This document shows positions 1 through 64,000 of a stretch of DNA of 64,000 nucleotides, piece after piece (position 1 is the stretch's first letter; the number at the start of each line of letters is the position of its first letter). The stretch lies in assembly GCF_000238335.3 (NCBI RefSeq), contig NZ_AHCB03000005.1, positions 1,116,001-1,180,000 of the forward strand, read 5' to 3'. The DNA is from Pseudoalteromonas marina. Its GTDB lineage: Bacteria; Pseudomonadota; Gammaproteobacteria; Enterobacterales; Alteromonadaceae. The notes below the pieces were generated by a model. That model was not told where the DNA came from and did not search any database. It was given only the letters and a program-made list of their open reading frames with translations. Made by a program: the position numbers and the translations under genes.

Positions 1-348
1 TGGGTGTTTGGGTCTAATTTTAGCTAAAAGCACTTATTTGTTATGATTTACCAAATAATGTTAGACCTAAAACTCAACATCATGTAGTATACAGCCAATT
101 TGCCAAAAATTACTAAATGCGTGTTTCCAATTATACCCAAGTGGCTAGTAAAATCAGGGGTTCAGTGGGAATGATAAGAGTTTTAGGCAAGAAAAAATGT
201 TGAAGATTTAGCGGTTATATCGGCCTCATTTAAGACTGCGTAAAACAATTTAATCTCATACAAAATCTGGTTTTGACGATCCCTCTGGGTATTGGCGGGG
301 TGATAAGCAATTTGCTTACTCCCGTTTTTTACTGTTAGGAGGTTTAAC
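1..348. other. Non-coding leader upstream of carA
   Basis: No convincing gene lies in the first 348 bases. A minus-strand open frame across 183-446 overlaps the start of carA and has no supporting features. Short open frames on the plus strand (for example ATG at 117, 28 codons) have no clear ribosome binding site. The region presumably holds the carAB promoter, but I could not pick out a convincing ArgR or PurR operator by eye. The only clear structure is the hairpin at 296-330. Confidence 0.5.
296..330 (+). terminator. Terminator-like hairpin in the carA leader (possible attenuator)
   Basis: An imperfect inverted repeat runs from 296 to 324. The left arm begins CGGG and continues to TAAGCAA; the right arm is TTGCTTA continuing to TCCCG, with a small bulge. 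It is followed directly by six T residues at 325-330. The shape is that of an intrinsic terminator and it sits 5 bases before the carA ribosome binding site (TAGGAGG, 336-342). A terminator here would cut carAB expression unless it is conditionally read through, so an attenuator is the natural inference. It could also be the terminator of a gene to the left of the window. Confidence 0.5.
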
Positions 349-1485
349 TTGACTAAATCCGCTCTGTTAGTCCTAGAAGACGGCACAGTGTTTCGCGGTA
401 CTGCAATCGGCGCTGACGGCATGTCAGTCGGTGAAGTGGTATTCAATACGTCTATGACTGGTTATCAAGAAATTTTGACTGACCCTTCGTACGCGGAACA
501 AATCGTAACTTTGACGTACCCACATATCGGTAATACGGGTACCAACAGCGAAGACGAAGAAGCGAATCAAATATGGGCTAAAGGCCTAGTGATCCGTGAT
601 TTGCCACTGCTAGCAAGTAATTTTCGTAACGAGCAATCGTTAGATGATTACTTGAAAGAACGTAATATTTTAGGTATTGCGGACATCGACACCAGAAAGC
701 TAACACGTATTTTGCGCGACAAAGGCGCTCAAAATGGTTGTATTATTGCTGGTGACGAACTAGACGAACAAAAAGCGCTACAAGCCGCGCAAGCCTTCCC
801 AGGCTTAAAAGGTATGGATTTAGCAAAAGTTGTCTCAACCAAGGAAAATTTTGAGTGGCGCGAATCAAGCTGGACATTAGGCGAGGGGTTTAAAACCTTA
901 GATACCGCCGATGAAAAGTTTCATGTTGTAGCCTATGACTTCGGTGTTAAGCGTAATATATTACGTATGCTTGTTGACCGTGGTTGTAAACTTACCGTAG
1001 TACCTGCACAAACTAGTGCTGCTGACGTACTCGCATTAAACCCCGATGGTATTTTCTTATCTAATGGCCCTGGCGATCCTGAGCCATGTACATACGCAAT
1101 TGACGCGATAAAATCATTTTTAGAAACCGACACACCCATTTTTGGTATTTGTTTAGGTCACCAGTTATTAGCGCTTGCTTCAGGTGCTAAAACAGAAAAA
1201 ATGAAATTTGGCCATCATGGTGGTAACCACCCAGTTAAAGATCTAGACCGCGATGTAGTGATGATCACAGCGCAAAACCATGGTTTTGCAGCCCAAGAAT
1301 CAAGCCTACCAAGCACGCTTCGTGCAACACACAAATCACTGTTTGACGGTACGCTTCAGGGTATTCATCGTACAGATAAGCCAGCATTTAGTTTTCAGGG
1401 TCACCCTGAGGCAAGTCCTGGCCCGCATGATGCAGCCCCATTATTTGACCACTTCATCGATTTGATGCAAGCGCGTAAACACTAA
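349..1485 (+). CDS. carA: Carbamoyl-phosphate synthase small (glutaminase) subunit
   Basis: Hydrolyses glutamine and passes ammonia to CarB for carbamoyl phosphate, the shared precursor of pyrimidines and arginine. The 378-residue length is normal. The N-terminal CPSase small-chain domain carries [13 protein letters not shown]; the C-terminal class I amidotransferase domain shows [13 protein letters not shown] with the nucleophilic Cys and GHPEASPGP with the catalytic His. The start is TTG at 349, set by the strong ribosome binding site TAGGAGG at 336-342; no closer ATG gives a full-length protein. carB follows 16 bases downstream, so the two form an operon. Expression may be governed by the hairpin immediately upstream. 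Confidence 0.97.
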
Positions 1486-1501
1486 TTTAACTGGAGTAAT
1501 A

Positions 1502-4500
1502 ATGCCAAAACGTACCGACATAAAAAGCATTCTTATCTTAGGCGCAGGCCCAATTGTTATTGGTCAAGCTTGTGAATTTGACTACTCTGGTGCACAAGCG
1601 TGTAAAGCACTCAGAGAAGAAGGCTATAGAGTTATCCTTGTTAACTCAAACCCAGCAACGATTATGACCGACCCAGAAATGGCTGATGCAACATACATCG
1701 AACCTATTCACTGGGAAGTAGTAGAAAAAATCATCGAAAAAGAAAAGCCAGATGCAGTCCTGCCTACTATGGGCGGTCAAACAGCATTAAACTGTGCACT
1801 TGATTTAGATAAGCACGGTGTATTGGCTAAGCATGGCGTAGAGTTAATTGGCGCAACAGCTGATGCAATAGACAAAGCCGAAAACCGTGAACGCTTTGAC
1901 ACTGCAATGAAAAATATTGGGCTTGAGTGTCCTCGTGCAGAGATAGCACACTCAATGGAAGAAGCTAAAGATACAATGAGCCGCATAGGCTTACCGTGTA
2001 TCATTCGTCCTTCTTTCACCATGGGTGGCACCGGTGGCGGTGTTGCTTACAACATGGAAGAGTTTGAAGAAATTTGTGAGCGTGGTTTAGACTTATCACC
2101 TACTAACGAATTACTAATTGATGAATCACTGATTGGTTGGAAAGAGTACGAAACAGAAGTTGTTCGTGACAAAAAAGACAACTGTATTATTGTTTGTACT
2201 ATTGAAAACTTTGACCCAATGGGCGTGCACACAGGCGACTCAATCACTGTTGCACCAGCGCAAACGTTAACCGACAAAGAATACCAAATTATGCGTAATG
2301 CCTCTATGGCAGTACTGCGTGAAATTGGTGTTGAAACCGGTGGCTCTAACGTACAATTTGGTATTAACCCTAAAGATGGCCGTATGGTTATCATTGAGAT
2401 GAACCCACGTGTATCGCGCTCATCGGCACTAGCCTCTAAAGCAACGGGTTTCCCAATTGCTAAAATTGCAGCAAAACTTGCAGTAGGCTACACGCTTGAC
2501 GAACTTCAAAACGATATCACTGGCGGTAAAACACCAGCCTCTTTTGAGCCTTCAATTGATTACGTTGTAACTAAAATACCTCGCTTTAACTTTGAGAAAT
2601 TTGCCGGTGCTAACGACCGTTTAACCACGCAAATGAAATCAGTGGGCGAAGTAATGGCAATTGGTCGTAACCAACAAGAGTCATTACACAAAGCATTACG
2701 TGGTCTTGAAGTTGGCGCAACGGGTTTTAACCCAATTGTTGCACTTGATGACCCTAAGGCAAAAGAAAAAATCATCCGTGAATTACGTGAGCCAGGTGCT
2801 GAGCGTATTTGGTACATTGCAGATGCAATGCGACACGGTATGAGCGTTGAAGATGTTTACGAGCTGACTAAAGTTAACCGCTGGTTCTTGGTTCAAATTG
2901 AAGACATTTTAAAAGATGAGGCAAGAATCGCTGAAGGCGGAATGGCTGGCCTTAATGCAGATTTTTTACGCAAGCTTAAGCGTAAAGGCTTTGCCGACCC
3001 GCGTATTGCTGAAATTGCCGGCGTGTCAGAAGCTGAAATTCGTAAAAAACGTCATCAGCTAAATATTGTGCCAGTGTACAAGCGTGTAGATACGTGTGCT
3101 GCAGAATTTAGTTCAGACACCGCTTACATGTACTCATCGTATGATGAAGAGTGTGAAGCAAATCCAACAGACAAAGATAAAATCATGGTTATTGGTGGCG
3201 GTCCTAACCGTATCGGCCAAGGTATTGAATTTGATTACTGTTGTGTACATGCTGCGCTTGCACTTCGTGACGACGGTTACGAAACCATCATGGTTAACTG
3301 TAACCCTGAAACCGTATCTACCGATTACGATACATCTGACCGACTTTACTTTGAGCCAATTACACTTGAAGACGTATTAGAAATTGTACGTGTTGAAAAG
3401 CCAAAAGGTGTTATCGTGCAGTACGGTGGTCAAACACCACTTAAACTAGCACGTGAGCTAGAAGCCAATGGAGTGCCAGTAATTGGTACTTCACCAGATG
3501 CAATTGACCGTGCAGAAGACCGTGAGCGTTTCCAACAGTTAGTAGAGCGTTTAGATTTACTACAGCCAGAAAACGCAACGGTTACATCAACTGAAGAAGC
3601 TATTTTAAAATCAGCTGAAATTGGTTTCCCGCTGGTTGTTCGTCCATCATATGTATTAGGTGGCCGTGCAATGGAAATTGTATACGACGAAGACGATTTA
3701 CGTCGTTACATGACCGAAGCAGTTCAAGCCTCAAATGAAGCGCCTGTTTTATTAGACCACTTCCTAGATAACGCAATTGAAGTTGACGTTGACGCAATAT
3801 GTGACGGCGAGCAAGTAATCATTGGCGGTATTATGGAACACATTGAGCAAGCTGGTGTTCACTCTGGTGACTCTGCCTGTTCATTACCAGCACATTCTTT
3901 ATCGCAAGAAGTGCAAGATGTAATGCGCAAGCAAGTAACCGATATGGCTCTTGAACTGGGTGTTGTAGGCTTAATGAATACACAGTTTGCAGTAAAAGAT
4001 GGCAAAGTGTATTTAATTGAAGTTAACCCACGTGCTGCGCGTACGGTTCCATTTGTATCTAAAGCCACCGGCGTTGCACTTGCAAAAGTAGCTGCACGTT
4101 GTATGGCGGGCCAATCTTTAGCGAGCCAAGGCATTACTAAAGAAATTATCCCTCCTTACTACAGCGTTAAAGAAGTGGTTTTACCGTTTGCTAAGTTCCA
4201 AGGTGTAGACCCTATCCGTGGCCCTGAAATGCGCTCAACAGGTGAAGTAATGGGTGTTGGTGATACTTTCGCCGAAGCATTCGCAAAAGCACAATTAGGT
4301 GCAAGCAATACTTTACCACGCGGTGGTCGCGCGTTATTATCTGTTCGTAATAGCGATAAGTCACGTATTGTTGAATTAGCTAAAATCATGACCGAGTTAG
4401 GTTTTGAATTAGACGCAACAGGTGGCACAGCCAAAGCGCTTGAAGAAGCGGGTATTAACGTTCGTCGCGTAAATAAAGTTTACGAAGGTCGTCCACATAT

Positions 4501-4720
4501 TCTTGATTACATTAAGAATAAAGAATACAGCTATATCGTTAATACCACCGAAGGTCGCCAAGCGATCGAAGATTCGAAGGTGTTACGTCGTGGTGCATTG
4601 CAAAATAAAACCAACTATACGACTACCTTGAACGCGGCATTCGCTAACTGTACTGCTAACAAAGCAGATGACCGCAGTAAAGTGGCGTCAGTTCAAGAGC
4701 TACACCTGCGATTGAACTAA
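1502..4720 (+). CDS. carB: Carbamoyl-phosphate synthase large subunit
   Basis: Makes carbamoyl phosphate from bicarbonate, ammonia delivered by CarA and two ATP. At 1072 residues it has the family's usual length and internal duplication. Each half opens with a matching nucleotide-fold motif ([17 protein letters not shown] near residue 14 and [15 protein letters not shown] near residue 563), and each contains an ATP-grasp domain. The C-terminal 130 or so residues form the MGS-like allosteric domain, with [18 protein letters not shown]. The ATG at 1502 is preceded by GGAG. It follows carA closely and is followed by a palindromic hairpin and greA. Confidence 0.98.
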
Positions 4721-4729
4721 GGAAATGTA

Positions 4730-4751
4730 CCAAGGCCTAATTAGGCCTTGG
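4730..4751. terminator. Perfect 22-bp palindrome between carB and greA
   Basis: CCAAGGCCTAA and its exact reverse complement lie back to back. A stem can form in RNA with a few unpaired bases at the tip. There is no T-tract after it, so it is a weak or factor-assisted terminator, an RNA processing or stability element, or a protein site. The greA start codon is 17 bases downstream. Confidence 0.5.
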
Positions 4752-4767
4752 TGTTAAGTGAGAAAAT

Positions 4768-5244
4768 ATGCAAACAATTCCGATGACAGTTCGTGGCGCA
4801 GATTTACTGCGTAAAGAGCTTAACGAATTAAAAACAGTTACCCGTCCTAAAATCATCGCTGATATTGCTGATGCGCGTGAACACGGTGACTTAAAAGAAA
4901 ACGCTGAGTACCACGCTGCGCGTGAGCAACAGGGTTTTTGTGAAGGTCGTATTCAAGAAATTGAAGCTAAACTTTCAAATGTTCAAATAATCGACGTAAC
5001 TAAAATGCCTAACACAGGTAAGGTTATTTTTGGTACCACAGTAACTATTGTTAATGTAGAGACTGATGCCGAAGTTAAATACCAAATAGTTGGCGATGAT
5101 GAGGCAGATATTAAAAATAACTTAATCTCTGTTAACTCACCTATAGCTCGTGGTTTGATTGGTAAACAAATGGATGATGCAGTCACCATTAAAACACCAA
5201 AGGGCGACGTTGAATACGAAATCATTGAAGTTGAGTACCTTTAA
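4768..5244 (+). CDS. greA: Transcription elongation factor GreA
   Basis: GreA rescues backtracked RNA polymerase by stimulating cleavage of the transcript 3-prime end through the secondary channel. The 158-residue length is exact for the family. The N-terminal coiled coil carries the signature [19 protein letters not shown], including the acidic residues at the tip that coordinate the catalytic metal. The C-terminal part is the FKBP-like domain, ending [13 protein letters not shown]. It follows carB on the same strand, separated only by the palindrome, and ends in a good intrinsic terminator. Confidence 0.97.
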
Positions 5245-5274
5245 TATATCCTCACTTTAGCGTTTACATAAAAG

Positions 5275-5299
5275 CCGATGTGATTACATCGGTTTTTTT
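5275..5299 (+). terminator. Intrinsic terminator of greA
   Basis: CCGATGT at 5275-5281 pairs with ACATCGG at 5286-5292 across a four-base loop, followed by seven T residues. It lies 30 bases after the greA stop codon. Confidence 0.85.
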
Positions 5300-5376
5300 A
5301 TGCCTTTAATAATCTCGACTTTGTTTACTTTATTGGGTACGTTAGGTTGACTATATCCTAATGATTGAGAGTACTG

Positions 5377-6420
5377 ATGTCCTTAATTAATTTTCCTGAG
5401 CCACTTAAACCTAATGATAATATTGCAATTTGTGCGTTTTCTTCAGGTGTTGATAATCACTTTCGAACACGATTAGACACTGTGCTAAATGGTTTAAAGT
5501 CGCTAGGGTATAAAGTAATTGAAGGTAATAGTGTGAGGAAAAATATTAGCGCTAAAGATCGAGCTTTAGAGCTAATGCACTTTCTTACCGACGAAAATAT
5601 AGCGGCAATTATGCCGCCATGGGGTGGAGAGCTTGCGCTAGAAGTTTTGCAATATATTGACTTCAACATAGTGAAAACGGCTAAACCTAAGTGGTTGGTG
5701 GGGTTCTCTGATGTTAGTACATTAGCGTGTGTGCTCACTTCTCGTTGTGGTTGGGCAACTCTTCATACTGCTAATTTAATGCAGCTACATCCAAATGAAA
5801 CTGATCATAATTGTGTAAATGTTTTTCACGTTTTAGCGCTCACCAAAGGCGAGCAATTTGAACAAGTACCTTCAACTTCATACCAAACTAAATTAATTAA
5901 TTATGAGAGCGACCCTGATGCGTTGTTTGAACTTACTGAGCCAACTCAATGGCAATGTTTAAATTACAACGATGCGCGTAAATTAGAAATAACAGGCCGG
6001 CTTTTTGGCGGCTGTTTAGACACGCTTAACTTGTTGCTTGGCTCGCCTTACCTCGATTTACATCGCTTTAAACAAGAGTATGCACCAGAGGGGCTTGTGC
6101 TCTTTCTAGAAAACGCAGAGTTAAGCCCAACAGCCGTAGCACGTAGTCTCATTGCATTAAAACTAAATGGCGTACTTACTGATGTAAACGGTATTATACT
6201 TGGTCGCAGTGCCATTATTGATAGCCCCCATAAGCAGATTGATTATTACCAAGCAATAGAATTAGCACTTGGTAAATGTATTTTCCCCGTACTGTTTGAT
6301 GCTGATATTGGGCATGTTGCACCTAATTTAAACTTAATTAATGGTGCAAGCTGTACGATTAACGCAGACATAAATGAAGGCAAAGTGATTAAGGCATCGC
6401 TAAGCACTAAGCTGTGTTAA
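5377..6420 (+). CDS. S66-family peptidase (LD-carboxypeptidase / MccF-like)
   Basis: Serine peptidase of family S66, whose members trim murein tetrapeptides (LdcA) or cleave aminoacyl-nucleotide toxins (MccF). The nucleophile motif GFSDVSTL sits near residue 110, and the C-terminal DIGHVAPN supplies the likely catalytic His. The stretch FLENAELSPTAVARSL and a length near 347 residues are closer to the MccF-type branch than to the shorter E. coli LdcA. No signal peptide is visible, so it is probably cytoplasmic. The open frame extends to a TTG at 5365, but ATG at 5377 is preferred because GAGAGT lies at the right distance. It has no operon partners. The substrate cannot be told from sequence. 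Confidence 0.85.
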   Translation: MSLINFPEPLKPNDNIAICAFSSGVDNHFRTRLDTVLNGLKSLGYKVIEGNSVRKNISAKDRALELMHFLTDENIAAIMPPWGGELALEVLQYIDFNIVKTAKPKWLVGFSDVSTLACVLTSRCGWATLHTANLMQLHPNETDHNCVNVFHVLALTKGEQFEQVPSTSYQTKLINYESDPDALFELTEPTQWQCLNYNDARKLEITGRLFGGCLDTLNLLLGSPYLDLHRFKQEYAPEGLVLFLENAELSPTAVARSLIALKLNGVLTDVNGIILGRSAIIDSPHKQIDYYQAIELALGKCIFPVLFDADIGHVAPNLNLINGASCTINADINEGKVIKASLSTKLC

Positions 6421-6543
6421 TTATAAAGTCGCTCTTATTGGTGGCTAATCATATAAAAGTAATGGATAAATTAAGCTCTCTAATTTATTTTAGTTAATCA
6501 TTAGTTTTTATACGTATTGTATATTTGAAAAGGAATCGCTAAG

Positions 6544-6993
6544 TTGAAAATTACGGACGCTCATTATAAAAACGGCTTTGCTTTTATTGCCGTTGTTATG
6601 TTTATCGCTTTTTTTATAATTTGGTATATAAACAATGAAATTGAAGCTTCTTTTTTGCTGTTATTTTTTGCATGCTTATCGTTTAGGTATCGATTTACCG
6701 ATGAATATAAAGCTAAACATTCCCCACATAATCTAATCAAGAGAAGCGCCGGCACTATAAAAATCACAAAGCCAAATTTGAGTCGCTTTAAGTTTATATC
6801 AGATCAAGAGTCGATCGAGGTTAAGCGAATTTCTATTGTTAATATAAGTGATAATTGGTTATCAATAATTATTGACGGAAACGGCAATGGTTACGATTTT
6901 CAACTTTTAGGCTCAAAAGATGTAATTTATCAACAATTTAACTCACTGCTAAATTCAGATGAAAAAGAGAACATTGATATTAACTACGTGTAA
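6544..6993 (+). CDS. Small membrane protein of unknown function
   Basis: I do not recognise this 149-residue protein. The N-terminal 45 or so residues form two hydrophobic segments (around FAFIAVVMFIAFFIIWYI and SFLLLFFACLSF), followed by a basic turn and a C-terminal soluble domain of about 95 residues rich in beta-prone residues. The start is a TTG at 6544, chosen because AAGGA lies about nine bases upstream. The topology and length suggest an inner-membrane protein with a cytoplasmic tail. It stands alone between the S66 peptidase and a 307-base spacer. Confidence 0.6.
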   Translation: MKITDAHYKNGFAFIAVVMFIAFFIIWYINNEIEASFLLLFFACLSFRYRFTDEYKAKHSPHNLIKRSAGTIKITKPNLSRFKFISDQESIEVKRISIVNISDNWLSIIIDGNGNGYDFQLLGSKDVIYQQFNSLLNSDEKENIDINYV

Positions 6994-7300
6994 TTTATTG
7001 AGCGCTTAATACCGCGCTTGATGGTAAAAGCGATAGGGCATGTTGACCTTAGTGGCTTGAGTTTATTTAATTTAGTGGACGTGGAATAACTGCGCTATGT
7101 GTGCAGCCGAGCGGGCTAAGCAAAAGTCGAGCAATGCCTATGCATCCAGCTTACGCCTTTAGCCTAATTTATACAGGCAACAAATAGTAAATGGCTCTTA
7201 GCAAGGACAACCCTTAACCCTGAAAGTTTATTAGTCTCTAAAGTCGCTTTTAAAAGTAAGTTAATAAGCTCTGCTGCACCTAAATAACAACAGGAAAACA
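6994..7300. other. Spacer without recognised features
   Basis: No open frame of note and no strong terminator or repeat was seen. The last 40 bases hold the ribosome binding site (ACAGGAAAA) of the downstream VOC gene. Confidence 0.5.
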
Positions 7301-7645
7301 ATGAAAATAGATGACATCAGAGTGTTTGTGCCATGTAAAAACTATCAACAATCGTGTGCATTTTATCAGGCGCTGGGCTTTAATGTTGAGCAGGCATCAG
7401 CTGATTTAAGTATTGCAACATCAGGTGAATGCAGCCTCTTTTTACAGCGTTACTACAACCAAGAATTTTCTGAAAATTTAATGCTGCAAGTGTGCGTATT
7501 AAACATAAACGAAGCTTTTAACACTATTAGTAAGTTAACTCACTTTGATATTCGCTTTGAAGGGATAAAACAAGAGCCGTGGGGTAAAGTGATTTATTTA
7601 TGGGGACCATCAGGCGAGCTTTTACACATAACTGAATTTAATTAA
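7301..7645 (+). CDS. VOC-family (glyoxalase/bleomycin-resistance fold) protein
   Basis: A 114-residue single-domain protein of the vicinal oxygen chelate superfamily. It starts with the typical beta strand plus helix (DIRVFVPCKNYQQSCAFYQALGFNVE) and ends with WGPSGELLHITEFN, where the C-terminal Glu is a usual metal ligand position. The usual N-terminal metal-binding His is not evident, so it may bind a ligand without enzymatic activity. The function cannot be named. It lies 12 bases before the next gene, so the two are probably cotranscribed. Confidence 0.75.
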   Translation: MKIDDIRVFVPCKNYQQSCAFYQALGFNVEQASADLSIATSGECSLFLQRYYNQEFSENLMLQVCVLNINEAFNTISKLTHFDIRFEGIKQEPWGKVIYLWGPSGELLHITEFN

Positions 7646-7657
7646 AAAGGAATAATA

Positions 7658-8488
7658 ATGAAAAAAAATACGTTTTTTGTCATGTTGATGGTTTTTGTAC
7701 TGACCTCATGTAGTGCGCTTGTGAGTAATAATGCAGGTAAAAATACGCGTTCTAGCAGTTTGGTTGACTTTCTTTATCCAAACGAAGATAGCCGTGCTAC
7801 GTATAAACCAGAAATTCCAGTGTTAAAATTACCTGTTACTGTGGGCATTTCATTTGTGCCTTCTAAGGATTGGCGAGCAAACAGTATTGAAAGTCAAAAT
7901 GAGGTAGAGTTGCTCGAAAGAGTTAAAAAATCGTTTTTGCAGTACGATTACATTGACCGCATAGAAGTAATTCCAAGTACGTACCTTAAAGGTGGAGAAG
8001 GGTTTTCAGCGCTTGAACAAGTAGGGCGACTGTACGATGTAGACGTGATGGCATTGGTTTCTTACGATCAAGTAACGCAAACCTATGAAAATAACGCCGC
8101 ATTACTGTATTGGACCATTGTAGGTATGTACGTTATTCCCGGTAACGAAAATACGATTCAAACCTTTGTCGACACTGCTGTTTTTGATATAAAAAGTAAA
8201 AAAATGCTTTTTAGAGCACCAGGCATCAGCAAGCTTGAAAAAAGAACCACCGCTATTGGTATTGACGAAACGCTCAATGAAAAGTCACTTGAGGGGTTTA
8301 ATTTAGCGGTTACCGATATGAGCCTAAATTTAGATGCGGAATTAGCACGCTTTAAAACGCGGGTTAAAGAAGAAAAAATAGCAAAAATAGAGAATAAAGA
8401 TGGCTCAAGCAGTGCTGGGGCGTTTAGTGTGTTTATTCTGGTTTTTATATCGCTACTTGTTTTAAAGCGCAGATATGTTAATAACTAA
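7658..8488 (+). CDS. Lipoprotein with C-terminal rhombosortase-type sorting tail
   Basis: A 276-residue protein with a lipoprotein signal peptide (VLTSCSA lipobox, Cys at about residue 18) and an unusual C-terminus: a short Gly/Ser linker (DGSSSAGAF), a hydrophobic segment (VFILVFISLLVL) and a basic end (KRRYVNN). This tripartite tail matches the GlyGly-CTERM architecture processed by rhombosortase, and the whole protein resembles the family called rhombotail lipoprotein. The middle domain contains VTVGISFVPS and YDVDVMALVSYDQV. It is predicted to be lipidated and held in the envelope. No rhombosortase gene is visible in this window. RBS AAAGGAATAAT precedes the ATG. Confidence 0.75.
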   Translation: MKKNTFFVMLMVFVLTSCSALVSNNAGKNTRSSSLVDFLYPNEDSRATYKPEIPVLKLPVTVGISFVPSKDWRANSIESQNEVELLERVKKSFLQYDYIDRIEVIPSTYLKGGEGFSALEQVGRLYDVDVMALVSYDQVTQTYENNAALLYWTIVGMYVIPGNENTIQTFVDTAVFDIKSKKMLFRAPGISKLEKRTTAIGIDETLNEKSLEGFNLAVTDMSLNLDAELARFKTRVKEEKIAKIENKDGSSSAGAFSVFILVFISLLVLKRRYVNN

Positions 8489-8526
8489 ACATCTATATAA
8501 CTAAGTCGCTAAATAATTAAATTTAA

Positions 8527-8561
8527 AACGCCACATTATTCAACTTATGCGGCGTTTTTTT
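8527..8561. terminator. Bidirectional terminator between convergent genes
   Basis: AACGCCACAT pairs with ATGCGGCGTT (one mismatch) across a ten-base loop, followed by a run of T residues on the plus strand. It serves the rhombotail-type lipoprotein gene and may also stop transcription of the convergent hydrolase gene. Confidence 0.8.
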
Positions 8562-8568
8562 CTGGTGT

Positions 8569-9459
8569 TTAGCTTAATTTTTCATTAAAAAACGCTAAGG
8601 TACGCTGCCAAGCAAGCTCTGCTTTTTGCTCATCATAACGCCCAGTAGAGTCGTTATGAAAACCATGATTAGCGCCTTCGTACATGTGCATAGTGTACTC
8701 AACATTGTTAGCTTTTAAGCTTTTTTCATACTCAGGCCATGTGGCGTTAACGCGTTTATCAAGTTCACCTAATTGAATCAGTAAAGGGGCTTTTATATTT
8801 TTGTGTAAGCTTTCACTTGCAGGTGTGCCATAAAAGGGCACGCCCGCGCTGAGTAAGTCACTATCAACTGCGGCTAAGTAGTTAACAATATAACCCCCAA
8901 AACAAAAGCCTACGGCGCCTAATTTGCCGTTGCTGCTAGGGTGGGCTTTTAAAAAGTGAGCGGCGGCTACAAAGTCGTTTTGAATTTTAGCTCTGTCCAT
9001 CGTGCGTTGCATTGCACGCCCCTCATCATCATTACCCGGATAGCCACCAAGCGGGAAAAGTGCATCGGGAGCAAAAGCAATAAAACCTTTTTTGGCTAAG
9101 CGCCTTGCTACGTCTTTTATGTAAGGGTTTAAACCACGGTTTTCGTGAAAAACTAATACAACCGGCAGTTTACCTTCAATTTTGCTAGGCACCGCTAAAT
9201 AACCTTTACCCTTACCATGCCCGTTTGGCGAATCAAATTCCTCGTAAGTGGCTTTAATATCGTCATCGTTAAACGAGACTTGCTCTGCAAGTGCATAGTT
9301 AGGTAAAAGCGCGTTGGTGAGCACACTCATTGAAATCCCCAGTGCTGCAAGGCCACCTAGTTTTTTCATAAAAGTACGGCGGTCCATTAAACCATGGGCA
9401 TATTCGTCGTACCAATCAAACGCTTCTTGAGGTATGTGATCTATTTGAGGTGAATTCAT
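8569..9459 (-). CDS. Dienelactone-hydrolase-family protein with Tat signal (YghX-like)
   Basis: An alpha/beta hydrolase of 296 residues. The N-terminal region has a twin-arginine motif DRRTFMKKLGG followed by a hydrophobic stretch ending in ANYALAEQ-like residues, so it is probably exported folded by the Tat system. The catalytic triad of the dienelactone hydrolase family is visible: Cys in GAVGFCFGGYIV, Asp in GELDKRVN and His in GANHGFHND. The extra N-terminal segment before the twin arginines (about 27 residues) is as in YghX-type proteins. The physiological substrate is unknown. It is a single gene ending at the convergent terminator. Confidence 0.85.
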   Translation of the reverse strand: MNSPQIDHIPQEAFDWYDEYAHGLMDRRTFMKKLGGLAALGISMSVLTNALLPNYALAEQVSFNDDDIKATYEEFDSPNGHGKGKGYLAVPSKIEGKLPVVLVFHENRGLNPYIKDVARRLAKKGFIAFAPDALFPLGGYPGNDDEGRAMQRTMDRAKIQNDFVAAAHFLKAHPSSNGKLGAVGFCFGGYIVNYLAAVDSDLLSAGVPFYGTPASESLHKNIKAPLLIQLGELDKRVNATWPEYEKSLKANNVEYTMHMYEGANHGFHNDSTGRYDEQKAELAWQRTLAFFNEKLS

Positions 9460-9563
9460 GGTTTTCCTTAATTGTTTTGCTTTTTAATATTAAGTACCTA
9501 AACGTATCGGGTATAAAAAACGAGCACTAATTTTACTATTTAGTGTATTTTTGCCGTTAACTA

Positions 9564-9692
9564 TTAATAAGCAGAGAGGTTATGATCAACCCTCATCATA
9601 AAATCTAATCCTACAAAGGCAAACGCGACAACAATGGCACCCAATAACATTAAATTACGGTTATTTATTCTGTATCCAACAATGGTTAGCAC
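9564..9692 (-). CDS. Possible small membrane protein, start uncertain
   Basis: A minus-strand frame ending at TAA 9564-9566 encodes two hydrophobic stretches (FQLILFIIFAVLTIVGY and LMLLGAIVVAFAFVGL) joined by RINNRN, which looks like a small two-helix membrane protein. The frame stays open to about 9759, but no ATG, GTG or TTG lies before the first helix; the first standard start is GTG at 9692, inside helix 1. An AAAGGA lies just before the hydrophobic part. Either it uses a non-standard start, the 5-prime end has decayed, or the frame is fortuitous. Confidence 0.3.
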   Translation of the reverse strand: MLTIVGYRINNRNLMLLGAIVVAFAFVGLDFMMRVDHNLSAY

Positions 9693-9823
9693 TGCAAATA
9701 TGATAAATAAAATAAGTTGAAATGTACCCGTGGTTAATCCTTTAAGAAAGTAAACTGAGAGTTAAAATACCAGTGAAAAGGGGAAGTTAGCAAATAATTG
9801 AAGGTTATTTTTAACTATAAATA

Positions 9824-9853
9824 AAAAGCTCGGTATGTTGCCGAGCTTTTTTT
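9824..9853 (-). terminator. Intrinsic terminator of the RND efflux operon
   Basis: AAAAGCTCGG and CCGAGCTTTT form a ten-base-pair stem around a seven-base loop. On the minus strand the hairpin is followed by T residues, as expected 20 bases after the permease stop codon. Confidence 0.85.
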
Positions 9854-9872
9854 GGTTGGGGGTTTTACTTAA

Positions 9873-12800
9873 TTAGCTATTGGTCGTTGTTGGTTGGCCA
9901 TCGACAATAGGGTGTTTACCACGCCACTTACGAATCATTCGTTTTGTATCTTCAAGTGCGACATACTGACACGGTATAAGAATAAGCGTAATCACGGTGG
10001 CAAATAGCACACCAAAGGCGAGTGATACGGCCATAGGTATTACAATTTGTGCCTGTAAACTCGTTTCCATAATAATAGGTAACACGCCAATAAAGGTGGT
10101 CACTGAGGTTAGCAATATAGCTCTAAAACGACGAGCTCCCGCTTGCATAACCGCTTCTTTTATAGGTACACCTTCTGCACGCGCTTTATTTACAAAGTCA
10201 ACCATAACTAACGAATCGTTCACAACAATACCGGCGACCGCAATGATGCCAAACATTGAAAGGCCGCTCATGGTCATTCCTAATACCATATGCCCAAACA
10301 TTGCACCGACCACACCAAATGGAATAACCGACATAATGATCAATGGTTGTGAGTATGAGCGAAGCGGAATGGCTAATAATGCAAATATAATCATTAGTGA
10401 AATTGCAAAATCACGTAATTGCTCATCAGCGCTTTCCATTTCCTCTTGCACTCGACCAGCGACATTACTGGTAACACCTGGGTAATTTTGTAAAAGGGTT
10501 GGTAAATACTCGTCAGTGATTTCTTTTACAATGGCAAAAGGTTCAACTTTATCAGTATTAATGGCTGCCCATACATTAACTGTTCTGTTTGCGTTTTCAC
10601 GGCGGATTCTGTTTACACCATCTACAATGTTGATTTGTGCAACTTCACTTAACGGCACTTCAACACCTGTTGGCGTGATAATACGTGTGCTGTGTATGTT
10701 ACTAATAGAGTTACGTTCGTTTTCAGGGTAGCGGATCATCACTCTGATCTCTTCGCCTTCACGTAAAATACGTTGTGCCTCTAATCCGTAATAACTAAAG
10801 CTAACTTGCGATGCAACGTCTGCAAGGGTCAATCCCATGCTGTATGCAAGTGGTTTTAAATCAAGTTGCACTTCATCGGTAGCGCTTTGTAGTGAGTCGT
10901 TAACATCGCCTACGCCTTCCATGCTTTGTAATTTAGTTTTTAATAACGAAGCAACTTCTTTTAGTTTGTCGGTATCTTTACCTTGCAGTCTAAAACTTAC
11001 GTCGCCGTCATCTCGTCCGCCACCAAATAAGTTATCTTCAATGGTCAACGTTTTAACGCCCGGCAACGGTGGCAATTTTTCACGCCATAATGAGCTAAGA
11101 GTGAAGGTATCAATAGGGCGTTTATCAGGTTCAATGAGCACAGCCATTAATTGTGCAGTGGTACGGCCACGAAGGCTTACCGAGAGGTCACGAATCATTT
11201 TTTGACCGTATTGTGCTTCAAGCTCTTCATCTACACTAAGAAGCACCGCTTCAATTTTTTTAGCTGTTTCAAGTGTTGCTTGCTCTGATGATTCAAGATT
11301 CATTTCTACAACCACACGCGGAAAGTCATGTTGTATTTTAGGGTTTGGTACAAATTTAACTAAACCGCCTGCAAACATGCCTGCGCTCATAATTAAAATA
11401 CATATAAACCCAATAATTACGGTATAGCGATAATGAATACAGTGCCCTATGAAAGGCGTGTAGTAATTTTGAACAAACGATTTAAGGCCTTTATCAACAA
11501 CCATACGCACCTTGTGCAATGGGTTTTTAGGATTAGGTTTACGTGGGTTCATTGCGGCAATATGAGCCGGTAAAATAAGTTTTGATTCAATCAACGAAAA
11601 AATCAAACACAGGATAATAACGACACCAATTGCTTTAGAAAATGCTGCGCCTGGGCCTGATGCCATAGCTTGTGGTAAAAAAGCAGCAATGGTAGTGAGT
11701 ACGCCAAATGTAGCGGGCATTGCAACACGTTTAACACCACGGATTACGTTATCGAGTGAGTGGCCGTGTTTTTCTATTTCGGCACTTGCCGATTCTCCCA
11801 CAACAATTGCATCGTCCACCACAATACCGAGTACAATAATAAAGGCAAATAGCGACACCATATTAATGGTGATATCTAAAAAGCCTATCGGCATGAACAA
11901 AAAGGCACCCAAAAAAGAAACCGGTAAACCCATCATTACCCAAAATGCTAATCTAAGCGGTAAAAACAATGCCAACACCAGCATAACTAAAACACCACCC
12001 CATACCATGTTATCGATCATCATATCGAGACGACCTTGCAGGTAGTAGGTTAAATCAACCATAGGGGTTAGTTTTACGCCTTGTGGTAATTTAGATTCTT
12101 TTTCGGCCATGTAATTTTTAAGTACTTTGGCAACGTCGGTAATGTCTTGATCTTTAGATGCTGCAATATCAAACATTAACGAATTTTTACCATTGTATTT
12201 TGAATATAATAAGCCTTCTTCAAAACCATCGTTAATGGTGGCTACATCGCCTAAATAAATTTGTGCGCCATCAGCAAGGGTAATTAAAGGCAGCTGCTCA
12301 AACTCATTGCCTTTATATGCTTGTTTTTCAACACGCATAGAAATATACCCATTATCTGAACGGATTTGGCCAGCCGACATATTAGTTGAAAAGTTTCTTA
12401 CAGCGTTTGATACATCTCTAAAAGTAAGGCCGTATTCACGCAGTTTGTCGGGGCTAATCTCAATGCCTATTTCATAATTTAAGCCGCTAAAAAAACTGAC
12501 TAAATTAACACCAGGTAAAGCGAGTAATTCATCTTCTAAATCGGTACCTAGTTCTTTTAGTTGGGCATAGGTCATATCCCCATATAGTGCAATAAACATC
12601 ACTTCTTGTTGAAACTTATCGCGCTGAATTATTGGTCTTTCCATACCTGCTGGAAAAGAGTTAATAGAATCTACTTGGGCTTTTATTTCGTCTAAGGCTT
12701 CTTGAAGGTCGTATTTTTCTTCAATTTCAATCCATGCCTGTGCATAACCACGGTTAGAGTAAGTTATAAAGCGTTTAATGCCCTCTAATCCCTCAAGGTT

Positions 12801-13022
12801 TTCTTCAATTTTTATTGTAATGCCTTCTTCAACCTCTTGCGGTGCGGCGCCAGGGTAAACGGCTTGAACACTCACCCAGTTACTTTCAAATTGCGGAAAT
12901 GCTTGCTTACGAATCGTTAAGGCTGTTAATAAACCGCCAACCAGAATAAAAATCATGATTAAATTTGCTGCAACAGGGTTGCGAGCAAACCAGGCAATTA
13001 GGCCCTTTTCAGAGGTACTCAT
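9873..13022 (-). CDS. RND-family multidrug efflux permease
   Basis: Inner-membrane proton-driven exporter of the AcrB/MexB type (HAE-RND). It is 1049 residues long, with the first transmembrane helix after a short N-terminus (FARNPVAANLIMIFILVGG), two large periplasmic loops and the internal duplication of 12 helices. The TM4 proton-relay acids are visible in LGIVVDDAIVVGES, and the matching second-half helix carries AVAGIVVNDSLVMV. The ATG overlaps the stop codon of the adaptor gene by four bases (ATGA), so translation is coupled. No TolC-type outer-membrane gene is nearby; a TolC from elsewhere would complete the pump. The substrates are unknown. Confidence 0.93.
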   Translation of the reverse strand: MSTSEKGLIAWFARNPVAANLIMIFILVGGLLTALTIRKQAFPQFESNWVSVQAVYPGAAPQEVEEGITIKIEENLEGLEGIKRFITYSNRGYAQAWIEIEEKYDLQEALDEIKAQVDSINSFPAGMERPIIQRDKFQQEVMFIALYGDMTYAQLKELGTDLEDELLALPGVNLVSFFSGLNYEIGIEISPDKLREYGLTFRDVSNAVRNFSTNMSAGQIRSDNGYISMRVEKQAYKGNEFEQLPLITLADGAQIYLGDVATINDGFEEGLLYSKYNGKNSLMFDIAASKDQDITDVAKVLKNYMAEKESKLPQGVKLTPMVDLTYYLQGRLDMMIDNMVWGGVLVMLVLALFLPLRLAFWVMMGLPVSFLGAFLFMPIGFLDITINMVSLFAFIIVLGIVVDDAIVVGESASAEIEKHGHSLDNVIRGVKRVAMPATFGVLTTIAAFLPQAMASGPGAAFSKAIGVVIILCLIFSLIESKLILPAHIAAMNPRKPNPKNPLHKVRMVVDKGLKSFVQNYYTPFIGHCIHYRYTVIIGFICILIMSAGMFAGGLVKFVPNPKIQHDFPRVVVEMNLESSEQATLETAKKIEAVLLSVDEELEAQYGQKMIRDLSVSLRGRTTAQLMAVLIEPDKRPIDTFTLSSLWREKLPPLPGVKTLTIEDNLFGGGRDDGDVSFRLQGKDTDKLKEVASLLKTKLQSMEGVGDVNDSLQSATDEVQLDLKPLAYSMGLTLADVASQVSFSYYGLEAQRILREGEEIRVMIRYPENERNSISNIHSTRIITPTGVEVPLSEVAQINIVDGVNRIRRENANRTVNVWAAINTDKVEPFAIVKEITDEYLPTLLQNYPGVTSNVAGRVQEEMESADEQLRDFAISLMIIFALLAIPLRSYSQPLIIMSVIPFGVVGAMFGHMVLGMTMSGLSMFGIIAVAGIVVNDSLVMVDFVNKARAEGVPIKEAVMQAGARRFRAILLTSVTTFIGVLPIIMETSLQAQIVIPMAVSLAFGVLFATVITLILIPCQYVALEDTKRMIRKWRGKHPIVDGQPTTTNS

Positions 13023-14200
13023 AGGGTGTCCTCTTTAAGAGCAAGCTGTGTTACTTCACCTTGTTTGTCATCTTCATCCGTTTTAACAGCCATTCCTTCG
13101 CTTGGGTATTCTAGTGCTGAGGTAATCAACTGTTCACCTAGTTGTAATCCTTGATCGGCTATTACCATGCCATCTTGTTCACGAACAATATTCAGTGTTT
13201 TAAAGCTTAGAGTATTGTTCGCGTTTAAAATGGCAATTTGTTTATCTTTAACAAGGTGATGCGGGACAATAATTGCGTTATCAAGGGCTCTGCCCTCAAT
13301 GGTTGCATTAATGTATGAACCAAAACGTAGTGGCTTAGTGTTATCGGCGTATGGCGTTGGCAGTTGCGCAACTAAATAACTCATGCGGCTCACTTGATCT
13401 ATTACGCCTTCGCTGCGCACAACTTCGGCCTGCCATGACGTTTGCTTGCCGGCAAATTCAGCATTAAGGGTAACGGTTGCACCAATGCCTCCATTGGCTA
13501 GGTATTGCATTTCGCTATCTGCTACAGGTAAACGTACTTCTGCCACCGATGTGGCACTTAATGCGCCAAAGCTACTGCCCGGGTTTACTACAGAGCCTAA
13601 GCTTATTGTGCGTGCGTTAATAATAGCGTCGTATGGGGCTTTTATATAAGTGCGTTCAAGGTTACGCTTTGCACGTTTAACACTGGCTTGGGCAGAGCGG
13701 TAACGCGCTAGCTTTTCGGCTAATTGCGGTTTACGTAAATAAAGCTCTGATGCAGTTGAGTCACTTGAGTCTGATTTAATACGTTCCCATTCAGCTTTTG
13801 CTACATGCGCTTGGGCACGTTCTATTTCAAGGGCTGAACTTGCTTGAGCAAGGCCGGCTTGTGCTTCAATAAAATCGGCTTCGTAATCATTTGGATCAAT
13901 TCGTGCTAATATGTCGCCTTGTTTTACAAATGCACCTTCAACAAATTCATCTGCTACGGAAATAACTTGGCCACTAACTTGTGCAATTAGCTCGGTACGG
14001 TCTTTAGGTTTTACAACTCCGTACGATTTTACGTCGAGTGTTATTGCATCAATGTTGACTGTTTGCGCAGCAACCAGTGGACGAGTATCTTGCGCTGGTT
14101 TTTCTTCAGGCGGGGTTTTCATATTTGAAAAGCCAATTGCCAGTGCAATTCCGGCAGCTAAAACTGCGATTGGAAGAACAATTTGTTTTTTAGTAGCCAC
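13019..14200 (-). CDS. RND efflux periplasmic adaptor (membrane fusion protein)
   Basis: HlyD/AcrA-type adaptor that links the RND permease to an outer-membrane channel. An N-terminal hydrophobic anchor (IVLPIAVLAAGIALAIGF) is followed by a lipoyl half-motif (SGQVISVADEFVEGAFVKQGDILARI), an alpha-helical hairpin (about residues 110-180) and the second lipoyl half (RTYIKAPYDAIINAR), then beta-barrel domains. The frame extends upstream to 14278, but I prefer the GTG at 14198-14200 because AAGGA lies at proper spacing; an ATG at 14215 lies inside that ribosome binding site. It is the first gene of the two-gene operon. Confidence 0.9.
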   Translation of the reverse strand: MATKKQIVLPIAVLAAGIALAIGFSNMKTPPEEKPAQDTRPLVAAQTVNIDAITLDVKSYGVVKPKDRTELIAQVSGQVISVADEFVEGAFVKQGDILARIDPNDYEADFIEAQAGLAQASSALEIERAQAHVAKAEWERIKSDSSDSTASELYLRKPQLAEKLARYRSAQASVKRAKRNLERTYIKAPYDAIINARTISLGSVVNPGSSFGALSATSVAEVRLPVADSEMQYLANGGIGATVTLNAEFAGKQTSWQAEVVRSEGVIDQVSRMSYLVAQLPTPYADNTKPLRFGSYINATIEGRALDNAIIVPHHLVKDKQIAILNANNTLSFKTLNIVREQDGMVIADQGLQLGEQLITSALEYPSEGMAVKTDEDDKQGEVTQLALKEDTL

Positions 14201-14368
14201 AAGGCATTCCTTCATAAAAGTGGTGATAGGGCAATAATACGCAATAAAGTGTTTACAAGGCGTTTGAAGATGTAACAAAGCATTACATATGTGTATTACA
14301 AATAAATATTTGGCTCTAAAAAGGAGTCTGTATTGTTAAATATGTGGTTAATTTAAACTGAGGGTGTT

Positions 14369-14632
14369 ATGAAAACAGAGCCAATGGCGTGTCGATTGGG
14401 CTGCGGTGCATGTTGCATTGCGCCAAGTATTAGCTCGCCAATACCGGGTATGCCAAATGGCAAAAAGGCCGGAGAACGTTGTATTCAGCTAGATGAGCGC
14501 AATTTATGTAAGTTATTTGGTGATGAGTCTCGACCAAAAGTATGCAGTGATTTTAGTGCCACAGTTGATGTGTGTGGGTCAACTAATGCAGAGGCTCTTG
14601 CGCTTATCACGGAGCTTGAGCAATTAACTTAG
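14369..14632 (+). CDS. YkgJ-type cysteine-cluster protein
   Basis: An 87-residue protein with the spaced cysteines of the YkgJ (UPF0153) family: CRLGCGACC near the N-terminus, then C in GERCIQL, C in NLCKLFG and C in PKVCSDF. The family is thought to bind a metal or iron-sulfur cluster through these Cys residues; its reaction is not established. The ATG is preceded by GAGGGTGTT. It is transcribed divergently from the RND operon. Confidence 0.85.
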   Translation: MKTEPMACRLGCGACCIAPSISSPIPGMPNGKKAGERCIQLDERNLCKLFGDESRPKVCSDFSATVDVCGSTNAEALALITELEQLT

Positions 14633-14753
14633 TTGGTGTGTTCAATACACACATAGTTACATTTAACTACTACCGAGTAACTTTTTTAAGTTATTAAAAG
14701 CTGCGCTTTTCACGCGAGCGAGCTCTACGTCTACTACAAATGTGCAGTTATAC

Positions 14754-15045
14754 GGCTATTTTATAGACGTAAAGCATGCTTACGTTATTGGCAAAGACGT
14801 AAAAGTGATTTATTCACAAAGAGGGTAAGAGGCGCTGCGCTTTTAGAGAAAGTGACAAACATAAAAGTTGATCATGAGTTTAGGTTTACTCTTTTACTCT
14901 TCATTCATTTCTCTTTGTGCAGTAATTTTGTCTTTGCCATAGTAAAAGGCGAATACTTTCAAATTGATGGATGAAGCCATTAAAGTGAACGATTCACAAA
15001 GAGGATAAGAGGCGCTGCGCTCTTAGAGCAAAGATTAATTGAATA
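14754..15045. repeat. Dispersed intergenic repeat, copies A and B
   Basis: Two copies of the same module lie about 180 bases apart. Each has TTCACAAAGAGG(G/A)TAAGAGGCGCTG in two adjoining blocks and then a run ending in TTAGAG. Related modules occur at 21128-21364 and 39195-39610 in other intergenic spacers, so this is a dispersed family rather than a local duplication. The GGCGCTGCGC core is partly self-complementary. No coding capacity is seen. Confidence 0.65.
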
Positions 15046-15154
15046 AATCTTAACTATTCTTTCAGGTTTGATTTTTAGATTTTGCTCAAAACGAATATTC
15101 GCATATGTGGCATGAGCAGACATCGAAGGTTTTTAATGTCTGAAGTCAAGATTT

Positions 15155-15199
15155 GACCCCATTCACCTCGACCCCATTCACCTCGACCCCATTCACCTT
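15155..15199. repeat. Three 15-bp tandem repeats
   Basis: The unit GACCCCATTCACCTC occurs three times head to tail (15155-15169, 15170-15184, 15185-15199; the last copy ends in T instead of C). It lies about 60 bases before the first attC-like site and may be a remnant of a mobile element end or a replication-slippage product. Confidence 0.85.
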
Positions 15200-15257
15200 A
15201 AACGGAGTTCTAACTTTTGCTAATTGTTCCCTTGGTAAACTCATATCTTCCCTCGTC

Positions 15258-15361
15258 TTATAACGCTTACAATAACGGGAAAACCGAGTGCTTTGGCACA
15301 AGGTGCCTGCGAGGATTTTTTCCAATGAGCGAAGCGAATTCTGTTAATTGTTTTGTTAGTT
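15258..15361 (-). other. attC-like site 1 (3-prime of the 281-codon frame)
   Basis: The ends carry TTATAAC and GTTAGTT, in the positions of integron core sites. The inner arms match imperfectly (TAACGCTTACAATAACGG against the reverse complement TAACAAAACAATTAACAG). The right core site overlaps the TAA stop of the minus-strand gene, which is the normal place for a cassette attC. The length is about 104 bases. Confidence 0.6.
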
Positions 15362-16162
15362 TCCATTTTCACCAAACTTATTCAACAACTTTTCAGTTAG
15401 CATTTGCGCCTGTTCAATATCTTGAAATTCCATATTTTGATGAATACGCTGCTTGATAAAATCTAATTTCAAGTAAATATCGTTATCCTCTACTATTTTT
15501 AACCCAAAGTCTGCATATGCTATGACTTTTAAATAGTTTGGGTTTCCAGTGTCAGGATCGTAATTTTGATACTCTTTTACCAGCCTTAATATTGACTGCT
15601 CTCCACCAGTCAAAGCAACACTTTCGGAAAGGCGGTATTTCAATTTATTAAATTTAACTCTTTGCTTTATTGTCTCTTCTCTGCTTAATTCATCTAAGCC
15701 TTTACTTTGAAAATATTCTCTATCCGAAACAGCCCATAACTCTGCTACGGCATTATCGGAACCTAATTCAATTGCTTTAAAAAGTAATTCAACAAAATCA
15801 TCAGATATAAAATTAAATTGTGAACAGCGCTCAAAACGAGACAAAACCTCTTCGATATACTCGTAGGGCTCACCCACCTCATTTACTTTGCTCATCCATT
15901 TATCAAGTTCATCTTGAGTTTTGGGTATTGCGCTGCAACGACGTATTTCTTTTGCTTCAAGTAAGTATTCTTCTGCTGATGCAAGTTCACTAACACCTAT
16001 ATCAGTTTCAATCGTTGATTTTTCTTTGCGCTTTAAGTCTTTAGAAACTGCGTTTTCACTATCATTTTTATCGCTAAACTTTTCAATTTCACTATGTTCT
16101 TTTGTAATAAAATAGAAAACAACTAAGGCCAAAATTGATATAGCAAGAGCAAATTTTTTCAC
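15356..16162 (-). CDS. Cassette gene: membrane-anchored protein of unknown function
   Basis: I do not recognise the family. About 268 residues: a short N-terminal hydrophobic anchor (FALAISILALVVFYFI) and a long charged, mostly helical region after it. It is predicted to be a single-pass membrane protein with its bulk on one side, probably the periplasm. The frame runs upstream to a TTG at 16201, but that lies inside the neighbouring attC site; the GTG at 16160-16162, preceded by CGAGG, is a better start and gives MKKFALAIS at the N-terminus. The stop codon overlaps the attC-like site at its 3-prime end. Confidence 0.6.
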   Translation of the reverse strand: MKKFALAISILALVVFYFITKEHSEIEKFSDKNDSENAVSKDLKRKEKSTIETDIGVSELASAEEYLLEAKEIRRCSAIPKTQDELDKWMSKVNEVGEPYEYIEEVLSRFERCSQFNFISDDFVELLFKAIELGSDNAVAELWAVSDREYFQSKGLDELSREETIKQRVKFNKLKYRLSESVALTGGEQSILRLVKEYQNYDPDTGNPNYLKVIAYADFGLKIVEDNDIYLKLDFIKQRIHQNMEFQDIEQAQMLTEKLLNKFGENGN

Positions 16163-16177
16163 GAAACCTCGACAGGA

Positions 16178-16276
16178 AACTAACGCCCCAAGAAGGGGCA
16201 ATTACCGCAGGCTAAAATACGGAACGAAGTGACGGGAGCCTGCGCGTAATTGTCCCGCTTACTTGGTTTGTTAGGT
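16178..16276 (-). other. attC-like site 2
   Basis: The outer sites are AACTAAC (16178-16184) and GTTAGGT (16270-16276, a perfect GTTRRRY on the plus strand). The inner arms CGCCCCAAGAAGGGGCAATTAC and GTAATTGTCCCGCTTACTTGG pair imperfectly, and the centre holds CGCAGGCT paired with AGCCTGCG. It begins one base after the stop codon of the 118-codon gene, as in integron cassettes. Confidence 0.75.
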
Positions 16277-16277
16277 G

Positions 16278-16634
16278 TTACCTGCAAGACCACTTAATAT
16301 CATCAATGCCATCAGTTTCTTCTAAAACCTCTCTAACGGCATTCAAAAGTACCCTAGCCAACTCAATAGGAGCTTTATTTCTGACGAAAAAACCTTTGGC
16401 ATATGGTTCGAGAAAACACTGCCACTCTGTTTGCGAACTTTCTACGTTACCACAGCATAATCGGTATTCGTTGTCGTCCAGACAGTACTCAACATACCAG
16501 CCCCAATCCTCATATTCTGGATAGGAAGTAATGATACCTTTTTGTGCCAACTTCTTACTTATCCAAAATGCTAATTCAGCCCCAAAAACCCCAGGGTTAA
16601 CCTGAGAATCATCAGGTAAAAATGGTTTGAACAT
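16278..16634 (-). CDS. Cassette gene: small soluble protein of unknown function
   Basis: A 118-residue acidic protein rich in aromatic residues and with five Cys (including YRLCCGN and KWSCR at the very end). No signal peptide or transmembrane segment. I cannot name the family. The start ATG at 16634 lacks a strong ribosome binding site. The stop codon abuts attC-like site 2, and only 42 bases separate it from the upstream cassette gene, without a full attC between them. Confidence 0.6.
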   Translation of the reverse strand: MFKPFLPDDSQVNPGVFGAELAFWISKKLAQKGIITSYPEYEDWGWYVEYCLDDNEYRLCCGNVESSQTEWQCFLEPYAKGFFVRNKAPIELARVLLNAVREVLEETDGIDDIKWSCR

Positions 16635-16676
16635 TTCGGACTTAAAATTTGTCCTATTAATCAGTTTGTTATCTTT

Positions 16677-17324
16677 CTATTCCTTACTCGATATTGATGA
16701 GAACTCTTTAAAAACAACTTCAGAAAGAGAATGTACATCCGCTCTAATTTGCTTCCACGCCCTCATTACGTCTTGCTCTGAATAATCTTTAGGATTACGT
16801 ATATGTGGATTTTCACCACTCTTTCTATCGGCCAAATATATTTCGTCACCTAAAATAAGCTCTGAGAGCAAGCAGGCCCATGTAGATCTAACTTTTCGAA
16901 GTTGGTCACAAACTGCCATAGTTGATTCTAAACTTATCGCCTTAGAGTGACCAAGCATTCTTGTGTTTACCCATAACTTTGAAGCATGCATCTCAATTGA
17001 ATCTTGAGTTTCCTTTATATTACCGTGATATTTGAAAATGCGTGTCCCTACGTTCTCAGTCAAATGATCAATATGGGTTAATGCATCTAGAGACTCTTTT
17101 AGGTACGAAGAATGTTTTTCTGAGATTTCCTTTCTCAGATGTTCCACAAAAGAGCTGTTATCATTTAGTTCTTTTTGCAATTTTACAATTGTTTTCTGTC
17201 TTTCATTGCTTAGGTATAGGTTCACTATTGAAAACAACCCAGCTATGATTGCGCCAACCATGGCAGCTATTACTTTTGTTTCTAACCCGGAAATAAGTAA
17301 CGATAAATTTTTAAGCTCTTCCAA
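16677..17324 (-). CDS. Cassette gene: membrane-anchored coiled-coil protein of unknown function
   Basis: A 215-residue protein with one hydrophobic segment near the N-terminus (VIAAMVGAIIAGLFSIVNLYL), then a predicted coiled coil (RQKTIVKLQKELNDN and following) and a helical C-terminal domain. The start is a TTG at 17324, supported by GGAGG seven bases upstream and about ten bases inside the cassette from the core site, a typical position for a cassette gene's own ribosome binding site. Function unknown. Its 3-prime end lacks a complete attC; only AGATAACAAAC remains after the stop. Confidence 0.6.
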   Translation of the reverse strand: MEELKNLSLLISGLETKVIAAMVGAIIAGLFSIVNLYLSNERQKTIVKLQKELNDNSSFVEHLRKEISEKHSSYLKESLDALTHIDHLTENVGTRIFKYHGNIKETQDSIEMHASKLWVNTRMLGHSKAISLESTMAVCDQLRKVRSTWACLLSELILGDEIYLADRKSGENPHIRNPKDYSEQDVMRAWKQIRADVHSLSEVVFKEFSSISSKE

Positions 17325-17453
17325 GCCAAGGCCTCCTAGAAAGATAACGCCTCACTAAGAGGCTAAAAATTGTTGGTTATAATATGCGAGGTACGAGCAA
17401 GAACCAACTGTTTTTAGTGATCTTCACCCGATAAAGTGGACACCGTCCACGTT

Positions 17454-18341
17454 TTAATTAACTGCCGATTCAAACTCGGCAGGTGATTTATATCCTAAAC
17501 TCGAATGCAATCGCTGTCTATTGTAAAAATAATTTAGGTAAACCTTTAATTTTGATAATAGTTTACCGCTGCTCTCAAATTTATTTCCTCGAATTAAATC
17601 TGCTTTAAGCGAATGAAAGAACGACTCGACTTCTGCGTTGTCAGTACAGCACCCAGGCCTATTCATACTGGCTTTGATGTTTTTGCTAGCCAAATACTTT
17701 TGTACAACGTGAGCACGGTATTCTGCACCTCGGTCAGTGTGAAATAATACACTTTCTGTTGGCTGTCGTTTTTTTATCGCAAGCCTTAGCGCCTTTAACG
17801 TAAGCTCCGTTGTTTTGTTTTTACCAAACGCCCAGCCGATTACTCGACGTGAATATAAGTCGATAACCACTGCAAGGTAATGCCAACGAGCACCGACTTT
17901 TAAATACGTAATATCGCCAGACCACTGTTGGTTGATTGCCGTGGCCTTTTCACTACCTTTGCGTTTATTTTCTATCTCTTTATAAAAGAACTTAACCTTC
18001 GCCGGTTTGCTGTAAGTCTTAAGCGCCCTAGCTCTTAAACCGTTTTCTCGCATTAAGCGGGCAACACGTTTTTGGCTTGTGTTAACACCTTCTTTTTTTA
18101 GCGCATGAAATACGCGTGGGCTACCATAGGTTTGATGATTGACATTGAAGACGTGTTTTATCTTCAGCAACAAATTAGCATCTGACAGCGCTCTAGCTGA
18201 CACTGTACGCTCACGCCAAGCATAAAACCCACTACGCGACACATTAAGCCAAGAACACAAGTATTTGACGCCTAAGGCTTGTCCGAACTTTTGGATGAAT
18301 CCAAATCGTTCTGATGTACTTCCGCCAGATACCGTTGCCAC
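17454..18341 (-). CDS. IS3-family transposase OrfB (DDE integrase domain)
   Basis: The catalytic part of the transposase, with an rve-type integrase core. The first Asp is in SGDITYLKVG, the second in LFHTDRGAEY and the Glu in DNAEVESFFHSLK, about 35 residues apart as in the DD(35)E class. The N-terminal HTH_21-like segment contains YGSPRVFHALKKEGV. The frame begins at a GTG just after the slippery sequence, but the functional protein is expected to be the OrfAB fusion made by a -1 frameshift at 18341-18347. Confidence 0.92.
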   Translation of the reverse strand: MATVSGGSTSERFGFIQKFGQALGVKYLCSWLNVSRSGFYAWRERTVSARALSDANLLLKIKHVFNVNHQTYGSPRVFHALKKEGVNTSQKRVARLMRENGLRARALKTYSKPAKVKFFYKEIENKRKGSEKATAINQQWSGDITYLKVGARWHYLAVVIDLYSRRVIGWAFGKNKTTELTLKALRLAIKKRQPTESVLFHTDRGAEYRAHVVQKYLASKNIKASMNRPGCCTDNAEVESFFHSLKADLIRGNKFESSGKLLSKLKVYLNYFYNRQRLHSSLGYKSPAEFESAVN

Positions 18342-18646
18342 TTTTTTAGCAGGTCATTCTCCTGCTTGAGACGCTCATTTTCTTTCTTAAGCTTTTGAAT
18401 GTTATCCAGCTCTTTTTTTGTTGGGAGTTTACTCATTGTTTTGTTGTTGCTTTGATAGCGCGGCGTGTTTTTAAACTTACCTTCTCGATATTCTTTTCGC
18501 CAACGACTAAGCATTAACGGATGAATATCCAGCGCCTCGGCAACGTCCTTTGACATGACATCGTCTCGTAAGCTTAGTTCGACTGCTTTGATTTTGAAAT
18601 TAACGGGGTAAAACCATGTCTTTCTGGGTTGGGTATATCTAGGCAT
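18272..18646 (-). CDS. IS3-family transposase OrfA (helix-turn-helix)
   Basis: A 124-residue DNA-binding subunit with a HTH motif (MSKDVAEALDIHPLMLSRWRKE) and a C-terminal leucine-zipper-like coiled coil (IQKLKKENERLKQENDLL). It binds the IS ends and regulates transposition. Its 3-prime end overlaps orfB by 70 bases in the -1 frame. The ATG at 18646 lies 52 bases from the right IS end. Confidence 0.9.
   Translation of the reverse strand: MPRYTQPRKTWFYPVNFKIKAVELSLRDDVMSKDVAEALDIHPLMLSRWRKEYREGKFKNTPRYQSNNKTMSKLPTKKELDNIQKLKKENERLKQENDLLKKWQRYLAEVHQNDLDSSKSSDKP
18341..18347 (-). other. Probable -1 ribosomal frameshift site in the IS element
   Basis: On the minus strand the sequence is AAAAAAG, read in orfA as CTA AAA AAG. 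Slipping one base back puts the ribosome into the orfB frame at GTG GCA ACG. A AAA AAG is a standard slippery heptamer of IS3-family elements. Confidence 0.8.
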
Positions 18647-18728
18647 GTTAGCCTCCTCAAAGTGATGAGGAGGTGTCCACTAAAACGGGTGAGGAGCATA
18701 GTCCTTTTGAGTGACTTGTTAGGTAAAT

Positions 18729-19151
18729 TTACCCTGCATCATATTTTGCGATTTTATCTTGCACAGATTTATGCATGTTATCAATTGAAGCGACTAATTG
18801 CTTGGATAAAAAATATATCTCTTCACTAGGTTTTTTTTCTTCTTTAATTTGTGTTATTGCATCGTTTATACCTAATTCCAAGTTTTCTATCAATTGAGTT
18901 TCAGTAGTAAAACCTACTTCTTCTTCTGGGAAGTGAAGACTAAGTTGTCTCTCTAATTTAATCAAAGAAGATTTTGCAGACTTACACGTTAGACTAGCCT
19001 CAATGATAAGGTTAAAAATTTCTTTTCTTTGTTCGTCTTTCTTATCTTTACGCGAACTCATGAAAGTGAAAAGTGAAAAAACGAAGCTAATTGATGATAA
19101 ACCAATAGCGATGATTGCTGTATACTCTTTAATTTCCATATACTCCGACAA
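18729..19151 (-). CDS. Cassette gene: membrane-anchored protein of unknown function
   Basis: About 136-140 residues with a single N-terminal transmembrane segment (YTAIIAIGLSSISFVFSLFTF), then a charged helical region starting SSRKDKKDEQRKEIF. The first possible start is TTG at 19151; the ATG at 19139, preceded by CGGAG, is an alternative. The overall plan (one helix, then cytoplasmic coiled region) resembles that of the neighbouring 215-codon cassette gene, though the sequences are not clearly related. The attC-like site 3, now split by the IS, follows its stop codon. Confidence 0.6.
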   Translation of the reverse strand: MSEYMEIKEYTAIIAIGLSSISFVFSLFTFMSSRKDKKDEQRKEIFNLIIEASLTCKSAKSSLIKLERQLSLHFPEEEVGFTTETQLIENLELGINDAITQIKEEKKPSEEIYFLSKQLVASIDNMHKSVQDKIAKYDAG

Positions 19152-19160
19152 CTCCTATTT

Positions 19161-19264
19161 ACCTAACGCCTCAATATGGGGCGCACAAATGCATGGCTAT
19201 ACTTGGCGAAGAATGAGCGCAAGCCATGCGTTTTTGCGTCCATGCCATAATTGATTTGTTATAC
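19161..19264 (-). other. attC-like site 4
   Basis: ACCTAAC (19161-19167, giving a perfect GTTAGGT on the minus strand) and GTTATAC (19258-19264) bound an imperfect palindrome. The inner pairing includes GCATGGCT with AGCCATGC and GGCGCA with TGCGTC. It sits directly upstream of the 140-codon gene and 3-prime of the DUF2971 gene. Confidence 0.7.
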
Positions 19265-19286
19265 AGGTAACTAATGTAGTGCTAAG

Positions 19287-20324
19287 TTACGTAATTTTAA
19301 TTTCGCTTTTTGATAAAGATATATTTGGGTAGTTCTCTAAGCAAAAATCAACAAGCATTTTCCATTCTTCGTCTGACGTTTTAGGGCCCTTCATGATGGC
19401 TACTTTATCTAACGTTGTATCATCGAGAGGGGCATCAATATATTGATTAACAATTTTATCCGTTTGGTGAAATGGAGTATCTGTAAAGTCATTAGGAGAA
19501 AGATAGTCTGCGTCAGACTCTGTAGCAAATATCCTAAATCTTACTTCTTTTTCACCTTTCCAATGTATACTTTTAGTTAATCCCAGCATTTTCAAATCAA
19601 ACCTTCCATTATTAATCACCGCATGGTGATTATGATAATCAAAATTGGGATATCCTACATAGGCAGGGCCATAGATGAAATTACTTAACAACCTTTTCTC
19701 AAGCTTAATTCCTTGCATAGACGTTTCTATTTCTATGCTTAATTTTTCACTTAACCTGATATAATTAAGAAAATCTTTCATCTTATTTACATCAATAAAG
19801 CTATCTTTTTGGTATTTGGTGGACAAGTCACTTCCTGATATATTTACACCATTCATTCCTTTGAACATATTGGTCGGAAATGTTAATCGACAACCCCCAT
19901 CACTCGTATATCGCCCCCAATGAAACAAAGACTCTTCTTTTTCATACGTCCAGCAGGATGCAAAACTATACTCCTGTGGCTTAGTGCCTAAATCAGAAGT
20001 ATAAACTTCCAACGGGTCGTTTACTTTATCTAATCTGGTAAACCTTATTGTTTTATTCTTTAGAATTAACAACGCTGTTTCAATTGATGTGTAATGAAAC
20101 AGATTATCTGGTATTAAACTCTTTGCGTCGGAAAGTGAAAGTCCATTTCCGCTTAAAGTATTTATTCCTTTTTCTACTACAAAGTTGTCACACTCCAAGC
20201 ATTTATGGATTACATTTTTTGTTTTTTCTTTTAAGCTTTCAATATCATAACTCTCTGATATGTAACCTATACCTATAGCTCTACACACAGGGCAGTAAAA
20301 ACTTAATGAGTTAAATTCACGCAT
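19287..20324 (-). CDS. Cassette gene: DUF2971 protein with N-terminal Cys pairs
   Basis: A 345-residue soluble protein. The N-terminal 50 residues hold two Cys pairs, CPVC and CLEC, about 30 residues apart, consistent with a zinc ribbon. The rest matches DUF2971: LFHYTSIETALLILKNKTI and FTRLDKVNDPLEVY are the hallmark motifs. The family is widespread in accessory DNA and its biochemical activity is not established; a role in defence or nucleic-acid metabolism is speculation. The start ATG at 20324 lies about 15 bases inside the cassette from the core site. The gene is flanked by attC-like sites 4 and 5. Confidence 0.75.
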   Translation of the reverse strand: MREFNSLSFYCPVCRAIGIGYISESYDIESLKEKTKNVIHKCLECDNFVVEKGINTLSGNGLSLSDAKSLIPDNLFHYTSIETALLILKNKTIRFTRLDKVNDPLEVYTSDLGTKPQEYSFASCWTYEKEESLFHWGRYTSDGGCRLTFPTNMFKGMNGVNISGSDLSTKYQKDSFIDVNKMKDFLNYIRLSEKLSIEIETSMQGIKLEKRLLSNFIYGPAYVGYPNFDYHNHHAVINNGRFDLKMLGLTKSIHWKGEKEVRFRIFATESDADYLSPNDFTDTPFHQTDKIVNQYIDAPLDDTTLDKVAIMKGPKTSDEEWKMLVDFCLENYPNISLSKSEIKIT

Positions 20325-20338
20325 GATGCTTAAAACCT

Positions 20339-20435
20339 GTATAACGCCTGGTTAAGAGGCGAGTTTAGCTTGCTAAAATGTTTGCCGAAGGCTCGAGCAA
20401 GCTATTACGAGACCTTCTTAAACCACTTGTTAGGT
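20339..20435 (-). other. attC-like site 5
   Basis: GTATAAC (20339-20345) and GTTAGGT (20429-20435) bound the palindrome. CGCCTGGTTAAGAGGC pairs imperfectly with GACCTTCTTAAACCACTTG, and TAGCTTGCT pairs with AGCAAGCTA in the middle. The right core lies ten bases after the stop of the lipoprotein gene. Confidence 0.75.
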
Positions 20436-20445
20436 ACACCTTGCT

Positions 20446-20820
20446 TTAAAGCCAAACCCTACAGCTTTCTGGGTTAGAACCATCGTCATAATCCCAGCTA
20501 ATGATAATGTTAGTTTTAGGATCAACAATATAAAATACTTTGCACTTGCCAACCCATTCCTTATTGGGGGCAGTAGGTAATACCTCGCTAATAAACCAAT
20601 GCTGTAAAATATAACCGTCTTTGTTTTTAGATGTGTGAGTAAACCCATCTCCAGAAATTAAGTAATCGGCTCTTATTAAATCACCAGCATCACCATAACG
20701 AGTTGGATCTAAAAATGGCGCTTTGCGACCAACTTTGTCATTTTGGTATTCTGCCCAAGGTCTGTTTCCAATAGAACAACCAGCAACCAAAATAACACAT
20801 AATAGAAAAATAAGTCTCAT
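20446..20820 (-). CDS. Cassette gene: small lipoprotein of unknown function
   Basis: A 124-residue protein with a lipoprotein signal peptide (LIFLLCVILVAGCS, lipobox VAGC) followed by a soluble domain that contains YILQHWFISEV and GKCKVFYIVDP. It is predicted to be exported and lipid-anchored. I do not recognise the family. The ATG at 20820 is preceded by AGGT. It is the first gene of the cassette cluster when read on the minus strand. An ACCTAAC core-like site (20835-20841) lies just upstream. Confidence 0.65.
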   Translation of the reverse strand: MRLIFLLCVILVAGCSIGNRPWAEYQNDKVGRKAPFLDPTRYGDAGDLIRADYLISGDGFTHTSKNKDGYILQHWFISEVLPTAPNKEWVGKCKVFYIVDPKTNIIISWDYDDGSNPESCRVWL

Positions 20821-21127
20821 AGCTAGACCTGTGTACCTAACATGTTTATAGCGAGCGAATCGCGCGTTCTTCTACCACAGCGTCGCTCGTTTGTCTGAAT
20901 TACTCATTTGTAACAAACTTCTTAACTATTTGCCAGCACTAGCAAAATATAGTAGTTCTGGTTTGTACTTAAGGACAAAAACGAGCGATTAGGTCGTTTT
21001 CCTGACTATGGAAGCAATATACTTTGACGAAATTCAAAAGTAACTGTTAACGACCGCTTATCGCTCTCTGTCAAATGAAGTCTAAATCTATTCCATTAAA
21101 CTTTAAGATAAGATATGAGCTAGTGCA

Positions 21128-21364
21128 GATTAATTAAAAGCATTGGCTGATTACGTTTATCTCATTTACTCCTCATTCGCTTCTCTTTGTGCGTTTTTTA
21201 GCTTTGCGTTATATAAAACGCGCTACTTTTATTGGTTGAAGCTCATAAAGTGAAAAATTCATAAAAAAGGGTAAGAGGCGCTGCGCCTTTAGAGGAAAGA
21301 TTAATTTACAGCATTGGCTGATTTACGTTTATCTAATTTACTCCTCACTCATTTCTATTTGTGC
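21128..21364. repeat. Dispersed intergenic repeat, copy C (duplicated)
   Basis: A 66-base segment beginning GATTAATT and containing AGCATTGGCTGAT occurs twice, at about 21128-21193 and 21298-21364, with about 85% identity. Between them lies GTAAGAGGCGCTGCGC, the same core as in the spacer at 14.8-15.0 kb. Both copies end in a T-rich run closing with TTTGTGC. Confidence 0.7.
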
Positions 21365-21404
21365 AATAGTTTGCCTAAAAGACGTTTTTATATAAACAAA
21401 CACA

Positions 21405-21443
21405 GCGTTTACAAACCAAAATATACATTGAGTTTGTAAACGC
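21405..21443 (-). terminator. Terminator of the TonB-dependent receptor gene
   Basis: GCGTTTACAAAC (21405-21416) and GTTTGTAAACGC (21432-21443) form a perfect 12-bp stem with a 15-base loop, 12 bases after the receptor stop codon on the minus strand. The T-tract is weak. Confidence 0.7.
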
Positions 21444-21455
21444 CGGCTTTATTTA

Positions 21456-23312
21456 TTACCAACTATACGTTGCACTTAAGGTATATTGCTCGCCGCGACC
21501 AGGTGTGCCGGGTATTTCTTCAAACGATTCATCCCATACATTGTCTGCAGCTAACGTAATAAATAAATTATTAATAACGGTTGGCGTAATTTTTAGCGAC
21601 AATTGCGTAAATAATGCGGTGTCTTTGCCACTGCGCAGTGCGTTTTCGTGCTGTTTACGCCACTCGTTATCAATCCTCATTTCTATTAGGTCGTTTGGTG
21701 TCCAAATTGCACCTAAGGTAACACGGTGATCAGGAAAATTTAACGCGTAAAAACTGGCGTCGATATCTGCATCACCATAGTTTTCTGACTTATTTAAGTA
21801 GGTGTAGCTTGCAATGAGCTCGGTTGTATCAAAATACTTAGTCGCAAAAAATTCAACGCCGGTGGCGTCTATGTCTACCGGATTAGCAAAGCGGGCAGAG
21901 CTAGAGTCAAAACTAAAAGTCCAATCGGTTAGGTTGTTATCCTCTCGGTAGAAAACTGCTGAATTAAGTTGCCAGGTTTGTTCTTGCATTAAATAGCCAA
22001 GCTCTAGGTTTTTAGTTGTTTCGCGCTCAAGGTTGTAATTACTTCTAAATAACCCGCCTTGATCACTGCCACCAATAGCGGTGTAACCTGCAACTTGGCT
22101 CGCTTGCGCATACGATAAGTAAACGGTTTGCTCAGAGCCATCACTGTTTTGAGTGTTTAGTGAAATATCGCCAATGAGCGAAAACTCAGAGTCATCTCGG
22201 TTTGTGTCGTCAAAAGCCGCACCTAGGCGAAGTGTTAATAGCTGGTTTTGTTTAAGGTCGATTTTATATTCAGGTAATACGCTCAGTTTGTAATAAGTGC
22301 GTGAGGTAAAATTATTCTCAAGTGTGGTCGACTCTATTTCATCTTCAATATATTGCGCTGAATAATTTACAGCAAACGCGGTGTTTTGTGCATGGCTTCC
22401 TGATACCGCAATCGATTTTACTTTAGTTTCATGAAATGCTTCAAAGGCGCTTGGATTCTCACGAGAAAATACATAATGGTCGTTGTGTTTTCTGTAATAG
22501 GCCGACACCTCAAAATGGCTATTATCTGCGTAATTTTGCTGGTGGTTAAGCATGAGTAAGCGGGTTTCTAGTTCTTCAGTTTCGTTTACGCCAAATGGTG
22601 TGTACATATTTGGCCAACCAAAAAACTTGTCTTGTGAGCCATACAGCACATCGGTTTGCGAATCCGCACCTATTAACTGTATGCGCGCAGAGGCGCGATT
22701 AAAATCGTGATCGCCGTTTTCTATTGAGCCGTCACTTTGTGAATGAGAATATTCGCCCTCAAAGCCAACCTGCCAATTTTTAGCATCGTCGACATCGGTG
22801 CTTATTCCTGCGTAAATACTTTGTAAGTTAAAGTTGTTTGTACCGGTACCAACAGAGACATTGCCACCAGTTGTGATGGGTTTAAAACCAAACGAAATCG
22901 ATCCCACAGAGCTGTTCATACCGTTTAAGGCATTGTCGGCTCCGGTTAAAATGTAAGGTCCAGTTAGCATTTGCGGTGCAATTGGGAGCTCAGCAACGTA
23001 ATGACCTGTTTGAGGGTCGAGTAGGGTAGCACTGCCGACTCTAAACCCTGTGTTTTCGAAAATACCACCACGGATTGTTACATCAGCTTGGGCTTCTGCC
23101 ATATTACGTGATTGTAAATCAACACGAGGGTCGTATTCTAAATTAGAGACGGGGGAGTCAAAGGTCCCAACAGGTAATTTATTTGCCGTGGCCGATGCCT
23201 CAACAGTAATTTGTTCTATTGCTGTTTCGGTGTTGCTTGTAGCTTGCGCATAAGAAAAAGGCGTAACGCTGCACAGCAGTGCAGAAAATATAAAATGCTC
23301 AGTGCGATTCAT
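21456..23312 (-). CDS. TonB-dependent outer-membrane receptor
   Basis: An outer-membrane beta barrel of about 618 residues that takes up a chelated nutrient with energy from TonB. Signal peptide HFIFSALLCSVTPFSYAQA, then a TonB-box-like EQITVEAS, a plug domain (ADVTIRGGIFENTGFRVG) and a barrel ending YTLSATYSW with the terminal aromatic residue typical of outer-membrane proteins. The frame opens at 23339, but the Met at 23312 directly before RTEHFIF is the likelier start. Shorter than siderophore receptors of 700 or more residues, closer to BtuB-like or small copper/iron receptors. A possible Fur box lies upstream. The substrate is not determined. Confidence 0.88.
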   Translation of the reverse strand: MNRTEHFIFSALLCSVTPFSYAQATSNTETAIEQITVEASATANKLPVGTFDSPVSNLEYDPRVDLQSRNMAEAQADVTIRGGIFENTGFRVGSATLLDPQTGHYVAELPIAPQMLTGPYILTGADNALNGMNSSVGSISFGFKPITTGGNVSVGTGTNNFNLQSIYAGISTDVDDAKNWQVGFEGEYSHSQSDGSIENGDHDFNRASARIQLIGADSQTDVLYGSQDKFFGWPNMYTPFGVNETEELETRLLMLNHQQNYADNSHFEVSAYYRKHNDHYVFSRENPSAFEAFHETKVKSIAVSGSHAQNTAFAVNYSAQYIEDEIESTTLENNFTSRTYYKLSVLPEYKIDLKQNQLLTLRLGAAFDDTNRDDSEFSLIGDISLNTQNSDGSEQTVYLSYAQASQVAGYTAIGGSDQGGLFRSNYNLERETTKNLELGYLMQEQTWQLNSAVFYREDNNLTDWTFSFDSSSARFANPVDIDATGVEFFATKYFDTTELIASYTYLNKSENYGDADIDASFYALNFPDHRVTLGAIWTPNDLIEMRIDNEWRKQHENALRSGKDTALFTQLSLKITPTVINNLFITLAADNVWDESFEEIPGTPGRGEQYTLSATYSW

Positions 23313-23424
23313 GGTGTATCTCATAATGTGTTTGGGCACTAATAAAAACTATATAAAGCGGGTTGGCTAGCTTAACTTAGTCAGTGCAATTTTGTGCGCT
23401 ATTGTACAGTAATTATAAAAATCT

Positions 23425-23445
23425 GCATTTGATAATCATTTGTAT
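23425..23445. promoter_or_regulatory. Possible Fur box
   Basis: GATAATCATT at 23431-23440 is a perfect match to the central ten bases of the Fur consensus, with partial matches on both sides. It lies in the divergent promoter region between the TonB receptor and msrA, where iron control of the receptor would be expected. Confidence 0.45.
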
Positions 23446-23502
23446 AATTAACGCGTTACAATACATATGTATTTTAATTAACTTTATTGAGTTAGATAAA
23501 CG

Positions 23503-23994
23503 ATGACAGTTCAGCAACACAATACACTTTATTTTGCCGGCGGCTGCTTATGGGGCGTGCAAGAATTTATGAAGCATTTACCCGGCGTTATAACAACGCA
23601 AGCAGGGCGTGCAAACGGCGCAAGTAATACCACGCAAGGAGAATACGATGGTTATGCCGAGTGTGTAAAAGTAACGTTTGACTCAAGTGTTGTTTCACTC
23701 AATCAACTGTTTGACTATTTTTTTGAAATTATTGACCCCTATAGTATTAATAAGCAAGGGGCAGATGAAGGCCCCAAATACCGTACAGGCATTTACAGCA
23801 AAAACCTAAGTCATCTAGACGCAGCAAGCAATTATATAAATAAGCGCAGCGATGCCGATAAAATTGCGGTAAAGGTGGAGCAGTTAACCAATTACGTACC
23901 AAGCGATTCAGAGCATCAAGACCGATTAAGTAACCACCCAGATGATTACTGCCATATACCATTAAATTTATTGTATAAGTATAAATTGTCATAG
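23503..23994 (+). CDS. msrA: Peptide-methionine (S)-S-oxide reductase MsrA
   Basis: Repairs oxidised methionine (S form) in proteins, using the Cys of the motif GGCLWGVQE near residue 15 (usual form GCFWG). EYDGYAECVKVTFD and the later IDPYSINKQGADEGPKYRTGIY are family hallmarks. At 163 residues it is a short single-domain MsrA; no MsrB domain is fused. The start ATG at 23503 is not preceded by a strong ribosome binding site. It is divergent from the TonB receptor gene. The Leu in place of Phe at the active-site motif is unusual but conservative. Confidence 0.9.
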   Translation: MTVQQHNTLYFAGGCLWGVQEFMKHLPGVITTQAGRANGASNTTQGEYDGYAECVKVTFDSSVVSLNQLFDYFFEIIDPYSINKQGADEGPKYRTGIYSKNLSHLDAASNYINKRSDADKIAVKVEQLTNYVPSDSEHQDRLSNHPDDYCHIPLNLLYKYKLS

Positions 23995-24014
23995 AATTAT
24001 ACTTGGATTATAGG

Positions 24015-24812
24015 TCACTCAGGCCTTTCAAAGCGATACAATTTAAATGAGCCAGTTTGAAGTGTTGTACCTTTGTGGTTTGAATACATATAGCCTTTGA
24101 GTTCTCGGTTGTCTTTATGAATAATTAGTTTATTTGCGAAGAGTGGATTGCTGGTCGTGATTTCCAGTACGTTGTCTTTTTCTTTAATATCTTGTGGCAT
24201 AAACGTGGTACTGACTATGCCATCACTTATAAAATAATTGAAATATGACTCTTTATTGGGATGAAATTCAATACTTGCGAGTTTCTGATTGCCGTCTAAA
24301 TTTAATAATCCTATCCAAAAACCATATAAGCCTGACTTTTCTATTGTTGCTAACTTATCTATTTTAGAGCGGTATTTATCTATAAATGTATGAACGGTAG
24401 ATTGCCGTTCTTGTTTTTCCAACCGGTAAGTTTTTGACATGACAAAATTATCTTCTGCATTAGAATAAATTTCTAATACCTCAAATGAATTATCTAAAAA
24501 ACGGCTTAAAATTAATGTAAATTGCAGATGTTCTTTATTAGGGCTAATAAGTGTAATAGTGCAATTAAGGCGACTGCATTTAATATCGTTATTATTAAAC
24601 GCAATTGATTTATTTCTATGAAATGCACTGGCGATATTTGCAATGATTAAACGGTGTTCTCCGTTTTCTTTTATTTCCAGTACATTGTATTCAAAATTAT
24701 TTTTGTAAATGCCTTGCCACAAACCCGGAGTTAATTTTAAATTTTCCGCATGTGCGGGGAGCGCAGCAAAAAAAGCGAGTAGAGTGACTGTAAAGTACTT
24801 TAAAAATGCCAA
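24015..24812 (-). CDS. Exported protein of unknown function
   Basis: A 265-residue protein with a clear signal peptide (FTVTLLAFFAALPAHA, cleaved after AHA). The mature part looks all-beta and may be built of two similar halves: LTPGLWQGIYKNNFEYNVLEI in the first and GLYGFWIGLLNLDGNQKLASI in the second. I do not recognise a family. It is predicted to be periplasmic. It is downstream of the DUF4136 lipoprotein gene on the same strand but separated by a terminator. Confidence 0.65.
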   Translation of the reverse strand: MAFLKYFTVTLLAFFAALPAHAENLKLTPGLWQGIYKNNFEYNVLEIKENGEHRLIIANIASAFHRNKSIAFNNNDIKCSRLNCTITLISPNKEHLQFTLILSRFLDNSFEVLEIYSNAEDNFVMSKTYRLEKQERQSTVHTFIDKYRSKIDKLATIEKSGLYGFWIGLLNLDGNQKLASIEFHPNKESYFNYFISDGIVSTTFMPQDIKEKDNVLEITTSNPLFANKLIIHKDNRELKGYMYSNHKGTTLQTGSFKLYRFERPE

Positions 24813-24833
24813 GGTATGAGTCCTTTGTTAACA

Positions 24834-24859
24834 AAAAAGCTCACATACTGTGAGCTCTT
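24834..24859 (-). terminator. Terminator of the DUF4136 lipoprotein gene
   Basis: AGCTCACA and TGTGAGCT form an eight-base-pair stem with a three-base loop. On the minus strand it is followed by six T residues. It lies about 30 bases after the lipoprotein stop. Between stop and hairpin lie near-identical 12-base repeats of TTAAAACTAACT (24859-24888). Confidence 0.8.
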
Positions 24860-24888
24860 TAAAACTAACTTTAAAACTAACTTTAAAA

Positions 24889-25440
24889 TTACTGCTGCTT
24901 TTGCGGCGGGAAGTTGCTTAAAATATTTGCGACTGTTTTTTTAATTGACGCTTCGCGTTGCTCTGGCGATTGTTTTTTCTTTAAACGGCCTTCTTTAGCA
25001 CCGCGCCATATTAGCTGATTAGATGCACTGTCTACAATATCGATAACCAATGTACCCACTTCGTATTCACGCGCTGTTGTGTCTCGTTGAAAACCAGTAC
25101 CCCAGTAACCCCAACGGTTACTGTAACCAGTATTAAATGTATCTACTTCTAATTCTTTATCTACCGACGCATGGTAGTTAACTAGTACATCAGCTTGGGC
25201 TGGATCTACTAATGTCATACCAAGGGTGTTTGTAAGCTCATTATTTACCGCAGTACGCACACGTTTTTCCATTAAACCGTTAATTTGGTAGTTGTTGGTG
25301 TCTTTAGTTAAACTCGCGTTTTCTACCCAAGCAAATGTTTTAAAATTACTAAAGTTAGCTGATTTATCGTAATCCCAATCAGGGGTTTGAGTACAAGCGC
25401 TAAGTAGTGCTAGTGCTGCAACAATAAGTATATTTTTCAT
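24889..25440 (-). CDS. DUF4136 lipoprotein
   Basis: An envelope lipoprotein of about 183 residues: signal peptide ILIVAALALLSACTQ with the lipid-modified Cys in SACT, then the DUF4136 domain with DWDYDKSANFSNFKTFAW at its start and LVIDIVDSASNQLIWRGA near its end, both typical. The function is unknown. The frame opens at 25482, but the Met at 25440 directly precedes the signal peptide and has GGAG about nine bases upstream, so it is the preferred start. Confidence 0.85.
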   Translation of the reverse strand: MKNILIVAALALLSACTQTPDWDYDKSANFSNFKTFAWVENASLTKDTNNYQINGLMEKRVRTAVNNELTNTLGMTLVDPAQADVLVNYHASVDKELEVDTFNTGYSNRWGYWGTGFQRDTTAREYEVGTLVIDIVDSASNQLIWRGAKEGRLKKKQSPEQREASIKKTVANILSNFPPQKQQ

Positions 25441-25575
25441 TACGTTTGCTCCAATAAAATGCATTACCTTAAAATAACACACCTTATATAAATGTGTATT
25501 ATTAAAAGGTTCTAAAAATTAGTTTAGTGTGATGAATATGAATGACTAATTAATACTAATTAGCCACTCAAAAAT

Positions 25576-28350
25576 TTAATGCTCTACTTCTATCCAATCT
25601 TTTTCATCTACCCAGTTTTGTGCGCCATCTTTTACCGAACGAATAGGCACAATGTAGTCACAACTTATTTGCGGCTTAACTGAGGCAAATATAGGCACAA
25701 AGCCAAAGCTTAATGCGGTTTCTATAATTGCTTTTTGGTTTTGCGGGTCAATGTCAGCCGCTTCATCAATATAAATAGGTATACGGTACAGGTTTTGTTC
25801 CTGATCGCTTAATAAGTAACGAATAAACAACATGCCACACAATAACTTAATAGTAATACGTGTGCCATTTGAGCCGGCTGAGTCTATTTTTTCAAAGTGT
25901 TCGGTTTCGCCAGCGCGGTTTACCACTTCAAAACGAATATCGAACAAGTCAGTTAATGTCAGGCCTGCTTTGTCTGAGGCGAGTTTTATTAGGTGATCTT
26001 TTGCTTCGTTTACCGCGCTTTCGCTGTAAGGTTCTTGGCTTAATAAATCAAGGGTGTCGCCTTGCTCAAACTGATGCGACGTGCTGATAATAGTATCGAT
26101 ACTATCAACCAGCATTTTGCGTGGTATTACGTTAATTTTAAACGCTTGAAGGTTAGAAATACGGTGCTGGCTTATGCCTTTATTAAAGCTATTCATTTCG
26201 CGGCGAAGGCGGTCTAAGTCTTCACGCAAGCCTTTAATCGTGGCGGCTACTTCGGTCAGAGCTACACGGCCTTGGCGCTCAACCGCATCGCGTTCGTTAT
26301 CAAGGTTATGAAATGCGCTAATCAACTTTTGGTATTTAGTAAATTCGTCGGTTTCGTTATCGAACTTAGTAATGCCCGCGTTATATACGTGCAAATAGGT
26401 ATTACGTACGTTTATGTCAAAGTTGCGTAGCTCTTGGCAGTCTTTATTAAAGTGATGTACTAAGTCGCTTAGGTTATCAAAGTCGACTGTTATATCAATC
26501 ATGTACGGGGTTACTTTACCGCTGTATAAATCAAGCGTGTGGTCAATTCGCTCACTTTTAACTTGGCGAAGGCGCTCGGTTTGGCGATTAATTTGTTCTT
26601 GCTTAGATTTAATTAACGAGCGCCTGTCTGCAATTGAGCCACTATTTTTTTGAATGTCTTGCAGGTAATCGTCAACTTGTTCGCGCTCTGCTAATAACTG
26701 CTCTTTTAGCATGGCTTGCGCGTCTACCGACTGCTGCATTACTTCAAATTGCTCTAAACGTTTTAGTGCTCCCTCCAGACTCATTAGTTCATCGTAAAGT
26801 GCGTCTTTTTCTTTTTGTTTATCGGCAACATTGGCTGCCACTTCGCGCTGTTGTTTAAACTCTTTTAACGCGTGTTCAAGCGCACTTAACTGCGCGGTTA
26901 ATTGCTCTTTGTTTTCGCCGCTTTGCATTTGTACTGGCGAAAGCTTTTTAAGTTTAATACTTGCGCCTGGCAAAGTAAGCACACCGCCTTTAACGTTATC
27001 GCTTAATAATGATAAAAATTCCCCAAAGGCATCTTCGTCATCAATGGTTATATCGCCATTAGTGGTGGTGGCAAACGAGAGAAGGTCGGGGTTTAAAATG
27101 CGTGATATTTCTTCCACTTCTTTAAGCGATAGGTCTTCGCGCATACGGGTGAACAAATTAAACTCCAAGTTTTTAAGCTGCAGTTTTAAGCTTTTAATTT
27201 GTTTTTGCGTTTCGCTAATACGGTAATCAAGCGTGTGTAGGCTTTGCCCTTGCGCGCTGGTAATAGAGTGCGAAAGCGACTCGTAGTCTTGCTTAAGTTG
27301 GCCAAGGCTGGTTTTAATTGTGGCTTTATTTACCAGTTCAAATTCGCTTTTAAGGGCGCTGTAATCTAAAAACCATTGCTCAATTTGAGTTTGTTTGCGC
27401 TCTATATCGCGCGATTGCTGTACGTATAGGCTTTGCTTTTGCTCAAATTCGTGTTTTTCGTGTTCAATGTCTTCAAGTGCTATACCAAGTTCATTAAGCT
27501 GCTCTTCTTGGTAGGTGTCAAAGTCAATGAGTGCTTGGTCAATTTTAGGCGCGTACGCTGCTAATTTACCTTTAAGTACGGTTTGATTTTCAAGCATTGA
27601 TTCAAGTGCGTTTATTGGCTCTTGCATTGATTCAAGGGCTTTTAATTCGCGCTTAGCCCGGTTTACTTTGTCAAACGAGCGACGCCATACTTCGTAAAAA
27701 TCAACCTTTGAGTTTGACATATGGCGCTCAAACACACGTAGCATAAAGCGTTTAACATCGCTTGCGCCCAATTTATGCAAGTTAAGAATACGTCTAAAAA
27801 TTTCTTTATAAATAGCGGAGTCTTGCACGTTATTAAGCGGGATCATTTTTAAATTAATGTCGCCGTCAAAGGGCGTTGCGCCGCCCGTAAGCAGAGCGTT
27901 TAGCTCTTGTGCTTTTAGCTCAATAGGATTGTAATTAAGCGACTTTAAATGATTAAACAGCTTGGTAAATTTAATTATGGTATTACCTTGCGTGTACTGT
28001 TCTAAATCGAGCTTGCCCTGATAACAAAAGTATTGGTGCGCGTAACCGGCTATTTTACCCAGACCCGCTACACCAATAACCACCGAGCCATGAGGGAGGT
28101 TGGCTTCAAGTAAAATGTACGATTGATCTGATGAGAAATAAAACTTACGGGTTTCATCTAAATCGTGCCCGTCCCATTCGGTTAGGCGCAAATCGTTTAT
28201 AAGCGGAAATTGTAGGGCGTTAATAACCGAGCTTTTACCGGTATTATTTGGCGCACAAATAGAGCTGCTTTTATCAAGCGGGATCACACACTTTGCATAA
28301 CCTGCGGTATTAAGTAGGGCGAGTTTACTCAGTCCGTATAAGTTGTTCAT
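25576..28350 (-). CDS. mksB: Mks condensin SMC-like ATPase (MksB)
   Basis: A 924-residue SMC-like protein: N-terminal Walker A (CAPNNTGKSSVINALQF, residues about 32-48), two long coiled-coil arms (about 230-700) and a C-terminal head with a signature-like SAGSNGTRITIKLL and Walker B YRIPIYIDEAADID. The size and the order behind mksF and mksE match the MukB-related MksB subunit, which extrudes DNA loops for chromosome organisation or acts against plasmids when joined with a nuclease. The ATG overlaps the mksE stop by four bases. No mksG/jetD nuclease gene follows; the next gene is an unrelated lipoprotein. Assignment rests on architecture and gene order. Confidence 0.78.
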   Translation of the reverse strand: MNNLYGLSKLALLNTAGYAKCVIPLDKSSSICAPNNTGKSSVINALQFPLINDLRLTEWDGHDLDETRKFYFSSDQSYILLEANLPHGSVVIGVAGLGKIAGYAHQYFCYQGKLDLEQYTQGNTIIKFTKLFNHLKSLNYNPIELKAQELNALLTGGATPFDGDINLKMIPLNNVQDSAIYKEIFRRILNLHKLGASDVKRFMLRVFERHMSNSKVDFYEVWRRSFDKVNRAKRELKALESMQEPINALESMLENQTVLKGKLAAYAPKIDQALIDFDTYQEEQLNELGIALEDIEHEKHEFEQKQSLYVQQSRDIERKQTQIEQWFLDYSALKSEFELVNKATIKTSLGQLKQDYESLSHSITSAQGQSLHTLDYRISETQKQIKSLKLQLKNLEFNLFTRMREDLSLKEVEEISRILNPDLLSFATTTNGDITIDDEDAFGEFLSLLSDNVKGGVLTLPGASIKLKKLSPVQMQSGENKEQLTAQLSALEHALKEFKQQREVAANVADKQKEKDALYDELMSLEGALKRLEQFEVMQQSVDAQAMLKEQLLAEREQVDDYLQDIQKNSGSIADRRSLIKSKQEQINRQTERLRQVKSERIDHTLDLYSGKVTPYMIDITVDFDNLSDLVHHFNKDCQELRNFDINVRNTYLHVYNAGITKFDNETDEFTKYQKLISAFHNLDNERDAVERQGRVALTEVAATIKGLREDLDRLRREMNSFNKGISQHRISNLQAFKINVIPRKMLVDSIDTIISTSHQFEQGDTLDLLSQEPYSESAVNEAKDHLIKLASDKAGLTLTDLFDIRFEVVNRAGETEHFEKIDSAGSNGTRITIKLLCGMLFIRYLLSDQEQNLYRIPIYIDEAADIDPQNQKAIIETALSFGFVPIFASVKPQISCDYIVPIRSVKDGAQNWVDEKDWIEVEH

Positions 28351-28895
28351 TCCTCGTCCTCCGTCATGTAGGTTTCTTCGTTTACTTCCATTAATGCATC
28401 AATGTAGCGGTGAATAGGGGCTTGTAGCATAAAGCCGCCTTCTACTTCACGGGCAAGGCCTAAACGAACCATACGTAGGTAAACATCTTTTCGTAAATCT
28501 GAGCCCGAAAATATCTCAAGCTGATCAAATAAGTGCTTATTTATTTGCACTAAGGTTTGCATCAGCTCTAAATCGTTTACTTCATCAAACAGGGCGCGCA
28601 TTGGGTCTTTACCTGTATTGGCATAGTGCTCAATTAAAATGTAAATGGTGAGTGCGATAGCGCGCGATATTTTACCCATATTTGGCGTACTTTCGTCGCT
28701 GGCAAAATAGTAAAAGCCACGGCTATCGTGTTTTAAATCATGGCCTAATGCGGTAAATAGTGCGCTGTAAGATTCAATGTGTTGGTCGAGTTCTTGCCAC
28801 ATAACGTTGTCTTGTTCGCAAATGTGGTAACCCGCAGTTAATTTTTTATTGATTGCTTGCAGGTGAGTGAGTTCTTCTAGGTTTATATGTGTCAT
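28347..28895 (-). CDS. mksE: Mks condensin accessory subunit (MksE)
   Basis: A 182-residue protein between the kleisin-like and SMC-like genes, in the place and size range of MksE/JetB, which forms winged-helix dimers that bind the kleisin. The predicted fold is helical, with a winged-helix-like C-terminal part (RKDVYLRMVRLGLAREVEGGF) and an acidic end. It starts five bases after the mksF stop and overlaps mksB by four bases, so the three are one translationally coupled operon. Confidence 0.72.
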   Translation of the reverse strand: MTHINLEELTHLQAINKKLTAGYHICEQDNVMWQELDQHIESYSALFTALGHDLKHDSRGFYYFASDESTPNMGKISRAIALTIYILIEHYANTGKDPMRALFDEVNDLELMQTLVQINKHLFDQLEIFSGSDLRKDVYLRMVRLGLAREVEGGFMLQAPIHRYIDALMEVNEETYMTEDEE

Positions 28896-28900
28896 GGTAA

Positions 28901-30187
28901 TTACTTATCTGCCTCAGTATTAGGCTGAGTTGCTGAATCTGATGCCTGAGAATTAAATGGGTAAAGTGAAAAGTGTTGGCCGGCAATTTTAACTCGGGCT
29001 TTTTCATCGCTTTGACTAATTTCAATGTCGCTATCACTGACTAATTTTTGATATAAAAAGAGCATTTCGTCGGCGTCTAAGTCGGGGTAGCTTTCATCTA
29101 AAAACTGCAGCAGCGGCTGTGGTTTTTTACGTTTTTTGTTAAAGCGTTTAGCAAAGCTTGTTTTTACATCGTTGTAGTCAGGAATGTTAGGCGTTACAAA
29201 TGCCGGTACATCTTGTTGTTCGGGAAGTTGATACTCTTCATGTTCAAATTCTACCAAGCTTGCCATATACGCGACAATATGGCGTTGTTGTCCAAGCGAA
29301 TAACGCTGAGAGTCGGTTACAAAATTAGGTTGTACAGCGCTTAGCATGTTATCTACGCCATTTTTACGCACAAGGCCGAGCACTTTGGCCGCTTGGCGTG
29401 TAACTAAGTTATTTCGGCGTAGCTCTTCGCGCAGGGGCATGAGCATATCGGCACTTTTACGTAAACTCTCTCTGCCCATTAGGTTCATTTCGAGTATGCG
29501 AGTTCGTAGCTGTTCTAGCATGCGTTTGTCGGTGTATGCTTTACCAGAGCGTTCAATAAATTCGATTTGTTTACTGATTTGCTGCTCTATTATTGTAAAG
29601 CAGGCATGAAAATCGCCCCTAATATCGACCATTTCAAGCATGGGCTCTATGTATTCATCAAAGGCTTCGATTACTGATTTGTAGCGTTTTTGTAGTGATT
29701 GCACCGCATTGTTTGATTTAGCTTGTTCAACAATATTTAAAATGGCGTTTTCGTTGTGCGCGTAAAGTTTCATTATTTTACGTACCCGATCATCCATAAT
29801 ACGGCTAAATCGGCGTAAATCGTCAAAGTCTTCCATGCTACCAGCGTTATCTAAACGATTACCTAAACGGGCAAGATCGTCTACTAACACGCTAATTTCT
29901 TGTGCTAAGCCCAAATGTTCTTCTTGCAGTAAAAAAGTAGCAAAGTCAGTAATTGCACGGTTAATTTCAAGCTGTGATGATTTAGCCAGTGGAATTAAAA
30001 TATCTTGATTGAGCAAACGGTTTGTTTCTTTGTAAATGCGCTCGTTGTTCCACGTGGGTTGTTTTTGTTTTATCGCATTTTGCACGTCTTTTAGGCTAAA
30101 GTCGGCCATTTTAAAACGTTTAAATAATAGCTCTAAAACTGCCCAATGTTCGCTAAGGGTATTTAGTCGCTTTTTAGCTGGGATCAT
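28901..30187 (-). CDS. mksF: Mks condensin kleisin-like subunit (MksF)
   Basis: A 428-residue, mostly helical protein that heads the operon. The size and position match MksF/JetA, the kleisin that bridges the SMC heads. The N-terminal winged-helix region has WNNERIYKETNRLLNQDIL; the middle is a long helical domain; the C-terminal part has KRFNKKRKKPQPLL and a winged helix near residues 370-410. The ATG at 30187 starts MIPAKKRLNTL. It is divergent from nhaD across 219 bases that contain both promoters. Confidence 0.72.
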   Translation of the reverse strand: MIPAKKRLNTLSEHWAVLELLFKRFKMADFSLKDVQNAIKQKQPTWNNERIYKETNRLLNQDILIPLAKSSQLEINRAITDFATFLLQEEHLGLAQEISVLVDDLARLGNRLDNAGSMEDFDDLRRFSRIMDDRVRKIMKLYAHNENAILNIVEQAKSNNAVQSLQKRYKSVIEAFDEYIEPMLEMVDIRGDFHACFTIIEQQISKQIEFIERSGKAYTDKRMLEQLRTRILEMNLMGRESLRKSADMLMPLREELRRNNLVTRQAAKVLGLVRKNGVDNMLSAVQPNFVTDSQRYSLGQQRHIVAYMASLVEFEHEEYQLPEQQDVPAFVTPNIPDYNDVKTSFAKRFNKKRKKPQPLLQFLDESYPDLDADEMLFLYQKLVSDSDIEISQSDEKARVKIAGQHFSLYPFNSQASDSATQPNTEADK

Positions 30188-30406
30188 AAGGTGTTACAAC
30201 ATCCTAGTAATTTATTATTGAGAATTTAGAAGCGTCTCATTATTACGTATTCTAATTAATCTAGCCTGTATATGGTATTCGTTTTTAAGACTATTTAATA
30301 ATAGTTTTTGTATAGCCGCAGTGCTAACATTCGCGCCGAAAATAGGCACGTCGAGAGGGACTTTACGTGTGTTCTTTAAAACAATATCAAAGGTTATTTA
30401 ATACCC

Positions 30407-31654
30407 ATGGTTTCCACGATTATTCTAACCCTGATAGCGATCGGATTTTTATTGATTGTTATAGAAGATATCATCCATGTAAATAAAGCTAAAACCACGC
30501 TTTTTTTTGGCACGCTTTGCTGGATCCTCCTGTTTATTTTCCCTTTGCATGGGCAAAGCCCAGAGCAAGTACAAGAACTCCTTAACGAAAATATTTTAGA
30601 GATAGCATCGCTGTGGTTGTTTTTAATGGCCGCCATGACCTTTGTTGCTTATTTAAACTCAAAAGGGTTTATCGAAAATATTGTGCACAGAGTAATGCCA
30701 ACAAGTATTAGCGAACGCAAGCTGATGTTTTTGGTTGGGGTATTTGCCTTTTTGTTTTCGTCGGTTTCAGACAACGTAACGGCTACGTTAATATCGCTTG
30801 CTGTAGTTATGTCGTTAAAACTACCGCCTAAAAAGCTTATAAAATATGCCACACTTATTGTGTTTGGTGTTAACTCCGGTGGTGTGTCGTTAATTACCGG
30901 TGACGTAACAACCTTAATGATATTTTTAGATGGCAAGGTAACCATTGCTAACTTATTACTGCTTATTGCGCCTGCATTTATTAGCGTTATGCTGTTAGCA
31001 GCAATGCTAAGTATTGGCATGAAAGGGGATGTAACCTTTTCAAAGTCTGGAAAAAAACGCATAGAAAAAACCGACATCACCATAGCAGTTATTTTTGTAT
31101 CTACAGTAATAAGTATACTTGCGCTAAGTGTAATTTACAGTGTACCGCCTTTATTAACTTTTTTATGTGGTTTATCAATCATGTTTTTAGTGGCGCAATT
31201 TTTAATGCGCAAAAAAGACATAAACAAAAACATTATCGACTACGTACGCGACATAGAATACGACACCTTACTGTTTTTCGTCGGGGTTTTATTATTGGTA
31301 GGTGCATTAAAAGAGATTGGAATGCTAAGTAAGTTTACCGACCTTTACACCGTTATGGCGCCACAGTACGCTAACTACTTAATGGGTATTTTATCGGCTG
31401 GGGTTGATAACGTACCGCTCACTGCTGCTTTACTAAAAGCGAATATAGTAATGAGCCAGCAAGATTGGTTATCGTTTACTTATGCAACCGGTGTTGGCGG
31501 ATCTATGCTAATTATTGGATCGGCTGCGGGTATTATTGCTATGAGTAAAGTAAAAGAGCTAACATTTATGAGTTACTTACGTTTGTCGCTCTATTTGTTA
31601 GTAAGTTATACCGTGGGTTATGCGGGCGCTTATTACATGGGCGGGTTTGTTTAA
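30407..31654 (+). CDS. nhaD: Na+/H+ antiporter NhaD
   Basis: Inner-membrane sodium/proton antiporter of the NhaD type, used by marine and halophilic bacteria to expel Na+. 415 residues with about 12 hydrophobic segments. Conserved polar motifs inside helices are visible: FSSVSDNVTATLISLAVV and, in the second half, SAGVDNVPLTAALLKAN, matching the repeated SDN/DN motifs of the ion transporter superfamily. LITGDVTTLMIF is another family hallmark. It is a single gene, ended by the terminator at 31716-31740. Confidence 0.93.
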   Translation: MVSTIILTLIAIGFLLIVIEDIIHVNKAKTTLFFGTLCWILLFIFPLHGQSPEQVQELLNENILEIASLWLFLMAAMTFVAYLNSKGFIENIVHRVMPTSISERKLMFLVGVFAFLFSSVSDNVTATLISLAVVMSLKLPPKKLIKYATLIVFGVNSGGVSLITGDVTTLMIFLDGKVTIANLLLLIAPAFISVMLLAAMLSIGMKGDVTFSKSGKKRIEKTDITIAVIFVSTVISILALSVIYSVPPLLTFLCGLSIMFLVAQFLMRKKDINKNIIDYVRDIEYDTLLFFVGVLLLVGALKEIGMLSKFTDLYTVMAPQYANYLMGILSAGVDNVPLTAALLKANIVMSQQDWLSFTYATGVGGSMLIIGSAAGIIAMSKVKELTFMSYLRLSLYLLVSYTVGYAGAYYMGGFV

Positions 31655-31715
31655 GTTTTGCTTAACAAACCGCATTAAAACGCTTGACAGCTAGACGTCT
31701 AAACGTTAACTTTCA

Positions 31716-31745
31716 AACCCCACTTTATAGTGGGGTTTTGTTTTA
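31716..31745 (+). terminator. Intrinsic terminator of nhaD
   Basis: AACCCCAC and GTGGGGTT form an eight-base-pair stem with a six-base loop, followed by TTGTTTTATT. It separates nhaD from the lysine riboswitch. Confidence 0.85.
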
Positions 31746-31767
31746 TTAGCCATTGGTTAATACAACA

Positions 31768-31938
31768 TTCAGAAGAGGTGCGATACTTAGGTATTTAATG
31801 GTAGGTGACGAACGCCCATAACCATTAAAGAGGGAAGTACTCGCCGAGAAAACCAACGTTACGTCGATGTTGTTTTTCGGTTTATGGGGCTGAATCCTCA
31901 AAACTGTCACCAATCTAGGTGGAGAGCTTCTGGCAGTG
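31768..31938 (+). promoter_or_regulatory. Lysine riboswitch (L box)
   Basis: The leader before lysC contains the L-box landmarks in order: AGAAGAGGTGCG near the 5-prime end, GGGAAGTACTCGCCGAGAAA in the middle, GGGGCTGAATCC, an ACTGTCACC segment and AGGTGGAGAGCTTCTGG at the 3-prime end. CAGAAG (31770-31775) pairs with CTTCTG (31928-31933) as the closing helix P1. In this class lysine binding to the RNA shuts off the downstream gene, here the first enzyme of lysine synthesis. Confidence 0.92.
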
Positions 31939-32007
31939 GATTTACCTTCAAGCATTCACTTGCCAAGTTCTTCTTGTTTTATCGCGGTTTGGATACCGCA
32001 AAAGGAG
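31931..32007 (+). promoter_or_regulatory. Probable expression platform of the lysine riboswitch
   Basis: GGCAGTG (31932-31938), which includes part of P1, can pair with CACTTGCC further on, followed by a T-rich run (TTCTTCTTGTTTT): this looks like the terminator alternative to P1. A second small hairpin, GCGGT (31984-31988) with ACCGC (31995-31999), sits just before the ribosome binding site AAGGAG of lysC and could also limit translation. Confidence 0.55.
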
Positions 32008-32012
32008 ACTAA

Positions 32013-33392
32013 ATGACTACCCAATCAGTGCCGCAAACAGTATCGGACGTTAAATCAGATTACATCGTTGCCAAATTTGGCGGAACCAGTGTGGCTAACT
32101 TTGATGCGATGAGTCGTTGTAGCGAAATTATTGTTGCCGATAAAAGCGTGCGTATTGTCGCTGTGAGCGCCAGTGCCGGCGTAACTAATCATTTGGTTGC
32201 ACTGTGTAAATCAAGCATCACCCCACAGCAGCGCCAAGAACACATTGACGGCGTGCTAGCCATTCAACAGGCTATTTTAGATGAGTTATCGCTTGATGCC
32301 GATTTAGCAGTAGGTTTTAACGAAACGTTAAAAGCATTTCAAACGCTAGCGCTTGAAACACTGACAACTGATCAGCAGCACGATGAGTTACTTAGCTTTG
32401 GTGAGCGTTTATCGTCGTATTTATTTGCGCAAGTGCTGCGTTTAAAAGGGTTAAATGCCGATCGCTTTGATGTACGCCAAGTACTTAAAACAGATAGTCA
32501 GTTTGGAAAAGCAACGCCAAATGTAAGCGCAACTGCACAAGCTGCTAAAGAATATTTGATCCCACTGTTAGATGACCAAGTTATTGTAACCCAAGGTTTT
32601 GTTGGCAGTGACGAATTTGGACAAACAACAACGCTTGGCCGTGGTGGGTCTGACTACAGTGCCGCTTTACTTGCTGAGGCAATAAACGCCAAAAGCGTAC
32701 ATATTTGGACTGATGTTGTGGGTATTTTTAGTACCGATCCGCGATTATGTGTAAAGGCATCGCCCATTGCTCGCTTAAGCTTTGATGAAGCCGCTGAAAT
32801 GGCTACCTTTGGTGCAAAGGTATTGCATCCAGCTACTATTTTACCCGCTAGCCGTAGTCATATTAATGTGTTTGTTGGATCAAGCCGCGAGCCTGAACGT
32901 GGTGGTACGTGGATAGAGCGTGAAAAATCGCAGCAGCCAGGAATTCGCGCGGTAACCCAGCGTAAAAATCAAATTTTGCTCACCCTTAAAAGCCCTGAAA
33001 TGCTATTGGCTAGTGGCTTTTTAGCCCGTGTATTTACTATTTTAAGCGAGTTTAATATATCGGTTGATTTGGTAACTACGTCTGAAATTAGTGTAGCAAT
33101 AACGCTTGATAATGCACCTAACGCGTCGCGCCCAGAGCTCGACCAAGCGTGTTTAGATAAGCTTGCTGAATTTTGCCATGTATCGGTTGAAAACAACTTA
33201 ACACTGGTGGCACTTATTGGCTCTGAGATTCAACTTCGCCAACACGAAATGAACTTAATGCAGGTATTAAGTGACTTTAATATTCGCTTAATTTGTCATG
33301 GAGCAAGTAAGCACAACCTATGCTTTTTAGTCGAACAAAGTGAATCTGATAATGTGGTTCAGGCTATTCATAGCCGTTTGTTAGAAGCTTAA
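32013..33392 (+). CDS. lysC: Lysine-sensitive aspartokinase III
   Basis: Phosphorylates aspartate, the first step towards lysine, threonine and methionine. The 459-residue length is normal for monofunctional aspartokinase. Signature KFGGTSVANFDAM is near residue 20; the amino acid kinase domain continues with TLGRGGSDYSAALLAEA and WTDVVGIFSTDPR. The C-terminal third contains two ACT domains (about residues 310-459; LLASGFLARVFTILSEFNIS and LVALIGSEIQLRQHEM) for allosteric lysine inhibition. Control is doubled: riboswitch at the RNA level and ACT domains at the enzyme level. The L-box upstream supports the lysine-sensitive isozyme. Confidence 0.95.
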   Translation: MTTQSVPQTVSDVKSDYIVAKFGGTSVANFDAMSRCSEIIVADKSVRIVAVSASAGVTNHLVALCKSSITPQQRQEHIDGVLAIQQAILDELSLDADLAVGFNETLKAFQTLALETLTTDQQHDELLSFGERLSSYLFAQVLRLKGLNADRFDVRQVLKTDSQFGKATPNVSATAQAAKEYLIPLLDDQVIVTQGFVGSDEFGQTTTLGRGGSDYSAALLAEAINAKSVHIWTDVVGIFSTDPRLCVKASPIARLSFDEAAEMATFGAKVLHPATILPASRSHINVFVGSSREPERGGTWIEREKSQQPGIRAVTQRKNQILLTLKSPEMLLASGFLARVFTILSEFNISVDLVTTSEISVAITLDNAPNASRPELDQACLDKLAEFCHVSVENNLTLVALIGSEIQLRQHEMNLMQVLSDFNIRLICHGASKHNLCFLVEQSESDNVVQAIHSRLLEA

Positions 33393-33398
33393 CCAGCA

Positions 33399-33560
33399 AT
33401 ACTAATTCGTGATAATACTTAATCATTTTTAGGGGCTAAAAGTGTCGCTATCTGCGTTAAAAAATTCTCATTTAGAACAACTAAATAACGAATTTTTTGC
33501 CTAGCTATCAACACGTTTATCTATCCTCAAAATAGATCACTTAATTTAGCGGATTGGTAT
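33399..33560. repeat. MITE-like palindromic element at the 3-prime end of lysC and the PPTase gene
   Basis: A 162-base element bounded by ATACTAAT and ATTGGTAT (inverse of each other except one base), with an internal inverted repeat AAAAAATTC (about 33459) and GAATTTTTT (about 33490). It contains no gene. I recognise the sequence style from repeats in Alteromonadales intergenic DNA, but no second full copy is in this window. Its right end supplies the last few codons and the TAA stop of the phosphopantetheinyl transferase gene. Confidence 0.5.
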
Positions 33561-34301
33561 AAGCGAGACATCGGTTAACAAAAAGCACCGCCAGTCGGTG
33601 CTTTTTTTATGCACTAAGGTTAAATCAAACGTCTCTGTTTGCGTGTTTACTACTTGGCTGCTTGCGGCAAAGCTTACTAAGGTTAATTCGTTAAATACGT
33701 TGGGACTAAGTAATTTCGCAATAGGGCGGCTAGTTGCTTTAGCTAATGATTCTTTCAATGTCCATATTCTAAAAAAGGTGTTGGCCTGGCTTTGAGTATT
33801 AGGTTGCGACGTAATTAACGTCACTTCGTCTGAGTGGTAAAAATGCTTGGCTAGTTTTTCAAACGGGCGCGTTAAGCTAATTTTTTCAAGGTCGAAGCCA
33901 AACGTCTCGATTTCTAAATTTAAAGCAACCCCAACAAAACCATGAGAGTGCGATATACACGTATTAATAACGCACTCGTTAATATGCAGCTCTAATTTAG
34001 CTGTGGATTGGTTAAAGCTTGTGTTAATGGCATTTAATGGCACATTTGAAAATTCAGGGAGGGTAGATTTTACAAGCAGTTTTAAAAGTAAACGGCTTGC
34101 TACATATTCTTTTTTAGCTATTTGGTTTTTACGGCGGTTAATAACGGTTAATTCAAATTCGCTGAGTAAGCTCGCCAAGTTGTAATTAGCCAAACTAAGT
34201 GTATTAGCGTCGAACAACAAAACGGTACTTTTGCCTTTAGGTAAATTGGCAAAATCTGTTGGCGTTATGGTTAAGGCGTTATTAAAAAAATGTGCGGTCA
34301 T
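33546..34301 (-). CDS. 4'-phosphopantetheinyl transferase (Sfp/EntD type)
   Basis: Transfers phosphopantetheine from CoA to carrier-protein serines. 251 residues, two pseudo-symmetric halves. The Mg2+/CoA motifs are present: FGFDLEKI (Asp/Glu pair, near residue 130) and FFRIWTLKESLAKAT (WxxKES, near residue 180). HSHGFVGVALN precedes the first motif, as usual. The target carrier proteins are not in this window; a role in polyunsaturated fatty acid or peptide synthesis is possible. Its C-terminus (IPIR then stop) lies within a repeat end, so the original end of the gene may have been replaced. Confidence 0.85.
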   Translation of the reverse strand: MTAHFFNNALTITPTDFANLPKGKSTVLLFDANTLSLANYNLASLLSEFELTVINRRKNQIAKKEYVASRLLLKLLVKSTLPEFSNVPLNAINTSFNQSTAKLELHINECVINTCISHSHGFVGVALNLEIETFGFDLEKISLTRPFEKLAKHFYHSDEVTLITSQPNTQSQANTFFRIWTLKESLAKATSRPIAKLLSPNVFNELTLVSFAASSQVVNTQTETFDLTLVHKKSTDWRCFLLTDVSLIPIR

Positions 34302-34441
34302 ATCAGCTCAAAAAGTAAAAAGTCGTTGTTATTGTGAGCAGTTAACGCGACAAACAAAGGCTGAATACAATTTTATTACTCAGCTGGCATTAAATATGGT
34401 TTAATTCACAACAATCAAAATAATAACAGATTTGTAGATGT

Positions 34442-35764
34442 ATGGCACAAATGCGTGATGGGTTTCAAAGCCGACTTGGTTTTGTTTTAGCCGCTGCTGG
34501 CGCGGCAGTGGGTTTGGGTAATATTTGGGGATTTCCTACACAAGCTGCTAATCATGGCGGTGGAGCATTTTTACTCGTCTATTTTCTGGTTATCTTTTTA
34601 TTGGCTTTACCGGCGCTATATACCGAGCTTTATTTAGGCCATAACGCACAAGCAAATCCGGTAAAAGCGCTGGGTAACGCATGGCAAGATAGCAACCGTA
34701 AAATAGGTGCAGCTGCGGGCTATATTGGCCTGGCGGGCGCTGTAGTCATGTTGAGTTTTTATTCAATTGTGGCAGGGTGGATGCTGTCGTACGCAATTGA
34801 GCCTGTTACAACGTTTGTTGGTTTACACAGTGTGAGCGAGTTTTTACACAGTGACTCGCAAGCCCGTAATTTTGTATTTACACCATTAATGCTTATTTTA
34901 ACGGCCTGCATTATTTTAAAGGGTGTTAAATCGGGTATTGAAACCTGGTCGCGCCGACTTATGCCTATGCTATTGGTGTTACTTGTTGCGCTAATTGCTT
35001 ATATAGCCACTTTGGATGGCGCAAGCGAAGGTTTTGCAGCGTATTTAATGCCTAACTTTAGCCAAATACTCGATCCAAATTTAATTATTGCCGCTATGGG
35101 ACAAGCGTTCTTTTCGTTGTCGTTAGGGGTGGGTTGTATGATGATTTACGGCTCGTATTTACAGCCTGATGCCAATTTACCAAAACTAACGGCAAGTGTT
35201 GCATTACTTGATACGAGCGTTGCATTTTTAGCTGGTTTACTTATTATTCCGGCTATTTATGTTGCACAGCATAATGGTGTTGAGGTGTTTAGTGGCGGTA
35301 AATTAATAGGTGAAGGGCAGCTTATATTTGCCATTTTACCTGAGCTATTTAATACCATGGGAGAAATAGGGTTACTGGTTGGTTTATTGTTTTTTGTTTT
35401 GATGTCGATAGCGTCTGTGACCTCGACTATTTCGTCTACTGAAATTCCGGTTGCGTTTTTAGTTGAAAACCACAATGTAAACCGATCTAAAGCCACGTGG
35501 TTGGTAAGCTTAGTGGTTTTAATATGTGCGAGTGCAATTATAGTAAACTTCGATTGGTTATTTGGTTTAGTTATTATGGTGTTTACTCAGTACCAACTCC
35601 CGTTAATGGGGTTGTTTTATTTTATAACGGTTGGCTGGATGTTCAAACGAGGTAATAAGTTACACCAAGCTAGCACCGGCGCGCATTTTTGGTTTGCCCA
35701 GTATATTCGTTTTGTATGCCCAATATTAATGACCTTGGTGTTTGCAAACGTCGCGTTTGGTTAA
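34442..35764 (+). CDS. Na+-dependent transporter of the NSS (SNF) family
   Basis: Inner-membrane sodium symporter for amino acids or similar solutes, LeuT fold. 440 residues with about 11 hydrophobic segments, as usual for bacterial members. Helix 1 shows the unwound binding motif AAAGAAVGLGNIWGFP, and helix 6 has AAMGQAFFSLSLGVGCMM, both hallmarks. The start ATG at 34442 lacks a good ribosome binding site, but the protein aligns with the family from the second residue onward. The substrate cannot be given. Divergent from the PPTase gene and convergent with the NYN-domain gene. Confidence 0.92.
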   Translation: MAQMRDGFQSRLGFVLAAAGAAVGLGNIWGFPTQAANHGGGAFLLVYFLVIFLLALPALYTELYLGHNAQANPVKALGNAWQDSNRKIGAAAGYIGLAGAVVMLSFYSIVAGWMLSYAIEPVTTFVGLHSVSEFLHSDSQARNFVFTPLMLILTACIILKGVKSGIETWSRRLMPMLLVLLVALIAYIATLDGASEGFAAYLMPNFSQILDPNLIIAAMGQAFFSLSLGVGCMMIYGSYLQPDANLPKLTASVALLDTSVAFLAGLLIIPAIYVAQHNGVEVFSGGKLIGEGQLIFAILPELFNTMGEIGLLVGLLFFVLMSIASVTSTISSTEIPVAFLVENHNVNRSKATWLVSLVVLICASAIIVNFDWLFGLVIMVFTQYQLPLMGLFYFITVGWMFKRGNKLHQASTGAHFWFAQYIRFVCPILMTLVFANVAFG

Positions 35765-35768
35765 TAAC

Positions 35769-36443
35769 TTAATGCAACGAGACTAAAAAGCCTCCGTCGG
35801 GGGCTTTTTGCATTTTAAAATGCTGATCGTGATATTTAAAATATTGATATAGCTTACTTACGCCTAGCTGCTTTTTTGTAATGTTGAATATTCGATGAAG
35901 ATAGGTACCAACATCCACTGTTTCAGAGAGTCCAGTTTTTGCATGTTGTGTGTTCTCAACGGCTTCTTTCACAAGTGCTAAATGGTAGGTATCAACAGAG
36001 GCAATACTTTTATTTTTTACTTTAGGTATGGTGTTTTGTTTACCTAAAATATAAAAATCATCAAAATAGTGTTTAGCACTCGCTGTATTATTACCAAACC
36101 CTATTACTTTTTTACCATTTCGTCTTAAAAAGTGCACTAGCGCCGCAAAGTCAGAATCAGATGAAGCGATTGCAAAAGTGTCAATCGGCGAGACATACAA
36201 TGACTCCATAACCCCGACAGTTAACGCAATATCGGCAGCATTACTTTTCGATTTTACGAGTTTTTCTTGGTACACCATTTCTATAGCAAAGCGCGAGCAT
36301 ATATTCACCCAAGGTTTTAGCTGCACAGACCCAAAGTTGCCATATGCTTTTTTAACCTCAATATGTTCAAACTTAGCTATTATTTGCTCTATATATTTAT
36401 GGCTTATATTTTCTGCATCTATGAATAACGCTGTTTTTTCCAT
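35769..36443 (-). CDS. NYN-domain (PIN-like) RNase-type protein with C-terminal winged helix
   Basis: A 224-residue protein. The N-terminal NYN domain (formerly DUF88) shows ALFIDAENISHKYIE with the first acidic metal ligand, then SNAADIALTVGVME and IASSDSDFAALVHFLRRNG with further Asp residues, which fits a PIN-like metal-dependent ribonuclease. The C-terminal 70 residues (VDVGTYLHRIFNITKKQLGVSKLYQYF) resemble an OST-HTH/LOTUS RNA-binding winged helix. The RNA target is unknown. Its last codons overlap the terminator of the convergent transporter gene. Confidence 0.85.
   Translation of the reverse strand: MEKTALFIDAENISHKYIEQIIAKFEHIEVKKAYGNFGSVQLKPWVNICSRFAIEMVYQEKLVKSKSNAADIALTVGVMESLYVSPIDTFAIASSDSDFAALVHFLRRNGKKVIGFGNNTASAKHYFDDFYILGKQNTIPKVKNKSIASVDTYHLALVKEAVENTQHAKTGLSETVDVGTYLHRIFNITKKQLGVSKLYQYFKYHDQHFKMQKAPDGGFLVSLH
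35785..35809. terminator. Terminator of the NSS transporter gene, inside the NYN gene
   Basis: AAAAAGCCTCC pairs with GGGGGCTTTTT (one G-T pair) around a three-base loop. It terminates the plus-strand transporter gene 20 bases after its stop. The same bases encode the GGFL residues near the end of the NYN protein on the minus strand. Confidence 0.75.
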
Positions 36444-36529
36444 TTAAACACCTGCTAAAAAAGCCATTAAATATAACTAATTGATACCACTGCAATGCAT
36501 ATTTTGGCAAGTGTAAATGGCTATAAATG

Positions 36530-37516
36530 TTAATTTTTAAAAACGGAGTTAGTAAGCGGTTTACTCTGTTCAACCTCAAGAGCATTTGTAATGGTGGTGT
36601 TTGCTATTTCGTTGAGCGCTTCTTGAGTAAAAAAGCCTTGATGCCCGGTGATCAGGACATTTTTAAAACCAACTAAACGGGAAAATATATCGTCTTGGTT
36701 TATTTCGTCGCTGTGGTTTTTAAAAAACAGTTCGGATTCTTGCTCGTATACATCTAGTCCTAAGTAACCTAGTTTTTGTGTTTTAAGTGCTTGTATGCAG
36801 GCTTTGCTGTCGAGTAATGCACCACGTGAGGTGTTGATAAGCATAACGCCGGGCTTCATTTTAGCAAAAGCATGTTCATCGATTAAATGATGGGTTTGCT
36901 CGTTTAGTGGGCAATGCAGCGAAATAATATCGCTTTGGGTAAGTAACGTGTTTAGGTCGGTAATGGAGTAGTTACCCGGTATTGCATTTGGGTCGCACAC
37001 TAAAACGTTTGCGCCAAATCCATTGAGTATATTACACAGTGCTAAGCCAATTTTTCCGCACCCAATAATGCCCACTGTTTTGTTATGCAAGTTAAATCCA
37101 AGTAACCCGTTTAGATCAAAGTTGTCTTCGCGCACGCGGTTGTAAGCTTTATGTGTTTTTCGGCTCAGTGTAAGCATAAGCGCAATACAATGCTCAGCTA
37201 CGGCTTCGGGACTGTATGCTGGTACACGCAAAACATGAATGTTATGTGCTTTTGCCGCATCTAAATCAACATTATTAAAACCGGCACAGCGCAGTAATAT
37301 AGTATTTACACCTTGGGCTGCTAATAGCCTTATAACTTGAGCATTAACTGTATCGTTTACAAATACACACACTGAATTGTAATTGCTTGCTAACACCGCA
37401 GTTTGCTCGTTAAGCGACTGCTCAAAATAGGTTATTGCTAAGTTATTATGAGTTGCAATACTCTGTTCAAAAAAAGGTTTTTCGTACTTTTGTGCGCTAA
37501 AAAAAGCAATGTTCAT
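36530..37516 (-). CDS. ldhA: Fermentative D-lactate dehydrogenase
   Basis: Reduces pyruvate to D-lactate with NADH. 328 residues, member of the D-isomer 2-hydroxyacid dehydrogenases. NAD-binding motif VGIIGCGKIGLALCNIL near residue 150; PLNEQTHHLIDEHAF and MKPGVMLINTSRGALLDSKA carry the substrate-binding region and catalytic Arg; HQGFFTQEAL holds the catalytic His. DVYEQESELFFKNHSD, typical of LdhA rather than of PdxB or SerA, supports the specific call. A single gene on the minus strand. Confidence 0.9.
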   Translation of the reverse strand: MNIAFFSAQKYEKPFFEQSIATHNNLAITYFEQSLNEQTAVLASNYNSVCVFVNDTVNAQVIRLLAAQGVNTILLRCAGFNNVDLDAAKAHNIHVLRVPAYSPEAVAEHCIALMLTLSRKTHKAYNRVREDNFDLNGLLGFNLHNKTVGIIGCGKIGLALCNILNGFGANVLVCDPNAIPGNYSITDLNTLLTQSDIISLHCPLNEQTHHLIDEHAFAKMKPGVMLINTSRGALLDSKACIQALKTQKLGYLGLDVYEQESELFFKNHSDEINQDDIFSRLVGFKNVLITGHQGFFTQEALNEIANTTITNALEVEQSKPLTNSVFKN

Positions 37517-37611
37517 GGTGTGGCTCCAACAATTTGGTGCGTTTAAAATAGTTAACCTGTTTAAATTAAACTACGTTACTGCCATGTGCTCAAGTAGCGA
37601 TTACTTTTTAT

Positions 37612-38163
37612 TTACAGCGCTGTGCGCCTATTTAAAGCAGACATAATGGGTGTTGCTTTTATGTCACTTGGTTCAACGGCTTTCTGTAGGTGTGTTTCGA
37701 TAACCTGTTTAAGTGTTTCAGGTTTAGTACGCGGTGCATAGCGTGCGACTAATTGCCCCTGTGAGTTAATTAAAAACTTTGTGAAATTCCATTTCACTGC
37801 ACGGTTTTGTGAAATACCGCGGGTATGGCATTTTAAATAGCTAAATAAAGGGTGAGCGTCTGGGCCATTTACCATAACTTTACCAAATACTTTAAACGAA
37901 ACACCAAACTGCATTTGGTAAAAATCTCTGATAGCTAAATTATCAAGTGGCTCGTTTTGTCCAAATTGGTTACATGGGAATGCAAGTACCGTAAAGCCAC
38001 GATCCTTGTACTCTTGGTATAGCTTTTCTAGAGCATTTAATTGCATTGAAAAACTACATTTACTGGCTGTATTGACAATGAGTACGGTTTTGCCTTTTAA
38101 CTCGCTTAAAGAAAAATTCTCACTGTTATAAAGTGGTGCATTAAACTGATAAATACTATCCAT
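37612..38163 (-). CDS. Glutathione peroxidase family protein
   Basis: A Cys-type peroxidase of the GPx family (BtuE-like), 183 residues. The active-site Cys is in NTASKCSFSMQ (common form NTASKCGFT), with the Gln in FPCNQFGQNEP and the Trp/Asn pair in KWNFTKFLIN completing the catalytic tetrad. The three positions that accept selenocysteine in animals are Cys here. No signal peptide; cytoplasmic. It reduces peroxides, probably through thioredoxin in bacteria. Single gene. Confidence 0.92.
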   Translation of the reverse strand: MDSIYQFNAPLYNSENFSLSELKGKTVLIVNTASKCSFSMQLNALEKLYQEYKDRGFTVLAFPCNQFGQNEPLDNLAIRDFYQMQFGVSFKVFGKVMVNGPDAHPLFSYLKCHTRGISQNRAVKWNFTKFLINSQGQLVARYAPRTKPETLKQVIETHLQKAVEPSDIKATPIMSALNRRTAL

Positions 38164-38284
38164 TGGTTACCTACTTAATTTCCAATTGGTGGAAATTTTA
38201 CAAAGACTTTCATTCGCTTTTTTGTTGGCCGGTTGACATAATCGGGACCTAGTTTCTAAGTTAGCAGTTAAATAGGTCATTTTT

Positions 38285-39166
38285 ATGTCAATGAAAGTCG
38301 CATTTATAGGTTTAGGCGTAATGGGTTACCCAATGGCGGGGCATTTAGCCAATAAAGGGCATAGCGTATGTGTATTTAATCGTACGCAATCAAAGGCGCA
38401 AAGTTGGGCTGAACAATACAAAGGAAGCGTTGCAGATACCCCACGCGAAGCTGCTCAAGGCGCTGATATTGTGTTTATGTGTGTGGGTAACGACGACGAT
38501 TTACGTTCTGTAGTTTATGGTGACAATGGCGTTTTGGCGGGTATGTTACCGCACACCATATTAGTTGATCACACAACAACCTCTGCAGAAGTTGCCCGCG
38601 AAGTAGCTGCAAAAGCGGCGCTGCAAAATATTGACTTTATCGATGCGCCAGTGTCCGGCGGACAAGCCGGTGCAGAAAATGGCGTTTTAACGGTAATGGC
38701 TGGTGGCAATGAAGCCGTATTTGCAAAAGTACAGCCTGTAATGGCGGCGTTTAGCCGTTTTAGCCAATTGTTAGGCGGCGTAGGCTCGGGCCAGCTTTGT
38801 AAAATGGTTAATCAAATTTGTATTGCCGGTGTTGTACAGGGTTTAGCCGAGGGATTACATTTTGCTAAGCAAGCAGGCCTTGACGGTGAAAAAGTAATTG
38901 AAACCATATCAAAAGGCGCTGCAGGATCGTGGCAAATGGAAAACCGCTACAAAACAATGTGGGCAGGTGAGTACGAGTTTGGTTTTGCCGTAGATTGGAT
39001 GCGCAAAGATTTAGGCATTGCGCTTGATGAAGCTAAAAACAATGGTGCGACGTTGCCAATGACTGCAACGGTCGACCAATACTACGCAGATGTACAAGCA
39101 CTTGGTGGCGGCCGATACGATACTTCAAGCCTACTTGCACGAATAGAGGCGCTGCATAAAAAATAA
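38285..39166 (+). CDS. Beta-hydroxyacid dehydrogenase (3-hydroxyisobutyrate dehydrogenase family)
   Basis: NAD(P)-dependent dehydrogenase, 293 residues. N-terminal Rossmann motif FIGLGVMGYPMAGHLA, substrate signature FIDAPVSGGQAGAENG near residue 120 and the catalytic Lys in GQLCKMVNQI near residue 175. The family includes MmsB, GarR/GlxR and succinic-semialdehyde reductases; sequence alone does not settle which. ATG at 38285 or the second Met two codons on. Single gene, divergent from the glutathione peroxidase gene. Confidence 0.88.
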   Translation: MSMKVAFIGLGVMGYPMAGHLANKGHSVCVFNRTQSKAQSWAEQYKGSVADTPREAAQGADIVFMCVGNDDDLRSVVYGDNGVLAGMLPHTILVDHTTTSAEVAREVAAKAALQNIDFIDAPVSGGQAGAENGVLTVMAGGNEAVFAKVQPVMAAFSRFSQLLGGVGSGQLCKMVNQICIAGVVQGLAEGLHFAKQAGLDGEKVIETISKGAAGSWQMENRYKTMWAGEYEFGFAVDWMRKDLGIALDEAKNNGATLPMTATVDQYYADVQALGGGRYDTSSLLARIEALHKK

Positions 39167-39307
39167 CTATGTATGTGTTTTAAATTAAACAGGTTTCGCG
39201 TTTAACTTGTAGACGCGAAGCTTGCCTGCGTGATGTGCAAAGCCCATAAGGTGACTTATTCACAAAGAGGGAAAGATTAATTTTAAGCTGTTTTTGGTTT
39301 ATGTTTG

Positions 39308-39610
39308 CTCATTTACTCCTCTTTGTGAAAAATTTACTAAACGTGATTGCACAAAGAGAAGTAAATGAGGAGCAAATGAGAAGACATAAAAACACCAATA
39401 ATGCTTTCCTTACTTTATCATTAGATTACTTCTCTAAAGCGCAGCGTCTCTTAGCTTCTTTGTGAAATGTTAATTAAAACCATTTGCACAAAGAGAAGTA
39501 AATGAGGAGCAAATGAGAAGACATTAAAACACTAATCATGCTTTCATACCTTTATCACTAGATCACTTCTCTAAAGCGAAGCGTCTTTCAACCTCTTTGT
39601 GAATTTCTAT
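39308..39610. repeat. Dispersed repeat, copy D, with 137-bp tandem duplication
   Basis: GCACAAAGAGAAGTAAATG begins at 39349 and again at 39486, and the following 110 or so bases (through TAGAT-ACTTCTCTAAAGCG) are nearly identical, giving a 137-base period. The motif is the reverse complement of the CTCTTTGTG-ending module near 14.9 and 21.2 kb, so this block is inverted relative to those. CTCATTTACTCCTCTTTGTG at 39308-39327 is a further, oppositely oriented piece. Confidence 0.75.
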
Positions 39611-39639
39611 TTCATTTCACTGGTGTATTTAAGCAGACA

Positions 39640-39675
39640 AAAAAATGCCCAGAGTGATTTAGGGAAACTCTGGGC
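39640..39675 (-). terminator. Terminator of rsmF
   Basis: GCCCAGAGT (39647-39655) pairs with ACTCTGGGC (39667-39675). On the minus strand it is followed by ATTTTTTTG. It lies about 180 bases after the rsmF stop codon. Confidence 0.75.
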
Positions 39676-39856
39676 TATAACGGGCTCTTTTGAGCCTTGC
39701 GCTAACAAAAACTTTCTAATTCATAGGGAGAAGTTGAAAGTGTTTTAAGTATAGTCAAAGCTCTTAAAATTACATATTTTTAGTGCATTTTTTATACTGT
39801 AGTTAATACAAATACTTAACTGTGTTGTACACATTTTATACGTTATTTAAGTATGT

Positions 39857-41296
39857 TTACTCCCAGTTTATTAACTGGGTATTTTGCACAAGATCGCGCG
39901 GTAGTGAGTTTTTGATCTTATTTTTTTGCCATTTACCTAGCCCAATGGGGCAGCCGCATAAAGTTAATACCACTTCGCCTAGCTCTTTTGTAGGCTCGGC
40001 TAATCGAACATCTTTACCATTAAAGTAGTCGTTTGCTTGTTCGCCATTTAGCGCATACGTATTGGTTTTACACGCATTGCCTAAAACTGTAGCAAACTCG
40101 TGGGTTAGCCTTACGCCATTTTTATGAATAATACCTATTTGAATACCTAAGCGTGCGTATTTAATTTTGTTTTGAATTGCATCAAATCCCTGCGGGAATA
40201 ACCACAGTTCTTTGTCGCGCTGCATTAATGTGCCGGGTAAGTTTGTTAAACCAAAGTGTTTTTTAAGCTCGCTCATAAATGCGGTTGTTGGTTTTTTATC
40301 AAACTCAACAAACGGAAATGCGCCTTTTTTAACTGTTTGGTTTGGGTTGTTACAACTTGCGTGCTTTTTAAACTTAGCAATAAAAAAGCCTTCGCTGTTG
40401 TAGGTTTGCGGCCATACATGCAAATAGCCTTCGGCCGTTGTTGCTTTATCGGCCCCCGGAAATAAATCGCTAAGGGACTCGGGTGCTATACACTCGCCAA
40501 ATTCTTCAAGCAAATATTCGCATACTTGTTGGTTTTCGAGCGGGGTGAGCGTACAGGTTGAATAAACAAGCGTGCCGCCAGGTTTTAACGCGTAAAATGC
40601 GCTTTTTATTAAGTCTTTTTGTACTTGGGCTATTTGAATATTTGATTCGATTGACCAATTTTTTAATGCGTCTGCGTCTTTACGCACGGTGCCTTCGCCA
40701 GAGCAGGGCGCGTCTAGCAATATGCTATCGAAACATTCATACATGTAGTTACCAAATATAACGCCATCAAAGTGTGAAAGCGCACAGTTACCCACACCCA
40801 TACGTTTTAAAGTGGCACTCAATACTTTTAAACGCGACGACGAAAGCTCATTAGCTACCAACACGCCTTGGTTGTTCATTAGTGCTGCTAGCTGCGATGT
40901 TTTAGAACCCGGCGCCGACGCCATATCAAGCACGGTGTTGCTTGTTTGTATGCTTTGCTTAAGCGCAATAGGCGGCAGCATTGAACTTGCCTCTTGCACG
41001 TACATGGCGCCGCTTAGGTGCAAATCGGTATTACCTAGGGCTAGGTTTTGTTCTTCATTACTTGGGCGCTCTAGCCAAAAGCCTTCGTTGCACCAAGGAA
41101 TTGGCGTAAGTTGCCAATTTTTTTGCTCGGCTTTTTTAATAAAGTCTTCAACGGTTATTTTTAATGTATTAACGCGGATAGATTTTCTGAGTGGGCGACG
41201 ACACGCATTTATAAAGTCATCTAACTTTAAATGGTTAGGCAAGTAGGTTTTTACGTCGTCGATAAAGTGCTCAGGAATAAAAGTATTGGCGTTCAC
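39857..41296 (-). CDS. rsmF: 16S rRNA (cytosine1407-C5)-methyltransferase RsmF
   Basis: SAM-dependent m5C methyltransferase of 16S rRNA, 479 residues as in E. coli RsmF (YebU). N-terminal [20 protein letters not shown]-binding [18 protein letters not shown]; motif [17 protein letters not shown] and motif [14 protein letters not shown] supply the two catalytic Cys residues. The C-terminal extension (about residues 300-479, PUA-like) distinguishes RsmF from RsmB. Single gene. The start ATG at 41296 gives [11 protein letters not shown]. Confidence 0.93.
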
Positions 41297-41561
41297 GCGC
41301 TAGCTCGTACATTAAAAATAAAGCGCGATTTTAGCATTTAAATAACTAAATTTCAGTGATAAAAACCCGCTGTTTAATTAAATAGGGCTGTCGACACTTT
41401 GTGGTTTTTAGGTATTCATAAACAATCTTGTTCATACTTTAGACTAATAGTGTCGACAATAAGGCTGTTTTTTAGCCTTTATGTTAGGTTTTAGGGTTGA
41501 CATGTTTTTTTAATGCGCCCATTATGGCGATACAAATTGTCGACAATCTAAAAAATAACTT
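41297..41561. promoter_or_regulatory. Regulatory region between rsmF and the prp regulator, with three TGTCGACA sites
   Basis: The palindrome TGTCGACA occurs three times: 41389-41396, 41451-41458 and 41538-41545, spaced 62 and 87 bases. The two right copies extend to (A/T)(T/G)TGTCGACAAT. Such sites just upstream of a GntR regulator gene are probable operators for autoregulation; the last is only 17 bases before the ATG. Confidence 0.65.
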
Positions 41562-42248
41562 ATGACAGACTCATTTTCAAACGAAGCGCCCGTTACCACA
41601 GCATCCGATCAGGTATTTGTAAATATGCGCCGTGAGATTGTTGAGGGCACTATTGCCCAAGGTAGTAAAATTTCGGAGCCTGAGCTTGCAAAGCGCTACG
41701 GCGTAAGCCGCGCAACATTGCGTGAGGCGCTAAACCGCCTTGAAAGCTGTTATTTAGTTGAGCGAAAAGCCAATGTAGGTTGCCGTGTTGTAGCGCTAAC
41801 AGCTGAGCGTTTAATTGAGGTTTACCAAGTACGCAGCTCGCTTGAGGGCTTGGCGTGCAGATTAGCTGCCGACAATATGGAGCCTGATGAAATTAAAGGC
41901 TTAAAGCAATTGCTTAATCAACATTTACAAACGCAGCGCGTTAAAGAAGGCGAGTCTTACTACCAAGAGGCAGGCGATTTAGATTTTCATTATCGCATTA
42001 TTAAAGGCAGTAAAAACGCGCATTTGATTCATTTGCTTTGTAACGACCTGTATCAATTAATACGCATGTACCGCGTGCAAATGGGTATGGTGGGGCCGCG
42101 TGTATCAAAAGCGTTTGACGAACACTTAGCCATTATTAACGCGATTGAAAACCACGACGGCGAACTGGCCGAAATGCTAATGAAGCGCCATATAAGTGCG
42201 TCGCAAGCGAATATTCAAACCAAATTTGATTTATACCAATCTGAATAA
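41562..42248 (+). CDS. GntR-family (FadR subgroup) regulator of the prp operon
   Basis: A 228-residue regulator. N-terminal winged HTH: VFVNMRREIVEGTIAQGSK, then ELAKRYGVSRATLREALNRL; C-terminal FCD ligand-binding helical domain (VYQVRSSLEGLACRLAADN, then DLDFHYRIIKGSKNAHLI with metal/ligand His). In many marine gammaproteobacteria the prp operon is headed by such a GntR protein instead of the sigma-54 activator PrpR. It probably senses a 2-methylcitrate-cycle intermediate. It is followed after 129 bases by prpB. Confidence 0.88.
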   Translation: MTDSFSNEAPVTTASDQVFVNMRREIVEGTIAQGSKISEPELAKRYGVSRATLREALNRLESCYLVERKANVGCRVVALTAERLIEVYQVRSSLEGLACRLAADNMEPDEIKGLKQLLNQHLQTQRVKEGESYYQEAGDLDFHYRIIKGSKNAHLIHLLCNDLYQLIRMYRVQMGMVGPRVSKAFDEHLAIINAIENHDGELAEMLMKRHISASQANIQTKFDLYQSE

Positions 42249-42271
42249 TTGTTTACTCACACAGATTGGTA
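42234..42271. terminator. Inverted repeat at the end of the GntR gene
   Basis: TACCAATCTG (42234-42243) and CAGATTGGTA (42262-42271) form a perfect ten-base stem with an 18-base loop. It overlaps the GntR stop codon. There is no T-tract, so it may be a processing or stability element, or a repeat end, between the regulator and prpB. Confidence 0.4.
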
Positions 42272-42377
42272 AAAGCCGCTAAAAGCTAAAAGTTAAGCAA
42301 AATAGTTAAAGCGTCATATACAAAGATTAAAAATATAAGTTACTCCATGTAGCCACCGTTCAAAGAGAGGAAATGAC

Positions 42378-43256
42378 ATGTCAGCAGGATATAAATTTAA
42401 ACAAGCTATTGCTAATAATCGCCCATTACAAGTAGTGGGCACTATTAATGCCTACACAGCAATGATGGCTGAAAAAATGGGCCACCAAGCTATTTATCTT
42501 TCGGGTGCGGGTGTTGCTAATGCCTCTTTCGGTATGCCTGATTTAGGTATGACTAGCCTAGACAACGTACTTGAAGATATTCGCCGTATTACCGGTGCAA
42601 GCGATTTACCTTTACTTGTTGATGCCGATACCGGTTGGGGCGGGGCGTTTAATATTGCACGTACCGTTAAAGAAATGACCAAAGCAGGCGCGGCGGGTTT
42701 TCATATAGAAGATCAAGTGGCGCAAAAGCGTTGTGGCCATCGCCCAAATAAAGAAATTGTAAGCCAAGGCGAAATGGTTGACCGTATTAAAGCCGCGGTA
42801 GATGCCAAAACCGATAGCGATTTTTACATTATGGCGCGTACCGATGCGTTTCAAAAAGAAGGCTTAAATGCGGCTATTGACCGCGCAGCAGCCTGTGTTG
42901 AAGCTGGCGCCGATGCTATTTTTGCTGAAGCTGTGCACGACCTTGCCGATTACCAAGCATTTGCCAATGCGTTAAATGTGCCTATTTTAGCTAACATTAC
43001 TGAGTTTGGCCAAACGCCAATTTATACCAAAGAGCAGCTAAGTGATGTGGGCGTTGAAATGGTGCTTTACCCACTCAGTGCGTTTAGAGCGATGAATAAA
43101 GCGGCACTTAACGTTTACTCGGCTATTTTAAATGAAGGCTCGCAACAAACCGAAATTGAAAACATGCAAACCCGAGCTGAGCTTTATGACTTTTTAGATT
43201 ACCACACATACGAAAACACACTCGATAACCTTTTTTCATCAAAATCTGACAAATAA
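42378..43256 (+). CDS. prpB: Methylisocitrate lyase
   Basis: Cleaves 2-methylisocitrate to pyruvate and succinate, the last step of the 2-methylcitrate cycle for propionate. 292 residues. [18 protein letters not shown] and the catalytic loop motif [15 protein letters not shown] (Cys in KRCGH) are specific for Prp[12 protein letters not shown] follows. Ribosome binding site GAGAGGAAATGAC before ATG 42378. First structural gene of prpBC-acnD-prpF. Confidence 0.96.
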
Positions 43257-43302
43257 TAATTATTAAATTAGACAACACACAAATTTAAGATAGGAGAAGA
43301 TC

Positions 43303-44430
43303 ATGGTAGATAAAGCATTAGGTGGCGCAGGTTTACGCGGACAAGTCGCAGGCCAAACGGCATTATGTACAGTTGGCCAAAGTGGCTCGGGCTTAACGTA
43401 TTGTGGTTACGACATCAGCGAGCTGGCTGAAAAAGCGCAGTTTGAAGAAGTGTCGTTTTTACTTTCACGCGGTGAGTTACCTACATCTAGCGAGTTGGCT
43501 GAGTACAAAGCAAAACTAAAAAGCTTACGTGGCTTGCCAGATGCACTTAAAACCGTGCTTGAAAATATTCCTAAAGACGCGCACCCAATGGATGTAATGC
43601 GTACAGGTTGCTCTATGTTGGGTAACCTTGAAATGGAACTTGATTTTAGCCAAGCAAACGATGCGATTGACCGCATGGTTGCCGTGTTCCCAAGTATTAT
43701 TTGTTACTGGTACCGCTTTTCACACGATGGTGTTCGTATTGAAACACAAACAGACGACGATTCAGTAGGCGCACACTTTTTAACGTTATTACACGACAAA
43801 GCACCAAGCGAGTTGTTTGCGCAAGTAATGAATGTGTCGCTTATTTTATACGCAGAGCACGAATTTAATGCCTCTACATTTACAGGGCGCGTATGTGCTT
43901 CTACCTTGTCTGATATTCATTCGTGTGTAACGGGTGCGATTGGTACGTTACGCGGGCCATTACATGGTGGTGCAAACGAAGCTGCAATGGACATGATTGA
44001 AGGCTTTACTAGCGCAGAACATGCTGAGCAAGAAGTAATGGGTATGCTTGAGCGTAAAGATAAAATTATGGGCTTTGGCCATGCTATTTACCGTGAGTCG
44101 GACCCGCGTAATGTAATTATTAAAAAGTGGTCTGAAAAATTAGCAGCAGAGGTGGGCGATGATGTGCTTTACCCGGTTTCTGTTCGTTGTGAAGAAGTAA
44201 TGTGGCGCGAGAAAAAGTTATTTTGTAATGCTGATTTTTTCCATGCATCGGCTTATCACTTTATGGATATTCCCACTAAGTTGTTTACGCCAATATTTGT
44301 AATGAGCCGCGTTACTGGTTGGACAGCTCACGTAAAAGAACAACGTGCTAATAACCGTATTATTCGCCCAAGTGCGGATTACACAGGGCCAGACGCACGC
44401 AGCTATACGCCAATTGAATCAAGAGGCTAA
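43303..44430 (+). CDS. prpC: 2-methylcitrate synthase
   Basis: Condenses propionyl-CoA with oxaloacetate. 375 residues, short citrate synthase type. LAEHEFNASTFTGRVCAST, LRGPLHGGANEAAMDMI (catalytic His) and MGFGHAIYRESDPRN (second His) are signatures; C-terminal RPSADYTGPDARSYTPIE is typical of PrpC. Preceded by TAGGAGA. A terminator-like hairpin follows before acnD. Confidence 0.96.
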   Translation: MVDKALGGAGLRGQVAGQTALCTVGQSGSGLTYCGYDISELAEKAQFEEVSFLLSRGELPTSSELAEYKAKLKSLRGLPDALKTVLENIPKDAHPMDVMRTGCSMLGNLEMELDFSQANDAIDRMVAVFPSIICYWYRFSHDGVRIETQTDDDSVGAHFLTLLHDKAPSELFAQVMNVSLILYAEHEFNASTFTGRVCASTLSDIHSCVTGAIGTLRGPLHGGANEAAMDMIEGFTSAEHAEQEVMGMLERKDKIMGFGHAIYRESDPRNVIIKKWSEKLAAEVGDDVLYPVSVRCEEVMWREKKLFCNADFFHASAYHFMDIPTKLFTPIFVMSRVTGWTAHVKEQRANNRIIRPSADYTGPDARSYTPIESRG

Positions 44431-44443
44431 TTAGTTAGCATGT

Positions 44444-44467
44444 AAGGTGAGCCTAGCTCACCTTTTT
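44444..44467 (+). terminator. Hairpin between prpC and acnD
   Basis: AAGGTGAGC pairs with GCTCACCTT around a three-base loop, followed by TTTGCC. It is a modest terminator inside the operon and could lower acnD and prpF expression relative to prpBC. Confidence 0.55.
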
Positions 44468-44506
44468 GCCTTTTTATTTCCCGTCACTTATTAGCGAATT
44501 TTTATT

Positions 44507-47113
44507 ATGACCATAATTAACAACACTCAGTACCGCAAACCGCTTGCGGGCTCAAATGTAGATTACTACGATACCCAAGCCGCTGTTGATGCCATTAAAC
44601 CAGGCGCTTATGCCACACTTCCTTATAGCTCGCGTGTATTTGCCGAAAACTTAGTACGCCGCTGCGATCCTGCCATGCTTACCGATGCACTTAGCCAAAT
44701 AATTGAGCGTAAACAAGATTTAGATTTTCCCTGGTATCCGGCGCGTGTGGTGTGCCACGATATTTTAGGCCAAACGGCCCTTGTTGATTTAGCAGGCTTG
44801 CGCGATGCGATTGCGGCTAAAGGTGGCGATCCGTCTAAAGTTAATCCAGTGGTGCCAACGCAGCTAATTGTTGATCATTCGTTAGCGGTTGAACATGCAG
44901 GGTTTGATCCTGAGGCATTTGACAAAAACCGTGCTATTGAAGACCGCCGAAACGATGACCGTTTTCATTTTATAAACTGGACTAAAACCGCGTTTAAAAA
45001 TATTGATGTGATCCCGCCTGGTAACGGCATTATGCATCAAATTAACCTTGAAAAAATGTCGCCTGTTATTCAAAACCGCGATGGCATTGCATTCCCAGAT
45101 ACGCTTGTAGGTACCGACAGCCACACCCCGCATGTTGATGCTTTAGGTGTTATTGCTGTGGGTGTAGGCGGGCTTGAAGCTGAAAGCGTTATGCTTGGGC
45201 GTGCATCGTACATTCGTTTACCCGATATTGTAGGCGTAGAGCTTACGGGTACTCGCCAGCCTGGTATTACCGCTACCGATATTGTGTTGGCGATTACTGA
45301 GTTTTTACGCGAGCAGCGTGTTGTATCGACCTATTTAGAGTTTTACGGCGAAGGCGCCGATGCGCTAACGCTTGGCGACAGAGCAACTATTTCGAACATG
45401 ACGCCAGAATTTGGTGCGACTGCGGCCATGTTTTATATCGACGATAAAACAATAGACTATTTACGTTTAACAGGGCGCGATGAAGAGCAAATAGCCCTTG
45501 TAGAAAACTACGCTAAAACGGCTGGCCTTTGGAGTGATAGCTTAAAAACCGCAAGATACGAGCGTGTTTTGACTTTTGATTTATCAAGCGTTGGCCGCAA
45601 TATTGCGGGGCCTTCTAATCCACATCGTCGTGTTTCAACCAGCGATTTAGCGAAAGAAGGTATTTCGGGCGTTGTTGAAAACGAAGAAGGCTTAATGCCA
45701 GACGGTGCGTGTATTATTGCGGCAATTACCAGCTGTACTAATACTAGCAACCCGCGCAATGTAATAGCTGCAGGTTTGTTAGCGCGTAATGCGAATGCAA
45801 AAGGGTTAATGCGCAAACCTTGGGTTAAAACGTCGTTAGCGCCGGGCTCTAAAGCCGTGCAATCGTACCTTGAAGACGCAAACCTATTGCCAGAGCTTGA
45901 GCAGCTTGGTTTTGGTATTGTTGGCTTTGCGTGTACTACCTGTAACGGTATGAGTGGGGCGCTTGACCCTGTGATTCAAAAAGAAGTGATAGATCGCGAT
46001 TTATACACAACGGCTGTGCTTTCGGGTAATCGTAACTTTGACGGGCGTATTCACCCTTATGCAAAACAAGCCTTTTTGGCATCACCGCCTTTGGTTGTAG
46101 CTTATGCTATTGCGGGTACGATTCGTTTTGATATTGAAAAAGATATTTTAGGACAAGATCAACAAGGTAATGATGTAACGCTTAAAGATTTATGGCCAAC
46201 CGATGAAGAAATAGATGCGGTAATTCAGCAAAGCGTTAAGCCTGAGCAATTTAAAAAAGTGTACGAGCCTATGTTTGACTTAACCGTAGATTACGGTGAA
46301 GACAACGACCCACTTTACGATTGGCGAGCGCAAAGTACGTATATTCGTCGCCCGCCTTATTGGGAAGGAGCACTTGCTGGTGAGCGCACCATGAGTGGTA
46401 TGCGTGCATTAGCAGTATTGGGCGATAACATCACAACGGATCATTTATCACCCTCTAACGCAATTATGGCAAGCAGTGCTGCGGGCGAATACCTCACTAA
46501 AATGAATGTGCCTGAAGAAGACTTTAACTCTTACGCAACTCACCGCGGCGACCATTTAACGGCGCAGCGCGCCACGTTTGCAAACCCTAAATTACTTAAC
46601 GAAATGGTACTTGATGATAACGGTGACGTTAAGCAGGGGTCTTACGCGCGTATAGAGCCAGAGGGTGAAAACACGCGCATGTGGGAAGCAATCGAAACTT
46701 ACATGCAACGTAAACAACCACTTATTATTGTGGCCGGTGCTGATTACGGTCAAGGATCGTCGCGCGATTGGGCGGCAAAAGGCGTAAGGCTTGCCGGTGT
46801 TGAAGTTATAGCTGCTGAAGGCTTTGAGCGTATTCACCGCACAAATTTAATTGGCATGGGCGTTTTACCACTTGAGTTTGCACCAGGCACGACACGTAAA
46901 ACATTAAACCTTGATGGTAGTGAAAGCTACGATGTAAAAGGCGTACCAGCACCGGGCGCCACTTTAGAGCTTGTGATCACCCGTAAAAATGGTGAAGTGC
47001 TAACTGCAGCGATGAAATGCCGATTAGATACGCAAGAAGAGTTTTCTATTTATGCTGCTGGTGGTGTATTACAGCGTTTTGCTCAAGACTTTTTAGAAGC
47101 GACAAACGCGTAA
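44507..47113 (+). CDS. acnD: Fe/S-dependent 2-methylcitrate dehydratase AcnD
   Basis: Aconitase-family enzyme that dehydrates 2-methylcitrate to 2-methyl-trans-aconitate, which PrpF isomerises. 868 residues. The three cluster-ligating cysteines lie in AAITSCTNTSNPRN and FACTTCNGMSG. The swivel domain carries VVAGADYGQGSSRD-like residues (VAGADYGQGSSRDWAAKG). Adjacent prpF distinguishes it from AcnA or AcnB. It replaces PrpD in this type of operon. Confidence 0.95.
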   Translation: MTIINNTQYRKPLAGSNVDYYDTQAAVDAIKPGAYATLPYSSRVFAENLVRRCDPAMLTDALSQIIERKQDLDFPWYPARVVCHDILGQTALVDLAGLRDAIAAKGGDPSKVNPVVPTQLIVDHSLAVEHAGFDPEAFDKNRAIEDRRNDDRFHFINWTKTAFKNIDVIPPGNGIMHQINLEKMSPVIQNRDGIAFPDTLVGTDSHTPHVDALGVIAVGVGGLEAESVMLGRASYIRLPDIVGVELTGTRQPGITATDIVLAITEFLREQRVVSTYLEFYGEGADALTLGDRATISNMTPEFGATAAMFYIDDKTIDYLRLTGRDEEQIALVENYAKTAGLWSDSLKTARYERVLTFDLSSVGRNIAGPSNPHRRVSTSDLAKEGISGVVENEEGLMPDGACIIAAITSCTNTSNPRNVIAAGLLARNANAKGLMRKPWVKTSLAPGSKAVQSYLEDANLLPELEQLGFGIVGFACTTCNGMSGALDPVIQKEVIDRDLYTTAVLSGNRNFDGRIHPYAKQAFLASPPLVVAYAIAGTIRFDIEKDILGQDQQGNDVTLKDLWPTDEEIDAVIQQSVKPEQFKKVYEPMFDLTVDYGEDNDPLYDWRAQSTYIRRPPYWEGALAGERTMSGMRALAVLGDNITTDHLSPSNAIMASSAAGEYLTKMNVPEEDFNSYATHRGDHLTAQRATFANPKLLNEMVLDDNGDVKQGSYARIEPEGENTRMWEAIETYMQRKQPLIIVAGADYGQGSSRDWAAKGVRLAGVEVIAAEGFERIHRTNLIGMGVLPLEFAPGTTRKTLNLDGSESYDVKGVPAPGATLELVITRKNGEVLTAAMKCRLDTQEEFSIYAAGGVLQRFAQDFLEATNA

Positions 47114-47128
47114 TAAGGATTAAAAAAT

Positions 47129-48295
47129 ATGTTTAAACCACAAATAAAAGTGCCCGCGACCTACATGCGTGGCGGCACGAGTAAAGGTGTGTTTTTTAAT
47201 TTAACCGATTTGCCAAAGCCTGCCCAAGTGGCAGGTGAGGCGCGCGATAATTTATTACTTCGTGTTATTGGTAGCCCCGATCCTTATGGTAAACAAACCG
47301 ACGGCATGGGCGGTGCAACATCAAGCACCAGCAAAACGGTTATTTTAAGTAAAAGTGAGCAAGCCGATCACGATGTTGATTACTTGTTTGGGCAAGTCGC
47401 AATTGATAAAGCGTTTGTTGATTGGAGCGGTAACTGCGGTAATTTAACTTCAGCCGTGGGGGCTTTTGCAATTAGTAATGGCTTAGTTGATAAAAACCGC
47501 GTGCCCGATAATGGCATAGCTATTGTGCGTGTTTGGCAGGCTAATATTAAAAAAAGCATTTTAGTGCATGTGCCTATGACTAATGGCGAAGTGCAAGAAA
47601 CCGGTGACTTTGAGCTTGACGGTGTGACGTTCCCTGCAGCAGAAGTAAAGCTTGAGTTTGTAGACCCTGCTGATGGTGATGGTGCTTTATTTCCAACAGG
47701 TAATGTTGTTGACGATTTAGAGGTGCCAGATGTTGGTACGCTAAAGGCGACGATGATTAATGCGGGTATTCCAACTATTTTTATTAATGCTGAAGATATT
47801 GGTTATACCGGCACTGAGCTGCAAGACGACATTAATTACGATGATGCTGCGCTTAAAAAGCTTGAAACAATTCGTGCTTATGGCGCTGTTAAAATGGGTT
47901 TAATTAATAATATAAATGAAGCACAATCACGCCAGCATACACCTAAAGTTGCGTTTGTTGCTAAGCCTGAGGCGTATAACGCATCAAGCGGTAAACACAT
48001 TGATGCTGGCAGTATTAATTTATTAGTACGTGCTATGTCGATGGGGAAATTACATCATGCCATGATGGGAACAGCCGCCGTTGCAATTGGCACCGCAGCA
48101 TCAATTGACGGTACGTTAGTAAATATGGCTGCTGGTGGTGGCGCATTGAGTGAAGTGAATTTTGGTCACCCCTCAGGCACGTTAAAAGTAGGCGCTGAAG
48201 CTAAAAAGATTAATGGAGACTGGCAAGTTACTAAAGCGAGTATGAGCCGAAGCGCCAGAGTATTGATGGAAGGGGTTGTAAGAGTTCCCTTTTAA
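47129..48295 (+). CDS. prpF: 2-methylaconitate cis-trans isomerase
   Basis: Isomerises 2-methyl-trans-aconitate to the cis form, required when AcnD replaces PrpD. 388 residues of the DapF-like fold. TYMRGGTSKGVFF near the start, IDWSGNCGNL-like VDWSGNCGNLTSAVG and MGGATSSTSKT are signatures. It starts 15 bases after acnD and ends the operon. No strong terminator follows immediately. Confidence 0.95.
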   Translation: MFKPQIKVPATYMRGGTSKGVFFNLTDLPKPAQVAGEARDNLLLRVIGSPDPYGKQTDGMGGATSSTSKTVILSKSEQADHDVDYLFGQVAIDKAFVDWSGNCGNLTSAVGAFAISNGLVDKNRVPDNGIAIVRVWQANIKKSILVHVPMTNGEVQETGDFELDGVTFPAAEVKLEFVDPADGDGALFPTGNVVDDLEVPDVGTLKATMINAGIPTIFINAEDIGYTGTELQDDINYDDAALKKLETIRAYGAVKMGLINNINEAQSRQHTPKVAFVAKPEAYNASSGKHIDAGSINLLVRAMSMGKLHHAMMGTAAVAIGTAASIDGTLVNMAAGGGALSEVNFGHPSGTLKVGAEAKKINGDWQVTKASMSRSARVLMEGVVRVPF

Positions 48296-48864
48296 TAATT
48301 TTTTACTGCATTATTAACTTTCTGAAATTAAAAGACCCTTATAGTCAGTTAGGGTTAACGTAACAATATTAATAATGCAGTAACAATTAAGCAGGATTTT
48401 AAAATAAATAAAAAAACAAGGGATTGGCTTTTCTAGTTCTAAAGGTTTGCTTTCAATTAAAAGTTCAGTTCTTTTGGGTTGCTTTATCTCAGTTCTGCAT
48501 TTATTTTTAATGTTCTGTCGCAAATACTTGAAGAAAAAATTTAACAAACTAAATTTAATGTAATAATCAATCAATAAACACGATATATTATAAACCAACA
48601 TGTTGGTTTTTTGTGGCTGTAACCTAGGTTATTGAATTTAATTAAGGCCTATAAAAATTAAAACATGGCGTTAAACTAAAATTACATCATTTTATATGTA
48701 TAAATATGTAGCAACAACTCATAGCTTAATGGTACTTTTAAAGTTCTAGTAACAAAGGTTAGATTATTGTGCTTGTTTACATTTTTTGTAAACGACTAAT
48801 ATACTTTCCCAAGTTTAACCAAACTTTTTCAGATACTTATTTCATGGCTATCAAGGAGAAATAA
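48296..48864. other. AT-rich spacer before the lipoprotein locus
   Basis: No gene is supported; a minus-strand frame at 48314-48601 has a composition that looks non-coding. There is a 16-base palindrome AACCAACA-TGTTGGTT at 48593-48608 followed by five T residues, which may act as a terminator for prpF readthrough. The promoter of the next gene should lie in the last 200 bases; AAGGAG (48854-48859) is its ribosome binding site. Confidence 0.5.
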
Positions 48865-51800
48865 ATGGCGAAGCGTATGATCAAATTTACACCAATAGCG
48901 GCATCAGTTGCACTTACACTCGGCTTAACGGCGTGTGGTTCTGACAACGATGGCAATAACTATGTTGCACCACCACCACCTGTTGAGTCTTTTAGCTCAG
49001 AAGACACAGCTTTATTTAACGTAGAAGTTACAGGTAAAGCGGTTAAAGGTGCGATGATGAACGCGGTGGTTAGCGTTTCAACATTAGATGCAACTGGTGA
49101 AATGGTTGCAGTACCATTTCGTTTAGCAGCATCTGCGGAAGCTGAAACATTCTCTGCTGAAGAGTCAACTCAAGCAGCTGCAGATGCAGCAGTTGCTGCA
49201 AGTATTTTAGCAGCAAACCCAGACGCTGTTTTAACAAATGAGAGTGGCCGTTACAGCGTTTACTTAGAAAATGACTTTTCAGGCCCTGTATACATTACTG
49301 TTAAAACATCAGCAGAAGGCGACGATAGCTACCTACGTTGTGATGCATACTTAGGTTGTGGCACTTACGACGAAGCACCAGCTGCAGAAGACGATGTTAA
49401 CGATGGCGATACAGCGATTGAGTTTGGCGAATGGTACAAAACAGACTTAGAGCTTTCTGTTGTTAAATTTATTCCAGCGGTAGAAGCAGATGCATCTGGC
49501 GCAAGTGGTGCTTTAGGCGATGCAAACGTAGCGCGTTCACTAAGAGCAAACGCGACTTTCTTAACAACGCTTGTTTCACAACTTTTAATTGATGCTGGCG
49601 AAGGTGTTGATGCTGCTGGTATTGCTAATTCTAGTGTTGATGTGCTTGTTCAAGTTTTAGGCCCAGACACAGCACTTTTACTTACTTCTTTATTGGGTGA
49701 TGTTTCTAACGGCGGTGCAGTCGATTTAACTGACGTTGACGGCGAAGAAATGCTAGACGATGGTATTTTATCGTTAACTCAAGTTGCTTCATCTATTCAA
49801 GGCCTTGCGGATATTAACGGCAACATGACAAAGCTTATTGCTGGTATTAAAGCAGGTAAAGTAACAGGTAGTGACGATGCAGACATAGCTGCACTAGCTA
49901 CTGCACTGCAACAAGCTGCTACAAATACGGCTAATATTTTCTTTGCAATTGCTACTGGTGAAGAAAGCGATATTGAAGCTGCACTTGCTGCTGCATTTGC
50001 TGTAAACAACCCAGATGCAACTGACGCTGAAAAGGCGGCATTTGCTGCACAATCAACAGGTATTGCTAAAAAAGCAAAAGCGGCTAAAGATAAAGCTGTT
50101 AAAAATGGCGCAGCAAGTGATGCTGGTTTAGCTAAGGCTGCTGAAAAATCTAAAAAAGCGCTTGAGAAAATTGGTTGTACTGACGATTGTACAGTGGGCA
50201 ACGGTTTTTACATGCAACTTGCAGCTAAAACAACTGCTGCGGTAACTGTTGCAGAAGCTGAGCTAGTGTCAATTCAGGCATCAGTTACTGCTGCGCAAGC
50301 TGATTTAGTTGCAGTACAAGCACTAGGTGGTGACACTGTAGTTGACGCAGACACAGCTGTTGCATTTGCAAATGCGGTTGAGTTACTTGTAAATGAAGCT
50401 GCAGTTGCTGATTTAGCCGGTGAATCGAATGCATTGTTTGTACAGTCTCAAGGTTTAGTGTCTGTAGCTACTTTACTTGTGGCTAATAGTTCTGATTACC
50501 AACAAATTTTAGATGATGCAGACGCGTTAGTAACAGGTTCTTCTGCTGAAATTGATAAAGTTTCTACTTTTAATACAGAACTTGAAGCACTTGAAGCTGC
50601 TGCAGCGCAAGCACTTATTGATTTTGATGCAGAAGTTGCAGCAGCAGCTGCCCTTGCTACAGAAACTAACGAACTAGCGCTAGCAGCTGAAACGGCTGCA
50701 ATGACTGCTGAAACAGCGTCTACAACAGCACTATCTGCTGCTGAAGATGCAATGGTAGACAACGCTGAAAATGCAGCTGAAGCGCTAGCACTTGCAGACG
50801 CTGCAATTATTGCGGCTTCTGACTTTGCTGCAAGTGTTGATGCATTAGAAGTTGCTATTGCACAAGCATTAGCTGCAGCAGAAGCTTACTTAGCTTTAGA
50901 TGCTGACAGTGCCGATGCACAAGATTTAATTGATGCTGCAGAGGCAATGGCTGTTACAGCTGCTGCTAAAGCTGAACTTGCATCAGAGCAGTTTGCTACA
51001 GCGTATGCTCTACAATTAACGGCGCAAGAAGCGGTTGCTAAGTTTGAAGTTCTTGTATCTGTTAAAGCAACATCAGAGTCACTAAGCACAATGACTGTAC
51101 TTACAAGCACTGGTGGTGAAGCAGTTCTTGATGCAGCTGACGTATTAGGTGATGTAATTAACGAACTTGCTGATATGGGCAACTCTGGTGAAGGTACGTC
51201 TACTCGTCAACCTAACTGGACTTATGCTTACAGCTTAGACGACCTAACGCTTATGCTTAACAATGCAACCACAGGTGAAATGATCAGCGCTGCTGCATCT
51301 TACCAAGGTGAGCAGTTAGTTGTTGCTTGGGGCGCTACGTTAGTTGGTGGTGATGCTACGGTTGAGCTAATGACTGCAGACACGCAAACTAATGCTCTTG
51401 CAGATTGTGTTGATTTTGCAGCCGGTACTATTGACGAGACTCAAATTGATTCTTGTTTAATATTTACATTTGACGGCGAAGTAGATGCTGACACAGTAGA
51501 TGATGCTGAAATCGTTAATACTGAAACTTGGAACCACGTGACAATTATGGACGGTGATTCTGGGTTTACTGGTATGTTAAATGTAACTGCTGATGACGCG
51601 ACTGACATAGGTACTGTTACTCTTGAAGGTATGTCGGGCGACCTAGACTTTAAAGTTATGGGTACGGTTAACGCAAGCGGCGATGAAGATCAAAGCATGT
51701 TAGAAGTAATGGTTAAAGGTGACGCAGCAATGGGTTACACATTATCTCTTATGGGTGCTGAGTCTACAGGTTACACTGGCGACGTTGAAGCGATGTACGA

Positions 51801-51918
51801 TGGCATGATGATGTCGTTTGGTACTGCTACTAAAGTTACTAATGGGCTTTCAATCACTTACATTGATGGTGTAACAATGGATTACACTGATGTTGATTTA
51901 ATTGACTCAAGCAAGTAA
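48865..51918 (+). CDS. Large alanine-rich lipoprotein of unknown function
   Basis: 1017 residues, not recognised. Lipoprotein signal peptide IAASVALTLGLTACGSD, then a Pro-rich linker (APPPPVE). Residues about 45-160 look like a beta domain (VTGKAVKGAMMNAVVSV to GPVYITVKT), ending in CDAYLGCG (C-x5-C, Cys159 and Cys165). Residues about 440-750 are extremely Ala-rich and helical with many AEA/ALA heptad-like runs, as in an extended coiled coil. The last 260 residues form an acidic beta-rich domain. This suggests a long rod anchored in the outer membrane, with globular ends. It heads a group with an outer-membrane barrel and a second lipoprotein. A strong terminator follows the gene. Confidence 0.75.
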   Translation: MAKRMIKFTPIAASVALTLGLTACGSDNDGNNYVAPPPPVESFSSEDTALFNVEVTGKAVKGAMMNAVVSVSTLDATGEMVAVPFRLAASAEAETFSAEESTQAAADAAVAASILAANPDAVLTNESGRYSVYLENDFSGPVYITVKTSAEGDDSYLRCDAYLGCGTYDEAPAAEDDVNDGDTAIEFGEWYKTDLELSVVKFIPAVEADASGASGALGDANVARSLRANATFLTTLVSQLLIDAGEGVDAAGIANSSVDVLVQVLGPDTALLLTSLLGDVSNGGAVDLTDVDGEEMLDDGILSLTQVASSIQGLADINGNMTKLIAGIKAGKVTGSDDADIAALATALQQAATNTANIFFAIATGEESDIEAALAAAFAVNNPDATDAEKAAFAAQSTGIAKKAKAAKDKAVKNGAASDAGLAKAAEKSKKALEKIGCTDDCTVGNGFYMQLAAKTTAAVTVAEAELVSIQASVTAAQADLVAVQALGGDTVVDADTAVAFANAVELLVNEAAVADLAGESNALFVQSQGLVSVATLLVANSSDYQQILDDADALVTGSSAEIDKVSTFNTELEALEAAAAQALIDFDAEVAAAAALATETNELALAAETAAMTAETASTTALSAAEDAMVDNAENAAEALALADAAIIAASDFAASVDALEVAIAQALAAAEAYLALDADSADAQDLIDAAEAMAVTAAAKAELASEQFATAYALQLTAQEAVAKFEVLVSVKATSESLSTMTVLTSTGGEAVLDAADVLGDVINELADMGNSGEGTSTRQPNWTYAYSLDDLTLMLNNATTGEMISAAASYQGEQLVVAWGATLVGGDATVELMTADTQTNALADCVDFAAGTIDETQIDSCLIFTFDGEVDADTVDDAEIVNTETWNHVTIMDGDSGFTGMLNVTADDATDIGTVTLEGMSGDLDFKVMGTVNASGDEDQSMLEVMVKGDAAMGYTLSLMGAESTGYTGDVEAMYDGMMMSFGTATKVTNGLSITYIDGVTMDYTDVDLIDSSK

Positions 51919-51931
51919 TTTTTAAACTATT

Positions 51932-51964
51932 AAAGGGAAAAGCATTGTGCTTTTCCCTTTTTTT
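51932..51964 (+). terminator. Strong terminator after the Ala-rich lipoprotein gene
   Basis: AAAGGGAAAAGCA pairs with TGCTTTTCCCTTT around a three-base loop (13 base pairs), followed by further T residues. It separates the first gene from the barrel gene, 18 bases before the next start codon, so genes 2 and 3 would depend on readthrough. Confidence 0.9.
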
Positions 51965-51982
51965 ATTGAAAGCGATTAAATT

Positions 51983-53074
51983 ATGAAAAAAAAAATTCTT
52001 TTGCTAGGATTTTCATCAGCTCTACTTTCTCCACTTGCATCCGCTAATAATCAGTTTCAAGTTTTTACTCATTTTGACGCAGAAATTTATACCGAAGCGC
52101 AACCAGTTCAGGCATTTGTTGATGACTTTGATGCGCCGCTAACATTGGGTGACAGTGCATTTACGTACAATATTTTTGAAGTTGGTGTTGGGTACGGTAA
52201 TTTTAAAGTTGGTTTACAAAGTCGCTTTGACTACGTACTAAATTTTGATCCAGATACGGCAAAATACACACACATTGAAAAAAATGATTTGGCTTTTGAA
52301 GATAGATACTACACCTATTATTTAGACGCTAAACAAGCAACTTCTAATGGTATATTTGCGTCTTACGATTTTAAATTTTTAGATAAAAACGCATTAACCA
52401 TTACACCAAAACTTTCTATTTTTGCTAGTACGCATTTTCAAGACGGAATTGTTGACGGGCGTATTTACAGCGATGAAGTAGAAGGCGATATTTCTGTAGA
52501 TTATAACTATTCAAAAGATATTTTATTTAAAAAATTTACGCCACCTGAAAACCCAGAAGGGTTAGGTTATAGCCTAGATATATTTGCTAACTGGCAAGTA
52601 AATGACGAGTTGCATGTAGGCTTTAGCGTTAAAGACTTGCTATATAAAACAGATTATGAAGACAGTGGGTATGTAAATGGGCAAACAACCGAGATCCCAT
52701 TTAGCCAAAACGATAATGGCGATATAATTACGCAGCCAACTGTATCGTTAAAAACATCGTCGTTTGGAAATACGCAATCTCATGACTTTGATATGAAAAT
52801 GCGCATGCAAGCGTTTGCTGATTATAGAATAAATGACCGATTTTCGACTCAATTAACTCTTAAACGCTACGATCAAGATACATTTAGCCAGTTAAAAGGC
52901 CGAGTTCATTTTTGGGATCATTGGAAAGTACAGGCTGGCTATGAAACTAAAAGTAAGGCTTATTTAGTGGGTATTGAAAGCGAGTATTTTGGTCTTAATC
53001 TGCAAACCGATAGTTTAGATTTGGATAAAGCGTATTATGCAAATATAAATTGGTACATGAACATTAAGTTTTAA
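51983..53074 (+). CDS. Outer-membrane beta-barrel-like protein of unknown function
   Basis: 363 residues. Signal peptide KILLLGFSSALLSPLASA. The mature part alternates hydrophobic and polar residues and is rich in Tyr, Phe and Asp, with strands such as GNFKVGLQSRFDYVLNF and WKVQAGYETKSKAYLVG, and ends ANINWYMNIKF with the terminal Phe typical of BAM substrates. Predicted to be a barrel of about 14-16 strands. I do not recognise the family. It starts 65 bases after the first lipoprotein gene and is followed after 3 bases by the second, so 2 and 3 are cotranscribed. Confidence 0.7.
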   Translation: MKKKILLLGFSSALLSPLASANNQFQVFTHFDAEIYTEAQPVQAFVDDFDAPLTLGDSAFTYNIFEVGVGYGNFKVGLQSRFDYVLNFDPDTAKYTHIEKNDLAFEDRYYTYYLDAKQATSNGIFASYDFKFLDKNALTITPKLSIFASTHFQDGIVDGRIYSDEVEGDISVDYNYSKDILFKKFTPPENPEGLGYSLDIFANWQVNDELHVGFSVKDLLYKTDYEDSGYVNGQTTEIPFSQNDNGDIITQPTVSLKTSSFGNTQSHDFDMKMRMQAFADYRINDRFSTQLTLKRYDQDTFSQLKGRVHFWDHWKVQAGYETKSKAYLVGIESEYFGLNLQTDSLDLDKAYYANINWYMNIKF

Positions 53075-53083
53075 GGAATGAAG

Positions 53084-54967
53084 ATGTTAAAACAAATTAT
53101 ACCTTTAGGGGTTGCAGTAGCATTAGCGGGTTGTGGTGGATCATCTTCTAGTTCTGATAACAACGAAAGTGTGGCTGTAACTCAAATTACAACTAATTCA
53201 ACAGCCCGTTTTTATGTCGCCAACTGGCAGTCGCCGAAGGGTACACTCAATATTTTAAATAACGAAGGTGTTATTCAAGAGTCGATTGAAGTAGATAACA
53301 TTAATACGTTTAGCATAAGTGTAACGCCACTTACATACAGCCGCTTTGAATTTATACCTGATGATACGTTGTTATCTTGTCCACGATTTACAGGGTGTGG
53401 CAGAACAGTACGTGATGACCCTAATGATTTAAACGGTAACCGTTTAGTTGATTTTCAAGAACCAACGTCTGTTACATTAAATTATAAAGCAGATGCATTT
53501 ATTGCCCCTGGTGTTAACGCGCTATATTTTTCTCCTTTAAGTACAGCGATTACTGATGCAGGCTTAAGTGTAGTGCAAGCAAGTTTATCGGCCACGCCGT
53601 TTTATCATTTAACGCACAGTAACCTTACAGCCAGTGTTGAAGCTGAAATGGTCACAAATGCCTTTACGTATGCCGCTATTATTGCAGGCGTAGCTGACAG
53701 TACCTTTAACGTTGATACTGCATTTAATGCCTTTTCTAGTAATGATAGCGAACAACAAGCATGGCAAGATTACAGCCAATTAGCTGCTCAATATATTCCT
53801 GATAACCTGTTTAGTGAACAGGGTAATGGCTTACTTCCTAATGTAGCTGGCCAAGTAAACCAAACCATTGCGAGTGTTACTACCTATCAGCAGTGGGAGC
53901 CACGTGTGAGTGAAGCACAGAGCTTAGAGTCAAGAGAGCTGCTTGTTGATGTTAGAAATATTATTGGTGTTGCAAGGCTTCAAGAAAAAAGCTACTCAAA
54001 TGAACTCGACGCTAAATTTGCTGAACTAGAGGGTGCGTTTGACGAAGATACTCAAGCAACGCTTACAGCACTGACTAATGCGCTTAACGAGGTTATAACT
54101 AATTATTCACCTTTGGCTGATGATTCAGTACCTGCTGGACAATATTCACTGAGAGATTTAGACATTGATTACAGTAAATCGCCTTATACTTGGGCTATAA
54201 CGGGTACCTACGATAACTTACCGATTAGCATAGACTTATCTATTCCTACTTTTAGAGTAAGTGGCGTGCTAGGTAATAAAATTGAGGGTGTAATGAGTGC
54301 TACGGTAACCAATGGCTCAACTTTACTGAGTGTTGATGTTAGCGAGTTGCTGATTCAGTTTGATGGTATTGATGTTGTAAACGAAACAAATCCTGATGCT
54401 GATACAGGTATTGCACAACTTACTACTAATGTTGTTATCAATAAAGCTAATGGTGAATTAGCAGGCGATTTATCGTTAAACCTAAACCGTTTTGTGGACT
54501 CATTTGGCGAGGTATCCACTACGTTATCGTCTTTCGATTTTCAAGGTGACTTTGAAAGCGAGGTTCAAAGTACTGCGTTTCATATAACTGCAATTGAATC
54601 GTCACCTTTTATTGGTGAAGAAAATGATGATTTAGCCTTTACCTTCGAATTAGATTTTCCACTAAGTGCCGCTAACGATTTTAAATTTGCTTATGTGGGT
54701 GCTGTAGATAATTTAACAGAGCTAACATCAACGGATATATATGTGAGTGCTCAAGGACAGGCGTTGGATCTTCGTATTCGCGATGTTAATGGTAATATTA
54801 GCCTAGTTGCAAAAGGTGAAAACGGTCGCTGGTTAGATGTAAAACAAGCGGGTCGTAATTACAGCGGCGGCTTATACTTTGGTGATACAAAAATTGCTGA
54901 GGTTACTGCAGTTCGCGGGATCCCAGGTGTTTTATTCCCAAATGGTGATTTTGAATCGGTGTTTTAA
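53084..54967 (+). CDS. Second lipoprotein of the locus, unknown function
   Basis: About 627 residues. Signal peptide QIIPLGVAVALAGCGG followed by a Ser-rich linker. A beta domain ends in CPRFTGCG (C-x5-C-G) and then DPNDLNGNRLVDFQE, in the same place as CDAYLGCG and its acidic segment in the Ala-rich lipoprotein; an aliphatic helical region follows in both. The C-terminal half is beta-rich (about residues 350-629). I infer that the two share a domain. ATG at 53078 is the first start, but ATG at 53084 fits the AAGGA at 53073-53077 better. A terminator follows. Confidence 0.7.
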   Translation: MLKQIIPLGVAVALAGCGGSSSSSDNNESVAVTQITTNSTARFYVANWQSPKGTLNILNNEGVIQESIEVDNINTFSISVTPLTYSRFEFIPDDTLLSCPRFTGCGRTVRDDPNDLNGNRLVDFQEPTSVTLNYKADAFIAPGVNALYFSPLSTAITDAGLSVVQASLSATPFYHLTHSNLTASVEAEMVTNAFTYAAIIAGVADSTFNVDTAFNAFSSNDSEQQAWQDYSQLAAQYIPDNLFSEQGNGLLPNVAGQVNQTIASVTTYQQWEPRVSEAQSLESRELLVDVRNIIGVARLQEKSYSNELDAKFAELEGAFDEDTQATLTALTNALNEVITNYSPLADDSVPAGQYSLRDLDIDYSKSPYTWAITGTYDNLPISIDLSIPTFRVSGVLGNKIEGVMSATVTNGSTLLSVDVSELLIQFDGIDVVNETNPDADTGIAQLTTNVVINKANGELAGDLSLNLNRFVDSFGEVSTTLSSFDFQGDFESEVQSTAFHITAIESSPFIGEENDDLAFTFELDFPLSAANDFKFAYVGAVDNLTELTSTDIYVSAQGQALDLRIRDVNGNISLVAKGENGRWLDVKQAGRNYSGGLYFGDTKIAEVTAVRGIPGVLFPNGDFESVF

Positions 54968-54995
54968 ACCACTGTTAGTTTTATAAACTAATATT

Positions 54996-55033
54996 AAAAA
55001 GCCCAACAAGGTGAACACCTAGTTGGGCTTTTG
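54996..55033. terminator. Bidirectional terminator between the lipoprotein locus and moeA
   Basis: AAAAGCCCAAC and GTTGGGCTTTT form an 11-base-pair stem with a 14-base loop, with T-rich runs on both strands. It stops both converging transcripts. Confidence 0.85.
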
Positions 55034-55049
55034 TATTTTGTAACTGCCG

Positions 55050-56264
55050 TTATAAGAGTTCTATTTCAACAGTTTCGCCTTGTGCAATGTTTCCACTTTG
55101 TGCAGGGACTACAATTAAACAGTTAGCTTTACTAAGAGACGACAGTACGCCTGAGCCTTGTTTTTCAACAGGTGTGACAACAAGGTTGTTGTTTTCGTCG
55201 TTACTGGCAATACCACGTTGAAAGTCTGTTCGGCCTGGGCGCTTTTTAATTTTTTGAGTTGTGACTGCTTTTAAACGAATTGTGGGTTTAGGCTCATTGC
55301 CAGATAGTTTAGTCAATGCTGGTTTTACAAGTCGCTCAAGCGTAACGGCTGCAGAAACTGGATTGCCAGGTAAACCAAAAAAGTAGCTATTAGGCAATTT
55401 ACCAAAGGCAAATGGTTTGCCTGGTTTCATGGCTATTTTCCAAAAGTGTATATCGCCAATGTCGTTCAGTACTTCTTTTGTGAAGTCGGCTTCACCGACC
55501 GATACACCACCAGAGCTAATAACGGCATCGGCTTGCTCGTCCGCTTTTAAAAAGGTTTTTTGAATAAGCGCTTTATCATCGGGAATAATGCCAAAATCAA
55601 TCACCTCTATATTTGGATTATTAAGCTCGCTAATAATGACAGCGCGATTACTTTCATAAATAGCGCCAGCAGGAAGTGCATTACCTGGCTCTATTAGTTC
55701 GTCTCCTGTTGAGAACACGGCTACTTTGAGTGTTTGGTAAACGTTTACTTCGTTAATACCAATAGAGGCTAATAATCCAACGTCTACGCCTTTAAGCTTT
55801 CTGCCTGCTTTTAATACCACACTGTTTTTTGCAATATCTTCACCTTCAAAACGGACATTGTTATTGTGCTCAATAGTGCCTGTAAAAGTAATTTCATCGT
55901 TATTTACAGTGGCGTTTTCTTGCATAACAACGGCGTTAGCACCTGGTGGAAGTGCTGCACCGGTCATAATTCTTACGCATTGACCGGGCGTTAGCGTTTT
56001 GTCGAAGGTTTGACCCGCAAATAAACTGCCTATTTGCGTGTAGGTGGTTAGGCCGTCGCTAATACACAATGCATAGCCGTCCATCGCAGAGTTGTCATGT
56101 GCGGGCACATTAATTGTTGATTGAACATCAGTAGCCAAAATTCGGCCAACACTACTCATTACAGGTATTGTTTCGGCATGCTTATTAAAGCTAATTGCAT
56201 CTAACATATTACTGATTGCGGTTTCTATTGGTAATAAACCGGGTGCATTGCAAACATCGTTCAT
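55050..56264 (-). CDS. moeA: Molybdopterin molybdenumtransferase MoeA
   Basis: Inserts molybdenum into adenylylated molybdopterin. 404 residues. VPAHDNSAMDGYAL near residue 55 (with the catalytic Asp), GQCVRIMTGAALPPGANAVV, VFSTGDELIEPG, and SSGGVSVGEADFTKEVL with MKPGKPFAFG and GLPGNPVSAAVT are all family signatures. Divergent from modABC; the 42-base gap must hold promoters for both. Confidence 0.96.
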   Translation of the reverse strand: MNDVCNAPGLLPIETAISNMLDAISFNKHAETIPVMSSVGRILATDVQSTINVPAHDNSAMDGYALCISDGLTTYTQIGSLFAGQTFDKTLTPGQCVRIMTGAALPPGANAVVMQENATVNNDEITFTGTIEHNNNVRFEGEDIAKNSVVLKAGRKLKGVDVGLLASIGINEVNVYQTLKVAVFSTGDELIEPGNALPAGAIYESNRAVIISELNNPNIEVIDFGIIPDDKALIQKTFLKADEQADAVISSGGVSVGEADFTKEVLNDIGDIHFWKIAMKPGKPFAFGKLPNSYFFGLPGNPVSAAVTLERLVKPALTKLSGNEPKPTIRLKAVTTQKIKKRPGRTDFQRGIASNDENNNLVVTPVEKQGSGVLSSLSKANCLIVVPAQSGNIAQGETVEIELL

Positions 56265-56306
56265 ATATATTGCTTACTTAATTCATTTTTTAAAACAATA
56301 CTTACA

Positions 56307-57059
56307 ATGTCAAAGCTTTACAATACATGGCTGGGTTATTTTTTGTTTGGTATTTGCGTGTTTTCAAGCTCGTTAAACGCAAAAGAAACAATACATGTTG
56401 CGGTGGCAAGTAATTTTAAAACCGTGTTACAAACCTTACTGCAAGACTCCCCAATACCGGGTATACAAGTAAAAATATCAGCGGCTTCTAGCGGTGTTTT
56501 ATATTCTCAAATTGTACATGGTGCACCATTTGATGTGTTTTTATCGGCTGACGATGTGCGCCCGCAAGCTTTAATAAAAGAAGGATTTGCTAGTCAAAGT
56601 AGCTTAATTACTTATGCACTTGGTGAACTTGCTGTGTGGCAGCCCAATGCTAATAAAGTAAATAATAAAGTGGCGATATCTAATCCGCGTTTTTCACCTT
56701 ATGGGCAGGCGTCTGAGTTTTACGCGAATGCCAATTTTAAAAAGCCAATAAATTATGTGTATGGTAATAATATTACGCAAGCCTTTCAGTTTGTTCAAAG
56801 TGGGAATGCATCTGTAGGGGTCGTGGCTGTCTCTACATTAAAAATGGCGTTTAATAATAGCCAGGACCCACAGTATTTGTCGTACAGGTTAATACCACCT
56901 AGCGAGTATCCCGAAATTATTCAACAGGGGGTTATTATTAAATCGAGTAAAAAACTGGCGAGTGCTCAAAAGCTTATGGACTTTTTAATGACCAGCGGCA
57001 CTCAACTTAAGCTTGTTGAATTAGGATATAGAACAAAGGATAGCAATGCTTCAAAGTGA
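56307..57059 (+). CDS. modA: Molybdate-binding periplasmic protein ModA
   Basis: Periplasmic receptor of the molybdate ABC importer. 250 residues. Signal peptide FLFGICVFSSSLNA; the mature N-terminus IHVAVASNFKTVLQ and the oxyanion-binding ISAASSGVLYSQIVHGAPFDVFLSADDVRP region are typical of ModA. Its 3-prime end overlaps modB by 14 bases. First gene of modABC. Confidence 0.94.
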   Translation: MSKLYNTWLGYFLFGICVFSSSLNAKETIHVAVASNFKTVLQTLLQDSPIPGIQVKISAASSGVLYSQIVHGAPFDVFLSADDVRPQALIKEGFASQSSLITYALGELAVWQPNANKVNNKVAISNPRFSPYGQASEFYANANFKKPINYVYGNNITQAFQFVQSGNASVGVVAVSTLKMAFNNSQDPQYLSYRLIPPSEYPEIIQQGVIIKSSKKLASAQKLMDFLMTSGTQLKLVELGYRTKDSNASK

Positions 57060-57723
57060 TTTAACTGCGCTGTGGTTAACAATTAAACTAGCCTTTATAA
57101 CCGCTATATTACTACTCGCTTTTTGTATTCCTGTTGCATACAAACTAGCGGGGTACAAAGGTAAGTTTAAACCGTTTTTAGAAGCGCTTATTGCAATGCC
57201 GTTAGTATTGCCACCGACCTTGCTTGGTTTTTATCTACTAGTTTTATTTTCACCCACACATGCTTTTGGGCAATTTTGGTTTTGGCTAACAGGTACCCAG
57301 CTTGCGTTTAGTTTTCAGGGTGTTGTTATTGGTTCGCTTTTTTATTCTTTGCCGTTTGTAATGCAACCCTTAGTGGCAGGGTTTAAGCAGATTAACCACA
57401 CCTATAACGAGGCTGCAATTGCCTTGGGTTTGAGTCACTTTAAGCGTTTTTTTTACTTAATATTGCCATTGTTAAAACCTAGTATTGGTAGTGCATTTGC
57501 ACTGGGGTTTGCGCATACGCTCGGGGAGTTTGGCTTAGTGCTGATGATTGGTGGCAATATACAAGGAGAAACACAGGTTGTTTCTATTGCTTTGTACGAC
57601 CATGTAGAGTCGTTAAACTATGCAGCGGCGCACCAGCTTTCGCTTATTTTACTGGCTATTTCATTTGCGTGTTTAGTGCTGTTATTTAAATTTAATAAAA
57701 GCATAGTGGGGGTTAAGCAATAA
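57046..57723 (+). CDS. modB: Molybdate ABC transporter permease ModB
   Basis: Inner-membrane permease, 225 residues, five or six hydrophobic segments. Helical signatures MPLVLPPTLLGFYLLV and the cytoplasmic EAAIALGLSHFKRFFYLILP (EAA loop that contacts ModC), then HTLGEFGLVLMIGGNIQGETQ. It overlaps modA and is followed after one base by modC. Confidence 0.95.
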   Translation: MLQSDLTALWLTIKLAFITAILLLAFCIPVAYKLAGYKGKFKPFLEALIAMPLVLPPTLLGFYLLVLFSPTHAFGQFWFWLTGTQLAFSFQGVVIGSLFYSLPFVMQPLVAGFKQINHTYNEAAIALGLSHFKRFFYLILPLLKPSIGSAFALGFAHTLGEFGLVLMIGGNIQGETQVVSIALYDHVESLNYAAAHQLSLILLAISFACLVLLFKFNKSIVGVKQ

Positions 57724-57724
57724 T

Positions 57725-58753
57725 ATGATTAAGTTAGCCCTTTATAAATCGTTAAATAGCTTTGATTTAGACATAAACCTTCATCTTGAATCTTTTACTA
57801 TTGCGGGAATATTTGGCCCATCGGGCTCGGGTAAGTCCACATTGCTACGTTGTATCAGTGGCCTTGAAGGTGAGCAGAGTGTTTATATAAATGATAAATC
57901 GGTACATCATTTACCAACTGAACAACGCGGTGTTACGTTGCAAGTTCAATCTTGCCCATTATTTCCGCATTTGGATGTAGCAGGTAATTTAGCGTTTACA
58001 CAAAAGCATTGTTTTAATAGGCAAACTGACTTAACTGAACAAAAAGTTATTGATGCTCTTGAGTTACACCCCTTACTTAAACGCAACGTTCAAAGCTTGT
58101 CTGGCGGGGAGCGCCAACGGGTGGTGTTTGCACGGACGTTGTTGGCAGGTCAAAAATTAATTATTTTAGATGAGCCATTTAGCGCTCTTGATTGGCCGCT
58201 GCGCTTTAAAACACTCTCAACATTAAGTGAATTGGCGGCAACGTTTACTATTAAATTTATTATAGTGAGCCACTCGTTAAAAGAACTATTGTTTTGTTGC
58301 GATACCCTGGTGCAGCTTAATAAGGGTAAAGTAATTAACCATGGCCCGAGTGCGCAGGTTGCTAAAGCTATTTACGCTAATAATAAACAAACACCGCTGA
58401 GCTTAATTAACTTTCAAATCATTACATTTGATGAAAAATACGGTGTGTATTTGCTTAAACTCCACAAAAGCGAGCAGCAGCTATTTGCATTACCCAGCGC
58501 TGTAGAGCAAGGAAATAAACTTATATTAGAGTGCGAGCAAATATCGGTAAGTGCAGAAATGCCATTAAACACAAATAACAGCAATGTTTTAATATCTACG
58601 CTGCACAGTGCAGAACTTATAAATAAAACATGGCAACTTACGCTAGATGTAGACGGACAAAGCTTGTATTGCTTACTTTCACCAAGAGTATGGGATCAAA
58701 AAAACTATAAAGTAGGCGATACACTTTATGCGACTATTCATACTCTAGAGTAA
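57725..58753 (+). CDS. modC: Molybdate ABC transporter ATPase ModC
   Basis: 342 residues. Walker A GPSGSGKSTLLRC, Q-loop area VQSCPLFPHLDV, signature LSGGERQRVVFAR and Walker B LIILDEPFSALDW, with the switch His in VSHSLKEL. The C-terminal 110 residues form the mop/TOBE domain expected for ModC. It ends the operon; moeB converges from the right. Confidence 0.95.
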   Translation: MIKLALYKSLNSFDLDINLHLESFTIAGIFGPSGSGKSTLLRCISGLEGEQSVYINDKSVHHLPTEQRGVTLQVQSCPLFPHLDVAGNLAFTQKHCFNRQTDLTEQKVIDALELHPLLKRNVQSLSGGERQRVVFARTLLAGQKLIILDEPFSALDWPLRFKTLSTLSELAATFTIKFIIVSHSLKELLFCCDTLVQLNKGKVINHGPSAQVAKAIYANNKQTPLSLINFQIITFDEKYGVYLLKLHKSEQQLFALPSAVEQGNKLILECEQISVSAEMPLNTNNSNVLISTLHSAELINKTWQLTLDVDGQSLYCLLSPRVWDQKNYKVGDTLYATIHTLE

Positions 58754-58766
58754 TGTAAAGTGGGTT

Positions 58767-59522
58767 TTAGCTGCACGTAGCACAATGACTGTTTTTTGTG
58801 ATTTTAAAGCGACTAAACTCCATACTCAAACCATCAACCAGCAGTAAATGTTCGCTCAACCCGCTTGGTAATCCAGCAAGCATTTTTAAGGCTTCAGTGG
58901 CCTGAATACTGCCAATTAATCCTACAATGGGCGATAGCACGCCTGATTCTGAGCAGCTTTGTGTTTGATCAGACATAAACTGCGATAAACACTCATAACA
59001 GTGGCTATTTTCTTGCATTGTAAAACAGGCAACTTGGCCTTCCATTCTAATTGCAGCGCCCGACACTAATGGGATTTTTGTTTTATAACAGGCTGTGTTT
59101 AATACATTACGTGTAGTTAAGTTATCAGAGCAATCAATGACTATATCAACATTTTTTAATAGCTCGTCAAGCTTTGACTTTTCGTCTAAAAATACATCGA
59201 TTGTATGTATATCTATTTCATTATTTAAGCTAGTTAGCTGCGCTTTGGCTGCGTGAGTTTTTAAGCACCCCACATCTGTTTGTTTGTAAAGCACCTGCCT
59301 TTGCAAGTTAGTAGCATCAACCACGTCGTTATCTACAAGCGTTAACGTACCCACACCGGAGGCAGCTAAATACTGAGCAACGGGGCAGCCCAAACCACCT
59401 AAACCGACTATAAGCGCATGAGATTGCCATATTTTTTCTTGCCCCTCTATATCTAATTTAGGAAGCATTATGTGGCGCGAGTAGCGTAGTTGTTGTTGGT
59501 AAGTCAGGGCTGGTTTAGTCAT
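58767..59522 (-). CDS. moeB: Molybdopterin-synthase adenylyltransferase MoeB
   Basis: E1-like enzyme that adenylates the C-terminus of MoaD before its thiocarboxylation. About 251 residues. LRYSRHIMLPKLDIEGQEK, ATP-binding VGLGGLGCPVAQYLAASG, and the Zn-binding pairs CYEC and CATC. NLQRQVLYKQTDVG and DCSDNLTTRNVLN are typical. The frame opens at 59549, but the Met at 59522 (just before TKPALTYQQQ) has GAGAAG at proper distance. MoeB and ThiF are close; the molybdenum context favours MoeB. Convergent with modC, 13 bases apart. Confidence 0.9.
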   Translation of the reverse strand: MTKPALTYQQQLRYSRHIMLPKLDIEGQEKIWQSHALIVGLGGLGCPVAQYLAASGVGTLTLVDNDVVDATNLQRQVLYKQTDVGCLKTHAAKAQLTSLNNEIDIHTIDVFLDEKSKLDELLKNVDIVIDCSDNLTTRNVLNTACYKTKIPLVSGAAIRMEGQVACFTMQENSHCYECLSQFMSDQTQSCSESGVLSPIVGLIGSIQATEALKMLAGLPSGLSEHLLLVDGLSMEFSRFKITKNSHCATCS

Positions 59523-59595
59523 TAGCGGCTTCTCATTATTTTTATACACAATAGCAATTTTTAGAATATGTGGGCAAGAACGCGGTTAAAAGTAA

Positions 59596-59636
59596 TTGCA
59601 CTGTTAGTGCTCACATTGATTACCTTAACAGTGCAA
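59596..59636. promoter_or_regulatory. Spaced inverted repeat upstream of narK (possible NtrC-type enhancer)
   Basis: TTGCACTGTTA (59596-59606) and TAACAGTGCAA (59626-59636) are exact reverse complements, 19 bases apart. The half-site TGCAC is that of NtrC, and TGCAC is followed by GTGCT at 59607-59611. It lies about 60-115 bases upstream of the sigma-54 promoter match, where an enhancer would be expected. Confidence 0.5.
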
Positions 59637-59696
59637 ATGAAAATTATAACGAATTAGAAAAAGCATAAGTTAATGATTTTTAATGAAATAAATTAT

Positions 59697-59712
59697 TGGC
59701 TCACTAATTGCT
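59697..59712 (+). promoter_or_regulatory. Probable sigma-54 promoter of narK
   Basis: TGGCTCA-CTAA-TTGCT matches the sigma-54 consensus TGGCACR-N4-TTGCW with a single change, including the invariant GG and GC elements at the right spacing. It lies 99 bases before the narK start codon. Sigma-54 control is usual for nitrate assimilation genes. Confidence 0.65.
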
Positions 59713-59810
59713 CATTGTGGTTAACGTGAAATTAACAAATATAGCAGTGTAATTAATAACAAAGTAGTAACTGCTATAAATAACTACAAACGTAACTAAG
59801 GAAAAATAAC

Positions 59811-61280
59811 ATGCAACCGAGTACTGGGTTTAATCTCATATCGTTTAGCGGAAAAATGAAAATACTGCATTTAAGCTGGATGGTGTTTTTTATCTCATTT
59901 TTTGTCTGGTTTAACCATGCGCCATTATTAGGCGCTATAGCGGGTTCGCTAGGTATTACTATGGCACAAGTAAAAACGCTACTTATTTTAAATGTGGCAC
60001 TAACCATTCCTGCTCGCGTGGTTGTGGGCATGTTAACTGATAAATTTGGGCCTCGCATCGTTTATGCATCATTACTGATTTTATGTAGCATCCCATGTTT
60101 TATGTTTGCGATGGCCACCACGTTTGAGCAAGCCGCTATCGCGCGTTTTGCACTTGGTTTTATTGGTGCGGGTTTTGTTGTGGGCATTCGCATGGTGAGC
60201 GAGTGGTTCCCGGCAAACGAGTTGGGTACAGCAGAGGGTATTTACGGTGGCTGGGGTAACTTTGGTTCGGCAGCAGCTGCAATGCTATTACCTGTATTAG
60301 CGCTTATGTTTGGCGGTGACGATGGCTGGCGTTATGCGATAGGCCTAACCGGTGTATTAAGTGTCATTTTTGGTGTTATTTGGTACATCAGCGTAACTGA
60401 CACGCCAAAAGGTGGCACTTACTTTAAACCAAAAAAAGTAGGAGCAATGGAAGTAACCAGCAAAGGCGACTTTGTACTACTTCTTATAATGAAGCTACCT
60501 ATGTACGGTGCTTTAGCACTACTTACTTGGAAGCTTTCTCCTACTGGTGCAAATTTACTTTCAGAAAATTTTGTTATTGGTACATATGTATTTTTGGTGC
60601 TGCTTTATCTTTACGAAGTGTATAAAACGTACGACATAAACGGCCATATTTTTAAGCAACCTGTTCCTGAATCACACCGTTACGAATTTAAACAAGTTGC
60701 AGTTTTAAATATTCTTTATTTTACAACGTTTGGCTCAGAGCTTGCCGTTGTATCTATGTTGCCATTATTTTTTAGTGAGGTGTTTGGCCTTGATATGGTA
60801 TACGCAGGTTTGCTTGCATCAGCGTATGCGTTTATGAATTTAGCTTCTCGCCCGGGTGGTGGTTGGATCTCAGATCGAATGGGTCGTCGTAAAACACTTA
60901 TTGTACTTACCACAGGCTTAGCTGTAGGTTATTTTGTTATGGGTTTAGTTGACGCTAGCTGGCCGCTTTGGCTTGCAGTTGCTGCTGCCATGGCGTGTTC
61001 GTTTTTTGTGCAAGCCGGGGAAGGCGCTGTATTTGCCGCTGTACCACTTATTAAACGCCGTTTAACGGGTCAAATTGCAGGTATGACGGGAGCTTACGGC
61101 AATGTAGGAGCTGTTGTGTATTTAACGGCGCTCTCATTAGTTGATTACCAAACATTCTTTATGATTATTGCGGCAAGCGCATTATTAGGCTTAGGTGCAT
61201 TATTTTTCATGAAAGAACCCGATGGCCACATCACAGAAGTAAACGAAGATGGCACCGTTGAACTTATTTCTGTGACTTAA
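59811..61280 (+). CDS. Nitrate/nitrite transporter, NarK/NasA type (MFS)
   Basis: A 12-helix major facilitator of the nitrate-nitrite porter family, 489 residues. Both nitrate signature motifs are visible: GGWGNFGSAAAAML in helix 5 and TGAYGNVGAVVYL in helix 11, along with RMVSEWFPANELGTAEG, carrying the substrate Arg, and RPGGGWISDRMGRRKTL. The molybdenum genes next door and the sigma-54 promoter point to uptake for assimilation. RBS AAGGAAAAATAAC. It begins a plus-strand operon with the kinase-phosphatase and porin genes. Confidence 0.92.
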   Translation: MQPSTGFNLISFSGKMKILHLSWMVFFISFFVWFNHAPLLGAIAGSLGITMAQVKTLLILNVALTIPARVVVGMLTDKFGPRIVYASLLILCSIPCFMFAMATTFEQAAIARFALGFIGAGFVVGIRMVSEWFPANELGTAEGIYGGWGNFGSAAAAMLLPVLALMFGGDDGWRYAIGLTGVLSVIFGVIWYISVTDTPKGGTYFKPKKVGAMEVTSKGDFVLLLIMKLPMYGALALLTWKLSPTGANLLSENFVIGTYVFLVLLYLYEVYKTYDINGHIFKQPVPESHRYEFKQVAVLNILYFTTFGSELAVVSMLPLFFSEVFGLDMVYAGLLASAYAFMNLASRPGGGWISDRMGRRKTLIVLTTGLAVGYFVMGLVDASWPLWLAVAAAMACSFFVQAGEGAVFAAVPLIKRRLTGQIAGMTGAYGNVGAVVYLTALSLVDYQTFFMIIAASALLGLGALFFMKEPDGHITEVNEDGTVELISVT

Positions 61281-61289
61281 GGCATACAT

Positions 61290-63029
61290 ATGTTTGATGA
61301 AACCCAAAAAGCCAGCGAACTTACAAACGAACTTAACGTTGAGTTTGGTGGGCACAGTAGCAAAGGTATAAAAACCGAAAACCAAGATGCGTTTGCTGCT
61401 CTTAATACTCAAGCGCAAGAAAAAGAGTCAAAAGGAGTTATTGCCTGCTTGGCCGATGGGTGTTCATCAGCAAAAAATGCTAAACAAGCTTCACAGTTAT
61501 CGGTAACGCACTTTATAAATGAGTATTTAAATACACCGCCAAGTTGGGCCGTTAAAAAGTCGGTATCTAAGGTATTGGCCAGTTTAAATCAGTGGCTGTA
61601 TTCGCAATCGGTTAACTACAATCACCTTGGTCAACGCCAAGCAGATTGGATGAGCACGTTTACAGCGCTTATTTTAAAATCGGCCACGGGTTATATTTTT
61701 CATTTAGGTGATACCCGAATTACGCGTTTACGTGCAAAAAGTATGGAGGCGATAACACGCGACCATAAAGTAAACGATACCCTAACGCGGGCTTTAGGCG
61801 CGCAGCTTCATCAAGAAATTGATGTATACGAAGTTGAACTTAAAGCTGATGATATTTATATACTTACCTGCGATGGTGTACACGATGTGTTGCCATACAG
61901 TGATATACAAAAGCTAATTGATGAGCATACTAATTTAGAGCTCGCAGCAAAAGCAGTGACAGAGCTTGCCATAGCAAGAGGCAGTGACGACAACGTAAGC
62001 TGCTTACTTGTAAAAGTGAATAGTATTGCAAAACAAAATTTAGACGAGTTATATCACTCTTTAACTAGGCGAAAAATTCCGCCACCGTTAAAAGTTGGCC
62101 AAAAAATTGATGACTTTACTGTTATCCGTGAATTACACGCTAGTAGCCGCTCGCACATTTATTTAGTGCAACAAACACCCGATATGCCGCCGGTTGTATT
62201 AAAAGCGCCTTCGGTAAATTTTGAAGACGATGTGCACTACCTTCAAGGCTTTATAAGAGAAGGCTGGGTGGGGCAACGTATTAATCATCCCAATGTAATG
62301 AAGGTTTTAAATACGCAATCGCAAAGCCGGTTTTTATATCATATTTGTGAATACATGGACGGGCAAACACTGAGTGATTGGAAGCATGATGTGCCGCTTC
62401 CAGAAATTACCCAAGTGCGCAGTATTATTGAACAAATAGTACAAGCACTCAGAGCATTTCAGCGTTTGGATATGGTGCACCGCGATTTAAAACTCGATAA
62501 CGTGATGATAGACGCTCACGGCAAAGTAACATTAATCGATTACGGCACGGTAAGTGTTGCGGCTATGGATGAGTCGGTAAAGCAAATTGCTGATGATTGC
62601 CCGCAAGGTACGGTAGATTACACCGCACCAGAGACGCTTATCACTATGCACGCCGATTTTAAAAGTGATTTATTTTCGCTAGGCGTTGTTGCGTACGAAT
62701 TATTATGTTCAAAATTGCCGTATCAGCCACTCGCGCATAATCATGTACCAAAAGATTACAGTCACTGGCAATACACTAGTATTCGTAAACACAGAGCAGA
62801 TATCCCGTTTTGGTTAGATCAGGCTTTAATGAAAGCATTGGCTCCCAAACCTGAATTCAGATACCACGCATTTTCTGAATTTATAAGCGATATCAATAAA
62901 CCTAATCCACATTTAAAAAGTACCGCCCCGAAAGAATCAATAATGAAACGCGATCCGGTTTTAGTCTGGAAAAGTATTTCGTTGTGTTTGTTTATAGCCT
63001 TGGTGTGTGTACTCATAATTAAAAATTAA
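61290..63029 (+). CDS. Fused PP2C phosphatase / Ser-Thr protein kinase, membrane-anchored
   Basis: 579 residues with three parts. Residues about 15-245: PP2C phosphatase domain with GGHSSKGIKTENQDAF, CLADGCSSAKNAKQAS, FHLGDTRITRLRA, LTCDGVHDVLP and GSDDNVSCLLV, so all metal-binding Asp positions are present. Residues about 265-530: Hanks-type kinase with VVLKAPSVNF (ATP-binding Lys), DMVHRDLKLDNVMID (catalytic Asp), VTLIDYG (a DYG in place of DFG) and GTVDYTAPE. Residues about 560-577: a C-terminal hydrophobic anchor. The glycine-rich loop is degenerate (RELHASSRSHIYLV). It lies nine bases after the nitrate transporter gene and is followed by the porin gene, so it probably acts on nitrate uptake or reduction. 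Confidence 0.9.
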   Translation: MFDETQKASELTNELNVEFGGHSSKGIKTENQDAFAALNTQAQEKESKGVIACLADGCSSAKNAKQASQLSVTHFINEYLNTPPSWAVKKSVSKVLASLNQWLYSQSVNYNHLGQRQADWMSTFTALILKSATGYIFHLGDTRITRLRAKSMEAITRDHKVNDTLTRALGAQLHQEIDVYEVELKADDIYILTCDGVHDVLPYSDIQKLIDEHTNLELAAKAVTELAIARGSDDNVSCLLVKVNSIAKQNLDELYHSLTRRKIPPPLKVGQKIDDFTVIRELHASSRSHIYLVQQTPDMPPVVLKAPSVNFEDDVHYLQGFIREGWVGQRINHPNVMKVLNTQSQSRFLYHICEYMDGQTLSDWKHDVPLPEITQVRSIIEQIVQALRAFQRLDMVHRDLKLDNVMIDAHGKVTLIDYGTVSVAAMDESVKQIADDCPQGTVDYTAPETLITMHADFKSDLFSLGVVAYELLCSKLPYQPLAHNHVPKDYSHWQYTSIRKHRADIPFWLDQALMKALAPKPEFRYHAFSEFISDINKPNPHLKSTAPKESIMKRDPVLVWKSISLCLFIALVCVLIIKN

Positions 63030-63038
63030 GAGATAAAC

Positions 63039-64000
63039 ATGTTAAATCATAAAAAAAACTTACCTATTATTTTTATACTGGGTAGCTTATCTGCGCCTTC
63101 AATTAGTGTTGCAGCGCAAACCGACCTTAACTTTAGACTGCGTTTTGAAAACGCAGAGCAAGATAACGCGTTAAAAGATGGAAGTAGCTTAACGCTGCGT
63201 ACACGCCTTACTCATAAAACAGATGAATTGAATGGTTTTTCTGCACTTATTGAAGTTGAAGACAGCCGAAGCCTGTTAGGTGTAGACGATTACAACAATA
63301 CACTGGGTAAAAATACTAATTACTCAGTAATTGCGGACCCAGAAACCACAGAAGTAGATCAAGGTTTTATAAAATACGTGAAAGATGCGTTATCAATTAA
63401 AGTGGGTAGGCAAGTAATAGCGCTTGATGGACAACGATTTGTGGGCCATGTTGGCTTTAGACAAGACAGGCAAACTTTTGATGCGGCAACAGTCAATTAC
63501 ACGTTTAATGATATTAATTTACACTATAGCTACATAAGCAAGCGCAACCGTATATTTGCCGAAAGCAAAGATATTGATTCATCCGATCACCTTATCAATG
63601 CAAGTTTTAAAACAAGCTTGGGTAAAGTGGTTTTATACAGTTATTTATTGAGTAACGACGCAGTAGATGATGACAGCTTAGATACTTATGGCGTTTCTTT
63701 TAGTGGGAATAAAACACTCAGCAATACTAAGGTTTACTATAAAGCAGAGTACGCCACGCAATCTGCATCAACGAGCATGAGTGATTTTGATGCTGATTAT
63801 TATGCATTTGAAGGCGGCGTTGATTTAGCCGGTTTAGGTATTAAAAACGTGAAACTAAAAGCCGGTATTGAGTCACTGGGCTCTGATGATGGCGATTATG
63901 GTTTTGCCACGCCGCTTGCCACTATGCATAAATTTAATGGCTGGGCTGATACGTTTTTAGCAACGCCTGCACAAGGGCTTGATGACACTTATGTAAGCTT
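63039..64000 (+). CDS. Outer-membrane porin-like protein, partial (runs off the window)
   Basis: Open from ATG 63039 to the window edge (320 codons) without a stop. Signal peptide NLPIIFILGSLSAPSISVAA, then barrel strands of a general porin type: LNFRLRFENAEQDNALK, GSSLTLRTRLTHKT and IKVGRQVIALDGQRFVG. The DLNFRLRFEN start and VGRQ motif resemble the alginate-export/OprD-like porins. It starts nine bases after the kinase gene, so it is in the nitrate operon and probably lets nitrate or another small anion cross the outer membrane; that is an inference from context. Confidence 0.75.
   Translation, partial: MLNHKKNLPIIFILGSLSAPSISVAAQTDLNFRLRFENAEQDNALKDGSSLTLRTRLTHKTDELNGFSALIEVEDSRSLLGVDDYNNTLGKNTNYSVIADPETTEVDQGFIKYVKDALSIKVGRQVIALDGQRFVGHVGFRQDRQTFDAATVNYTFNDINLHYSYISKRNRIFAESKDIDSSDHLINASFKTSLGKVVLYSYLLSNDAVDDDSLDTYGVSFSGNKTLSNTKVYYKAEYATQSASTSMSDFDADYYAFEGGVDLAGLGIKNVKLKAGIESLGSDDGDYGFATPLATMHKFNGWADTFLATPAQGLDDTYVS

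Follow-up and report, generated by a model that had tools for sequence, protein, structure and literature searches.

An integron is defined by an integrase gene (intI) beside its attI site, and CALINs, cassette arrays with at least two attC sites but no intI nearby, are usually seen as leftovers. CALINs can be used in trans (PMC12444791; PMC7923331), and it is already known that they can arise from intI loss. According to the portions of the reports consulted, Xanthomonas and Treponema phagedenis have chromosomal integrons that lost intI and kept attC sites (PMC12444791, PMC3607928). Xanthomonas has intI at one locus (ilvD) and other CALINs at seven, and arrays were more stable after intI inactivation (PMC12444791). 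Delta-attI-type cassettes of class 1 integrons, as described in the part of the source consulted, carry attI away from intI in a form that IntI1 can use (PMC12901181). No description of dispersed orphan attI heads was found in the literature that we searched.

The array studied here lies in the window, the whole 64-kb stretch of Pseudoalteromonas marina DNA that was analysed (C4:1116001-1180000). It resembles a CALIN in having at least two attC sites with cassettes and no intI nearby, but it has kept an attI-like head that belongs to a dispersed lineage of heads. As in Xanthomonas and Treponema phagedenis, intI is lost while attC persists. However, no attI copies are mentioned at the Xanthomonas CALIN loci in the portions consulted, whereas the Pseudoalteromonas heads occur in 29 contexts and are followed by genes that vary between relatives. 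Delta-attI-type cassettes likewise have attI sequence separated from intI; theirs terminates a gene cassette, whereas the Pseudoalteromonas attI stands, with no gene attached, at the start of an array. A previous sequence-only reading had taken the array for an integrase-less attC cluster in an unusual location; its observations were confirmed in part and its interpretation was partly supported.

attC sites and cassettes of the window array

A covariance model (R1) was trained on 21 attC sites from three other arrays of the same genome, with the window attCs excluded; R1 is our own attC model, not the IntegronFinder model. Searching the whole window at E up to 1 gave just five matches, every one on the minus strand, and four of these scored as attC (E 4.7e-19 to 1.2e-10), as the sequence-only reading had proposed checking. 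These are the attC of cassette 1 (20339-20435; 76.6 bits, E 6.7e-18), of cassette 2 (19161-19264; 71.4 bits, E 1.7e-16), of cassette 3 (match 17342-17436; 49.7 bits, E 1.2e-10) and of cassette 4 (16178-16276; 80.8 bits, E 4.7e-19). The fifth is a weak terminal candidate (15258-15361; 18.8 bits, E 0.027). A home-made finder, which the covariance model replaced, recovered the sites at 16178, 19161 and 20339 and missed the IS-split and weak ones. The attC of cassette 1 is near-identical to an attC at another locus (L015:15375-15471), and an exact-pattern search of the genome for short attC found one palindrome outside the window. An Rfam scan of the window returned one lysine riboswitch and none at the array. 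Three perfect GTTAGGT cores had been noticed earlier, and they are the left cores of three sites (16270, 18718 and 20429, plus strand). The sites had also been said to begin within about ten bases of a stop codon, which holds where the gap is about 10, 4 or 1 bases and where stop codon and site overlap by 6, but not for one gap of about 22.

The cassette ORFs all lie on the minus strand. Cassette 1 (20446-20820, 124 aa) matched nothing in Pfam or PADLOC at E <= 1 and drew one weak NCBIfam row (E 0.21); cassette 2 (19287-20324, 345 aa) showed weak DUF2971 similarity (Pfam E 0.0014, 20.3 bits, under the 22-bit cut-off); and cassette 3 (18729-19151, 140 aa) gave weak rows only (best E 0.0089). 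Two ORFs are assigned to cassette 4, one at 16677-17324 (215 aa; weak rows only, best E 0.0016) and one at 16278-16634 (118 aa; no Pfam, NCBIfam or PADLOC rows at E <= 1). R1 found no attC between them at E up to 1, and they form either a single two-gene cassette or a pair that lost the attC between them. The cassette 5 ORF (15356-16201, up to 281 aa; no rows at E <= 1) has an uncertain start, since its longest form overlaps an attC. None of the six scored above curated Pfam or NCBIfam cut-offs, PADLOC rows all had E of 0.0016 or more, and no relatives were found in the other fetched stretches searched (E 1e-4). The alternation of minus-strand genes with palindromes reported earlier stands as alternation with attC sites, and the lack of recognised families stands for the six cassette ORFs under curated cut-offs. 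However, the interval 15258-20435, said to hold six such genes, contains five cassette ORFs and two IS ORFs, one of which (17454-18341) exceeds an IS3 cut-off; the sixth cassette ORF and the attI-like head fall outside it.

Conserved sequences flank the array. The one beyond the head (21068-21130) recurs at other loci; because it also adjoins unrelated genes, it is at most a candidate element end. The one at the array end (15049-15112) is common to strain H71, where the end of the array matches it at 75% identity across 64 nt, and to other loci.

An IS3-family element inside attC

An IS3-family insertion sequence (17418-18698, minus strand; NF033516, E 1.5e-88) sits within the attC of cassette 3. 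Its two overlapping ORFs include a DDE transposase, its ends carry inverted repeats that were read by eye, and its target is duplicated over 3 bp (CTA). The ORF at 17454-18341 is above the IS3 cut-off (E 1.5e-88), and that at 18272-18646 matches under it (E 9.4e-14). This element had been overlooked, and the site near 17342 is actually the right part (17342-17417, minus strand) of the split attC, whose left part lies at 18699-18724 (minus strand). The rejoined site folds on the bottom strand at -17.5 kcal/mol, compared with -6.7 ± 2.0 kcal/mol for 200 shuffles. The element has seven matches in its own genome, and its left end abuts the 5' half of an attC in all seven (judged by eye). In a count by eye, 17 of the 19 sites that bear an element end were independent insertions sharing one attC position and orientation, the pattern of attC targeting. 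A rejoined C11 site scored 29 with the right start; with a wrong start it scored 13 against a shuffle maximum of 28, with a fold of -19.5 vs -7.8 ± 2.4. IS1111-attC insertion sequences and group IIC-attC introns are named mobile elements that enter attC, as far as the part of the source consulted describes them (PMC9229058). The window element shares insertion in attC with them but differs in being of the IS3 family with a 3-bp target duplication.

An attI-like head without intI

The label of an integrase-less attC cluster was right, but the sequence-only reading had overlooked an attI-like head (20833-21067, minus strand) with a GTTAGGT core box at 20835-20841 (minus strand). We call a head class I when its match reaches the intI start; class II is tail-based and assigned without regard to intI, and the window head is of class II. 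It showed 75% identity over 169 nt with the C5 integron head, 77% over 176 nt with that at C11:707.3k and 89% over 216 nt with that at C11:603.9k. Identity was 75-83% with four heads adjoining intact intI (L202, L207, L239, L240) and 67-83% with all 19 class I heads. Between-class likeness along the head peaked at positions 16-45 (0.93, 0.90); positions 76-105 and 151-180 were also alike (0.80-0.85), and 106-150 were lower (0.63-0.66). Thus, by homology, a putative attI stands at the head of the array as in a complete integron, while intI does not lie beside it. A simple scan of 20700-21460 for a cassette promoter Pc found no sigma-70-like consensus. Because the attI-like head is retained at the array start, the array is, judged on its sequence, better described as an integron that lacks its integrase than as a loose cluster of cassettes.

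No intI was found in the window or adjacent to it on the same block, which agrees with the earlier reading and supports its view that the array depends on an integrase from elsewhere, presumably acting in trans. The nearest intact copy, at C4:1271398-1272345, is about 134.6 kb away, and the intact IntI of this genome aligns over 8-326 with IntI4 2a3v (E 7.2e-119). The genome holds at least 64 attC places in 17 groups (grouped by eye), a lower bound because 150 of 2897 first-look candidates were scored and a later search added to the 64. Together with 34 heads sampled in the genus, these counts indicate that intI-less arrays of this kind are common, both in this genome and across the genus, rather than unusual.

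Same-locus comparisons between relatives

Five orthologous pairs were found, and in each of them the final 40 nt of the head were 90-100% identical, against 20-33% for the first 100 nt past the crossover. This breakpoint at the attI crossover suggests recombination by an integron integrase, presumably IntI acting in trans, although similar breakpoints would result if longer ancestral arrays had been lost differentially. The genomes of two of the pairs (L208/L217 and L211/L225) now have no TIGR02249 match over the cut-off. At the window locus, the flanking genes are 71-78 nt apart in four relatives (L031, L032, L033 and L060), 394 in L030, 3449 in H71 and 6829 here. H71 has the same head at the same locus with different genes behind it; the intI-less layout is common to both, with 93% identity along 530 nt through the breakpoint. 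At E 0.01 no attC was found in the H71 array (L029, L199), in L201 or on the cassette side of L211; we infer that the H71 genes are cassettes from where attI lies and from core boxes recognised by eye.

intI-less heads in Pseudoalteromonas

At least 34 class II heads without intI were found in fetched stretches of 18 Pseudoalteromonas genomes, representing 29 contexts once five orthologous pairs were joined; up to six candidates were scored per genome and the stronger matches fetched, so this is a sample rather than a full census. No IntI-like sequence was found behind the 34 heads within the fetched stretches, which cover merely 276 and 1640 nt there in L219 and L218. IntI-like matches in L214 (about 30% identical) were rejected as IntI, as they lie within the ORF of a 391-aa phage-type integrase.

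In a tree of 59 heads (34 class II, 19 class I, 6 unclassed), the class label required two changes, compared with 15.8 in shuffles, and none of 500 shuffles was as low; the association of class with intI is partly by definition, because class I was defined by the match reaching the intI start. A single group with support 94/95, just under the tool's star, held 29 of the 34 class II heads, so separate intI loss at every locus is unlikely. Five class II heads fell outside it, of which four have a core sequence like that of class I, and the intI-bearing heads L239-L241 were placed just outside the main group, so losses or exchanges happened more than once. Of the 18 genomes that carry class II heads, 8 have no TIGR02249 match over the cut-off, compared with 17 of the other 90, giving no sign that class II heads need a resident IntI to persist. 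The trans-dependence prediction of intI in every class II genome failed, since 10 of the 18 hold one.

Origin of the array

We consider the array a chromosomal integron with attI and cassettes but no intI, whose attI is part of a lineage of intI-less heads now spread over many chromosomal sites, with a probability of roughly 70%. IntI made elsewhere in the cell, encoded by the intact gene at C4:1271398-1272345 or by a past one, would act on the array, and may have inserted and excised cassettes at its attI and attC sites. It is considerably less probable that a complete integron decayed at this locus, with intI deleted there and the cassette differences due to later losses alone. Such loss is documented in Xanthomonas, in the portions consulted, and this genome displays stages of intI decay: intact at C4:1271k, with three in-frame stops at C4:1471k, broken at C5:245k, and short 5' pieces at C11:160k, 515k and 707k. 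However, the window and H71 share the same intI-less layout through the breakpoint and most class II heads cluster across many loci, which argues that the loss was mostly not local. Single entry of cassettes via IntI at a chance chromosomal site (attG) without attI would suit the attC groups with no detected head in this genome (L184, L185, L186, L188), but it is very improbable for the window, where the head at 20833-21067 is homologous to attI regions preceding intI elsewhere, a contradiction unless the head is inactive.

Two further explanations involve movement of the array or of its head, and both appear unlikely. The array and its flanks might be a non-autonomous unit mobilised by another recombinase, for example of the strand-biased circularizing (SE) type, given that the flanking sequences are common to several loci, that G096 and G043 hold near-empty sites for the L196/L215 insertion, and that one flank sequence adjoins an SE-like four-gene set in 6 of the 12 stretches fetched for that flank. 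However, the similarity at this set spans about 55 nt, the six sets represent a single near-identical element, terminal repeats common to the loci were not shown, and the SE identity (intA-tfp-intB-srap-like) comes from gene order, length and two Phage_integrase matches, not from comparison with SE proteins. No IntB-like protein of the set was matched in this genome (a search without a known positive) or beside any head in the stretches searched, and no relative of the L259 set was found in the window. Because no intA-tfp-intB-srap gene lies near the window and the ends of the array lack such a set, SE mobilisation is retained as no more than a rival. Alternatively, the head could travel as a gene-less attI 'cassette' within excised cassette circles. 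Class 1 integron cassettes ending in a partial attI do recombine, in the part of the source consulted (PMC12901181), and five of the 34 class II heads follow a same-strand attC within about 470 nt (L211, L225, L218, L206b, L224), but the other 29 have no detected attC so close before them.

Implications for integrons in Pseudoalteromonas

We tentatively suggest, at odds somewhat below even, that intI-less attI platforms multiply within and between chromosomes as satellite landing pads that any resident integron integrase may serve in trans, with platform and integrase inherited independently. Annotation that seeks intI and attC would probably not report orphan attI sites as such. The intI-less arrays described here keep a conserved attI-like head at many loci, and related strains diverge exactly from the attI crossover; the use of integrase-less arrays in trans is therefore directly testable.

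Structure of the cassette array and its integrases

The array lies on the minus strand of the window and opens with an attI-like head (21067-20833), followed by cassette 1 (124 aa), an attC site, cassette 2 (345 aa), a second attC, cassette 3 (140 aa), a third attC interrupted by an IS3-family element, then cassette 4 (two ORFs of 215 and 118 aa), a further attC, and cassette 5 (up to 281 aa) with a weak attC behind it. A covariance model was built from 21 attCs of three other arrays in the P. marina genome, each beside intI or a broken intI copy, with a few atypical sites of these arrays excluded; the fold of the alignment has 29 pairs, with compensatory change in 19. Both attC and attI have consensus core boxes. 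In the window, the model gave four strong matches and one weak match, all on the minus strand and within the array interval; the palindromes which the sequence-only reading had called integron sites thus score as attC at four of five sites, and the fifth is a weak candidate. Genome-wide, at least 67 rows at 64 or more distinct places were found when 150 of the 2897 first-look candidates were scored. Sorted by eye, these places make up 17 groups, and at least two sites were present in 13 groups; the genome holds further arrays, for which the same reading had proposed to look. Two near-identical attCs, at 20339-20435 and at 15375-15471 of locus L015, lie in different P. marina arrays with different preceding genes, as if a gene had been swapped in front of the attC. 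Elsewhere in the window, a lysine riboswitch was found at 31765-31937 (RF00168, E 1.6e-23).

A search of the 4.19-Mb genome, in which the window occupies C4:1116001-1180000, with profile TIGR02249 identified one intact intI at C4:1271398-1272345 (492 bits), a second at C4:1471253 with three in-frame stops, and a broken third at C5:244816-245664. A remnant of 40 residues lies at C11:515421, and the heads at C11:160k and C11:707k have short 5' intI pieces behind them. The intact IntI aligned end to end with IntI4 (2a3v). Across C4:1271k, C4:1471k, C5:245k, C11:160k, C11:515k and C11:707k, the copies stand at different stages of decay: one is intact, another carries in-frame stops, and the most reduced are short 5' pieces adjoining attI heads. 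The search for intI beyond the window, likewise proposed earlier, thus yielded a single intact copy about 134.6 kb from the attI core of the window array, and the array is therefore CALIN-like (an attC cluster without an integrase) in a genome probably able to make integron integrase. CALINs are reportedly the subject of a paper by Cury and others.

attI-like heads across the genus

The C5 integron's attI region and the head at C11:707k matched the region upstream of cassette 1 with identities of 75% over 169 nt and 77% over 176 nt, respectively. Matches to the head were found in 63 of 108 genus genomes (E <= 1e-3), although the query contained a flanking repeat and many rows match this repeat alone. 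Among the fetched stretches, 19 heads (class I) continue into an intI start, intact or truncated, and 34 heads from 18 genomes (class II) share a further tail of ~55 nt and then diverge, without intI; six were not assigned to a class. In a tree of the common head part, 29 of the 34 class II heads and one unclassed head formed one group with a support of 94/95, slightly short of the level that the tool marks with a star, and with a bootstrap that had not settled. The class labels required two changes on this tree vs 15.8 in shuffles, and three intI-bearing heads (L239-L241) fell just outside the main class II group. A comparison of 6 kb on the far side (1640 nt for L218 and 276 nt for L219) joined only five pairs, so that the 34 class II heads represent 29 contexts. 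Against an order-wide sample of 295 genomes (E <= 1e-10, two candidates scored per genome), the 235-nt head matched only P. marina and one genome of another genus (69%). In a literature search mostly outside subscription papers, dispersed intI-less attI heads were not described in the accessible parts of PMC9229058, PMC12444791, PMC3607928, PMC11023631, PMC9345347, PMC10214605, PMC10782965 and PMC12901181.

Five class II heads sit closely behind an attC, in a cassette-like position. Further loci also carry the flanks of the window array (21068-21130 and 15049-15112), one of which also adjoins unrelated genes, including a recombinase set resembling that of strand-biased circularizing elements. 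This set (496-935-701-154 aa) is near-identical in six Pseudoalteromonas genomes (L259, L260, L261, L267, L269 and L270); at L259, the one checked, it adjoins MerR and MerC genes. Repeats of ~58 and ~42 nt have copies on both array sides (14794-15031 and 21127-21364), with more on the TonB side in Pseudoalteromonas sp. H71. The 24-nt sequence GGGTCAAATCTTGACTTCAGACAT, which may be part of a REP/RAYT-type element, occurs 20 times in P. marina (up to 2 mismatches), several times at cassette array ends (window 15136-15159; L011 4762 and 5458; L013 14153 and 14201; L015 13467).

An IS3-family element in attC sites

Seven matches to the IS3-family element at 17418-18698 were found in P. marina, and by eye all seven have the left end against the attC 5' half in one orientation; attCs make up about 0.15% of this genome (at least 64 sites of about 100 nt). 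Across the genus including P. marina (L023, L024, L025-L028 and L121-L149), 17 of 19 distinct sites lay in attC, as counted by eye from end-bearing rows with common insertions counted once and two rows without a locus unscored. Two of the 17 (L125 and L130) have degenerate cores, and the exceptions are in G100 (L124/L142) and G102 (L127). In the three complete copies compared, the target duplications read CTA, ACA and CAA. PMC9229058 names IS1111 types and group IIC introns as elements that target attC, whereas the element here belongs to the IS3 family and uses one position and orientation. Our literature search found no attC-targeting IS3-family element, apart from the IS3 copies within V. 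cholerae cassettes mentioned in the part of PMC11023631 consulted.

Gene change at orphan heads

Integron integrases passing the cut-off were found in 10 of the 18 genomes with class II heads (none in 8) and in 73 of the other 90, a total of 83 of 108. If the heads were kept by a need for a resident IntI, the opposite distribution would be expected, and the data thus argue against continuing function; the arrays in the eight genomes lacking an integrase are probably relics. A simple scan of 20700-21460 found no sigma-70-like promoter.

We compared all five orthologous pairs found. Identity over the final 40 nt of each head and the first 100 nt past the crossover, respectively, was 1.00 and 0.20 for the window and H71, its closest named relative (96% in the neighbouring TonB receptor), 0.90 and 0.28 for L180/L201, 0.95 and 0.33 for L196/L215, 1.00 and 0.32 for L208/L217, and 0.97 and 0.23 for L211/L225. 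Likeness resumed at or past the last detected attC, except that L201, for which 568 nt are available there, had no match. Both members of L196/L215 and L208/L217 have model-detected attCs behind the head; the model found none in H71, L201 or that side of L211, where in each case the partner has model-detected attCs. The window and H71 share an intI-less junction (93% over 530 nt), behind which H71 carries three other ORFs, two of them DJ-1/PfpI-like and OsmC-like, and in four other Pseudoalteromonas the same two flanking genes are just 71-78 nt apart. Orthologous arrays may possibly instead descend from a longer array and have each lost different cassettes; such loss would usually need IntI too. 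Judged from these comparisons, integron recombination at attI without an intI of its own would best explain the gene change at orphan heads.
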